Source of the DNA: Acidimicrobiia bacterium
Lineage (GTDB): Bacteria; Actinomycetota; Acidimicrobiia; Spongiisociales; ZC4RG35
NCBI GenBank assembly: GCA_013812505.1
Contig: JACCTH010000010.1
Coordinates: 1 to 43,692, forward strand
Direction: 5' to 3'
DNA: 43,692 nucleotides
Notes under the pieces: model-generated
Told to the model about the DNA's origin: nothing
The model's input: only the letters and a program-made list of their open reading frames with translations
Database searches by the model: none
Part shown: positions 1 to 43,692 of the stretch, in pieces
How the letters are laid out: each line of letters starts with the position of its first letter
Numbering within the stretch: position 1 is the stretch's first letter
Made by a program: the position numbers and the translations under genes

Positions 1-86
1 GCGGCTTTCTTGGTTGATTTCTTCGCCGCTTTCTTGGCGGGAGCCTTCTTGGCCGACTTCTTGGCGGCCGACTTCTTCGTTGCCAT
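1..86 (-). CDS. Lys/Ala-rich histone-like protein, N-terminus only (partial)
   Basis: Read on the minus strand from the ATG at 86, this gives about 28 residues made almost only of Lys, Ala, Ser, Thr and Pro in KKSAAKK/KKAPAKK-type units; the gene runs off the left edge. Such tails occur in histone H1-like proteins and in the basic extensions of actinobacterial HU proteins, which bind DNA non-specifically and compact the nucleoid. HU extensions are usually C-terminal, whereas here the basic run starts at the initiator Met, so an H1-like protein is equally possible. No globular domain is inside the window, so the family is not settled. Confidence 0.6.
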   Translation of the reverse strand, partial: MATKKSAAKKSAKKAPAKKAAKKSTKKA

Positions 87-161
87 CGATCCTCACTTTC
101 GTCGCGGACCGTCCGTCCGACGCGAAGGAAAGATAAAACACGTGGTCCGAAGTTCGTGGAA

Positions 162-1442
162 TTACGAACTAGATGGTTTTGCCACTCTGGAGATAGCTTG
201 CCCCGGTCCGAAGGTGTCACGCCAGATCGAGCTAAAGACGAGACCGAAGCCGGTGATGACTAAGAGCAATGGTGCGAGCTGGGCGACCCGTTCATAACCC
301 GTCGAGTCAGCGATGGCGGTGCCCACCAAAGCGCCGACCGGCAGGGTCGACCAGCCGATGGTTCTCGCCGCGGAGATCACGCGCCCCAACATCATCGGCG
401 GTGTGTAGGTCTGACGAATCGTGAACAAGGGGACGTTGACCAAAGACAGGCCGATGAACATCACAAAGAAGAGAAGCAGAGCCAACGGGCCGAAGCCCAC
501 CCGGAGAACCACGAAGAAGCTGAATCCGAAGAGCACCAAGCCGAACGTGAGGACGCGACCGAGCCCGTATCGCTTGATGACTCGGGGCGCGATAATCGCG
601 CCCACGATGCCCCCCACCCCGAGCGACATGTAAAGCGTTCCCAACTCGGCTTCGTTGGCGCCGAGGATGTCGACGCCGAGCACCACCAGAGTCGATTCGA
701 GGAAGCCGACCGCGGCATTGGCGGCGGCGGCGGCGATGGTCGAAGCCCGCAGCCTGGGCTCGTTCCACAAGAACCTGAGCCCGTGCCAGGCCTCGGACGC
801 GAATCCCTTCCGTTCCTCGGCTTCGAGCCGGACCGGCACTCGGCCGATCATGAACACCGACACCGCGGAGACAAGAAAGGTGACGCCGTTCAGAAAGAAT
901 CCCGGACCGACCCCGAATGAACTGGCGAGAATTCCGGCGAGAAATGGCCCGACTACGAGAGCGACCTGCTGGCTCGTCGCAATTCGGCCGTTGGCCTGGG
1001 TGATGTGCTGGGGCGGCACGAGCGAGGGAATCACCGCGAACATGCCGTTTTGAAAGATCGAGGAGAAGCTCCCGATGACGAAGGCGAGGAGAAAGACGAG
1101 GTAGAGACCCGAAGGGGAGGGGTCGAGGGCGAGACCGCCCAGGGCAAAGAAAGCACCGGCGCGGACGAGATCGGAAACGATCATCACCGAGCGGAGAGGC
1201 AGCCGATCGAGCAACACCCCGCCGACGAGGCCGAGGAGGAGGGCGGGAACGGTCTCGAGGGAGTAGGTGACGGCGAGGCTGAAGGTCGACGCGGTCAGGG
1301 ACGCCACATAGAGAGGGAGAGATACATAGGCGACGTAATCACCCACTTGGGAGATTGTTTGACCCCAAAAGAAAGCTCGGAAGCGAGGACCGAGTCCCTC
1401 GTCGAGGTGGCGACCTCGCGTAGCAAGGATCCGGTTCCCCAT
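162..1442 (-). CDS. MFS transporter, EntS/MFS_3-like
   Basis: A 426-residue polytopic protein of normal length for a 12-helix major facilitator. The N-terminus carries the phrase WGQTISQVGDYV, typical of the MFS_3/EntS-like exporter branch, and a basic motif A-like loop follows the second helix (GGVLLDRLPLRSVM). Members export siderophores, macrolides or other small molecules by proton antiport, but no substrate can be read from the sequence. It is divergent from the small membrane-protein gene at 1495 with only 52 bp between the starts. On its own strand a TAACCT hexamer (plus-strand 1449-1454) lies 6 nt before the ATG, suggesting a leaderless transcript. Confidence 0.85.
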   Translation of the reverse strand: MGNRILATRGRHLDEGLGPRFRAFFWGQTISQVGDYVAYVSLPLYVASLTASTFSLAVTYSLETVPALLLGLVGGVLLDRLPLRSVMIVSDLVRAGAFFALGGLALDPSPSGLYLVFLLAFVIGSFSSIFQNGMFAVIPSLVPPQHITQANGRIATSQQVALVVGPFLAGILASSFGVGPGFFLNGVTFLVSAVSVFMIGRVPVRLEAEERKGFASEAWHGLRFLWNEPRLRASTIAAAAANAAVGFLESTLVVLGVDILGANEAELGTLYMSLGVGGIVGAIIAPRVIKRYGLGRVLTFGLVLFGFSFFVVLRVGFGPLALLLFFVMFIGLSLVNVPLFTIRQTYTPPMMLGRVISAARTIGWSTLPVGALVGTAIADSTGYERVAQLAPLLLVITGFGLVFSSIWRDTFGPGQAISRVAKPSSS

Positions 1443-1448
1443 CGTGCG

Positions 1449-1488
1449 AGGTTAGGCGTGCAGCCAGGAACGATTGAGTTGTTAGCCT
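1449..1488. promoter_or_regulatory. Divergent leaderless promoter pair
   Basis: Two TANNNT-type -10 hexamers point outward in a 52-bp gap. TAACCT on the minus strand (plus 1449-1454) is 6 nt from the MFS ATG, and TAGCCT on the plus strand (1483-1488) is 6 nt from the ATG at 1495. That distance puts the +1 at or next to the start codon, as in actinobacterial leaderless genes. No good -35 is visible for either. Confidence 0.5.
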
Positions 1489-1494
1489 CGCAAT

Positions 1495-1800
1495 ATGAAA
1501 GCGGGACCCCAGGAGATTCCGGAGCTTGTACGCGAGCTGGTCGACATGTCGAAGGAGTACCTCCGCCAAGAGGCACTCGAGCCCGCGAAGAAGCTTGGCA
1601 AGCAGGCCGGTTTTGGCCTTGGCGCGGGAGCGCTGTTTGCGATCGCAGCGATACTTCTGACTTTGGGCGCCTTCGCCTCGTTCCGCCGCCTTCTCCCCGA
1701 CACACCCTGGTGGGGAATCGGCGCAAGGCTTTTGACGGTCGTCCTGGCCGGCGGGGCCGCCGGGCTCATCTTCTGGAGGATGTCAAGTGACAATCAGTAA
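1495..1800 (+). CDS. Small membrane protein, actinobacterial holin-like (Phage_holin_3_6-like)
   Basis: A 101-residue protein with an amphipathic N-terminal half (about 1-35, including a LVRELVDMSKEYLRQE segment) followed by two hydrophobic helices near 37-60 and 75-95. This layout matches the putative actinobacterial Holin-X family, which is common on chromosomes away from prophages, so phage origin is not implied. Function is unknown; a membrane-associated structural or stress role is only a guess. A TAGCCT hexamer 6 nt before the ATG suggests leaderless transcription. The next gene starts inside its last codons. Confidence 0.65.
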   Translation: MKAGPQEIPELVRELVDMSKEYLRQEALEPAKKLGKQAGFGLGAGALFAIAAILLTLGAFASFRRLLPDTPWWGIGARLLTVVLAGGAAGLIFWRMSSDNQ

Positions 1801-1981
1801 GGCTGATGTCGAGGCCAAGGCTCGCGAGATCACCCAAGTTGTCAGCGAGACGAAGGAGAACGCCCAGAACACGGCCATGGTGGCTGGCGCCGGGATCGCT
1901 CTTGTGGTTGGGCTGGCCTATTTGCTGGGCCGTCGCAAAGGCAAATCCGGCCGCGCCGTCGTCGAGGTCTACAAAGTCTGA
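1787..1981 (+). CDS. Hypothetical 64-residue single-span membrane protein
   Basis: The GTG start at 1787 is preceded by a GGAGGA ribosome-binding site (1775-1780) 6 nt upstream and overlaps the end of the holin-like gene by 14 nt, so the two are translationally coupled. The product has a charged N-terminal helix (about 1-28), one transmembrane segment (about 30-48) and a basic LGRRKGKSGR tail expected on the cytoplasmic side. I recognise no family. Pairing with a holin-like protein suggests two partners of one small envelope module. Confidence 0.65.
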   Translation: MTISKADVEAKAREITQVVSETKENAQNTAMVAGAGIALVVGLAYLLGRRKGKSGRAVVEVYKV

Positions 1982-2211
1982 ACCGGGGGCGGCGGGCTCG
2001 GCCCCTGGCCGGCGTCGCCCAATGTGGTTCCCCTGATCACCAGGGTTTCGCCGGGTTTCACGGTTGTCTTCTTCAACACCTCCCGGCCCCGCTTGCGCCG
2101 ATTGCGCCAAAACCCGAACAGCAACAAAAAGACCCCCCAAAAGAGTCCCCTCCGGTCCCCGGTCCGAAGGCTGTGCAACGTTCGATTCACGCCAGCCGAC
2201 AACGGATTCAC
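1969..2211 (-). CDS. Hypothetical small membrane protein, convergent with the preceding gene
   Basis: An 80-residue reading frame from a GTG at 2211. It has a hydrophobic segment (GLFWGVFLLLFGF, about 21-33) followed at once by a very basic RNRRKRGREVLKK stretch and then VKPGETLVIRG, a segment resembling C-terminal tails of small actinobacterial membrane proteins with the same plan. It overlaps the 3' end of the plus-strand gene by 13 nt, tail to tail. Composition and membrane topology (positive-inside) favour a real gene in an otherwise empty 410-nt stretch, but no named family is recognised and the start is uncertain. Confidence 0.5.
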   Translation of the reverse strand: MNPLSAGVNRTLHSLRTGDRRGLFWGVFLLLFGFWRNRRKRGREVLKKTTVKPGETLVIRGTTLGDAGQGPSPPPPVQTL

Positions 2212-2230
2212 GCCCCGATCCTAAGCCTCG

Positions 2231-2342
2231 CCAAAATTTGTCCCCACAGGAAACCTCAAAACCAAATTCGTCCCCATAAGCACGAGCACGACACGCCATG
2301 GGACAAGTTAAGAAATCGGGTTTCGTGTGGGGACGAATTTGG
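2231..2342. repeat. Short inverted/direct repeats around a GTCCCC core
   Basis: A perfect 15-bp inverted repeat, CCAAATTCGTCCCCA (2262-2276) against TGGGGACGAATTTGG (2328-2342), is separated by 51 nt. A third, imperfect copy in direct orientation (CCAAAATTTGTCCCCAC) starts at 2231. Motifs of this kind flank small transposable elements or their remnants, but no transposase is present here. The repeats directly precede the accessory AbiEi/DUF559 gene. Confidence 0.55.
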
Positions 2343-2356
2343 ATGAGACAAGGGGA

Positions 2357-2385
2357 TTGAATTTGCTTCGGGAGCGACGCATAAC
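2357..2385 (+). promoter_or_regulatory. Candidate promoter of the AbiEi/DUF559 gene
   Basis: TTGAAT (2357-2362), a 17-nt spacer and CATAAC (2380-2385) lie directly before the ATG at 2392, placing +1 near the start codon. The -10 is a weak match. Confidence 0.35.
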
Positions 2386-2391
2386 GAAGGG

Positions 2392-3312
2392 ATGAATGAT
2401 TCCTACCTTCGAGTTACCACCCTGGCCGCCACCCAACATGGAGCTTTCAATCGACGGCAGGCGCTTGAGCGCGGGATGACGAGCACGATGCTTACCAAGC
2501 GGGTTCGGAATGGTTCACTGACGAGACCCTACGAGGGCACCTTCGTCATCGCTGGATCAGCAGCGACATGGGAACGTGCGGTAGCGGTTGCGGTACTGAG
2601 CTCTGGCCCCAGTGCCGTCGCGTCCCACGCCACTGCACTCCACCTTCACGACGTCGGCAAACGACCGAAACGCATCGAAGTTTCGATCACCACGAGCGGC
2701 TTGCCTACGCGTGGGCACACTGTTCATCGAAGCAGCGATCTAATCGCTAGCGATATCATTCTGATCGGCGGTATCCGTTCCACCACATTGGCGAGAGCGT
2801 TGGTTGATTCAGGAATTCCATGGGGCGCCGGCATAGTCGCTAGATCTCTGGAAGAGGCCATTCGTCGAGAACTGGTCACCGTGCAGGTAGTTGCAGCGGT
2901 TCTCCATCGGGTCGCACGCAAGGGCCGAAACGGCGCCGGGCCGATGCGTGACGTTCTGATCGAGCGAATGGCGCTCCTCGGACTCGCTGAAGGGCCGATG
3001 GACGAGGAATTCCTACGGATTATGAAGGCGGCTGGTGTTGACCTTCCCGAGCCCCAAGTCGAAATCCATCGGCGGGGTGGGCGGCTTATCGCCAGGGTCG
3101 ATTTCGTCTATCACCAATACAAACTCGTAATCGAGCTCGACGGTGAGGCTTTTCATCCCGATCGCGACTCCTTTTGCAAGGATCGCAGGAAGCAGAATGC
3201 GCTTGTCCTTGAGGGATACCGGGTGCTGCGCTTCACCTATTTCGACCTCTTCGCGGCTCCTGAATACGTCGTGTCCCAAGTCGTAACGGCCATCGCCCAG
3301 TCTTCTCGTTGA
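2392..3312 (+). CDS. AbiEi antitoxin-like N-domain fused to DUF559 endonuclease-like domain
   Basis: A 306-residue protein. Residues about 5-50 form the winged-helix-like AbiEi antitoxin N-domain (HGAFNRRQALERGMT), and residues 50-190 resemble the AbiEi middle region. Residues about 200-300 match DUF559, a Vsr-like restriction-endonuclease fold, with the core ARVDFVYHQYKLVIELDG and a following RRKQNALVLEGYRVLRF. This architecture is frequent in actinobacterial genomes, usually as an orphan without the AbiEii toxin, and none is seen here. A role in defence or DNA repair is inferred from the fold only. Upstream repeats and a lone position before a housekeeping operon point to an accessory insertion. 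Confidence 0.8.
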   Translation: MNDSYLRVTTLAATQHGAFNRRQALERGMTSTMLTKRVRNGSLTRPYEGTFVIAGSAATWERAVAVAVLSSGPSAVASHATALHLHDVGKRPKRIEVSITTSGLPTRGHTVHRSSDLIASDIILIGGIRSTTLARALVDSGIPWGAGIVARSLEEAIRRELVTVQVVAAVLHRVARKGRNGAGPMRDVLIERMALLGLAEGPMDEEFLRIMKAAGVDLPEPQVEIHRRGGRLIARVDFVYHQYKLVIELDGEAFHPDRDSFCKDRRKQNALVLEGYRVLRFTYFDLFAAPEYVVSQVVTAIAQSSR

Positions 3313-3333
3313 CAATTACGCTTCGGGGTTCCG

Positions 3334-3432
3334 ATGAGAAATCAGAAGTTTGTGCAGTGGGTCACCTGGACATTGGTTGCGGCGCTTGTGTTGGGGGCAG
3401 TCGCTACCGCGTTGAGCCTGGTCTTTCGATGA
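3334..3432 (+). CDS. 32-residue single-span membrane peptide upstream of the sulfur-carrier gene
   Basis: ATG at 3334 opens a 32-codon frame: a short basic/polar start (MRNQKFVQWVTW), a hydrophobic helix of about 17 residues (LVAALVLGAVATALSLV), then Phe-Arg-stop. Its TGA (3430-3432) overlaps the ATG (3429-3431) of the TtuB-like gene as ATGA, the coupling used at most junctions in this window. That overlap, together with the clean transmembrane profile, is the main evidence that it is translated. No family can be named. It may anchor or regulate, or may act only as a leader peptide that feeds ribosomes to the next gene. Confidence 0.6.
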   Translation: MRNQKFVQWVTWTLVAALVLGAVATALSLVFR

Positions 3433-3623
3433 AAGTCGTCTTGCGCAATCCCCGCCGGGAGATCGAGTTGACCGGCGTCAAGCGGGTCGGCGACCTTTTT
3501 CGCCGGCTTGACTTGGTCTCCGAGTCCTATCTGCCGATTAGGGCCGGGGAGCTTTGCACGATCGAGGACGCGGTCGACGACGAGGACGTAATTGAGCTCC
3601 GTCCGGTCATCTCGGGCGGCTAA
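3429..3623 (+). CDS. ttuB: Ubiquitin-like sulfur-carrier protein (ThiS/MoaD/TtuB family)
   Basis: A 64-residue protein with a beta-grasp pattern ending in VISGG. The C-terminal Gly-Gly is the site that is adenylated and thiocarboxylated in ThiS, MoaD and TtuB. It sits 3 nt before a TtuA-like tRNA thiolase, which is the strongest argument that it is the TtuB-type donor for tRNA 2-thiouridine and not a thiamine or molybdopterin carrier; no thi or moa genes are near. In Thermus, TtuB also forms conjugates with proteins. The activating E1-like enzyme (TtuC/MoeB type) is not in this window. The start at 3429 was chosen because of the ATGA overlap; a longer frame upstream has no support. Confidence 0.8.
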   Translation: MKVVLRNPRREIELTGVKRVGDLFRRLDLVSESYLPIRAGELCTIEDAVDDEDVIELRPVISGG

Positions 3624-3626
3624 ACG

Positions 3627-4526
3627 ATGAAGTGCCGCGTCTGTCGGCAGCGAGCGGTGATCCAGGTAAAGCGTCACCACGCCAACTTCTGTAAAGACCA
3701 TTTCATCGAGCACATCCACCGCCAGGTGGCGAAGACGATTGATGAGTACAAGATGTTCGACGCCGCTGATCGATTATTGCTCGGTGTCTCCGGTGGCAAG
3801 GACAGCCTCGCCCTATGGAACATTCTCAACGAGCTCGGCTACGCGGTTGATGGCGTGTACCTCCATTTGGGGATCGGCGATTACTCCTCTGAAAGCCTGA
3901 ATCTGTCGACCAACTTCGCCGAGGCACGCGGGCTGAAGCTCCAGGTATCCGATTTGCCGGCAGAGTTTGGGTTCTCGGTGCCGGAGGCCGCCGCTGCCAG
4001 CCGGCGCGCTCCTTGCTCGGCCTGCGGCCTCTCGAAGCGATACATCCTGAACCAGATCGCCGACGAGCTGAGTTACGACGTGCTCGTCATGGGCCACAAC
4101 CTCGATGATGAGGCCGCCACCCTTTTCTCCAACGTTTTGCGATGGAACGCTGAGTACCTTGCCCGGCAGCGCCCTGTCCTCCCTGCCACCAATGAAGGGT
4201 TCGCCCGCAAAGTCAAGCCTCTGATCAGAGTTGCCGAAAGGGAGACCGCCGCCTACGCGGTGCTCCAAGGAATCGATTACGAAGTCGACGAGTGCCCGAT
4301 GGCCGCGGGCAACACCATCAACCGCTACAAGGAATGGCTTAACCGGTTGGAAGAGGACTCGCCAGGGGTCAAGGCCGGTTTTCTCTTCGGGTTCCTCGAG
4401 CGCGGTGTGGAGCATTTTCCCAATGCCGATCGTCCGACTCTCGACTCGTGCCGCTTCTGCGGCCAGCCAACCACCAGCGATGTGTGCGCATTCTGCCGTT
4501 TGCAAGCGGTGACTCTTCGAGCATGA
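3627..4526 (+). CDS. ttuA: TtuA/TtcA-family tRNA 2-thiolation protein
   Basis: A 299-residue PP-loop ATPase. In order: N-terminal zinc site C3-C6-C22-H25; ATP pyrophosphatase loop SGGKDS at 55-60; CSAC with Cys130 and Cys133; ECP with Cys223, together the expected [4Fe-4S] ligands; and a C-terminal zinc ribbon at C275/C278 and C287/C290. The two flanking zinc modules are the hallmark of TtuA and related group II TtcA proteins. TtuA uses TtuB thiocarboxylate to put sulfur on U54 of the tRNA T-loop in thermophiles. Substrate position is inferred from the TtuB partner and the adjacent m1A58 methylase. The stop overlaps the trmI start (ATGA). Confidence 0.85.
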   Translation: MKCRVCRQRAVIQVKRHHANFCKDHFIEHIHRQVAKTIDEYKMFDAADRLLLGVSGGKDSLALWNILNELGYAVDGVYLHLGIGDYSSESLNLSTNFAEARGLKLQVSDLPAEFGFSVPEAAAASRRAPCSACGLSKRYILNQIADELSYDVLVMGHNLDDEAATLFSNVLRWNAEYLARQRPVLPATNEGFARKVKPLIRVAERETAAYAVLQGIDYEVDECPMAAGNTINRYKEWLNRLEEDSPGVKAGFLFGFLERGVEHFPNADRPTLDSCRFCGQPTTSDVCAFCRLQAVTLRA

Positions 4527-5305
4527 AGTTCGAAGCCAACGACAACGTCCTCCTCATCGATGGCAAAGGCCGTCGCTATTTGGTCCGCCTCCAAGCCGGC
4601 AACCAGTTCCACTACCACCACGGGATCGTCGAGCACGATGCTTTGATCGGTGCCGAGCCGGGCATTCGGGTCGAGTCGACGATGGGAGGAAGTCTCTTGG
4701 TCATGCGCCCCCGGCTCAGCGACTTCATCCTCAAGATGCCCCGCGGCGCCACGGTGGTGTATCCGAAGGACATCGGCCCGATTGCGGTCTATGCCGATAT
4801 CGCGCCGGGCATGACAGTCCTCGAGGCGGGGTCAGGCTCGGGCGCGCTCACCTTGGCGCTACTCCGCTTCGTCGGACCCGAGGGCCGGGTGGTGAGCGTC
4901 GAACGCCGCGAAGATCACGCCGCCCACGCTCACAAATCGATCGTTCGTTGGCTTGGCGATATCCCCCCCAATCTCGAACTGCGGGTAGGAGAAGTGGAAG
5001 ACGAGTTGCCGACTGTTGAAGCGGATCGCCTCATCCTCGATCTGCCCGAGCCGTGGCATGTAGTTCCTGTCGCCGCCACCTACCTCCCGGGCGGGGCCAT
5101 CTTTTGCTCATACCTTCCGACCGTCCCCCAGATCCAAACCGTCACCGATGCGCTGCGCGAATCGCGTGCATTCGGCCAAATTGAGGTATTCGAGACGATG
5201 CATCGCACGTGGACCGTCGAAGGGCGCTCGGTGCGACCCGATCACCGCATGGTCGGTCACACCGGTTTCATCACGATTGCGACTCGAATCTTGGCCGATG
5301 TCTGA
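4523..5305 (+). CDS. trmI: tRNA (adenine-58-N1)-methyltransferase TrmI
   Basis: A 260-residue class I SAM methyltransferase. The N-terminal beta domain (about 1-80) contains GNQFHYHHGIVEHD and LLVMRPRLSDFILKMPRGA, followed by KDIGPIAVYADIAPGMTVLEAG with the SAM-binding GSGSGALT motif, and the catalytic-region LDLPEPWHVV. This is the TrmI/Rv2118c plan; the bacterial enzyme is a homotetramer making m1A58 in the T-loop. Actinobacteria commonly have it just before the proteasome ATPase gene, as here with serB between. The start was set at the ATG overlapping the ttuA stop; the first residues match the family. Confidence 0.93.
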   Translation: MKFEANDNVLLIDGKGRRYLVRLQAGNQFHYHHGIVEHDALIGAEPGIRVESTMGGSLLVMRPRLSDFILKMPRGATVVYPKDIGPIAVYADIAPGMTVLEAGSGSGALTLALLRFVGPEGRVVSVERREDHAAHAHKSIVRWLGDIPPNLELRVGEVEDELPTVEADRLILDLPEPWHVVPVAATYLPGGAIFCSYLPTVPQIQTVTDALRESRAFGQIEVFETMHRTWTVEGRSVRPDHRMVGHTGFITIATRILADV

Positions 5306-6512
5306 AGGTCGGTCCACGATTCTCGTCCGGGTGTTCGGACAGGATGCCCCCGGCATCACCGCTGGCCTGATGGATGTGCTCAGCGCCGGCCACTGCGAGC
5401 TTTACGACGTCGAACAAGTCGTGATCCGCGACCGTCTGAGCCTCAACGTGCTGATCTCGGTCCCAGACGACCAGACAACAATCCGCGACGTCCTCTTCTA
5501 CGCCACCGAGCGCCGGCTCACCGCCGATTTTGAACCGGTGGCCGACGTGCCGGCGCCGAGCCGGAACCGGTTTGCAGTATCCGTCATTGGCGCTCGAGTG
5601 ACGCCCCAGGCATTTGGGGCAATCAGCCGGGCGATCGCGGAGGCGGGCGGCAACATCGATTCGATCGAGCGTCTCTCCCGCTACCCCGTGGTGAGCTATG
5701 AGCTGGCGGTGAGCGGAGGCGATCAGAACGCGATGCGCACCTCCCTGCTCGAGACCTCGGCGGTCCATGACATCGACGTCGCGGTGCAGGCCGAGGGGAT
5801 CGCCCGGCGTTCGAAGCGCTTGGTGGTGATGGACGTTGACTCGACCTTGATCCAGGATGAAGTGATCGAGCTTCTGGCTGCGGCCGCTGGGAAACGTGAC
5901 GAGGTCGCTGCCATAACGACCCGCGCGATGACCGGGGAGACCGACTTCACACTTGCCCTCGAACAGCGAGTCCGCTTATTGGCTGGCCTCTCCGTCAGCG
6001 TCCTCGATGAAGTGGCGGCCAAGATCCGGCTCACTCCCGGAGCTCGCACATTTGTCCGCACGCTGAAACGAATGGGCATGAAAGTCGGGATCCTGTCGGG
6101 TGGTTTTACCTGGTTCACCGACCGTCTTGCCTCCGACCTCGGGCTCGACCATTCCTATGCCAACGAGCTCGAGATCGAGGACGGGCGTCTAACCGGCAGG
6201 ATCACCGGGACCATGATCGACCGCGCCCGGAAGGCGGAGATCTTGCGAGAGATCGCCGCTCGAGAGGGGATCGGGCTCGACCAGGTCGTGGCGATCGGCG
6301 ATGGCGCCAACGATCTCGACATGCTGGCGGCCGCCGGCCTCGGAATCGGCTTCAACGCCAAACCGGTTGTCCGCAACGCCGCCGATAGCTCGGTGTCGGT
6401 GCCATATTTGGACGCGATCCTCTTCGTGCTCGGAATCCGCCGGGACGAAGTGGAAGCCGATGTCGCGGAAAACGGATCGCCTCCCGAAATCGTTGGCCTT
6501 CCCCCGATCTGA
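5298..6512 (+). CDS. serB: Phosphoserine phosphatase with tandem ACT domains
   Basis: A 404-residue protein. Two ACT domains occupy about 5-85 and 90-170 and probably bind amino-acid effectors. A HAD phosphatase follows, with motif I DVDST near 179-183 and motif III/IV GDGANDLDML near 334. It hydrolyses O-phosphoserine, the last step of serine synthesis. Length and two-ACT layout match the mycobacterial SerB2 type. The ATG at 5298 overlaps the trmI stop by 8 nt, so it belongs to the same transcription unit. Its place between trmI and the proteasome ATPase gene is unusual compared with the common order. Confidence 0.93.
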   Translation: MSEGRSTILVRVFGQDAPGITAGLMDVLSAGHCELYDVEQVVIRDRLSLNVLISVPDDQTTIRDVLFYATERRLTADFEPVADVPAPSRNRFAVSVIGARVTPQAFGAISRAIAEAGGNIDSIERLSRYPVVSYELAVSGGDQNAMRTSLLETSAVHDIDVAVQAEGIARRSKRLVVMDVDSTLIQDEVIELLAAAAGKRDEVAAITTRAMTGETDFTLALEQRVRLLAGLSVSVLDEVAAKIRLTPGARTFVRTLKRMGMKVGILSGGFTWFTDRLASDLGLDHSYANELEIEDGRLTGRITGTMIDRARKAEILREIAAREGIGLDQVVAIGDGANDLDMLAAAGLGIGFNAKPVVRNAADSSVSVPYLDAILFVLGIRRDEVEADVAENGSPPEIVGLPPI

Positions 6513-6545
6513 GCTTCGGGTCTGAGCCTTCCGGTCCGATATCAG

Positions 6546-6610
6546 TTGGATAAAAGGACCTCTTCGTATACTGCTTAAAGGCGGTCAATTAGAGCCAGGA
6601 CATTTAGGAG
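6546..6610 (+). promoter_or_regulatory. Promoter and ribosome-binding site of the proteasome operon
   Basis: TATACT (6567-6572) is a good -10; TTGGAT (6546-6551) is a possible -35 with a short 15-nt spacer. An AGGAG Shine-Dalgarno (6606-6610) precedes the ATG at 6617 by 6 nt. The latter decides that start over the in-frame TTG at 6611, which would abut the ribosome-binding site. Confidence 0.5.
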
Positions 6611-6616
6611 TTGTCG

Positions 6617-8341
6617 ATGAGCCCTAGTGGGAGCGACGAGACATCTGAGTTGCGCCGTCAAGTCGGCGTGCTGGAAGACGAAGTGGTCAGCCTTCGTCGG
6701 CGTTTGCAGGATGCCCCGCGTCGAGTCTTGGAGATGGAAACTCGGCTGAACGAGGCCCAGGAGAAGCTCAGCCGGGCCCTTGGCCAGAACGACCGGCTCG
6801 CCACCGTCCTCGAAGAAGCGCGTGAGCAGCTCGCCGTGCTACGAGCCGAGGTCGACAAGCTCACCTCGCCACCAAACAGCTTCGGCACCGTCACCTCGAT
6901 CAACGACGACGGCACCGTCGACCTCGTCTCCGGCAACCGCAAGCTGCGCGTCGCCGCCCAGCCCAATGTCGAGGTCAAGCTCTTGCAGAAGGGCCAGGAG
7001 GTTCTTCTCAACGAGTCGTTCAGCATCATCGATGTGCGCGCTTTCGATCCCACCGGCGACGTGGTCCGGGTGCGGGAGCAGCTCGACGATGGGCGCCTCG
7101 TGGTCATCGCCCACACCGACGATGAGCGGGTCGTCAACCTGGCCGACTCGATGCAAGACGTCAAGATCCGCCCCGGCGACTTCGTCCGGGTCGATATCCG
7201 GGCCGACCTGGTTATCGAGCGCCTGGCCCGTCCCGAGGTCGAAGAGTTGGTGTTGGAGGAAATCCCCGACGTCACCTACGAACAGGTCGGTGGATTGGCC
7301 AACCAAATTGAGGAGATTCGAGACGCGGTCGAATTGCCCTACATGCATCGCGACCTCTTCCTCGAATACGGCTTGGAGGCCCCAAAGGGAATCCTGCTCT
7401 ACGGCCCTCCCGGCTGTGGCAAGACGCTGATCGCCAAAGCGGTCGCCAACAGCTTGGCCAAAGCTGTGGCGGAGCGGACCGGCGAGCCCAACGCCCGCAG
7501 CTACTTCCTCAACATCAAAGGCCCCGAGCTCCTGAACAAATGGGTCGGGGAGACCGAACGCCAGATTCGTCAGATCTTCTCCCGCGCCAAGGAAAAGTCC
7601 GACGAAGGAGTTCCCGTCATCGTCTTCTTCGACGAGATGGACTCACTCTTCCGCATCCGCGGGAGCGGGATCAGCTCCGACGTGGAATCCACCATCGTGC
7701 CCCAGCTTTTGTCGGAGCTCGACGGGGTGGAGTCGCTCAAGAACGTGATCGTCATCGGTGCCTCCAACCGCGAAGACTTGATCGACCCTGCCATCCTCCG
7801 GCCGGGGCGGCTCGATGTGAAGATAAAGATCTCCCGTCCCGACACCGCCGCCGCCCGCGCGATATTCGGGATCTACCTGAACCCGGCGGTGCCGCTCGAC
7901 GCCGACGAGCTCGCCGCCTGCGAAGGTGATGCCCAGCGGATGCTGAGTGAGATGATCGACTCGACGGTTGGGGCGATGTATTCCGACGGCGAAGAGAACC
8001 GATTCCTCGAGGTCACGTATGCGAGTGGTGACCGCGAGGTTCTCTATTTTCGTGATTTCTCCTCAGGGGCGATGATCGAGAACATCGTCCGCCGTGCGAA
8101 AAAGGACGCCATCAAACGGCAAATCGCCGGCGGGACCCACGGCATCCGCCGCTCCGACCTGCAAGCAGCCATCAAACAAGAGTTCCGTGAGCACGAGGAC
8201 CTTCCCAACACCACCAACCCCGACGACTGGGCCAAGATCTCCGGCAAGAAGGGGGAGCGGATCGTGTATGTCCGCACCCTGATCGGTGGGGATGCCGAAA
8301 GCCGGACCATCGAAGCTGTCACCGGGGGGCAGTACCTTTAG
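6617..8341 (+). CDS. arc: Proteasome-activating AAA ATPase ARC/Mpa
   Basis: 574 residues. An N-terminal coiled coil (about 5-85, for Pup capture) is followed by tandem OB-like domains (about 95-235). One AAA+ module has Walker A GPPGCGKT at 263-270, Walker B VFFDEMDS around Asp339 and the SRH near [16 protein letters not shown]. The C-terminus ends GGQYL, the motif with penultimate Tyr that docks into the 20S alpha-ring pockets. The hexamer binds pupylated proteins, unfolds them and feeds the PrcBA core. It starts the arc-dop-pup-prcB-prcA run, with dop 4 nt downstream. The ATG at 6617 is preferred because AGGAG is 6 nt upstream. Confidence 0.97.
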
Positions 8342-8345
8342 GCCG

Positions 8346-9824
8346 ATGGCCATTCACAAGGTGCTCGGCACTGAGACCGAGTACGGGATCACCGTCAGAG
8401 GGGCTCGCGACTTCAACCCCGCGCTCGCCTCGACCCAGCTCGTCAACTCCTATCCCGGCCGGCGAGTCCGTGTGCAATGGTCTTACGAGGAGGAGTCGCC
8501 CGGGCGAGACGCGCGCGGCTTCGGACATGAGGGCTACGGGGTCGCCGATCCCGAAAGCGCGTTGGTCAACGCGGTCCTTTCCAACGGGGCTCGTTTGTAT
8601 GTCGACCATGCCCATCCCGAATTTTCCGGACCGGAATGCTACGACGCGCTCGAGGGGACCCTTTATGACAAGGTGGGCGAGATCGTGATGCGCCGCGCCG
8701 CCGAGGCGGCAGTGGAGCTGCTCCCGGCTGGTCAGCGCCTCTCCGTCTACAAGAACAACTCCGATGGCAAGGGCAACAGCTATGGCGCCCATGAGAACTA
8801 TCTGCTGGCCCGTGAGACACCGTTCGGCGACGTGATCAGGTTTGCCACCACGTTCCTCGTCACCCGGCAAATCTTCACCGGAGCTGGAAAGGTGGGTTCG
8901 GAGAACGGCCGACCCGACGTTGATTTTCAGCTCGCACAACGGGCCGACTTCTTCGAGGAAGAAGTGGGTTTGGAGACGACGCTCAAGCGGCCAATCATCA
9001 ACACCCGCGACGAGCCGCATGGCGACCCCTCTAAGTACCGGCGTCTCCACATCATCATCGGGGACGCCAACCTCTCCGAAGTACAGATCTTCCTCAAGCT
9101 GGGGACCATGGCTCTGCTTCTTGCTGCGCTTGAAGATGGCGCTCTCCCCGAGCCGCTCGACCTCTCGGACCCGGTTTCGTCCTGTTGGCAGGTCAGCCAC
9201 GATCCGGAGCTGCGGCGGCCGCTCATGCTGGACGCGGCCTCGTCAGCCACTGCGCTCGAGCTCCAATGGCGCTACTTCGAATGGGTGCGGAAATACGTCG
9301 AGACTGAGATGGATGACCCCGTCGCGCTTCGGGTGATCGCCACCTGGGAAGAGGTTTTGGCCGATCTCGAGCAGGACCCGCAGCTCGCGGCCAACCGTCT
9401 CGACTGGGTGGCCAAACGAAGACTTCTGGACGGCTACATCGATCGGGACGGGCTCACCTGGGACAACCCCAAGCTCAGGCTGCTTGATATTCAGTATCAC
9501 GATGTTGATCCGGCACGGAGCCTCCATCGGCGGCTCGTGGATCGGGGAGCGATGGCTCGGCTCTTCACGGACGATGAGATCGGCCGGGCTGAGACTGAGC
9601 CACCGGAACGAACTCGAGCGTATTTCCGGGGTCGTTGTGTCAGCCGATTTCCCGGCGCTCTGGTCGCCGCCAATTGGGACTCGCTCGTGTTCGATACCGG
9701 CGAATCGCACCTAAAACGTATTCCTATGATGGAACCGCTTCGAGGCGACCGCTCCAGGGTGGGCCCGCTGCTCGACTCGGTAGATGATGCTGCGGCCCTG
9801 ATCGCGGCTCTCGGAGGACACTGA
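8346..9824 (+). CDS. dop: Depupylase/Pup deamidase Dop
   Basis: 492 residues of the carboxylate-amine ligase-like PafA/Dop fold. The ETEYG motif at 10-14 gives ATP/Mg ligands. The Dop-specific insertion after the first strand (about 37-70) distinguishes it from PafA. GARLYVDHAHPEF carries Asp87, which aligns with the catalytic Asp of Dop. Dop removes Pup from substrates and, where Pup ends in Gln, deamidates it to Glu. The Pup encoded next door already ends in Glu, so here Dop should be needed only for depupylation. The stop overlaps the pup start (TGATG). Confidence 0.95.
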   Translation: MAIHKVLGTETEYGITVRGARDFNPALASTQLVNSYPGRRVRVQWSYEEESPGRDARGFGHEGYGVADPESALVNAVLSNGARLYVDHAHPEFSGPECYDALEGTLYDKVGEIVMRRAAEAAVELLPAGQRLSVYKNNSDGKGNSYGAHENYLLARETPFGDVIRFATTFLVTRQIFTGAGKVGSENGRPDVDFQLAQRADFFEEEVGLETTLKRPIINTRDEPHGDPSKYRRLHIIIGDANLSEVQIFLKLGTMALLLAALEDGALPEPLDLSDPVSSCWQVSHDPELRRPLMLDAASSATALELQWRYFEWVRKYVETEMDDPVALRVIATWEEVLADLEQDPQLAANRLDWVAKRRLLDGYIDRDGLTWDNPKLRLLDIQYHDVDPARSLHRRLVDRGAMARLFTDDEIGRAETEPPERTRAYFRGRCVSRFPGALVAANWDSLVFDTGESHLKRIPMMEPLRGDRSRVGPLLDSVDDAAALIAALGGH

Positions 9825-10009
9825 TGGCTGAACGGGAACAGGCTCGCCGCTCGAAAGAGCCCGAGCGCAAACAGGTCGAAGAAGAGGGCACCGCCGACGC
9901 GCGCCCATCGGATCAAAAACTCGACGAACTGCTTGACGAGATCGATCAAGTGTTAGAGGAGAACGCCGAGGAGTTCGTGCGCAACTACATCCAGAAAGGG
10001 GGAGAGTGA
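9824..10009 (+). CDS. pup: Prokaryotic ubiquitin-like protein Pup (Glu-terminated)
   Basis: A 61-residue, highly charged, probably disordered protein. The N-terminal half is Glu/Arg/Lys-rich; a helical segment about 30-51 (LDELLDEIDQVLEENAEEF) is the part that pairs with the ARC coiled coil. The C-terminus is YIQKGGE. The last codon is GAG, so Pup is made directly in the ligatable Glu form and not as Gln needing Dop. PafA joins this Glu side chain to substrate lysines. It is coupled on both sides: TGATG with dop, GTGA with prcB. Confidence 0.97.
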   Translation: MAEREQARRSKEPERKQVEEEGTADARPSDQKLDELLDEIDQVLEENAEEFVRNYIQKGGE

Positions 10010-10794
10010 AACTCAGCCTCCCGCTGTTGTTTGACATTCCCGCCCCCGGCTCGAGCTTCACTGACCTTCTGAAAACCCTGGGCTACACTGCCTCTTTGGA
10101 CATCGGCGGCGGCGCCGAATCCCTGCGAACGCCGGAAGGCACCACGGTCCTGGCGTTGCGTTTCCAGGGGGGAGTGGTGATGATCGGCGACCGCCAAGCC
10201 ACTGAAGGCAATCAGGTCGCTCATCGCGAGATCCGCAAGGTCTTCCCCGCCGACTTGTTCTCGGCAGTCGCCATCGCCGGCACGGCCGGGCTGGCGATCG
10301 AGATGGTTCGCCTCTTCCAGGTGGAGCTCGAGCATTACGAGAAGATCGAGGGTTCCCGGCTCTCGCTCGAAGGCAAAGCGACCTTTCTCGCCCGCCTGGT
10401 CCGGAGCCAGTTGCCGATGGCTTTTCAGGGGCTCTTTGTCGTTCCGCTTTTTGCAGGTTATGACTTGCTATCTGGCCGTGGCCGGCTCTACACCTACGAC
10501 GTCGTCGGCGGTCGCTACGAAGAGAACAACTTCGGCTCAACCGGTTCCGGCGCCAGCCTGGCCAAGTCCTATCTGCGGGCCAACTTCGCCGAGAACTTCA
10601 CCGCCGAACAGGCCGTCGACGTTGGCGTCGGAGCTCTAGTTTCGGCGGCGCAGGAGGACACGGCCACCGGTGGCCCCGATCTTCGGCGGGGCATTTTCCC
10701 CACGGTGCTGGTCATCGATTCAGACGGGGTGAAGGAGCTCTCGGACACCGAGGTACGGCCGGCGGCCGAGAAGGCGGTAGAGAACATCAGATGA
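10006..10794 (+). CDS. prcB: 20S proteasome beta subunit PrcB
   Basis: 262 residues with an N-terminal propeptide of about 45 residues ending in PEG, then TTVLAL, so Thr46 would be the catalytic Thr1 after self-cleavage. Downstream GDRQATEGN (Thr1+16 Asp region) and the Lys of EIRKVFPA match the Ntn-hydrolase active site. AGTAGLAIEM follows as in other beta subunits. Fourteen copies form the inner rings of the core. The GTG start overlaps the pup stop, and the stop overlaps prcA as ATGA. Confidence 0.96.
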   Translation: MKLSLPLLFDIPAPGSSFTDLLKTLGYTASLDIGGGAESLRTPEGTTVLALRFQGGVVMIGDRQATEGNQVAHREIRKVFPADLFSAVAIAGTAGLAIEMVRLFQVELEHYEKIEGSRLSLEGKATFLARLVRSQLPMAFQGLFVVPLFAGYDLLSGRGRLYTYDVVGGRYEENNFGSTGSGASLAKSYLRANFAENFTAEQAVDVGVGALVSAAQEDTATGGPDLRRGIFPTVLVIDSDGVKELSDTEVRPAAEKAVENIR

Positions 10795-11438
10795 CCTTTC
10801 CCATGTATGTCGCTCCTGAGCAAGTGGTCCGCGAGAAGTCCGAGTTCGCGCGCAAAGGTATCGCGCGGGGCCGGTCGATTGCCGCGATCGAATACGCCGA
10901 CGGAGTGTTGCTATTGGCCGAGAACCCCTCCACTGCCCTCAAGAAGATCAGCGAGGTCTATGACCGGATCGCCTTTGCTGGCGTCGGTCGGTACAACGAG
11001 TTCGAATTGCTTCGCAAAGCCGGCATTCGCCAGGCCGACCTGATGGGCTATCTCTATAGCCGGGACGACGTCAACGCCCAGGCAGTAGCGACGATGTTCT
11101 CCGAGGCGCTCGGCGCCATCTTTTCTCGGGAGCCGAAACCCTATGAGGTCGAAGTGTTGATCGCCGAAGTGGGGGATCCGAATCGGCTCTATCGGATTAG
11201 CTACGACGGCACCCTCTTTGACGAACGGCGGGTCGCGGCTATCGGCGGAAAGGCCGAGGTATTGGCTGAGAACCTGCGCAAAGCTTGGAAGGAGGGGCTC
11301 GATGTCGAGGCGGCCCTGGCGATAGGCAAAGAGGCCTTCCGCGTGGCCGAGGGTCGCGAATCGGAAGGTTGGGAAGCAGCCGTGCTCGACCGCACCAATG
11401 GCCGCCGCGCCTTTCGCCGGCTCCAGCTTTCCGAATAG
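10791..11438 (+). CDS. prcA: 20S proteasome alpha subunit PrcA
   Basis: 215 residues of the Ntn-hydrolase fold without a catalytic Thr. The N-terminal MYVAPEQVVREKSEFARKGI segment is the gate region of actinobacterial alpha subunits. Residues GRSIAAIEYADGVLLLAENPS and FAGVGRYNEFELLR are family features. Alpha rings cap the core and bind the C-terminal tyrosine motif of ARC. This is the last gene of the overlapping arc-prcA run; the transporter downstream begins 4 nt later. Confidence 0.95.
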   Translation: MTFPMYVAPEQVVREKSEFARKGIARGRSIAAIEYADGVLLLAENPSTALKKISEVYDRIAFAGVGRYNEFELLRKAGIRQADLMGYLYSRDDVNAQAVATMFSEALGAIFSREPKPYEVEVLIAEVGDPNRLYRISYDGTLFDERRVAAIGGKAEVLAENLRKAWKEGLDVEAALAIGKEAFRVAEGRESEGWEAAVLDRTNGRRAFRRLQLSE

Positions 11439-11442
11439 TTCT

Positions 11443-12318
11443 GTGCCCGATCGGGCGACGCTGGTCGCGTGCGTTTCCTTTGTCGCCCTGGGCGGGGTCA
11501 ACTTCGTGGCGGTGCGCTTCTCGAATCGTGAGCTGGCACCGATGTTCGGTGCGGGTGTTCGGTTCCTGCTCGCGGCGATCCTCCTGATGATCGCCTTCGT
11601 CCTCCGGCGCCAGGTGATCCCTCACGGTCGAAGCCTGACTGGAGTGCTCCTGTATGGGTTCCTTTCTTTCACCGTGGCCTACGCATTCGCCTACACCGCG
11701 TTGACCCGTCTCCCGGCGGGAATTGGGTCATTGGTGTTCGCGTCGATGCCGCTCTTCGTGGTGTTCCTCGCCCATTTCCACGGGCTCGAGCCGTTTCGGC
11801 TGCGAGCTTTGGTTGGAGCACTGATCACCCTCGCCGGGATCGCGATCCTGGCGAATCCATTTGGCGAAGCCGTCCCTTTGCTGCCGCTGTTGGCGATGGT
11901 CGGTTCCGCGGTTGCGGCCGCAGAAGGCGCCGTGGTCAGCAAGATGTATCCGCCCGTGCCTCCGTTGGTTGCCAACGCAGTTGCAATGCTCCTCGGCGGA
12001 GGATTGCTGCTCGGGCTATCGGTTGCTCTGGGCGAGCCCTGGGCGTTGCCGAGCCTTTCTGAAACCTGGCTGGCGGTGAGCTATCTGATCGTGTCCTCGG
12101 CAATCATGTTTGCGCTTTTCATCTTCGTGATCCAACGTTGGACCGCGGGCTCCGCGTCCTACTTGACTTCGTTATTGCCGATAACCGCCGTCCTCGCGGC
12201 TGCGCCGCTCCTCAACGAACCGCTCACTGCTGCTCTCTTCATCGGCGGCGTCGTTGTCCTGGCCGGCGTCTACGTCGGCGCCCTTCGGGCGGACCGCGCA
12301 CCGGCCCTCACCCCGTAA
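11443..12318 (+). CDS. EamA/DMT-family transporter
   Basis: About 291 residues from the GTG at 11443, with ten predicted hydrophobic helices in two EamA repeats (about 1-135 and 145-285). Residues FTVAYAFAYTALTRLPAGIGSLVFASMPLFV and the second-repeat SAIMFALFIFVIQRWTAGSASY follow the RhaT/EamA pattern. It probably exports metabolites or amino acids; the substrate is unknown. An ATG at 11398 in the same frame would overlap prcA by 41 nt, so the GTG just after the prcA stop is preferred. It splits the proteasome genes from pafABC and has no known link to pupylation. Confidence 0.8.
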   Translation: MPDRATLVACVSFVALGGVNFVAVRFSNRELAPMFGAGVRFLLAAILLMIAFVLRRQVIPHGRSLTGVLLYGFLSFTVAYAFAYTALTRLPAGIGSLVFASMPLFVVFLAHFHGLEPFRLRALVGALITLAGIAILANPFGEAVPLLPLLAMVGSAVAAAEGAVVSKMYPPVPPLVANAVAMLLGGGLLLGLSVALGEPWALPSLSETWLAVSYLIVSSAIMFALFIFVIQRWTAGSASYLTSLLPITAVLAAAPLLNEPLTAALFIGGVVVLAGVYVGALRADRAPALTP

Positions 12319-12660
12319 AGCGGCACGTAGCGACGCCTCTCAGCTAGTTCGGTACTACAGAGTCGTTTTCCGTATCGCAGGTGCCGAATCTCGAGTTACC
12401 CGTTCCTCACCTGCCGAATTTGGGATCAGTCGGCGCTCCGCCCGCAAGCCGCTGTTCAATCGAAGAGGAGAGAGACCAATACTCAGCCCTGTTGGCCCCT
12501 GCATGGGCCGCGCACCAAATTCGGCAGCACATCCGCGCTCCTGCAGAAATTCGTTACTACGTCAGCGGAAAACGCGGATGTAGTGCCAAAGAAGCTCAGG
12601 GCCACTGATGTAGTGCCAAATTTGAGTGACACGGTGCGCACGCGGGAAATCTGGCGCATT
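12319..12660. repeat. Noncoding stretch with inverted and direct repeats between prcA side and pafA
   Basis: No convincing gene. A perfect 13-bp inverted repeat, CTGCCGAATTTGG (12411-12423) and CCAAATTCGGCAG (12515-12527), is separated by 91 nt. A direct repeat GATGTAGTGCCAAA occurs at 12577-12590 and 12607-12620, exactly 30 bp apart, the second continuing into TTTGAGTGAC. The motifs look like ends of insertion sequences or their remnants, but no transposase piece can be read. Confidence 0.5.
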
Positions 12661-12664
12661 GCGT

Positions 12665-12670
12665 TAGATT
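12665..12670 (+). promoter_or_regulatory. Leaderless -10 of pafA
   Basis: TAGATT lies 7 nt before the GTG at 12678, placing +1 at the start codon. No Shine-Dalgarno is present, which fits a leaderless transcript and supports this GTG as the true start. Confidence 0.5.
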
Positions 12671-12677
12671 CGGATCA

Positions 12678-14033
12678 GTGGACCGCCGCATCTTTGGCCT
12701 CGAGAACGAGTACGGGGTCACCTGCACCCTGAGGGGCCAGCGGCGTCTTTCTCCGGACGAGGTAGCGCGCTATCTCTTTCGGCGGGTGGTGTCGTGGGGC
12801 CGGTCGTCGAACGTCTTTCTGGAGAACGGCGCCCGCCTTTATTTGGACGTCGGGAGCCACCCCGAGTACGCCACGCCAGAGTGTGACTCGTTGCGGTCGC
12901 TGGTCGCCCATGACAAGGCCGGGGAACGCATCCTCGAATCTCTGGTCCACTCAGCCGAGCAGCGTCTCGAGGAGGAGGGGATCAGAGGGGAGATCTTCCT
13001 TTTCAAGAACAACACCGACTCTGCCGGCAACTCCTACGGTTGTCACGAGAACTACCTGGTGAGCCGGCATAAGGACTTCCACAAGACCGTCGATGTGCTG
13101 ATTCCTTTCCTGGTGACCCGCCAAATCTTCCTTGGCGCCGGGAAGCTCATGCAGACCCCGCGCGGCACCGGCTTTTCGATCGCCCAGCGCGCCGAGCACA
13201 TTTGGGAAGGGGTGTCATCGGCCACCACGCGCAGCCGTCCGATCATCAACACCCGCGATGAGCCGCATGCCGACGCCGAGCGCTACCGGCGACTGCACGT
13301 GATTGCCGGCGATTCCAACATGAGCGAATACGCCACCAATGTCAAAGTCGGAACGGTGGTGGCGTTGCTGCAGATGATCGAGAGAGATGCCGTCTTCCGC
13401 GACCTCACGTTGGAAAACCCGATCCGGGCCATTCGCGAGATCGCCCACGACCTGACCTGCAAGCGCAAGATCCGTCTCGCCAACGGCCGGGAGCTCTCTG
13501 CCCTCGACATTCAGTGGGAATACTTCGACCGGGTCGTCCGCTTCTCGCGCAACCCGGGTTTCCCCAACGAGGTCCAAGCCGCAGTCGATCGCTGGGAACA
13601 CCTCCTTACCGGGCTCGAGAAAGATCCGCTTTCACTCGACCGTGAAGTCGACTGGGTGATCAAGTACCGGCTGCTCGAGCGCTATCGGGACCAGCGCCAG
13701 CTGCCCCTTTCTCACCCGCGCCTGGCCATGCTCGACTTGTCCTATCACGACGTCGACCGCAATAGAGGGATCTATAACCTCTTGGTCCGACAAGATATGG
13801 TTGACCGCGTGGTCACCGAAGAAGAGATCCAAGAAGCCCGCGATCTCGCCCCCCAAACCACCCGCGCCCGGCTGCGAGGGGAGTTCATCAAGGCGGCCAA
13901 GGCCAAAAGGCGCGACTTCACTGTCGATTGGGTACACCTCAAGCTCAACGACCAGGCCCAGCGGACGGTCCTGTGCAAAGATCCCTTCAAAGCCTTCGAC
14001 GATCGGGTTGATCGGCTGATCGAAAGCCTCTAA
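12678..14033 (+). CDS. pafA: Pup-protein ligase PafA
   Basis: 451 residues, the usual PafA length. The N-terminus [12 protein letters not shown] carries Glu9 of the ATP/Mg site. [18 protein letters not shown] carries Asp57, matching the catalytic Asp. [18 protein letters not shown] and [14 protein letters not shown] are ATP-grasp-like core motifs shared with Dop, but the Dop insertion loop is absent. PafA activates the C-terminal Glu of Pup as gamma-glutamyl phosphate and links it to substrate lysines. It is followed 7 nt later by pafB. It lies about 1.2 kb from prcA because of an intervening transporter and repeat region. Confidence 0.97.
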
Positions 14034-14040
14034 CGCGCTC

Positions 14041-14955
14041 ATGCGCAACGTGCTGGAGCGTTTGATCAACCTCTTGGCGATGCTGTTGACCGCGGGCCGC
14101 CCAATGCTCGCCGACGAGATCAGGCGGACGATCCCCGGCTACTCGGAGAGCTCCGACGACGCCTTTCATCGGATGTTCGAGCGGGACAAGGAGCTCTTGC
14201 GTCGAGTCGGCATCCCCATCGAGATGCGATTTGTCGATGCATTGGAGGTCGAGAAGGGATACGTCGTCGACCCCGCCCGGTACAAGATGACCGACCCCGG
14301 CCTCACCGACGAAGAACGAGCGGCCCTCTTTCTCGCCGCCCAGATCGTTCGGGTGGGCGGTGAGGTCGCCGCCCCCGAGGCGATCTTGAAACTTGGCGGC
14401 ACCCACCTCACGGGAGCAGTTGAGCCCTTCTCGGCTGACCTGGGAGCGGAGGCCGAGACCCTGGGCAAGCTCTTTGAGGCGGTGGTCGAGCGCCGGATAG
14501 TGACCTTCACGTATCGGGGGCAAATTCGCCGGGTTGCCCCCTATGGGATCGGACATCGCCGCGGCCACTGGTATGTGGTGGGACGAACCGGCAGCGGTCA
14601 GCGGACCTACCGGCTCGATCGCATGGAAAAGTTGGAGCTCGGCGACGACGCGGCTTCGTTCGAGCGACCCGCCGACTTCGATCTGCGGGCCGCGCTCGAC
14701 ACCTGGGACACCACTCGGGAAGCCGATGCCAAGGCGGTTGTTCGCTTCGACCCGTCGGTGGCCTGGTGGGCGACCCGCCAGCTCGGGGGAGTGGTGGGAG
14801 CGACCGCGGCTGACGGAGCCATGACCGTAGAAGTTCCGGTGAGCAACGTCGGGTCCTTTCTCGGTTGGGTCCTCACCTTTGGCGACGGGGCCGAAGTCCT
14901 TTCGCCGCCAGAGCTTCGGCAGGCCGTGATCAATCGGGTCCGCGGCGTCGCGTGA
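14041..14955 (+). CDS. pafB: WYL-domain transcriptional regulator PafB
   Basis: 304 residues: an N-terminal winged helix (about 1-65, INLLAMLLTAGRPMLADEIRR), a WYL domain around 140-200 (IVTFTYRGQIRRVAPYGIG, HWYVVGR) and a C-terminal WCX extension. PafB forms a heterodimer with PafC; in mycobacteria PafBC drives the RecA-independent DNA-damage response and is not required for pupylation itself. The gene is coupled to pafC (GTGA overlap), consistent with 1:1 synthesis. Confidence 0.92.
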   Translation: MRNVLERLINLLAMLLTAGRPMLADEIRRTIPGYSESSDDAFHRMFERDKELLRRVGIPIEMRFVDALEVEKGYVVDPARYKMTDPGLTDEERAALFLAAQIVRVGGEVAAPEAILKLGGTHLTGAVEPFSADLGAEAETLGKLFEAVVERRIVTFTYRGQIRRVAPYGIGHRRGHWYVVGRTGSGQRTYRLDRMEKLELGDDAASFERPADFDLRAALDTWDTTREADAKAVVRFDPSVAWWATRQLGGVVGATAADGAMTVEVPVSNVGSFLGWVLTFGDGAEVLSPPELRQAVINRVRGVA

Positions 14956-15890
14956 GCGCCAGGACCGCATCGCGCCTCGCCCGGATTCTGGCGATGATCC
15001 CGTGGGCGATCGCCAACCCGGGAGCGAGCGTCGTCGAGGTTTGCGCTCGCTTTCAATACACCGAAAGGGAGCTCGCTTCCGACCTCAACATCGTCTTTGT
15101 CTGCGGGCTTCCCGGATATGGGCCTGGGGATTTGATGTCGGCGGAGATTGTGGACGACGAGGTCGTGATCGACATGGCCGACTACTTCGCCAATGCCCCC
15201 CGCCTCACCCCCGCTGAAGCCCTGGCGCTGCTCGCAGCCGGGAACGCGATGGTTGGCGCCGGGCATGGCGGAGCGGTGCTCGAGTCGGCGGTGAGCAAGC
15301 TGGAGGCAGTCGTGCTTCCGCCCGGAACCGAGGTCATCGATGTCAATCTCGCCGCCGAACCAGAGCTCGTTGGCGTCTTGCAAGAGGCTGCGGCCGCAAA
15401 CGAGGTCGTCACCCTCACCTACTGGTCGCTGTCGAGAGATGAAGTGACCGAGCGTGAAGTCGAGCCATGGTCGGTGTTCTCGTCGCTCGGCAACTGGTAC
15501 CTGATCGGTCACTGCCGGATGGCAGGAGCGCAACGTGTGTTCCGAGTCGACCGCATCAAAGCCGGAACCGCAACCGGCGAAAGCTTCACGCCCCCGCCAA
15601 CGATTCCCGCGCCCGAGGTGCGATACATTCCCGCGGTCGATGACGTGAGGGCTCGGATCGCGTTGCTTCCTCCCGCGCGTTGGGTCGTCGACTATTACCC
15701 CGTGGAAGTGGTCAGTGACAAGCCCGAGGAGCTGGTCGTCGACTTCAGCGCCACCGATCCCTTGGTACCCGCGCAGCTGATGTTGCGACTCGGCCCAGAT
15801 GCGCGCTTGGTCGAAGGGAACGAGGTCGAAAAGGCTCTCGCCGAACTGCGGTCAAAACTGCTCGCCCTCTATCAGCAAACGCCTCAGTAA
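14952..15890 (+). CDS. pafC: WYL-domain transcriptional regulator PafC
   Basis: 312 residues from the GTG that overlaps the pafB stop. It has the same plan as PafB: an HTH near 1-55 (RLARILAMIPWAIANPGASV), a WYL domain near 165-230 (EVVTLTYWSLSRDEVTEREVEPWSVF, NWYLIGHCR) and a WCX domain at the end. It is the partner of PafB. A longer frame from 14865 is rejected because it would overlap pafB by about 90 nt. Confidence 0.92.
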   Translation: MSARTASRLARILAMIPWAIANPGASVVEVCARFQYTERELASDLNIVFVCGLPGYGPGDLMSAEIVDDEVVIDMADYFANAPRLTPAEALALLAAGNAMVGAGHGGAVLESAVSKLEAVVLPPGTEVIDVNLAAEPELVGVLQEAAAANEVVTLTYWSLSRDEVTEREVEPWSVFSSLGNWYLIGHCRMAGAQRVFRVDRIKAGTATGESFTPPPTIPAPEVRYIPAVDDVRARIALLPPARWVVDYYPVEVVSDKPEELVVDFSATDPLVPAQLMLRLGPDARLVEGNEVEKALAELRSKLLALYQQTPQ

Positions 15891-15987
15891 CTAATCAGTT
15901 CGGTCCTCTTTGACCCGGTTTGCTCAAGTCCCTCTACCCCTTCGCCGATACCACGGACACAGTTTGAAAAGGCGGAGAAAACCCAAG

Positions 15988-16278
15988 ATGACAACCATCA
16001 AGACAACCTGCAGTTGGTGCGGAGACGTACAGCTCACCCCCTCCGATCTGTCGCTCGAACTCGCTCCCAGCCAAGACGAGGGCAACTACCGCTTCGTCTG
16101 CCCCACCTGCGCCACAGTCCAGCGTCGACCCGCTAATGCCCGGGTCGTGAGCGTCCTCCTCGCCACCGGAGTCAGCTACGAAGTGATCAATCCCGACCCG
16201 ATCACCGAGGACGAAATCGCCGCTTTTGCCTCAGCTTTGGCCGCCGAGCCTGATCCCTTCCGATTGCTCGCCGGCTAG
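15988..16278 (+). CDS. Hypothetical zinc-ribbon protein
   Basis: 96 residues from the ATG at 15988. Two CxxC pairs (C8/C11 and C38/C41) form a probable zinc ribbon; the rest is acidic and lacks hydrophobic segments, so it is cytoplasmic. GGCGGAGAAA at 15971-15980 serves as a weak Shine-Dalgarno 7 nt upstream, favouring this start over an upstream one at 15910 whose extra residues are basic and unstructured. I recognise no named family. It sits between pafC and the Tat genes. Possible roles include nucleic-acid or protein binding. Confidence 0.7.
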   Translation: MTTIKTTCSWCGDVQLTPSDLSLELAPSQDEGNYRFVCPTCATVQRRPANARVVSVLLATGVSYEVINPDPITEDEIAAFASALAAEPDPFRLLAG

Positions 16279-16285
16279 CGAAACA

Positions 16286-16348
16286 ACACCCCGCCGGACG
16301 TAGAACCAGGCCGGCTGCCGGGGGCAGCCGCTTCGTCCGCCGGGGTGT
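16286..16348. terminator. Large two-part hairpin upstream of the tat genes
   Basis: An outer stem pairs ACACCCCGCCGGACG (16286-16300) with CGTCCGCCGGGGTGT (16334-16348), one mismatch in 15. Inside it, GGCTGCC (16313-16319) pairs with GGCAGCC (16323-16329). There is no clear T-run, so this may be a Rho-independent-like or bidirectional barrier for the zinc-ribbon transcript, or a structured RNA. It ends 15 nt before the tat -10. Confidence 0.5.
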
Positions 16349-16363
16349 ATTCGCGCCCTGACC

Positions 16364-16369
16364 TAGCAT
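16364..16369 (+). promoter_or_regulatory. Leaderless -10 of the tat operon
   Basis: TAGCAT is 6 nt before the GTG at 16376, with no Shine-Dalgarno. An ATG inside this motif (16368) is closed by TGA three codons later, so the GTG is the start. Confidence 0.45.
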
Positions 16370-16375
16370 GACTGG

Positions 16376-16786
16376 GTGATTCAAGGCGGCGAATGGATCG
16401 TGATCGTGATCGTGGCGCTAATTGTTTTCGGCCCCGAGCGGCTGCCGGAGATGGCGCGCAAGGCGAGCGGTTACGTCCGGGAAATGCGCGAAGCCGCCCG
16501 CGAGATGCGGGAAGGTCTCGAAGCCGAGATCGCTGAGGTATCCAAGGCGAAATCCGAGCTCGCCGACCCTGTTGCTGAGGTCAAGAAAGCCGTGCGCGAG
16601 ACCGCCCAGCTTGCCAAAGACGTTAACCCGCGCAAGCTGGCCTGGAATGGACCGAAGCCGCTTTCGGGACCCACCCCAGCCGAGGCAATGGCCGACCTCG
16701 AGCGGATCGAGGCGACTGGCGAGGCGCTTTCGGATGAGCCGGAGGAGCTGCCGCCACAACGGACCGAGCCAGGCATCGGAGCGTGA
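16376..16786 (+). CDS. tatA: Twin-arginine translocase subunit TatA/TatB
   Basis: 136 residues: one N-terminal membrane helix (about 6-20), the hinge FGPERLPEMARK, then a long amphipathic helix (about 25-75) rich in Glu/Arg, and a charged, Pro-rich tail. The FGPERLP hinge is more TatB-like than TatA-like, and the tail is longer than in minimal TatA. Only one such subunit is in this locus, so it may serve both roles or a second copy may lie elsewhere. It is coupled to tatC by a GTGA overlap. The order pafC-tatA-tatC-helY agrees with mycobacteria. Confidence 0.85.
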   Translation: MIQGGEWIVIVIVALIVFGPERLPEMARKASGYVREMREAAREMREGLEAEIAEVSKAKSELADPVAEVKKAVRETAQLAKDVNPRKLAWNGPKPLSGPTPAEAMADLERIEATGEALSDEPEELPPQRTEPGIGA

Positions 16787-17496
16787 CTGGGGACTCCCCC
16801 CAATCCATCCTTTCGCATCTAGTCGAGCTGCGGAGCCGGTTGATCAAGGTGGCGGCCGCGATCGTCATCGGTTCGATTATCGCCCTGATATTCGATGACT
16901 TTCTGATCGAGATCCTGAACCGGCCTTACTTCGAGGCGCGCCCTGACGGATCGCTGCAGGCTTTGGAACCCGGCGAAGAGTTCGGGGTCCTGATGAGAGT
17001 CGGCCTCTTCGGCGGAATCATGCTTGCCAGCCCGATCATCCTCTATCACCTCTGGGCTTTCGTGGCCCCGGCCCTGACCAAGAGAGAAAAGAAGTGGGTG
17101 ATCCCGATTGTTTCCTCCTTCGTGGTCCTGTTTGCGGGAGGAGTGCTCTTCGGATACACCCTGCTGCCGAGGGCCCTCGACGCGTTGCTCGGCATTTTCG
17201 AAGGAGTATCAAACGACCTTTTGATCGGCCCTTACTACTCGTTCGTGTTGCGCCTCTTGCTCGCCTTCGGGATCACCTTCCAACTGCCGATCTTTCTCTT
17301 TGCTCTGGCCGCGGCCGGGGTGGTCAACAGCGCGCAACTCGCCCACTGGCGCCGCTGGGCGATCCTCCTGATCGTCATCGCCGCCGCCGCGGTGACCCCC
17401 ACCGGTGACCCGCTGACACTCGCGCTCTTGGCAGTTCCGCTCTACGTGCTCTACGAGCTGACCCTGCTGCTGGTCCGATTCACGTTGCGGAGATGA
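16783..17496 (+). CDS. tatC: Twin-arginine translocase subunit TatC
   Basis: 237 residues with six membrane helices. Family signatures: the N-terminal HLVELRSRLIK, which contacts signal peptides, and SPIILYHLWAFVAPALTKREKKW after the second helix. TatC recognises the twin-arginine signal of folded exported proteins. The GTG start overlaps the tatA stop and the gene ends in ATGA with helY, so the three are one unit. Confidence 0.95.
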   Translation: MTGDSPQSILSHLVELRSRLIKVAAAIVIGSIIALIFDDFLIEILNRPYFEARPDGSLQALEPGEEFGVLMRVGLFGGIMLASPIILYHLWAFVAPALTKREKKWVIPIVSSFVVLFAGGVLFGYTLLPRALDALLGIFEGVSNDLLIGPYYSFVLRLLLAFGITFQLPIFLFALAAAGVVNSAQLAHWRRWAILLIVIAAAAVTPTGDPLTLALLAVPLYVLYELTLLLVRFTLRR

Positions 17497-20057
17497 CTGT
17501 CTCCATCGACCCCACGATCGAAAACTTCTACGCCGGGTTGCCGTTTGAACCGGATGAGTTTCAACGTCAAGCGATCACGGCCGCCGCCACCGGGGCCACC
17601 GTGGTTGTCACCGCTCCGACCGGGGCCGGAAAGACTCTCATTGCCGAGGCAGCGGTCGCTATCGCGTTGGCGAAGGGACGACGCGCCTTTTACACCACGC
17701 CGATCAAGGCACTCAGCAATCAAAAGTTCTCCGACCTGGTGGACATTTATGGTCGCAATCGAGTCGGGCTGCTCACCGGCGACAACGTCATCAACGGCGG
17801 CGGCGACATCGTCGTGATGACCACCGAAGTCCTCCGCAACATGATCTATGCCGCCGCCACCATTCTCGATCGGGTCGAGGTGGTGATCCTCGATGAGGTG
17901 CACTACCTCCAGGACCGCTTTCGGGGAGCGGTCTGGGAGGAGATCATCATCCACGCTCCTCGCCACCTCCAGCTCATTTGCTTGTCGGCGACTGTGGCCA
18001 ACGCCGCCGAATTCGCCGCCTGGGTCAGGGAACGGCGTGGTGATACCGAGTTGATCGTGACCCGGCATCGACCGATCCCGCTCGAAGACCTCTACTGCTG
18101 GAAGGACCGGTTCTCCGCTGAGCTCGAGCTTCAGCCGACTTTTGTCGTTCGGGCCGGCGAGCAGCGCCCCAACCCGCGCATCGAAAGGCTGTTGAGCCTT
18201 GAGAAAGGTCGCCGGCGCCGGCTTGCTATCCCAAGCCGCGTTGAGGTCGTCGAACGCCTGGCCGAGGATGGGCTGTTACCGGCGATCTATTTCATCTTCT
18301 CCCGCGCCGGGTGCGATGCTGCTGCTCTACGCCTGCTCGACTCGGGAGTTCGGCTGACAACTGCCGAGGAGCGGGACCGGATCAGGGCGATCGCCGAAGA
18401 GGCCACCACCCACCTCGAGGACTCCGACCTCGATGTGCTCGACTACGGCCGCTGGCTCTCCTTCCTCGAAGTGGGGATCTCCCCACATCACGCCGGGATG
18501 GTTCCTGCCTTCAAAGAAGCCGTGGAAGATCTGTTCGCTGCCGGATTGCTCAAGGTGGTTTTTGCCACCGAAACCCTGGCTCTCGGGATCAACATGCCGG
18601 CGCGCACCGTCGTCCTCGAATCGCTTTCGAAGTGGAGTGGCGAGGGTCACGAGCTGATGACCCCGGGCGACTACACCCAGCTCACCGGGCGGGCCGGCCG
18701 CCGGGGAATCGACGTCGCCGGTTTCGGCGTCGTGTTGCACTCGCCGTTCATCCCTTTCGCTCAAGTCTCCTCGATCGCCGCGACCGGGAGCCACCCGCTG
18801 CGATCGTCGTTCCGACCCACCTACAACATGGCCGCCAACCTTGCCGCCGCCTACGAGCGGCCGCGCGCCTTGGAGCTCCTCTCGTCCTCGTTCGCGCAAT
18901 ACCAGCGGCAGGAGGATGTCTCGGCAGCGCAAAGGCGGATGGCGGTTATCAGCGAGCAACTGGCCGCCGACGAGAAGCTCGCCACCTGTGAGCATGGTTC
19001 GGTGGCGGAGTATCGATCACGCCTTGGACAGATGCCGGCCACCAAAGTTCCGCACGGTGAAAATCTCTTGGGAAGATTGCGGCCGGGGGAGGTGATCGAC
19101 ATACCGGGCGGGCCTCGCCAGGGTCGCTATCTAATCCTGCGCCGCATCCGTCGGGAGGGAGGCGGCTTGAAGCTGCTCGCGCTCGGAACCTCGGGCCGGA
19201 CGGTGCCACTTGGCACGAGGGAGATCGGTCCCGGGACCACTCGTCGAGCGACAATCGAGCTTCCGCAACCCGTCGACACCAAGAGCCGCAGGTTTCTGTC
19301 CGACGCTCTCCGTCTGCTGCGGAAGCTCCCTCCGCCTGACGGTCGCAACGACTCGTCGCCGCGCCCGCGAGAGCCCGACCATCCCGTCGCCCGATGCTCG
19401 GAGCGAGGGACACATCTCAAGGCTCTGGCTCGCGTCGAGCGGACACGCAAGAAGCTCGAGGCCATCGAAACCGATCTGCGCCGGTCGGGGATGGGTTTGG
19501 TGGAGGACTTCGAAGCCATCGAGCTGATGCTGAACAACCTCGGCTATCTCGACGGGTGGAAACTGACCGATTGCGGGCAGCGCCTGCGGTTTGTCTACAA
19601 CGAATTGGACCTGCTGCTTTCGGAGGCGCTCGAACGCGGCCTCTTCGCCGGCCTCACGGTCGAAGAGCTGGCGGCGCTCGCCTCATGTTTCGTTTACGAA
19701 CCGCGTACGGACGAACGCACGATTCCCATCTGGCCGACGGCGTTACTTCTGGAACGATGGGAGAAGTTGCTGGCTCTGGCCGAAGAGCTGGCGACCGCCG
19801 AGCGGAGTTACCGCCTCCCGGCCAATCGCGGTCCCGACCCCGGGTTCGTCGGTCTCGCCTATCAATGGGCGGGTGGGGCCGGTTTGGATGAGCTCACCGG
19901 GCTTCGCCTCGCCTCCGGTGACTTTGTGCGGGTGTCACGCCAGCTCGTCGACTTGTTGCGACAGATCCGCGACGTCGTCGCCGAGCTCGCTGCCGATGCC
20001 CGAGCAACACTCCAGGCAGTGGACCGAGGCGTCGTGGCGGCAATGGGGGTTGGCTAG
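17493..20057 (+). CDS. helY: HelY/Ski2-like DEAD/DEAH-box RNA helicase
   Basis: 854 residues. Motif I APTGAGKT at 41-48; motif Ia TTPIKALSNQKF; motif II DEVH at 134-137; SAT near 165; FATETLALGINMPARTVV and QLTGRAGRRGID in the second RecA domain. A long C-terminal region (about 480-854) contains a beta-barrel-like insertion and a helical DSHCT-type end. This is the Mtr4/Ski2-like architecture kept in actinobacteria as HelY downstream of tatC. An RNA unwinding or processing role is inferred from the family. Confidence 0.92.
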   Translation: MTVSIDPTIENFYAGLPFEPDEFQRQAITAAATGATVVVTAPTGAGKTLIAEAAVAIALAKGRRAFYTTPIKALSNQKFSDLVDIYGRNRVGLLTGDNVINGGGDIVVMTTEVLRNMIYAAATILDRVEVVILDEVHYLQDRFRGAVWEEIIIHAPRHLQLICLSATVANAAEFAAWVRERRGDTELIVTRHRPIPLEDLYCWKDRFSAELELQPTFVVRAGEQRPNPRIERLLSLEKGRRRRLAIPSRVEVVERLAEDGLLPAIYFIFSRAGCDAAALRLLDSGVRLTTAEERDRIRAIAEEATTHLEDSDLDVLDYGRWLSFLEVGISPHHAGMVPAFKEAVEDLFAAGLLKVVFATETLALGINMPARTVVLESLSKWSGEGHELMTPGDYTQLTGRAGRRGIDVAGFGVVLHSPFIPFAQVSSIAATGSHPLRSSFRPTYNMAANLAAAYERPRALELLSSSFAQYQRQEDVSAAQRRMAVISEQLAADEKLATCEHGSVAEYRSRLGQMPATKVPHGENLLGRLRPGEVIDIPGGPRQGRYLILRRIRREGGGLKLLALGTSGRTVPLGTREIGPGTTRRATIELPQPVDTKSRRFLSDALRLLRKLPPPDGRNDSSPRPREPDHPVARCSERGTHLKALARVERTRKKLEAIETDLRRSGMGLVEDFEAIELMLNNLGYLDGWKLTDCGQRLRFVYNELDLLLSEALERGLFAGLTVEELAALASCFVYEPRTDERTIPIWPTALLLERWEKLLALAEELATAERSYRLPANRGPDPGFVGLAYQWAGGAGLDELTGLRLASGDFVRVSRQLVDLLRQIRDVVAELAADARATLQAVDRGVVAAMGVG

Positions 20058-20064
20058 CTCCACC

Positions 20065-20970
20065 ATGTGGCTCGTCTTGATCAACCCCGCGGCAGGACGC
20101 CGCCCGGTCGAAGTTTCCAAAGTCCGGGCAGCCCTGGCGGGAGCGAGGGTCGAGGCCCAGGTGGAAACCCCCGGCTCTGGGGCGGCGATGTGGGAGCGGA
20201 TCGTCGCCCTGGCTGGCTCGGACGGACCCGTCAAAGTGGCCGTGGTTGGAGGAGACGGCACGGCCAACCTGGCGGCGAATGCCATTCTGTCGACCACGTG
20301 GAAGGTCCGCCCCTGGCTCGGGATCCTCCCCGCCGGGACAGGTTGCGACCTCTTAAGGACGTTTGCCATTCCCCAGAAACTGGAAAAGGCCGCAATCCAT
20401 CTTGCCGGCGACTCAATCTACCAAATTGACGTCGGGCTGCTTCAGGGCGACTTCGGTGTCCGCCACTTTCTCAACGTCGCCCAGATCGGATTAGGAGCGG
20501 CGGCCGCAGAATCGGCCCCGACAATCAGCCGGTCTTGGGGGAAAGCCCGTTATCCCGTTGCATTTCTCAAGCGCTTGCCCGGCTTTCCTCAGGCCCAGGT
20601 CTCCATGAGGGGAACCGGCAAATCGGACTCGGCGGCCGGGGCCCGGGGGTATGAGGGCCCGGCAATCGCCGTGATCCTCGCCAACGGCCAATTCTTCGCC
20701 GGCGGTTGGAATGTGGCGCCGCGGGCCAACCTCACCGACGGCTTGCTCGACGTCCAGGTGATCAACTGTCGCAAGCGAGAGGCCTTCCGCCTGGTCCCCA
20801 AAATCATCCGGGGCGTTCACCTCGCCGATCCCGCCGTGCAGCGCTTCTCCAAGTCGGCTTTGGAGCTGGCGACCGACCCTGACTGGCCCCTCGAAGCCGA
20901 TGGCGACCTCGTCGGGAATACTCCGGTCACCGTTTCGGTTCTGCCCGGCGCCCTCTCTTTGAAGATTTAG
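20065..20970 (+). CDS. Diacylglycerol/lipid kinase family protein
   Basis: 301 residues of the DagK_cat fold. INPAAGRR at the N-terminus and GGDGT at 62-66 form the nucleotide site; PAGTGCDLLRTF and the later PLEADGDLVG are conserved lipid-kinase features. Members phosphorylate diacylglycerol, sphingosine-like lipids or phosphatidylinositol precursors; the exact lipid is unknown. The ATG at 20065 is 7 nt after helY and begins directly with the conserved MWLVLINP strand. A longer frame from 19591 lies wholly inside helY and is rejected. Confidence 0.88.
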   Translation: MWLVLINPAAGRRPVEVSKVRAALAGARVEAQVETPGSGAAMWERIVALAGSDGPVKVAVVGGDGTANLAANAILSTTWKVRPWLGILPAGTGCDLLRTFAIPQKLEKAAIHLAGDSIYQIDVGLLQGDFGVRHFLNVAQIGLGAAAAESAPTISRSWGKARYPVAFLKRLPGFPQAQVSMRGTGKSDSAAGARGYEGPAIAVILANGQFFAGGWNVAPRANLTDGLLDVQVINCRKREAFRLVPKIIRGVHLADPAVQRFSKSALELATDPDWPLEADGDLVGNTPVTVSVLPGALSLKI

Positions 20971-20997
20971 AGGGCAAAAAGAAACCGGGGTGGGCCT

Positions 20998-21024
20998 TAT
21001 ACTCCCGCCGCTCTCTTTGGGGGG
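20998..21024 (+). promoter_or_regulatory. Candidate promoter and leader of the DUF4193 gene
   Basis: TATACT at 20998-21003 is a strong -10; no clear -35 is seen. A short leader follows with a G-run (GGGGGG, 21019-21024) about 6 nt before the GTG at 21031 that may act as a ribosome-binding site. Confidence 0.45.
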
Positions 21025-21030
21025 TTTCCC

Positions 21031-21471
21031 GTGGCACGAAAGAAAACCGCAGATCCAGTTGAAGTCGAAGAGGAACCTCCGTTCGTCGCGGACGAGGAAC
21101 CTGAGGACGAGGAGGTCGAGCCCGACGAGGAAGCCGAGCTGGACGAGGAAGTCATCGCAGAGACCGTGATCGAGGCGCTCGACGAGGAAGTCGAGGACAT
21201 CGACACCGACGAGGAGGAAGCCGAGGTTGATGAAACGCTCGACGACCTCGAAGCCGAAGAGCTCGCCTTGTTGGAGGACGAGGTTTCCGAGACGATCCTC
21301 GTCGATGAAGTCGCCGAGCTGAGGGCGATTCGCCGCGAGGAGCTCACGATGGACATCGACGCGCACGCGGTCCGGGAGGACGAGTTTGTCTGCCAGTCGT
21401 GCTTTCTCGTCAAGAGGACGAGCCAACTGGCCAACCGCCGCAAGATGATCTGTCGGGACTGTGCATCCTGA
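21031..21471 (+). CDS. DUF4193-type acidic zinc-ribbon protein
   Basis: 146 residues. Residues 8-100 are extremely acidic (mostly Glu/Asp, few hydrophobics) and probably disordered. The C-terminus carries a zinc ribbon, FVCQSCFLVKRTSQLA with C121/C124 and ICRDC with C141/C144, which matches the DUF4193 signature of mycobacterial Rv2699c-type proteins. The acidic domain is longer than in those ~100-residue homologues. Function is unknown; a transcription- or ribosome-associated role would fit the charge but is a guess. The last 11 nt overlap the next start. Confidence 0.85.
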   Translation: MARKKTADPVEVEEEPPFVADEEPEDEEVEPDEEAELDEEVIAETVIEALDEEVEDIDTDEEEAEVDETLDDLEAEELALLEDEVSETILVDEVAELRAIRREELTMDIDAHAVREDEFVCQSCFLVKRTSQLANRRKMICRDCAS

Positions 21472-22183
21472 GCAGGTCGTAGTCGTCGTCCCCACCTACA
21501 ACGAGGTGCAGAACCTCGGCCACCTGGCAGCCGCGATCCTCTTCTTCGGATATCGGTTGATTGTCGTGGACGACAACTCTCCTGATGGAACTGGCGCTTT
21601 GGCCGACGAGCTCGAGGCTTCCGCTTCGGGGCTCAGCGTGATCCACCGCCGGAGCAAGGAGGGAATCGGGCCGGCCTATGCCGATGGATTTGCGCGGGCC
21701 CTTGAGCTTGGCGCAGACGTGGTGGTGCAGATGGATTGTGATTTCAGTCACAACCCCGAGGACATACCCCGATTGGTCCACGCAGTCGAGGCCGGGGCCG
21801 ACATGGCCAGTGGATCGCGTTATGTGACCGGGGGAGGCACCCCGGATTGGCCCTGGCGAAGACGTTTCCTCTCCAAGGGGGGCAACGTCTACGCCCGGGT
21901 CTTGCTTGGAATTCCAGTGCGCGACGCCACCGGCGGCTTCCGCGCCTGGAAAGCCTCGGCCCTCGCCGCGTTGCCGTTCGCCCGCGCCAAGGCTTCTGGT
22001 TATAGCTTTCAGGTAGAGATGGCGATGCGGGCGACCGACTCGGGCCTCGCTGTGTCCGAGGTGCCGATCGTTTTTCGCGATCGGCAGGCGGGGATGTCGA
22101 AGATGGGGCCGGACATTGTCCGCGAAGCGATGGTCCTCGTGACCTTGTGGGGGATTCAGCGTCGGCTTGGCCGCCGTCCCTGA
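21461..22183 (+). CDS. GT2 polyprenol-phosphate mannose synthase-like glycosyltransferase
   Basis: 240 residues of a GT-A glycosyltransferase: VVVVPTYNEVQNL at the start, VVDDNSPDGT at 36-44, and the metal-binding DCD at 92-94 followed by FSHNPEDIP. GSRYVTGGGTPDWPWRRRFLSKGGN and the ending VPIVFRDRQAGMSKM are typical of dolichol/polyprenol-phosphate mannosyltransferases (Ppm1 D2-like). It should transfer mannose from GDP-mannose to polyprenyl phosphate for mannosylated lipids or proteins. It lacks the C-terminal membrane domain found in some fusions. Confidence 0.9.
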   Translation: MHPEQVVVVVPTYNEVQNLGHLAAAILFFGYRLIVVDDNSPDGTGALADELEASASGLSVIHRRSKEGIGPAYADGFARALELGADVVVQMDCDFSHNPEDIPRLVHAVEAGADMASGSRYVTGGGTPDWPWRRRFLSKGGNVYARVLLGIPVRDATGGFRAWKASALAALPFARAKASGYSFQVEMAMRATDSGLAVSEVPIVFRDRQAGMSKMGPDIVREAMVLVTLWGIQRRLGRRP

Positions 22184-22656
22184 TGGAAGTCGCGGCGCGG
22201 CTGGCGACAATCGAGGACTTGGGGGATCTAGAAGTCCTCTATCGGTCGCTCGAGGCCGAGATGATCGCGCTGCACCCGATGTGGCCATTGGCCGACGGTC
22301 TTGCTGAGCCAATCACCGAGTCTCTCGGCCGAAACCTCCTTGATCCGGAGGTGGTGTTGGTGTTAGGCACGATCGACGAGCTTCCGTTTGGGTTCCTCCT
22401 GGCCAGGATCGAACCGCTTCTCCCGCAAGCCGAAGGCTTGCGCTTTGGGGCGATCAGACTGGTTTTCGTCGATCATCCGGCCCGTGAAGTAGGAGTTGGA
22501 GAAGCAATGTTGGCCCTAGCCCTAACCGAAATGCGGGCGCGAGGCCTGGTGCGATTCGACGCCCATGTGCTGCCGGGTCATCGACTAGTAAAGAACTTTT
22601 TCGAGGCCGGCGGGTTCGCGGCTCGCTCGATCATCATGCATCATGTCGATCGCTAA
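22183..22656 (+). CDS. GNAT-family N-acetyltransferase
   Basis: 157 residues with a GNAT fold. The acetyl-CoA loop is REVGVGEAML around 104-113, preceded by the beta strand IRLVFVDHPA and followed by helix LALTEMRARG and the VLPGHRLVKNFFEAGGF segment typical of alpha4-beta7. The substrate cannot be predicted. The start ATG overlaps the previous stop (TGATG), and the end overlaps the Nudix gene by 14 nt. Confidence 0.8.
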   Translation: MEVAARLATIEDLGDLEVLYRSLEAEMIALHPMWPLADGLAEPITESLGRNLLDPEVVLVLGTIDELPFGFLLARIEPLLPQAEGLRFGAIRLVFVDHPAREVGVGEAMLALALTEMRARGLVRFDAHVLPGHRLVKNFFEAGGFAARSIIMHHVDR

Positions 22657-23059
22657 CCCACCTATTCCGATCTGTGGGGTTGGGGCCCTCGTCCGGTCGG
22701 AGGATCGTTTCCTCTTGATCAAACGAGCTCAGCCGCCTCAGGCCGGGATGTGGGCGGTTCCTGGGGGCAAGGTCGAGTGGGGAGAATCGCTGCGAGAGGC
22801 CGTGATCAGAGAAGTTGCCGAGGAGACGGGTCTCGCGGTCGAGGTTGGAAAACCAATCTGGGTAGGGGAGAGCATCGGGCCGGGCGAGCCCGCGGAATGG
22901 CATATCTGCCTGGTCGACTTCGATGCGCTTGCCGTCGGCGGCGAGCTGGCGCCGGGCGAGGACGCTGCCGAGGTTGGCTGGTTCACCCACTCCGAGGCCC
23001 TGGAGCTCGCACTCACCCCGACCATGCGCTCGCTGTTCGAATCCATCGATGATCGTTGA
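22643..23059 (+). CDS. Nudix hydrolase
   Basis: 138 residues with an intact Nudix box at 41-63 (GGKVEWGESLREAV, then REVAEETGL) and an upstream MWAVP strand. WAVPGGKVEWGES and the small size resemble the ADP-ribose/8-oxo-dGTP-type general Nudix enzymes (MutT/NUDT). The substrate is not predictable. The gene overlaps both neighbours, so it is in the same unit as the glycosyltransferase, GNAT and M20 genes. Confidence 0.88.
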   Translation: MSIANPPIPICGVGALVRSEDRFLLIKRAQPPQAGMWAVPGGKVEWGESLREAVIREVAEETGLAVEVGKPIWVGESIGPGEPAEWHICLVDFDALAVGGELAPGEDAAEVGWFTHSEALELALTPTMRSLFESIDDR

Positions 23060-24374
23060 GTTGCTTCAAGAGTTGATCCGTAACCGGTGCGTCAATGACG
23101 GCACGCCCGAAAGCGGACAGGAGGTGCGCTCGGTCGCCACCATCGCCGATTTGCTCGGTGAGCGCGGGGTGGTGGTGGAGCCGTTGCCGGGACGGCAGTC
23201 GGTGATCTATCGGGTGCCCGGCACGAATCCCGAGTCGCCGGCTCTGCTCTTGTTGCCGCATCTCGATGTCGTGCCGGCCAACCCCGCGGGTTGGGAGGTC
23301 GATCCTTTCGCCGCCGAGATCACCGACGGATTCGTTTGGGGCCGCGGCGCGATCGACATGCTCAACGTCACCGCGGCGATGCTCGTCGTGTTTGGTGAGT
23401 TCTGGCGCGGCGCCCGCGCCCCACTGCCGGGGGATCTGATCTTGGCCGCGGTGGCCGACGAGGAGGCGGCCGGCCGCCTCGGGGCTAGGTATCTCGTCGA
23501 AGAAAGTCTCGACCTGGTCGACGCCCCATTTGTCCTCACCGAGGTCGGCTATCCGGCGTTGCCCTCGCCTGTCGGTCTTATCTATCCCGTGGCGGTGGGG
23601 GAGAAGGGCCCGTTTTGGACGAAGGTGAAATCTTCGGGCACCCCGGGTCATGGCTCGACCCCGTTTGGCGCCGACAACGCGCTGGCGGCGCTCGTCGCCG
23701 GTGTCGGCCGATTGTTCGATGCCGAAAGTCCGGTGACGATGACCGATGTGTGGACCTCGTTGGTGCTTGCGCTGGGGTTCGGGCCGGATTTAGCCGAACG
23801 GCTTCTCGACCCTGAGCAGCTCGACGGAGCAATTGAGGATTTGGCAGTCGAAGATCCGCTCCTTGCCCGCTACTTCCATGCGATCACCCACCTGACCATC
23901 AGCCCCAACGTCCTGCGGGGAGGGATCAAAGCCAACATGATCCCCGACCAAGCGGTCGCCGAGCTTGACATTCGCGCTCTCCCGGGGACCGATCGGACGA
24001 CTGTCAACGAGGTGCTTCGGAAGCTGATGGGGGCGCCGGGCGAGAAGCTTGAGCTCGAACCCGTTGCCGATCATCTCTCCTATTTCTCAGGCCGAGACAA
24101 TCCCCTCTGGGAAGCGGTCGCCGCTTCCTTCTTCGACCACACCGGCTCAAACCGCTTGCAACCCGTGACGATTCCCGCCACCACCGATGCCAGGTTCTTT
24201 CGAAGCCGCGGGGCGGTCGCCTACGGCGTCGGCCTCTACGACGATCAGCTCACATTCGGTGAGTTCCTCGCCCTGTTTCACGGTCACAACGAACGAGTCT
24301 CGATCGATTCTCTGCACAAAACGACCGACTTGTTGCGAAGCACCCTCCACCACTTCGGGCACCTCACCGCGTGA
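23049..24374 (+). CDS. M20/M25/M40 family metallo-hydrolase
   Basis: 441 residues of the M20 family. LLLPHLDVVPA gives metal ligand His71 with Asp73; WGRGAIDM the bridging Asp; VADEEAAG the catalytic Glu pair; a dimerisation domain occupies about 190-310 (GTPGHGSTPFGADNAL). The protein resembles carboxypeptidase G2/ArgE/DapE-like enzymes; the closest subfamily is the Yscs-type dipeptidase group. It removes acyl or peptidyl groups from amino acids, but the true substrate is unknown. The ATG at 23049 overlaps the Nudix stop by 11 nt. Confidence 0.88.
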   Translation: MIVELLQELIRNRCVNDGTPESGQEVRSVATIADLLGERGVVVEPLPGRQSVIYRVPGTNPESPALLLLPHLDVVPANPAGWEVDPFAAEITDGFVWGRGAIDMLNVTAAMLVVFGEFWRGARAPLPGDLILAAVADEEAAGRLGARYLVEESLDLVDAPFVLTEVGYPALPSPVGLIYPVAVGEKGPFWTKVKSSGTPGHGSTPFGADNALAALVAGVGRLFDAESPVTMTDVWTSLVLALGFGPDLAERLLDPEQLDGAIEDLAVEDPLLARYFHAITHLTISPNVLRGGIKANMIPDQAVAELDIRALPGTDRTTVNEVLRKLMGAPGEKLELEPVADHLSYFSGRDNPLWEAVAASFFDHTGSNRLQPVTIPATTDARFFRSRGAVAYGVGLYDDQLTFGEFLALFHGHNERVSIDSLHKTTDLLRSTLHHFGHLTA

Positions 24375-25129
24375 CCATCAACTTGATCTGCGACCTCGAC
24401 GGGGTCGTCTATCGAGGTTCGACGCCGATAGCTGGCTCGCGCGAAGCGTTGGAGACAGCGGCGAGCGCCGGAGTCAACCTTCTTTTTTGTACCAACAACT
24501 CGAGCCGCACCCGCGAGCAAGTCGCGGCCAAGGTTGGTGACGTTGTTGGTTTCGCGGCCACGGCCGAACAGATCGTTGGATCGGCCGAGGCCGCGGCGCT
24601 CCTTCTCGTCTCCTCGAAGCCCACCACTTTTGTCCTGGGTGGGGAAGGAGTCGTAGCCGAGCTTGAACGGGTCGACATCGAGGTAGTGACCGAAAACGCA
24701 GAAGCGGTTGTAGTCGGCCTCGATGTTGATCTGACGTATCACCGTCTCCGGACCGCGGCCGAGCTGGTCGCGCAAGGAGCTCGCTTCGTCGCTACCAACA
24801 ACGACACGACCTATCCGGCCGAGCATGGCCTTTGGCCCGGCGCAGGCTCCATCCTGGCGGCAGTGGAAGCGGCGTCGGGGCGCAAGGCCGAAGTCGCCGG
24901 CAAGCCCTACCCCCCGATGCGAGACCTGCTGCGCACCAAGCTGCTTCCTGGTCCGGTTTGGGTGATCGGTGACCGCCCCGACACCGACCTGGCCCTGGCC
25001 GCCGCTGAGCCAGACTGGCAATCCGTCCTGGTTCTCACCGGCGTCGTCTCGGACCCGGCGCGGGCGTTGCCGCAGCCGGACATTGTTGCCGATGACCTGG
25101 CCCAAGCCCTCCAATCCATTCTTGCGTAA
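24371..25129 (+). CDS. HAD-superfamily NagD/PGP-like phosphatase
   Basis: 252 residues of a type IIA HAD hydrolase: DLDGVVYRGSTPI (motif I), FCTNNSSRTREQV (motif II), a C2 cap around 70-170, FVATNNDTTYPAEHGLWPGAGSI, and IGDRPDTDLALA (motif IV). This is the NagD/4-nitrophenylphosphatase/phosphoglycolate phosphatase group, which acts on small sugar phosphates. The GTG start overlaps the M20 gene stop (GTGA). It is the last gene before the convergent rhomboid. Confidence 0.88.
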   Translation: MTINLICDLDGVVYRGSTPIAGSREALETAASAGVNLLFCTNNSSRTREQVAAKVGDVVGFAATAEQIVGSAEAAALLLVSSKPTTFVLGGEGVVAELERVDIEVVTENAEAVVVGLDVDLTYHRLRTAAELVAQGARFVATNNDTTYPAEHGLWPGAGSILAAVEAASGRKAEVAGKPYPPMRDLLRTKLLPGPVWVIGDRPDTDLALAAAEPDWQSVLVLTGVVSDPARALPQPDIVADDLAQALQSILA

Positions 25130-25169
25130 CCTGGCGCCCTTTTTCCCTAGGGTTTTTACGCAGGAATCG

Positions 25170-25907
25170 TTAGCGGTAGTAGCGGCCCACGGGATAGCTG
25201 ACCTCAGTCACGGTGCTGTGGTCGCGAAGCCGGTTGCGAAGCACCAGCGCGCCTATAAACCCGAAGACGAAGCCGGCGACATGCGCTTCCCAAGCGATCA
25301 GAGTCTCACCGCCGGCCAGCAGGAATTGCGAGCCAAACCAGATGAGCAAGAAGAGCATGGCCGGCAGAACCAGCGGCCAGAAAAAGAAGGGCGGGATGAC
25401 CGCGGTCACTCGCGCTCGCGGGAAGAGAATCGCGTAGGCGCCCATGACCCCGGCGATCGCCCCAGAAGCACCTACGACGGGGACGGTGCTCTCCGGGTGA
25501 ATGAAGAAGTGGGCAGCGGATGCCGCCAGGCCGGCCAGCACGTAGAAGATCAAGTAGGGGATGTGCCCGAAGGAGTCTTCGACGTTGTTGCCGAAGATCA
25601 GCAACACCCACATGTTCGAGAGCAGGTGGAGCAGACCCCCGTGAAGAAACAAAGAGAAGACAATCGACCACCAGACGTTCTTCTCAGGAAAAGCCGGCGG
25701 AGCATCGTTGCGGCTGCAAGGAGCGCCGCCGATTTCGCCTGGGCTCAAGGGCTCACCGGTTGTCACCTCACACGGAATCGACGCGGCCTCGTAGAAGTAC
25801 ACCTCGTCTGTTTGCACGAGAAAGAAGACTGCGACACACGCGCCGATCAAAAGCCAGGTGAAAAATGCCGTCGTCCGGCTCGGGTTCAGGTCTCTGATCG
25901 GGAGCAC
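25170..25907 (-). CDS. Rhomboid-family intramembrane serine protease
   Basis: 245 residues with about six membrane helices. The catalytic pair is Ser148 in GASGAIAG and His209 in EAHVAGF; FLHGGLLHLLSNMW (about 88-100) supplies the conserved HxxxN-type region. An extracytoplasmic loop of about 45 residues with two cysteines (C46 and C64), a possible disulfide, lies between helix 1 and helix 2. The enzyme cleaves membrane proteins within the bilayer; the substrate is unknown. It starts from GTG and is divergent from the small acidic protein at 25955. Confidence 0.9.
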   Translation of the reverse strand: MLPIRDLNPSRTTAFFTWLLIGACVAVFFLVQTDEVYFYEAASIPCEVTTGEPLSPGEIGGAPCSRNDAPPAFPEKNVWWSIVFSLFLHGGLLHLLSNMWVLLIFGNNVEDSFGHIPYLIFYVLAGLAASAAHFFIHPESTVPVVGASGAIAGVMGAYAILFPRARVTAVIPPFFFWPLVLPAMLFLLIWFGSQFLLAGGETLIAWEAHVAGFVFGFIGALVLRNRLRDHSTVTEVSYPVGRYYR

Positions 25908-25954
25908 GCGATTGACCCTTGGTGACCTACGCGGAGGGCGATAATGATGAGCAC

Positions 25955-26107
25955 ATGGAAGACGTGAACCCTACCGATCCGGCGCTTTCTTCGTTGGAAG
26001 AGCAGCTCGCAGAGCTGGGCCGCCTCGATCCAGCTGAGGCACCTGCAGTCGCCAATCAAATCGCCGACGAACTCGCCGAAGCCCTCGACGACTTCGACGA
26101 GTCTTAG
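25955..26107 (+). CDS. Hypothetical small acidic protein
   Basis: 50 residues from the ATG at 25955 (longer in-frame starts exist at 25919/25922). It is strongly acidic, with one amphipathic helix region (SSLEEQLAELGRLDPAEAPAVANQIADEL). GATAAT at 25940-25945 is a good -10 and lies 9 nt before this ATG, which favours a near-leaderless start here; the upstream starts would lie before the -10. It precedes nadK by 31 nt. No family recognised; it could be a small regulatory partner. Confidence 0.6.
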   Translation: MEDVNPTDPALSSLEEQLAELGRLDPAEAPAVANQIADELAEALDDFDES

Positions 26108-26138
26108 ATCTCGCGGCGATGGCCCGCCTTGACTCCAG

Positions 26139-26951
26139 ATGAAGATCGGCTTGACCGTTCATCCCAGCCGGCCGGCGCCGGCCAATTTCGCCCGCCAGCT
26201 GGCCGACCGGCTCGTGGCCGCCGGCCATGACCTGACCGGAGACGCCTACACGGCGCAAACGATCGGTCGCGACATCGGTGAGGCCGGGGCCGAGATCATG
26301 CTGGCGATCGGCGGCGACGGCACCGTGCTCGAAGCGGCCCGTCGAGCCCTCGCCCGCGATATCCCTGTGCTCGGGTTCAACCTCGGAACGATCGGCTTTT
26401 TGGCCGAAGTCTCAACGGACGAACTCGAGCATGTGGTCGATGCCATCACCGCCGGCCGCTTGACCGAACGACGAAGGATGACCGTGTCGGCGCGGATCGG
26501 AGAGGGCCGCTCGATGGATGGGCTCAATGACATCGTCGTCGAGAAGATCCACAGCCAGCGGCTGGTTTTTCTCACGGTGACCATCGATGGCGAAGAGTTT
26601 CTGACCTACCGCGCCGATGGCCTGGTCACCGCGACCCCAACCGGTTCGACCGCTTACAGCTTCTCGGCCGGTGGACCCCTCGTCGACCCGGCCATCCGGG
26701 CACTCCTTTTCACCCCCGTGGCGGCTCATTCGCTTTTCAACCGCACCGTCGTCCTCCCAGAAGACTCCCGGATCTCGATCACCGTCAGCTCCGATCGCCC
26801 GGTGCGGGTCAGCGTCGACGGAGTCGAGTTCGGATACTTGGCCGAGCACGACACCGTCGAAATAACCCGGGGCGAGCGCGATGCCCGTTTCCTGACGATC
26901 GATGACCCTCCGTTCCCCGCGACTGTCAAAAACAAGTTCCGACTCACCTGA
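26139..26951 (+). CDS. nadK: NAD kinase
   Basis: 270 residues. GGDGT at 58-62 (ATP/NAD site), LGFNLGTIGFLAEV, NDIVVEK and the DGLVTATPTGSTAYSFSAGGP motif are diagnostic of NAD kinase. It makes NADP from NAD with ATP or polyphosphate. The length is slightly short but complete. It is preceded by a small acidic protein gene, and no SD is obvious; the gene may be co-transcribed from the GATAAT promoter. Confidence 0.95.
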   Translation: MKIGLTVHPSRPAPANFARQLADRLVAAGHDLTGDAYTAQTIGRDIGEAGAEIMLAIGGDGTVLEAARRALARDIPVLGFNLGTIGFLAEVSTDELEHVVDAITAGRLTERRRMTVSARIGEGRSMDGLNDIVVEKIHSQRLVFLTVTIDGEEFLTYRADGLVTATPTGSTAYSFSAGGPLVDPAIRALLFTPVAAHSLFNRTVVLPEDSRISITVSSDRPVRVSVDGVEFGYLAEHDTVEITRGERDARFLTIDDPPFPATVKNKFRLT

Positions 26952-26974
26952 ACTTGGTGGCTTCGGCCACGTGA

Positions 26975-26980
26975 TAGGTT
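26975..26980 (+). promoter_or_regulatory. Leaderless -10 of the enoyl-CoA hydratase gene
   Basis: TAGGTT is 7 nt before the ATG at 26988, with no Shine-Dalgarno. This fits the leaderless pattern seen at other operon heads in the window. Confidence 0.45.
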
Positions 26981-26987
26981 TTCTCGT

Positions 26988-27755
26988 ATGACCACGCCTG
27001 TTTTGATCGATGAGGACGGAGCCGTCACGACAATTACGCTGAATCGCCCCGAGCGTCGCAACCCGCTTGGCCTCGAGATGATGAACGCTCTCATCGATGC
27101 CTTGGAAAATCTGTCACCCGAAACGGCGGTGGTGGTGATCAAGGCCAATGGCCCCGTGTTTTCTGCTGGTCACGACCTGTCCCAAGTTCTGGCCGCCCAG
27201 GAAGCGGAGTTGGAGCAGATCTTCGAGCGCTGCACCGTGATGATGGAAAAGATCTCCGCCATACCTCAGCCTGTGATCGCTGGTGTCCATGGAGTGGCCA
27301 CTGCGGCGGGCTGCCAGCTCGTTGCCGCCGCCGATCTGGCAGTCGCCTCGGAATCGGCACGCTTCGCCACCCCCGGAGTTCGGATCGGTCTGTTTTGCTC
27401 AACGCCGATGGTTCCCATCAGCCGGGCAATCGGCCGCAAGCGCGCCCTGGAAATGCTGCTCACTGGCGAGATGATCGATGCCCAAACCGCCGCCGATTGG
27501 GGACTCATCAACCGGGTCGTTGCTGATGACGAGCTCGAGCAAGCGGTGAAGGAATTGGTCGCGTCGATTCTTCGCTACTCACCCGCGGTGATCGGCCTCG
27601 GCAAGCAGACCTTCTACCAGCAGGTCGATGTCGACCAGCACACGGCCTACGAGCAAACCAGATCGGTGATGGTCAAGAACGCCCAGATGGACGACGCTCG
27701 GGAGGGGATCGGTGCCTTCCTCGAGAAGCGATCTCCGACGTGGAGCGGTCGGTGA
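26988..27755 (+). CDS. Enoyl-CoA hydratase/isomerase family protein
   Basis: 255 residues of the crotonase fold. NRPERRNPLG near 15-24 and the oxyanion-hole strands FSAGHDLSQV (about 57-66) and AGVHGVATAAGCQLVAAADLAVAS (about 100-125) are present. In the second region the position usually held by a catalytic Glu (the ECH Glu144-like site) is not obvious, so it may be an ECHDC3-like member instead of a classical hydratase. It is coupled to an acyl-CoA ligase, suggesting fatty or organic acid breakdown. Confidence 0.85.
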   Translation: MTTPVLIDEDGAVTTITLNRPERRNPLGLEMMNALIDALENLSPETAVVVIKANGPVFSAGHDLSQVLAAQEAELEQIFERCTVMMEKISAIPQPVIAGVHGVATAAGCQLVAAADLAVASESARFATPGVRIGLFCSTPMVPISRAIGRKRALEMLLTGEMIDAQTAADWGLINRVVADDELEQAVKELVASILRYSPAVIGLGKQTFYQQVDVDQHTAYEQTRSVMVKNAQMDDAREGIGAFLEKRSPTWSGR

Positions 27756-29347
27756 GTTTCAGTCCCGATCCGACCTCGGTCACCCAACTCACTCCGCTCC
27801 TCTTCCTCGAACGCTCCGCATCGGTGTTTCCCGACAAGGAAGCGGTGGTTTACGGCGACCGACGCCTCACCTATAGAGAGTTCGCCGACTCGGTGTTTCG
27901 CCAAGCGCAGGCACTGCGGGCGAGCGGAATCGGAGACGGCGATCGGGTGGCGTTTCTGCTCCCCAATGTCCCGGAGATGCTCGTCGCCCACTTCGCCGTG
28001 CCATTGCTCGGGGCGATCCTCGTGGCGATCAACACCCGGCTCTCGGCCCCCGAGATCGAGTACATCCTCGAGCACTCGGGCGCGAAGCTCCTGGTCGCCG
28101 ACGCCGGTGTCCTCAGCGGCCTCACCGACTTCGAGCCGAAGGTCGAGGAGATGGTGGTCCTGGTTGACGGATCGGGCACGTTGCCCGCGGGCGCTATCGC
28201 TTATCAGGCCCTCCTCGAACGTGGTTCAGATGATCCCTTGCCACTGCGAGTCGACGATGAGCACCGGCCGATCTCGATCAACTACACGTCCGGCACCACC
28301 GGGCGACCCAAAGGTGTGCAGTACACCCATCGCGGTGCCTATCTGAACTCATTGGCCGAGCTTCTCCATTCCCGCCACCACCCGGACTCGATCTATCTCT
28401 GGACCTTGCCGATGTTCCATTGCAACGGCTGGTGCACGACCTGGGCGATCACCGGCATCGGCGGCACCAACGTCTGCCTGCGGGCCGTCGAGCCCGCCAC
28501 GGTCTGGAAGTTGATCGAGACCGAACAGGTAACTCATCTCAATGCCGCACCGACGGTGCTGATCTCGCTCGCCAATCACCCGGCGGCTGCCCCCCTCGGT
28601 CGCACCTTTACCGCTACTACGGCCGGCGCACCTCCGAGCCCGACGATCATCGATCAGCTCGGCGCCCTCGGCATGGACGTAGTTCATCTTTACGGGTTGA
28701 CCGAGACTTACGGCCCCATCACGGTATGCGAGACGCAGTCGCATTGGGAGAGTGGCACCGGCCGCGTGCGGATGCTGGCGCGACAAGGGGTGGCCATGAT
28801 CGGGGCCGATCCCATACGGGTGGTCGACGACGATATGAACGACGTTCCCCGGGACGGAGAAACGATGGGCGAAGTCGTCATGCGGGGAAACAACGTGATG
28901 TCGGGCTATTACAACGACCCCGAAGCCACGGCCAAGGCCTTCCACGGCGGCTGGTTCCACTCGGGGGATCTCGCCGTCTGGCATTCCGACGGCTACATCG
29001 AACTGCGCGACCGGGCGAAGGACATCATTATCTCGGGAGGAGAGAACATCTCGACTATCGAGGTCGAGCAGGCGATCGTCAGCCATCCCGCAGTGATGGA
29101 GTGCGCGGTGATCGCGATGCCACATGACCACTGGGGCGAACGTCCCAAGGCATATGTGGTGTTGAAACCGGAGGCCGAGGCAAGTCCGGCGGAGATCATC
29201 GAGCATGTGCGTGGGCGCCTCGCCCACTTCAAAGCCCCCGACGAAGTCGACCTGGTCGAAAGCCTGCCCAAGACCTCGACGGGGAAAATCCAGAAGTACG
29301 TGTTGCGAGACGAAATCTGGGGCGATCGCAAGTCACGCATCAACTGA
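27752..29347 (+). CDS. Acyl-CoA ligase (AMP-forming)
   Basis: 531 residues of the ANL superfamily. The P-loop-like YTSGTTGRPKG lies near 178-188; PMFHCNGWCTTW is typical of the medium/short-chain AEE-like acyl-CoA synthetase subgroup; GLTETYGP is the A5 motif; SGDLAVWHSDGYIELRDRAKD and ISGGENIS mark the hinge, and the C-terminal PKTSTGKIQKYVLR has the catalytic Lys. It activates a carboxylic acid to acyl-AMP and then acyl-CoA. GTG 27752 overlapping the preceding stop (GTGA) is preferred over GTG 27740. Confidence 0.88.
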   Translation: MSFSPDPTSVTQLTPLLFLERSASVFPDKEAVVYGDRRLTYREFADSVFRQAQALRASGIGDGDRVAFLLPNVPEMLVAHFAVPLLGAILVAINTRLSAPEIEYILEHSGAKLLVADAGVLSGLTDFEPKVEEMVVLVDGSGTLPAGAIAYQALLERGSDDPLPLRVDDEHRPISINYTSGTTGRPKGVQYTHRGAYLNSLAELLHSRHHPDSIYLWTLPMFHCNGWCTTWAITGIGGTNVCLRAVEPATVWKLIETEQVTHLNAAPTVLISLANHPAAAPLGRTFTATTAGAPPSPTIIDQLGALGMDVVHLYGLTETYGPITVCETQSHWESGTGRVRMLARQGVAMIGADPIRVVDDDMNDVPRDGETMGEVVMRGNNVMSGYYNDPEATAKAFHGGWFHSGDLAVWHSDGYIELRDRAKDIIISGGENISTIEVEQAIVSHPAVMECAVIAMPHDHWGERPKAYVVLKPEAEASPAEIIEHVRGRLAHFKAPDEVDLVESLPKTSTGKIQKYVLRDEIWGDRKSRIN

Positions 29348-29380
29348 CGAGGGGGTCCCGTGGTTACGAGCTCGGACAGC

Positions 29381-29437
29381 GCCCCCTCCCCTCGCTGCGC
29401 TCGGGTACTCCCCCGGCTGCCGCCAGGGGAGAGGGGC
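29381..29437. repeat. GC-rich imperfect dyad between the acyl-CoA ligase and the toxin-antitoxin pair
   Basis: GCCCCCTCCCCT (29381-29392) faces AGGGGAGAGGGGC (29425-29437) with one bulge, leaving a GC-rich 32-nt loop. It is 34 nt after the ligase stop and just before the TA module. It could be a terminator-like hairpin without a T-run or a copy of a dispersed intergenic repeat; I cannot tell which without other copies. Confidence 0.5.
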
Positions 29438-29456
29438 AGCGTATGACGAAGTGTGC

Positions 29457-29462
29457 TACATT
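29457..29462 (+). promoter_or_regulatory. Leaderless -10 of the mazEF-like pair
   Basis: TACATT lies 6 nt before the ATG at 29469. It supports this ATG against the much longer in-frame opening from 29205, which would lie inside the ligase gene. Confidence 0.5.
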
Positions 29463-29468
29463 GATGGG

Positions 29469-29708
29469 ATGGGAGCCGCGATCTCCGTTCGACTTGACGA
29501 GGAAGCAGTTCGCGCCCTACGCCAACTAGAGGCTACGGGCATGACTCGCTCTGAGGCGATTCGTCTAGCACTTGTCGCCGCGGCTTCCCGTTTGCGCGAG
29601 AAGCGATCTCTGGCAGACGAGGTCGCGGCGTTGGAGGCAGATGTTGACGACCGAGCCGAGATGCTCGCCGTCGCCGACCTAATGGAGAAGCTTCGTGCTC
29701 CGAGGTGA
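29469..29708 (+). CDS. Ribbon-helix-helix antitoxin (MazE/VapB-like)
   Basis: 79 residues. The N-terminal ISVRLDEEAVRALRQLEATGMTRSEAIRLAL is a ribbon-helix-helix DNA-binding domain (beta strand about 4-8, two helices about 9-40). The acidic C-terminal part (about 45-79) would wrap the toxin. It overlaps the downstream toxin by 14 nt, as usual for TA pairs. It probably represses its own promoter, and the TACATT box next to the start is a likely target area. Confidence 0.8.
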   Translation: MGAAISVRLDEEAVRALRQLEATGMTRSEAIRLALVAAASRLREKRSLADEVAALEADVDDRAEMLAVADLMEKLRAPR

Positions 29709-30012
29709 CATCTACTCGCTGAGGATTCCGAGGGGCATTGGACACGAGCAGCGGGGTCGGCGGTATGGCGTTGTATTCCAATCAGACGCTTTCCTCCCGC
29801 GATCCGTCGTGTTGGTGGCGCCGACCTCCACGAGCGCCAGGCCCGCCTCCTTTCGACCTGAGATTGAAGTCGGCCGAAAGTCGACTCGCGTTCTCGTCGA
29901 GCAGGTAGGCGCAGTTGATCTCAGCCGTCTTGGCAACCTCGCTGGGCACCTCACGATCGAAGAGCAGTGGGAGGTCGACGCCGCTCTCTTAACTGTGCTC
30001 GGCCTCAACTAG
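29695..30012 (+). CDS. PemK/MazF-type toxin
   Basis: 105 residues from GTG 29695. RGDIYSLRIPRGIGHEQRGRRYGVVFQSD contains the conserved Arg and the PemK/MazF beta-barrel start; VVLVAPTSTSARPASFRPEI holds the conserved Thr/Ser; RVLVEQVGAVDLSRLG is the usual dimer strand. MazF proteins cleave single-stranded RNA at short motifs. It is paired with the RHH antitoxin upstream. All expected residues seem present, so it is likely functional. Confidence 0.85.
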   Translation: MLRGDIYSLRIPRGIGHEQRGRRYGVVFQSDAFLPRSVVLVAPTSTSARPASFRPEIEVGRKSTRVLVEQVGAVDLSRLGNLAGHLTIEEQWEVDAALLTVLGLN

Positions 30013-30028
30013 TGAAACAGCGATCAGG

Positions 30029-30437
30029 ATGACGCGGCTGGCTGTCGTCGCTCTCCTGTCGGTGACGGCCTGCGGTCTCAGCGGTACTGCAGTTACACAA
30101 GAGTTCAGGGGCGCGGGTGGCCAGGTGCCCCTGGCGATGTCGGTCCGATGCCCAATCCGCCGAGAATGACCATCTCAGACGATGCAGGTGAGACGATCGA
30201 GGTGGAGCCCTTCAATGGGCTCAGCGCGCCTCGAGCGGTTCCGGCATGCGCTCACCTCGGGACTATTCGCTGGTAGCGCCCAGGCTCGCTGTCGTGATCG
30301 AGCCGCCTTACCCGAATGTCGCCGCGTTCTTGACTCCGCCCGGAGCCGGGGAGGCCGTTGCCTTGATTCCCGCCAGGCTTGACGATGGCACCTTTCGTCT
30401 CGAGCTACCCGATGCCGGAGAATGGCTGTCGACGTGA
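30029..30437 (+). pseudogene. Frameshifted lipoprotein remnant
   Basis: ATG 30029 opens a signal peptide with lipobox VTAC-G (MTRLAVVALLSVTACG), but the frame stops at 30167-30169 after 46 codons. A second frame continues from about 30148 (MPNPPRMTISDDAGETIEVEP, stop TAG near 30275) and a third from 30246 to 30437 (AVVIEPPYPNVAAFLTPPG, DGTFRLELPDAGEW). Three consecutive frames that read as plausible protein suggest one secreted lipoprotein gene broken by at least two frameshifts. It may instead be sequencing error in a real gene. No other gene fills 30013-30550. Confidence 0.5.
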
Positions 30438-30536
30438 TTTCGATGGTCGATGATTCTTACGCCGTCTACTCATCGTTATCGATGCCGCTGCCTGATATCT
30501 CTGACCCCTGGTCTCTTGTCTCTTGTTTTCGCCTGG

Positions 30537-30542
30537 TACTCT
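30537..30542 (+). promoter_or_regulatory. Leaderless -10 of pyrG
   Basis: TACTCT lies 8 nt before the GTG at 30551. A tandem TCTCTTG (30512-30525) sits just upstream, and TTGTCT (30516-30521) could act as a poor -35 with a 15-nt spacer. Confidence 0.45.
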
Positions 30543-30544
30543 GA

Positions 30545-32720
<2,176 letters not shown>

Positions 32721-32724
<4 letters not shown>

Positions 32725-33842
32725 TCATCGGGGTCCCCGCTGAGGTCAAGACGGCTGAGTACCGCGTAGCGCTCACTCCCGGTGGCGTTCGAGAATTGGT
32801 CGAAAGGGGCCACCGGGTCGTGGTGGAGGCCAACGCCGGAGAGGGCTCGACGATCCACGACGACGAGTACGTCGTCCAAGGAGCTCAAATCGTCGCCACC
32901 GCCGCCGAGGTTTTCGGCGAGGCCGACATGATCGTCAAGGTCAAAGAACCGCAACCGGCCGAAGTCGCCATGTTCCGACCCGGCACCTTGCTTTTCACCT
33001 ATCTCCACCTCGCGGCCTATCCCCAGCTCGCCGCCGGTCTCCGCGAAAAAGGGATCGTGGCCGTGGCATACGAGACTGTCCAGCTGCCCGATCGCAGCTT
33101 GCCCCTCTTGGCGCCGATGTCGGAGGTCGCCGGTCGAATGGCGACCCAGGTCGGGGCCTACTTCCTCGAGAAGGCGCACGGAGGGAGGGGTGTGCTACTC
33201 GGCGGGGTCACCGGGGTCGCCCCGGGAAAAGTGGTGGTGATCGGGGGAGGTATTGCGGGCACTAATGCCGCTGCGATCGCGGTGGGCATGCAGGCCGAGG
33301 TGGTGGTCCTCGACCGAGACCTGGGGCGGCTGCGTTGGCTCGATTCGATCTATCAGGGCCGGCTGGTGACGATGGCCTCCAACCGGCTGACGATCGAACA
33401 GCAAATCGCCGACGCCGATCTGGTGATCGGCACGGTGTTGGTTCCGGGGGCATCGGCGCCCAAGCTCGTCACCGAGGAGATGGTGAAGAGGATGCGACGC
33501 GGGTCGGTGTTGGTCGACGTCGCCATCGACCAGGGAGGCTGCTTTGAGACCAGCCACGAGACCACCCACGAAGCCCCGACGTACACGGTCCACGACGTCG
33601 TCCACTATGCGGTCGGCAACATTCCCGGAGCCGTGCCCAACACTTCGACTTATTCACTTACCAACGCCACCCTCCCCTACACCATCGCCCTCGCCAACCG
33701 GGGCGTCTCGGCGGCGATTCAGCGCTTCCCCGAACTCGAAGGAGGCGTGAACATCGTCGATGATCAGGTCACTCATGCAGCCGTCGCCGACAGCCTCGGG
33801 GCCAAGTTTGTGGAACCGGCGGCGGTGCTCGCCGGCCGCTGA
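32721..33842 (+). CDS. ald: Alanine dehydrogenase
   Basis: 373 residues. The N-terminus [21 protein letters not shown] and the [41 protein letters not shown] dinucleotide fold are typical of Ald. Late motifs [27 protein letters not shown] and the [19 protein letters not shown] are conserved. It interconverts L-alanine and pyruvate with NAD. The start is GTG 32721, preceded by AAGGAG (32708-32713) at 7 nt spacing and overlapping the Nudix stop. Confidence 0.95.
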
Positions 33843-34726
33843 TGGCCGACCTCGCGGCCGGCGTGGAGGAGTATCTCTTCGCGCTCACGGTCGAGAGGGG
33901 GTTGGCAGCCAACACCCTGGCGGCCTACCGACGCGACCTCAATCAGTACCTCGAGTTCCTCGCTCGCCGCACCCCGGAGACGGCCGACCTCGACCGCTTC
34001 GTGGACCATCTCGATCGGCGGGGGCTGGCACCAGCCAGCGTCGCCCGCAAGCTGGCGGCAGTGCGCGGACTACATCGCTTCCTCGTGCATGAGGGCCACG
34101 AAACCCAGGACCCCACCCGCCTTCTCGAGCATCCCCGCCCCCGCGATCCGTTTCCCAAGGCGCTGACCATCGACCAGACGGTGGCTCTGGTTGAAGCACC
34201 GGACCTCGCCACCCGCGCCGGGAGGCGTGATCGCGCCTTGCTCGAATTTCTCTATGCGAGCGGGGCCCGGGTAAGCGAAGCCGTCGACCTAAACCTCGGT
34301 GATCTCGATCTCGAAGAGCGCACCGCATTTCTCACCGGGAAAGGCGACAAGCAACGGCTCATCCCCGTTGGGTCGAAAGCCGTTGAGGCGATCTTCAATT
34401 GGCTCCCGGATCGTTTAGAGATTTCCCGCCGCGGCCGAGATGCCGACGCCGTGTTTCTCAATTTGCGCGGCGGCCGCCTCAGTCGCCAATCGGTGTTTCG
34501 CCTTGTCCGTCACCATGCCGGCAGGGTCGGAATCGCACCGGCCACCATCTCACCGCATACCCTGCGCCACTCCGCCGCCACCCACATGGTTGAGGGTGGC
34601 GCCGACCTCCGATCGGTCCAAGTGATGCTCGGTCACGCTAGAATCAGCACCACTCAGGTTTACACCCGGGTTTCGCCACAGCATCTGGTCGAAGTCTTTT
34701 TCCTCTCTCATCCCAGAAGTCGGTAA
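33842..34726 (+). CDS. xerD: Tyrosine recombinase XerD
   Basis: 294 residues. N-terminal core-binding domain about 1-100; the catalytic domain holds all six usual residues: Arg in SGARVSEAV, Lys in GKGDK, HTLRHSA (His and Arg), GHARIST (His) and the nucleophile Tyr274 in TTQVYTRV. It resolves chromosome dimers at dif together with XerC. Its position after ald and near scpAB/cmk/der is a typical actinobacterial arrangement, so it is a housekeeping recombinase and not a mobile-element integrase. The start overlaps the ald stop (TGATG). Confidence 0.93.
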   Translation: MADLAAGVEEYLFALTVERGLAANTLAAYRRDLNQYLEFLARRTPETADLDRFVDHLDRRGLAPASVARKLAAVRGLHRFLVHEGHETQDPTRLLEHPRPRDPFPKALTIDQTVALVEAPDLATRAGRRDRALLEFLYASGARVSEAVDLNLGDLDLEERTAFLTGKGDKQRLIPVGSKAVEAIFNWLPDRLEISRRGRDADAVFLNLRGGRLSRQSVFRLVRHHAGRVGIAPATISPHTLRHSAATHMVEGGADLRSVQVMLGHARISTTQVYTRVSPQHLVEVFFLSHPRSR

Positions 34727-34730
34727 CAAC

Positions 34731-35084
34731 ATGACGGCAACTAAGTTTGAATCGGTCCGCGCCAACCTCAATGAGGCGAAAAAGCGGCTCATCCACCAGT
34801 TGGCTGAGCTCGGGTCCGAAGAGTCGGGGGAGTTGCGGGGCGACGTCGTTTTCGGTGAAAGCTTCGCCGATGCCGCCGCGGCGACGGCCGAGCGAACCGA
34901 GGTGCTGGTTCTGGTCGAGACCCTCAAGCATCAGCTCGATGAGGTGAACGTGGCTCTGGCCAGGATCGATAACGGCAAGTACGGGATCTGTGAGAACTGC
35001 GGCCGGGAGATCGGCGCGGCGCGGCTCGAGGCGCGACCTGAGGCCACTCTTTGCATCGACTGTAAGTCGAAGCTCGCCTCCTGA
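34731..35084 (+). CDS. DksA/TraR-family zinc-finger protein
   Basis: 117 residues. A coiled-coil-like helical part (about 5-80) is followed by a four-Cys zinc finger, CENC (C87/C90) and CIDC (C108/C111). Such proteins bind RNA polymerase or act as small regulators. The acidic tip motif of true DksA is not clearly present, so a specific stringent-response role is not assured. It starts 4 nt after xerD and its stop overlaps the HD gene (CTGA). Confidence 0.85.
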   Translation: MTATKFESVRANLNEAKKRLIHQLAELGSEESGELRGDVVFGESFADAAAATAERTEVLVLVETLKHQLDEVNVALARIDNGKYGICENCGREIGAARLEARPEATLCIDCKSKLAS

Positions 35085-35548
35085 CCCGGATCGGTTCTTG
35101 GCGACATCTCGTCGGCCGGTTCTTTCGGGTCATTTCCGCGGCCGGCCTCTCTCCGCTCGAGCGGGATTGGGTGACGGCGTCGCTTGATTGTGGGCACGCT
35201 GCGTTTTTCGCTCAAGGCAAGGCGGATCAAAGACATGGTTATGCGGCCGGTCGACGGGTGGGAAGCCGACCCGAGCTGATCAGAGCGGCCCTTCTCCACG
35301 ACATCGGTAAGCGCCACGCCAACCTCTCCCCGGTGGGAAGGGCGTTTGTAACCGCCGCGGCCAAGGTCGGCCTGCCGGTGGGCCGGCGGGGTGGCATCTA
35401 TCTCGACCATGGTCGCCTCGGTGCCGAGGAGCTCCGCGCTTTGGGGGCGGAGCCGCCCGTCATCGACTTCGCTGCCAACCATCACGGCGAACGGCCCCCA
35501 TCGATCTCGCCGGCGGATTGGGCGACACTGGTGAAAGCCGACCGGTAG
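35081..35548 (+). CDS. HD-domain (HDIG-like) phosphohydrolase, probable CTG start
   Basis: The reading frame from 35081 (CTG) gives 155 residues: LTRIGSWRHLVGRFFRVISAAGLSPLERDWV before the stretch DQRHGYAAGRRVG and ALLHDIGKRHANLS. Key metal motif HD at about residue 73 and a following His pair (LDHGR, NHHGER) suit an HD-domain phosphohydrolase. The first ATG/GTG/TTG inside is GTG 35171, which would remove a hydrophobic, plausible N-terminus. CTG at 35081 overlaps the previous TGA like the ATGA/GTGA junctions elsewhere, and no SD or other start lies between. The substrate is unknown. Confidence 0.72.
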   Translation: MTRIGSWRHLVGRFFRVISAAGLSPLERDWVTASLDCGHAAFFAQGKADQRHGYAAGRRVGSRPELIRAALLHDIGKRHANLSPVGRAFVTAAAKVGLPVGRRGGIYLDHGRLGAEELRALGAEPPVIDFAANHHGERPPSISPADWATLVKADR

Positions 35549-35599
35549 CGGTCCTTGACCTGATGCGCCCTGAAAGGCCACACTGAACCCACCTTTTTC

Positions 35600-36352
35600 A
35601 TGTCTTTCAACGTCTCCACCGCCGTCTTCGCCGGTCCCCTCGACCTGCTCCTCCAGCTGATCACTCGCCATCAGGTCAACATCACCGAGGTCAGCCTGAC
35701 TGCCTTGGTTGAGGAGTACCTGCTCTGTCTCGACGAGATGGCCGATCTCGACCTCGAAGTCACTAGCGAATTCATCCTGATCGCGGCCACCCTCATCGAG
35801 TTGAAGGCCCATCATCTTCTTCCGGCGCCGAAAACGGTCGATCTCGATGAAGAGTTGGCCCTGATCGAGGAGCGGGATCGTCTTCTCTCCCGGCTGCTGC
35901 TCTGTGTCACGTTCAAAGACGTGGCGGCGGTGTTCCTACGCCGGCTCGCCGAATCCAGCCAATTCTTGGCGCGGACCGGGGGTCTTGACCAGGCGATTCC
36001 GAAGCGTCCGAGCGAACTTGTCCTTCTGGTAGATGGCAACGCCCTGCGTCTCATCGCTAATCGAGTCTTGGACAGGGCCGGAAGCGCACCCGACCTCGAT
36101 CACCTCGATCTCGACCTCCCCTCCGTCGAGGAAGCGATGGCCGACATCCAGGGCCGAATGGCCGAGCTCGTGCAGGCATCTTTCGATGAGCTTGTCGGGG
36201 AAGCTCGACGGCGCTCGGAGGTATCGGCCTACTTCCTGGCGCTGCTCGAACTTGCTCGTTGGGGGCTATTGAGCGTGGCCCAGGACGAATGGCTCGGCCC
36301 GATACGGATCGAGCATCGAGCCGCCCCTATCGTCGACTTGAGGAGTGCCTGA
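35600..36352 (+). CDS. scpA: Segregation and condensation protein A
   Basis: 250 residues. FAGPLDLLLQLITRHQVNITEVSLTALVEEYL is the N-terminal ScpA/kleisin signature, and FILIAATLIELKAHHLLP follows. The C-terminal wHTH region ends around SVAQDEWLGPIRIEH. It bridges SMC heads and binds ScpB to load the complex at origins. No clear SD is visible, and a leader of about 50 nt separates it from the HD gene. The scpB start overlaps its stop (TGATG). Confidence 0.93.
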   Translation: MSFNVSTAVFAGPLDLLLQLITRHQVNITEVSLTALVEEYLLCLDEMADLDLEVTSEFILIAATLIELKAHHLLPAPKTVDLDEELALIEERDRLLSRLLLCVTFKDVAAVFLRRLAESSQFLARTGGLDQAIPKRPSELVLLVDGNALRLIANRVLDRAGSAPDLDHLDLDLPSVEEAMADIQGRMAELVQASFDELVGEARRRSEVSAYFLALLELARWGLLSVAQDEWLGPIRIEHRAAPIVDLRSA

Positions 36353-36909
36353 TGGACATCAAGGCTGCGCTGGAGGCGATCCTGTTTGTCGCGGAGGCGC
36401 CGGTTCCGGTCGAAGAGCTGTCCGAGGTGCTCGAGCTGCCCCGGCGCGAGGTCGAAGCCGCGCTGACCGAGCTTGGCAACGAGCATGCCGCCCGGCGTGC
36501 CGGTTTGGTCGTGAGGCAAGCTGGGGGAGGTTGGCGCCTCTACAGCCATCCGGACGCCTTCCCGTATCTCGAGCGATTCACCGCCACGGCCAGCGCCCGT
36601 CGTCTTTCGGGGCCGGCGTTGGAGACCCTGGCGGTGATCGCCTACCGGCAACCGGTATCGCGCAGCCAGATTGCCCACATCCGAGGGGTTGACGCCGAGT
36701 CCGCCATCAGGTCCCTCGAGCGGTGGGGGCTCATCGAGGAGGCGGCCCGGTTGGCGGCGCCCGGGAATCCTGCCGTGTATCGCACGACGGCGTTGTTTCT
36801 CGAGAAGCTTGGCGTCAATGACCTTGCCGAGCTGCCACCCCTTGCCGATCATGTCCCCCCCGCTTCGGTCATGGATGCTCTCGAGGAAACTTTCGGCCCG
36901 AATCGATGA
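36352..36909 (+). CDS. scpB: Segregation and condensation protein B
   Basis: 185 residues with two winged-helix domains (about 1-85 and 90-170). KAALEAILFVAEAPVPVEELSEVLELP and ALETLAVIAYRQPVSRSQIAHIRGVDAESAIRSLERWGLIEEA are conserved ScpB segments. It dimerises and binds the ScpA centre. The ATG at 36352 overlaps scpA, and rluB starts as ATGA at its stop. Confidence 0.95.
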   Translation: MDIKAALEAILFVAEAPVPVEELSEVLELPRREVEAALTELGNEHAARRAGLVVRQAGGGWRLYSHPDAFPYLERFTATASARRLSGPALETLAVIAYRQPVSRSQIAHIRGVDAESAIRSLERWGLIEEAARLAAPGNPAVYRTTALFLEKLGVNDLAELPPLADHVPPASVMDALEETFGPNR

Positions 36910-37649
36910 GCGAACGGCTCCAGAAGCTGATCTCGGCTGCTGGATTGATGTCCCGGCGGGCGGCGGAGGACCTGATCAAGGCGGGACGGGTAACCATCGA
37001 TGGTCGAGTCGCCAGGCTGGGAGATAAGGCCGACCCGCACTCGGCGACTGTCGCCGTCGACGGGGTGCCGCTTCCAGTCTCACCCGACCTGGTCACCTAC
37101 CTTCTCTACAAACCGCTGGGGGTGATCTCTTCAGCCTCTGATCCGGAGGGCCGGCCGACCGTGGTGGAATTGGTCCCTCCCCAGCCGCGGGTGGTGCCGG
37201 TGGGCCGCCTCGACTACGACACTGAAGGCCTTCTCCTCCTCTCCAATGACGGGACTTTGACCAACGCCGTCACCCATCCCCGCTACGGAATCCACAAGAC
37301 TTATTTGGCGGAGGTGGAGGGCCAACCAGGGCCCGCGGCTCTGCGCCAACTTCGGGAGGGAGTCGAGCTGGAGGACGGAACGGCGCGCGTGCGCAGCGCC
37401 CGGGTGACCACCAGATCGCGTACGGGCGCGCAAGTCGAGTTGGTCCTCGGGGAGGGTCGCAATCGCGAGGTCCGGCGGCTTTTCGAAGCAGTCGGTCATC
37501 CGGTTCGCAAGCTCGTCCGCACTGCGATCGGACCGATCACCGATCGCTCGCTGCGAGCCGGACAATGGCGGCGGCTCACCAATTCCGAAGTCCATTCGCT
37601 CTACGCCGCTGCGGGTCTGGGCGCAGAGCACGCCCGTAATCTCACTTGA
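36906..37649 (+). CDS. rluB: Ribosomal large-subunit pseudouridine synthase RluB/RsuA family
   Basis: 247 residues. An N-terminal S4 domain (ERLQKLISAAGLMSRRAAEDLI) is followed by YLLYKPLGVISSASDPEGRPTV and the catalytic-region VGRLDYDTEGLLLLSNDG with Asp in GRLDYDTEGL. C-terminal GRNREVRRLFEAVGHPV is also typical. RluB converts U2605 of 23S rRNA in E. coli; the S4 domain and length agree with this subfamily. Its scpAB neighbours are conserved in many bacteria. Confidence 0.93.
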   Translation: MSERLQKLISAAGLMSRRAAEDLIKAGRVTIDGRVARLGDKADPHSATVAVDGVPLPVSPDLVTYLLYKPLGVISSASDPEGRPTVVELVPPQPRVVPVGRLDYDTEGLLLLSNDGTLTNAVTHPRYGIHKTYLAEVEGQPGPAALRQLREGVELEDGTARVRSARVTTRSRTGAQVELVLGEGRNREVRRLFEAVGHPVRKLVRTAIGPITDRSLRAGQWRRLTNSEVHSLYAAAGLGAEHARNLT

Positions 37650-38905
37650 TGTCCTCCCCGGTCCTGGTGCGGCCGCGCACACGTCCGATCGAAGCGGTGG
37701 TCCGTCCTCCCGGTTCCAAGAGCTTCACTAACCGCGCGTTGGTGACCGCGGCTCTCGCTCGGGGAGTGAGCCGCCTCGCCGGACCTCTCGACGCCGACGA
37801 CACCGAGGCCATGCGTGTCGGTCTCGCCACCCTCGGGGTGCGAATTGATGACAACGATGATCCCTGGCTCGTCGTCGGCACGCGGGGCCGGCTTGGGGCC
37901 GGCCAGATCGACGCTCGCCAATCGGGAACGACAGCGCGTTTTCTCGCCGCCTTGGGCGCACTGGTTAACGGCCGCGTTGAGATCACCGGCCAGGGTCGAC
38001 TACCGGCGAGACCGTTTGCCGAATTGGCGACGGCGCTGGCAATGGTCGGCATCGACGCCCGGGCCAATAACGGCGGCCTTCCTTTCGTAGTGGAGGGCCA
38101 GGGTGGTTTTCCGAGCGGTCGCGTCCTGGTTGACCCGTCGCGGTCCTCGCAGTTCGTGTCGGCGTTGCTATTGGTGGCGCCGATGGCCGAAGGCCCCGTT
38201 GAAATCGTGCTTACCGCGCCTCCGGCCTCCGCCTCCTATCTCGACTCGACCATCGCAGTGATGGCTGCGTTCGGGGCCGAGGTCGAAGTCGCCGACCGAG
38301 CTTTCCAAGTCGCTCCTACCGGGTATTCCGCAGCGAGCTACGAGATCGAAGCAGACGCCTCGGCGGCGGCCTATCCCTTGGTGGCGGCCGCCATCACCGG
38401 GGGAGTGGTCGGAATCGAGGGAATCCCGGCAGGGTCGACTCAGCCTGATCTCGAGTTGCTCACCGTTCTCGCCGCGATGGGTTGTGAGGTGCGGCGCTTC
38501 CCGCATCGCCTTGATTTGCTGGGGCCTCCTCAGCTGAACGCGGTCTCAGTCGACATGGAAAGGGCACCTGACGCGGTTCTCGCCCTGGCAGTGGCTTGTC
38601 TATTTGCAGACGGGACAAGCCGGCTGCGCCGGGTCGGCAACCTCCGGCTGAAAGAGAGCGATCGCCTGGCTGCCCTTGTGTCCGAGATTCGGCGCATAGG
38701 CGCCAAAGCATGGGTCGAAGGCGATGATCTCCTGATCGAGGGTGGTTCGTCACTGCAGCCGGCAGTGATTGATACCCATGGTGATCACCGTATGGCGATG
38801 AGCATGGCCCTCGTCGGTTTGCGTCAACCGGGGATCGCAATCGACCATCCCGAGGTCGTGGATAAGACCTGGCCGCGCTACTTCTCGGTGCTCGACCAAC
38901 TGTGA
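37649..38905 (+). CDS. aroA: 3-phosphoshikimate 1-carboxyvinyltransferase (EPSP synthase)
   Basis: 418 residues, two-domain EPSP-synthase fold. VRPPGSKSFTNRALV contains the phosphate-binding Lys24; LRLKESDRLAAL and HGDHRMAMSMAL are C-terminal active-site motifs. The usual GNAGTAxR stretch reads QSGTTARFLAALGAL, a variant of the phosphoenolpyruvate site. It converts shikimate 3-phosphate and PEP to EPSP. The ATG overlaps the rluB stop (TGATG). Confidence 0.95.
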   Translation: MSSPVLVRPRTRPIEAVVRPPGSKSFTNRALVTAALARGVSRLAGPLDADDTEAMRVGLATLGVRIDDNDDPWLVVGTRGRLGAGQIDARQSGTTARFLAALGALVNGRVEITGQGRLPARPFAELATALAMVGIDARANNGGLPFVVEGQGGFPSGRVLVDPSRSSQFVSALLLVAPMAEGPVEIVLTAPPASASYLDSTIAVMAAFGAEVEVADRAFQVAPTGYSAASYEIEADASAAAYPLVAAAITGGVVGIEGIPAGSTQPDLELLTVLAAMGCEVRRFPHRLDLLGPPQLNAVSVDMERAPDAVLALAVACLFADGTSRLRRVGNLRLKESDRLAALVSEIRRIGAKAWVEGDDLLIEGGSSLQPAVIDTHGDHRMAMSMALVGLRQPGIAIDHPEVVDKTWPRYFSVLDQL

Positions 38906-39561
38906 ACCTAATTGCCGTCGATGGGCCCGGCGGCGCCGGGAAGTCGACTGTCAGCCGCAAACTTGCCGAAAGGTTGGGATGGCTGCATCTCGACACCGGC
39001 GCCTATTACCGGGCGGCGACTCTGGCGGCGCTGCGCGCTGGTGTCGATCTCGAAGATGAGGACGAGGTGCTCGAGGTTGTCAAACTGCTCCGCCTACGAC
39101 AGGAGCACGGGCTGATGCTGCTCAATGGCGAGGCTGTCTCGGAGGAGATTCGCTCAGCGGAGGTGACCGCCGCAGCGTCAACCGTGGCTGCTCACGGACG
39201 GGTGCGAGCGGTCATCGTTCGCCAGCAACGGCAATGGGTGGCTGGTCAAAAGCAGCCGGTCGTGGTGGAGGGGCGCGACATCGGGACCGTGGTCTTCCCC
39301 GCTGCGGAGCTGAAGATCTGGTTGGAGGCCAGCGAATCGGAGCGGGTCCGCCGTCGCGCCGAGGAGACCGGCCAGCCCGAGGAAGAAGTCGAAGGAGACC
39401 TCGCTCGGCGTGATCACGCTGACGCGTCCCGGGCGGCCTCGCCGTCTCGGCCGGCGGCTGATGCCATTCGTCTCGACACGACCAACCTGGGGGTTGAGGC
39501 GGTGGTGGCAAGGATCGTTCAGATGCTTCCGGTCGACGAGGTTTTCCGGCCACCCGTCTAG
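38902..39561 (+). CDS. cmk: Cytidylate kinase
   Basis: 219 residues. The Walker A loop DGPGGAGKST lies at 7-16 and LHLDTGAYYRAATLAALRAG, VVVEGRDIGTVVFP and SPSRPAADAIRLDTT follow in the normal order. It phosphorylates CMP and dCMP. The GTG start overlaps aroA (GTGA). The region before ispH, just 11 nt, holds a possible ispH -10. Confidence 0.95.
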   Translation: MNLIAVDGPGGAGKSTVSRKLAERLGWLHLDTGAYYRAATLAALRAGVDLEDEDEVLEVVKLLRLRQEHGLMLLNGEAVSEEIRSAEVTAAASTVAAHGRVRAVIVRQQRQWVAGQKQPVVVEGRDIGTVVFPAAELKIWLEASESERVRRRAEETGQPEEEVEGDLARRDHADASRAASPSRPAADAIRLDTTNLGVEAVVARIVQMLPVDEVFRPPV

Positions 39562-39564
39562 CGT
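39559..39564 (+). promoter_or_regulatory. Candidate leaderless -10 of ispH
   Basis: TAGCGT is 8 nt before the ATG at 39573 and overlaps the cmk stop codon. It may drive ispH separately from the cmk transcript. Confidence 0.35.
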
Positions 39565-39572
39565 TCTCAGCG

Positions 39573-40619
39573 ATGATCGACCGAGTAGTCGTGGCCGAGC
39601 CGCGGGGCTTTTGCGCTGGCGTGGAGATGGCCATCAAGGCGTTGACCTGGATGGTCCGCCTTTTCGAGCCGCCGGTGTACTGCTACCACCAGATCGTCCA
39701 CAACGAATGGGTGGTGAAGGCGTTCGAACGGGTCGGGGTGCGATTTGTCGATGACATCGGCGATGTCCCCATTGGGGCTCCCATCATGCTTTCCGCGCAT
39801 GGATCTTCTCCCGAAGTCGTGGCCGCGGCGGCTGATCGAGCGGCAGTCGTCATTGATGCAGTTTGCCCGCTCGTGACCAAAGTCCACCACGAGGTCAAAC
39901 GGATGGCCAACAATGGATTCGACATCATCTATGTCGGCCATCGCGGCCACGACGAAGCTCTCGGTACCCTCGCCGAGGCCCCCGAGCAGATGACCCTCGT
40001 CGAGCCGGACGACGGACTCGATCGTTTTCACGCCGCAGATCCAGCCAAGGTCGCACTCTTGGCGCAGACCACGCTCGGAACCTATGAATGGCAGGAAGTG
40101 CTCGACCGGGCCTCAGCTCGGTTCCCAGATCTCGTCACCTCGCGCAAGAGCGACCTTTGCTACGCCACCACCAATCGCCAGGAGGCGGTGCAGGCGCTTG
40201 CCAAGGAATGTGAGCTGATCCTGGTCGTCGGGTCGGAGAATTCCTCCAACACTCAGGCCTTGGTGCGGGTAGCGCGCGAGCACGGCGTGGACGCCCACCG
40301 CATCGACCGTGCGTCAGACATCGAAGAGGCGTGGCTTCTGGAGGTGAGTGTGGTCGGTCTCACCGCAGGTGCATCTGCCCCCGACCATCTGGTCACCGAG
40401 GTCATCGATCGCTTGAACCCGGCTAAAGGCTTCGAACTGCTCGCGGTCACCGACGAAGAAGAATACTTCCCCCTCCCTCCTCAGCTCCGTTCCTTCGTTA
40501 CCACTTTGCAGCATTTGGTCGAGGCTGGTTTCACCGCCGTCGAGGCTGGCGCCGGACCCCTCGAACGTGATCGAGAGTGGACTGCGACCGAGGCGCTTTC
40601 ACTTATCGCCGGGAGATGA
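39573..40619 (+). CDS. ispH: 4-hydroxy-3-methylbut-2-enyl diphosphate reductase
   Basis: 348 residues. The three Cys that hold the [4Fe-4S] cluster are Cys14 (PRGFCAGV), Cys98 (DAVCPLVTKVH) and Cys196 (SDLCYATTNRQ). GHRGHDEALGT has the conserved Glu of the active site. It makes IPP and DMAPP in the non-mevalonate pathway. The C-terminal part is longer than in E. coli (about 25 extra residues). The der start overlaps its stop (ATGA). Confidence 0.96.
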   Translation: MIDRVVVAEPRGFCAGVEMAIKALTWMVRLFEPPVYCYHQIVHNEWVVKAFERVGVRFVDDIGDVPIGAPIMLSAHGSSPEVVAAAADRAAVVIDAVCPLVTKVHHEVKRMANNGFDIIYVGHRGHDEALGTLAEAPEQMTLVEPDDGLDRFHAADPAKVALLAQTTLGTYEWQEVLDRASARFPDLVTSRKSDLCYATTNRQEAVQALAKECELILVVGSENSSNTQALVRVAREHGVDAHRIDRASDIEEAWLLEVSVVGLTAGASAPDHLVTEVIDRLNPAKGFELLAVTDEEEYFPLPPQLRSFVTTLQHLVEAGFTAVEAGAGPLERDREWTATEALSLIAGR

Positions 40620-41932
40620 GCGGCCGGCTTCCGATCGTGGCAGTCGTTGGCCGCCCCAACGTTGGGAAGTCGAGCCTCGTGAACCGGATCGTCGGGGGAC
40701 GGCAAGCAGTGGTTGAGGAGCGGCCGGGTGTGACCCGTGATCGTCGCAACTTCGAAGCAGACTGGAACGGCCGCAGTTTTGCGCTGGTGGACACTGGTGG
40801 CTGGGAACGCGATCCCGCCGAGGCGGTCAGCGAGTCGATCAAGGCCCAAGCCGAGATTGCCTTGAGTGGCGCCGATCTCGTCCTCCTCGTGATCGACGCG
40901 CGGGTCGGCATCACCGAGGATGATGAAGGGGTGGTCAACCTGCTGCGCAGGGCCGACGTACCCGTCATCCTCGCGGCCAACAAGATCGACGACCGAAGCC
41001 ACGAACAAGCGTTGGCCGACCTGTGGGCGGTCGGCCTCGGCGAGCCGATGGGTGTCTCGGCGTTGCACGGCCGGGGAATGGGCGAGCTCCTCGACCGCTT
41101 GGTCAAGCTCCTGCCGCCCGACGAATCGGTGCCCGCGAAGGACGACTTGCCGCGGCTGGCGTTGATTGGGCGACCTAATGTCGGCAAGTCGACCTTGCTT
41201 AATCGGCTCGTGGGGGAGGAGCGGGTGATCGTCTCTCCGACCCCGGGCACTACCCGTGACCCCATCGACGTTGAGGCGGAGATCGACGGGACGCGGTTCG
41301 TGATTGTCGACACCGCTGGGATTCGCCGGCGCCCACAGATCACCGAGTCGGCCGACTTTTACGCCGTCGATCGCGCCCGCCGGTCGCTGGCCGAAGCCGA
41401 CGCTGCGGTGGTTTTGATCGATGGGATCGAGGGCGTCACTCAGCAGGATCAACGAATCATCGATGAAGCGGTCGAGGCGGGGGTTTCCATCACCATCTTG
41501 CTGAACAAATGGGATCGGGCGCAGAGTCTCGAGGAACGCGAAGACGCCACCCGTAGCGTCGAGGACCGTCTCGGGTTTGTGCCCTGGGCGCCAATCATGC
41601 GCGGTTCGGCCCTCACCGGCGCTCGATTACAACGTTTGGGGGCGTTCATCGAGCAGGGTCTCGAGGCGCGGCAGCGTCGCATCGCCACTGGTGAGCTCAA
41701 TCGAATGATCTCGCGCTGGGCTGCCGCCCATCCACCCCCCGTTCGCAAAGGACGCCGGCCACGGATCCAGTACGCGGTCCAGGCCGGGGTCGCCCCACCC
41801 ACCTTCGTGCTCTTCGTCGCCGGTGGCGAGCTCGGCTCTGACTATCTCCGCTTCATCGAGAACCGCCTCCGAGAGGAGGTCGATTTCGAGGGCACCCCGC
41901 TTCGCATCCTCACTCGAAGCGGCAAGCGATGA
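40616..41932 (+). CDS. der: Ribosome biogenesis GTPase Der (EngA)
   Basis: 438 residues with two G domains: P-loop GRPNVGKS at 12-19 and again near 185-192, DTGGWE and DTAGIRRR as G3, NKID and NKWDRA as G4. The KH-like C-terminal domain includes RPRIQYAVQAGVAPPTFVLFV. Der acts in 50S subunit assembly. The ATG overlapping ispH (ATGA) is used; the longer frame from 40577 lies within ispH. Confidence 0.95.
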   Translation: MSGRLPIVAVVGRPNVGKSSLVNRIVGGRQAVVEERPGVTRDRRNFEADWNGRSFALVDTGGWERDPAEAVSESIKAQAEIALSGADLVLLVIDARVGITEDDEGVVNLLRRADVPVILAANKIDDRSHEQALADLWAVGLGEPMGVSALHGRGMGELLDRLVKLLPPDESVPAKDDLPRLALIGRPNVGKSTLLNRLVGEERVIVSPTPGTTRDPIDVEAEIDGTRFVIVDTAGIRRRPQITESADFYAVDRARRSLAEADAAVVLIDGIEGVTQQDQRIIDEAVEAGVSITILLNKWDRAQSLEEREDATRSVEDRLGFVPWAPIMRGSALTGARLQRLGAFIEQGLEARQRRIATGELNRMISRWAAAHPPPVRKGRRPRIQYAVQAGVAPPTFVLFVAGGELGSDYLRFIENRLREEVDFEGTPLRILTRSGKR

Positions 41933-42078
41933 CCGATCCGTTCCTTCCTGATGAGGAGCCCGCCCCGGACTTGCCAAGCCCCTGGGGGTTCCGAATCTTC
42001 ATTGTCCTCGCCACGATCTACTTGCTCTACAGGCTGGGCCAAGGCATCGCCTGGGTCGTCACGCGGCTAGCGACCTGA
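41929..42078 (+). CDS. 49-residue single-span membrane protein downstream of der
   Basis: The ATG at 41929 overlaps the der stop as ATGA. The 49 residues comprise an acidic, Pro-rich N-terminus (TDPFLPDEEPAPDLPSPWG), one hydrophobic helix about 22-34 (IFIVLATIYLLY) and the ending TRLAT. Coupling and the clear membrane profile support it as a real gene. Family unknown. Confidence 0.65.
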   Translation: MTDPFLPDEEPAPDLPSPWGFRIFIVLATIYLLYRLGQGIAWVVTRLAT

Positions 42079-42082
42079 CTTG

Positions 42083-42580
42083 GTGACGCGCGAGGCCACC
42101 GTCGCCAGGGTTCACTTGTACCTCGACCTTTTCGATGCCCTATCGATCACGGTTTGGATCGGTGGGGGTTGGGGCGTCGATGCGCTACTCGACGAGCAGA
42201 CCCGTCCGCACGCGGACAACGACATCGTTGTCTCCGAAACGGAGGCGCAGATTCTTCGCAAGGCGCTGCTCGAAGCCGGCTTTGGCGACATTCCGCGTGA
42301 CGACACCAGAGCGTGGAACTTCGTGATGGGGGAACCGGGCGGCAGTGAGATCGACTTCCATGTCATCGTCTTGGACGACACCGGCGACGGCATCTACGGC
42401 CCAGCCCAGAACGTAGACGTCATTCCGAGAGAGGCTCGTGCCAGCTTCGGGTACATCGGCGGGCGTGAGGTCCGCTGCCGGTCGGCCGAATACCAGATCC
42501 GCTCGCATTTCGGCTACCAACTGAAGGCGAAAGACATTGCCGATGTTGCAGCCCTCAGATACCGGTTCGGCATTCCGTAG
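42083..42580 (+). CDS. Nucleotidyltransferase, LnuA/ANT(2'')-like
   Basis: 165 residues, GTG at 42083 (TTG 42080 is also possible). WIGGGWGVDALLDEQTRPHADNDIVV is the LnuA/ANT(2'')-like nucleotidyltransferase pattern with catalytic Asp pair D-N-D, and GSEIDFHVIVLDD gives a further acidic residue. VPxEARASFGYIGGREVRCRS and the helical C-terminus KAKDIADVAAL follow as in that family. Relatives adenylylate lincosamides or aminoglycosides, but many genomic members are uncharacterised, so a resistance role is not assured. It lies between housekeeping genes and the repeat-flanked TA module. Confidence 0.75.
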   Translation: MTREATVARVHLYLDLFDALSITVWIGGGWGVDALLDEQTRPHADNDIVVSETEAQILRKALLEAGFGDIPRDDTRAWNFVMGEPGGSEIDFHVIVLDDTGDGIYGPAQNVDVIPREARASFGYIGGREVRCRSAEYQIRSHFGYQLKAKDIADVAALRYRFGIP

Positions 42581-42776
42581 ACACGAGGAGGTGGCACCAT
42601 TCCTCTTTGAACGCAAGTCGTTCAGCTCTCCGATCCGTCCGCTTGGCACTCACCCTCGCCTCCTGCCAGATCCCACCTCAGACTGGACGCATCGTTGTAG
42701 GTCATGGTTAAGCACACGCCGGATGTCGAAGCCACAGTCATCGAGCTTGCCAGCGGCGACTCCGTTGTGATCGGCG
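42581..42776. other. Noncoding stretch between the nucleotidyltransferase and the left repeat
   Basis: No supported gene. A 28-codon frame from ATG 42704 ends within the left repeat and is not convincing; it may be a remnant. The gap marks the left boundary of the repeat-flanked module. Confidence 0.4.
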
Positions 42777-42850
42777 TGTTCTGTAGGTGATTTTGGTGGC
42801 TATGGAACCACGCGAACCTAAGGTTTGATTGGTGGTCGGGCTGGCGAGAT
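42777..42850. repeat. Left direct repeat flanking VapBC, with truncated tRNA-Pro 3' end
   Basis: This 74-bp block matches 43587-43660 with 69 identities, offset exactly 810 bp. It includes TGGTCGGGCTGGC, the 3' end of tRNA-Pro on the minus strand (CCA, discriminator, acceptor and first T-stem bases), then diverges, so no functional tRNA is here. Core features such as CGCGAACCTAAGGTTTG are shared by both copies. Confidence 0.8.
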
Positions 42851-42877
42851 GCGAGGTGCACGGAGTACTACTGCTGT

Positions 42878-42883
42878 TAGCAT
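42878..42883 (+). promoter_or_regulatory. Leaderless -10 of vapBC-like pair
   Basis: TAGCAT is 6 nt before the ATG at 42890; no Shine-Dalgarno is present. It lies 27 bp downstream of the left repeat. Confidence 0.5.
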
Positions 42884-42889
42884 CGAAGT

Positions 42890-43201
42890 ATGACTCCATC
42901 GAAGCGGCGTCTCACCGTGACCGTCGATCCCGAACTTGTCGAAGCCGGAAACCGCGCCGTGGCCGAGGGCAAAGCGGACTCACTCAGCGGCTGGGTGAAC
43001 GGTGCGTTGGAAGAGAAGATGCACCGAGACCAACAGCTGGCTCATCTGCGGGCGGCGATAGCGGACTACGAAAGGGAGTTCGGCGAGATCACCGCCGCCG
43101 AGATCGCAGCTCAACAGCGGGCGGATCGACAGCACGCGGTTGTTGTCAGGGGCCGAACGACGAAAGCACGATCGCGAAACAAGACGAGGCCCCCCGCGTG
43201 A
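42890..43201 (+). CDS. VapB-like RHH antitoxin
   Basis: 103 residues. The N-terminal RRLTVTVDPELVEAGNRAVAEG and SLSGWVNGALEEKM look like a ribbon-helix-helix DNA-binding domain. An acidic/charged helix (about 45-75) and a basic, disordered tail follow. It overlaps the PIN toxin by GTGA. It is the antitoxin of a VapBC pair and likely autorepressor. Confidence 0.8.
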   Translation: MTPSKRRLTVTVDPELVEAGNRAVAEGKADSLSGWVNGALEEKMHRDQQLAHLRAAIADYEREFGEITAAEIAAQQRADRQHAVVVRGRTTKARSRNKTRPPA

Positions 43202-43575
43202 CGCTCGTGCTCGACAGCGGCGCCCTGATCGCCCTCGAACGAAACGAGCGAGCGATGTGGGTTCGCCTCAAGGCATCCGAGCTCGCCGGCGAGATTCCGG
43301 TAACCCACGGGGGCGCGCTGGGACAGGTGTGGCGCGGCGGCCCACGGCAGGCACGGTTGGCACATGCGCTTCAGGGGGTCGATGTCCGCCCGCTTGACCG
43401 CGCACTCGGCCGGGCCTCCGGCGAGTTGCTTGGCACCACAGGCTTGTCCGACGTCATCGATGCTGCGGTCGTCCTTCTCGCCGCAGACGGGGACGAGATC
43501 GTAACGCTGGACCGCGATGACTTCGAGTACCTCGTCGCCGCAACTGGTCGGCACGTGGAGTTGATCCGCCCCTGA
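43198..43575 (+). CDS. VapC-like PIN-domain toxin
   Basis: 125 residues from GTG 43198. TLVLDSGALIALER gives the first active Asp6 and Glu; LGTTGLSDVIDAAVVLLAADGDEIVTLDRDDF holds the other two Asp positions of a PIN domain. VapC toxins cleave tRNA or rRNA. GRASGELLGTTGLSD and the short C-terminus match actinobacterial VapC. The pair lies between two 74-bp repeats, so it could be a small mobile or duplicated unit. Confidence 0.85.
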   Translation: MTLVLDSGALIALERNERAMWVRLKASELAGEIPVTHGGALGQVWRGGPRQARLAHALQGVDVRPLDRALGRASGELLGTTGLSDVIDAAVVLLAADGDEIVTLDRDDFEYLVAATGRHVELIRP

Positions 43576-43586
43576 CCGACTGCGAC

Positions 43587-43660
43587 TGTTCTGAAGGCGA
43601 TTTTGGTGGCTATGCAACCACGCGAACCTAAGGTTTGGTTGGTGGTCGGGCTGGCCAGAT
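43587..43660. repeat. Right direct repeat, runs into tRNA-Pro
   Basis: Matches 42777-42850 (69/74). Its right end is part of the intact 3' half of tRNA-Pro (minus strand); the match stops inside the T-loop area. About 56 bp of the repeat is 3'-flanking sequence of the tRNA. Confidence 0.8.
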
Positions 43661-43692
43661 TTGAACTGGCGTCCTCTTGACCCCCAGTCAAG
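43643..43692 (-). tRNA. tRNA-Pro(GGG), 3' half only (partial)
   Basis: Read on the minus strand, the window edge enters at the anticodon stem: stem CTTGA/TCAAG around the loop CTGGGGG, with anticodon GGG after T33. Variable loop AGGAC, T-arm GCCAG-TTCAAAT-CTGGC, acceptor CAGCCCG, discriminator A and encoded CCA follow. The D-arm and 5' acceptor strand lie beyond the window. Confidence 0.9.

Follow-up and report, generated by a model that had tools for sequence, protein, structure and literature searches.

A putative small insertion carrying a vapBC-like pair at the 3' end of a tRNA-Pro(GGG) gene in an Acidimicrobiia genome

Islands integrated into tRNA genes have an intact tRNA end on one side and a displaced 3' fragment in direct orientation on the other, and the Islander definition requires a length of 2-200 kb and an integrase in or overlapping the island; T-loop or junction crossover sites are common among them (PMC4383910). 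REP elements of the GTAG and CGTC families are short, multi-copy palindromes located mainly between convergent or same-direction genes (PMC3733652), and VapBC type II toxin-antitoxin systems are overlapping operons in which the antitoxin comes first.

Here we describe a locus at the right end of a 43,692-nt stretch of DNA (the window, contig JACCTH010000010.1 of assembly GCA_013812505.1 from an Acidimicrobiia bacterium). As in Islander-type islands (PMC4383910), a tRNA has its cognate 3' fragment downstream in the same orientation (42833-42850), with a T-loop-type start. In contrast to such islands, the unit is 810 bp long (0.81 kb versus at least 2 kb), most of its repeat lies outside the tRNA, and a vapBC-like pair alone lies between the repeats while the integrases of the genome are located elsewhere. 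Since the missing integrase and the short length fail two Islander filters, we did not file the unit as an island. The features of the locus are as follows:

40577-41932, plus strand: der (EngA GTPase), conserved anchor gene (profile match, conserved order)
41932-42081, plus strand: conserved small protein that follows der and forms the left edge of the variable slot (conserved order)
42080-42580, plus strand: nucleotidyltransferase (PF10706), accessory, in the same slot and outside the repeats (sporadic, 4/59 relatives)
42777-42836, no strand assigned: REP-like repeat, left copy (sequence, genome-wide matches)
42833-42850, minus strand: displaced 18-nt tRNA-Pro 3' tip at the left repeat (17/18 identical)
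42851-42889, plus strand: short region preceding vapB, probable promoter/operator (an inverted repeat lies at a comparable distance in several homologues)
42890-43201, plus strand: vapB-like antitoxin, probable ribbon-helix-helix (RHH), 103 aa (sub-threshold match to the YlcI/YnfO N-terminal family; paired with vapC in homologous loci)
43198-43575, plus strand: vapC-like probable PIN toxin, 125 aa, GTG start (homologues 56-75% identical; best Foldseek matches PIN/VapC but weak)
43587-43646, no strand assigned: REP-like repeat, right copy, between convergent vapC and tRNA-Pro, its final 4 bases being the tRNA ACCA end (query positions 3-60 match genome-wide)
43643-43660, minus strand: tRNA 3' tip within the right direct repeat, from the T-loop end to ACCA
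43643-43692, minus strand: tRNA-Pro(GGG) 3' half, from the anticodon arm to the ACCA end, where the contig ends (sequence; 5' half on contig C2; conserved neighbour of der in the order)

Composite direct repeats at the tRNA-Pro(GGG) end

A direct-repeat search of 42000-43692, the last 1.7 kb of the window, revealed a single family, the 74-bp pair at 42777-42850 and 43587-43660, whose copies lie 810 bp apart and are 69/74 identical (93% over 74 nt), differing at five positions. On the minus strand, the right copy runs on into CTTGACTGGGGGTCAAG-AGGACGCCAGTTCAAATCTGGCCAGCCCGACCA, the 3' half of tRNA-Pro(GGG) with its 3' end at 43643, and the left copy carries the 18-nt 3' tip alone. Both observations agree with the original prediction. 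A degenerate second tRNA-Pro gene at the left copy was ruled out, because the similarity breaks off after 18 nt. We also found an exact 21-nt match to the tip in the genome G024, which we took as chance; no tRNA surrounds it and the region reads as protein-coding.

ARAGORN calls no tRNA at the window end because the window and its contig (C14) stop within the anticodon arm. The matching 5' half is located on contig C2 of the same genome (6973-7014), and the two halves joined form a normal tRNA. On C2 (L115, 6973-7016), the 5' half reads CTTGACTGGGGGTCA and then enters unrelated DNA at the anticodon stem-loop instead of the tRNA 3' half, and C14 ends at the same tRNA point. A short stretch further along C2 resembles the DNA adjoining a displaced tRNA fragment in the related genome G005. 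The C2/C14 junction could stem from mixed strains with and without an element, from inversion via the palindromic anticodon arm or from a chimeric contig. That the locus itself is an assembly artefact is suggested by its position, with the window stopping at a contig end within the tRNA; however, both repeats and vapBC are internal to the contig and the five differences between the copies are unlike a copied assembly error, and we regard this explanation as highly improbable.

When the genome was queried with the right repeat copy, 67 matches were obtained, which merged into 40 independent sites outside the locus, and most of the 67 did not extend past query position 60, the start of the tRNA. 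The 74-bp repeat is therefore composite, with about 56 bp of dispersed REP-like palindrome and 18 bp of tRNA, and the idea of a pure tRNA attachment site was ruled out since 56 of its 74 bp are dispersed repeat. The original interpretation was partly supported; on the nature of the repeat it was not supported in the form given. It had also named wide occurrence of the repeat without any tRNA as evidence against itself; this is what we found for the 56 bp, but the tRNA tip is present in none of the 40 other copies.

The repeat copies consist of two palindromic modules, AACCTWAGGTT and GGTGGCATAGCCACC, and form near-perfect hairpins in some cases (z of -9.9 and -11.1 for the two copies folded). 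As in a REP family, the many dispersed palindromic copies are mostly intergenic and lie at the 3' ends of genes, frequently between convergent ones, although the placement is approximate owing to a simple ORF caller. Examples in this genome (G000) are L013:1962-2060 and L028:2029-2093, and some copies are perfect long hairpins. A search of 59 relatives did not find the family in any of them, and the repeat had no match in viral contigs. A REP transposase (Y1_Tnp/RAYT, PF01797), the cognate RAYT that accompanies the GTAG class, had no match in the genome (assembly 93% complete). Judged by sequence, the repeats are a lineage-specific REP-like family, which differs from the described REP elements (PMC3733652) in these two respects and matched no described sequence class.

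Past the end of the dispersed repeat, the left copy matches the tRNA at 13/14 positions and the best of the 40 other copies at 9/14, indicating that the tRNA segment was truly duplicated as well. Furthermore, at repeat positions 1, 7 and 30 the left and right copies share states that are rare among the other copies. From the tip match, which is beyond chance, and these rare states, the sequence indicates that the REP-like repeat and the tRNA tip were really duplicated together at the tRNA-Pro locus. Among all REP-bearing sites of the genome, the tip is duplicated here alone.

The vapBC-like pair between the repeats

The 736 bp between the repeats contain 39 bp, vapB, vapC and 11 bp, and nothing else. 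The GTG start of vapC overlaps the vapB stop (GTGA at 43198), an arrangement shared with VapBC operons, and the antitoxin gene is first. The absence of an integrase from the insert, as originally predicted, was confirmed. Of the RHH antitoxin and PIN toxin described there, an overlapping two-gene pair was confirmed as the sole content, but neither protein reaches a Pfam or NCBIfam cut-off. A PDB sequence search matched no PIN protein. Foldseek with the AlphaFold model (pLDDT 72) gave VapC/PIN structures as the best matches, albeit weak ones (E about 0.05, probability about 0.9), and the usual second acidic PIN residue, unlike in VapBC type II toxins, is not evident. Since no family cut-off was passed, no PIN structure was matched by sequence and the Foldseek E value was about 0.05, the predicted pair is probably, not certainly, a toxin-antitoxin system, and its PIN and RHH assignments are weakly supported.

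The homologous pairs (56-75% identity) come mainly from metagenome-assembled genomes labelled Acidimicrobiia or other actinobacteria. The VapC-like family (43198-43575 and homologues L095-L106) is conserved, with invariant Q43 and W45-R46-G47-G48, and matched nothing by sequence in Pfam, NCBIfam or the PDB. None of the homologous vapBC loci yielded a tRNA-Pro(GGG), no vapC relative was found on viral contigs, and plasmids gave a single distant match (45%).

The der-tRNA-Pro(GGG)-pgsA slot in relatives

The gene order aroA-cmk-ispH-der-small protein-tRNA-Pro(GGG)-pgsA-gcvH-fha-merR-dac-hpt recurs across the order, and C14 together with reversed C2 fits it in this genome. We compared the presence of vapC in one same-genus genome (G001) and 32 other same-family genomes; it was absent from G001 and from 31 of the 32, the sole match (1/33) being 41% identical. 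In the loci examined from relatives, the der-tRNA slot contained no vapBC. Because vapC is nearly absent from relatives and the nucleotidyltransferase is sporadic, the interval 42082-43642 is lineage-specific accessory DNA; as for a tRNA-integrated island, the insert is missing from nearly all related genomes, and the predicted addition of vapBC at the tRNA is supported as a lineage-specific one. Meanwhile, the anticipated empty site with one repeat copy was not seen in a close relative, because all 59 relatives searched lack the repeat family, and in the same-genus genome a different element occupies the site and the tRNA points the opposite way. The orientation of the tRNA in this slot also varies between genera, and ispH likewise flips relative to der (loci L066-L093).

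In G035, an intact tyrosine integrase ends 35 bp from the 3' end of tRNA-Pro(GGG), and in G001 the C-terminus of a tyrosine integrase adjoins this tRNA. Displaced tRNA 3' fragments that start at the anticodon stem-loop are present in G001, G005 and G034. In relatives of this order, the tRNA-Pro(GGG) next to der is a hotspot that has been targeted by integration repeatedly, and this shared use, with the side and orientation of the displaced fragment, fits the predicted insertion at the tRNA 3' end. The crossover starts at the anticodon stem-loop in the relatives' islands versus the T-loop in the window's repeat.

These anticodon-loop islands at the same tRNA raise the alternative that the locus is the remnant of a larger island of that kind, in which deletions eliminated the integrase together with the cargo and cut the left attachment site back to its final 18 nt. 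C14 ends exactly at the anticodon-loop crossover, and on C2 other DNA follows the tRNA 5' half from this point, in line with such an island. However, two precise deletions would be required, the REP-like repeat would be needed in both attachment sites, and no phage or island gene is left, all of which make this history unlikely.

The genome holds 18 integrase matches, in keeping with the non-autonomous option of the original prediction, which had called for integrases elsewhere; seven are within about 500 bp of tRNAs. These tyrosine integrase domains lie on contigs C42, C91, C29, C90, C96, C32 and C27 of G000, and ARAGORN names the adjacent tRNAs on the first four as Asn, Phe, Arg and Val, respectively. 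The seven contigs possibly carry further islands.

In G053, a one-contig genome, four tandem 130-bp copies lie behind the intact tRNA-Pro(GGG), each comprising the 3' end of the tRNA and 99 nt of downstream sequence (L079, about 7575-8170). Such tandem copies would be a precedent for duplication of vapBC, the REP-like repeat and the tip, with subsequent loss of the left vapBC. Yet no trace of vapC is present left of the left repeat; we consequently rejected tandem duplication of the whole unit, and the version with later loss has very little probability. The missing remnant speaks for insertion.

Possible origin of the 810-bp unit

The best reading, to which we assign a probability of roughly 0.5, is a small insertion, either non-autonomous or decayed, at the tRNA-Pro(GGG) 3' end. 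A DNA circle would have carried vapBC and a copy of the tRNA 3' tip with the REP-like repeat, and would have recombined in a Campbell-type manner with the matching tip and repeat beside the tRNA, so that the tRNA end on the right stayed functional and the displaced tip came to lie on the left. We infer that this explains most simply why a composite repeat is duplicated and encloses a complete vapBC. The 810-bp unit would have moved as one piece, either by a tyrosine integrase that acted in trans or was later lost, given the T-loop-type site, or by homologous recombination through the repeat, and the toxin-antitoxin pair may favour its retention. A more specific form is doubtful, namely a minimal mobile cassette in which a lone toxin-antitoxin operon uses a dispersed hairpin plus tRNA tip as attachment site and resident integrases in trans at the tRNA-Pro hotspot.

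Several observations stand against the insertion, as follows: First, no integrase lies in or beside the 0.81-kb unit, and both properties are outside the Islander filters. Second, the T-loop site is unlike the anticodon-loop site of the relatives. Third, the repeat is mostly host-dispersed, and hence its length alone is no proof. At last, the right REP copy between convergent vapC and tRNA is in an ordinary REP position.

The repeat pair and the vapBC pair could also stem from separate events: a REP-like copy could have taken the 18-nt tRNA flank to a nearby position (or gene conversion could have done so), and vapBC could have entered the slot independently. The presence of the repeat family at 40 other sites and its absence from the 59 relatives point to a probably recent spread, and the nucleotidyltransferase was also gained in the same slot. 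On the other hand, no other repeat copy was seen carrying the tRNA flank, vapBC leaves only 39 and 11 bp of the interval between the repeats unoccupied, and the genome yielded no REP transposase; this combination of events is a tentative alternative, somewhat unlikely in our estimate.

If the 810-bp unit is mobile, it would represent an addiction unit of extremely small size that has no integrase and uses a tRNA site, and it would fall under the size limit of a published island finder. Even without mobility, the locus shows that direct repeats at tRNA ends can consist mostly of a dispersed repeat, and that the tRNA-Pro(GGG) by der is a site of repeated integration within this actinobacterial order.
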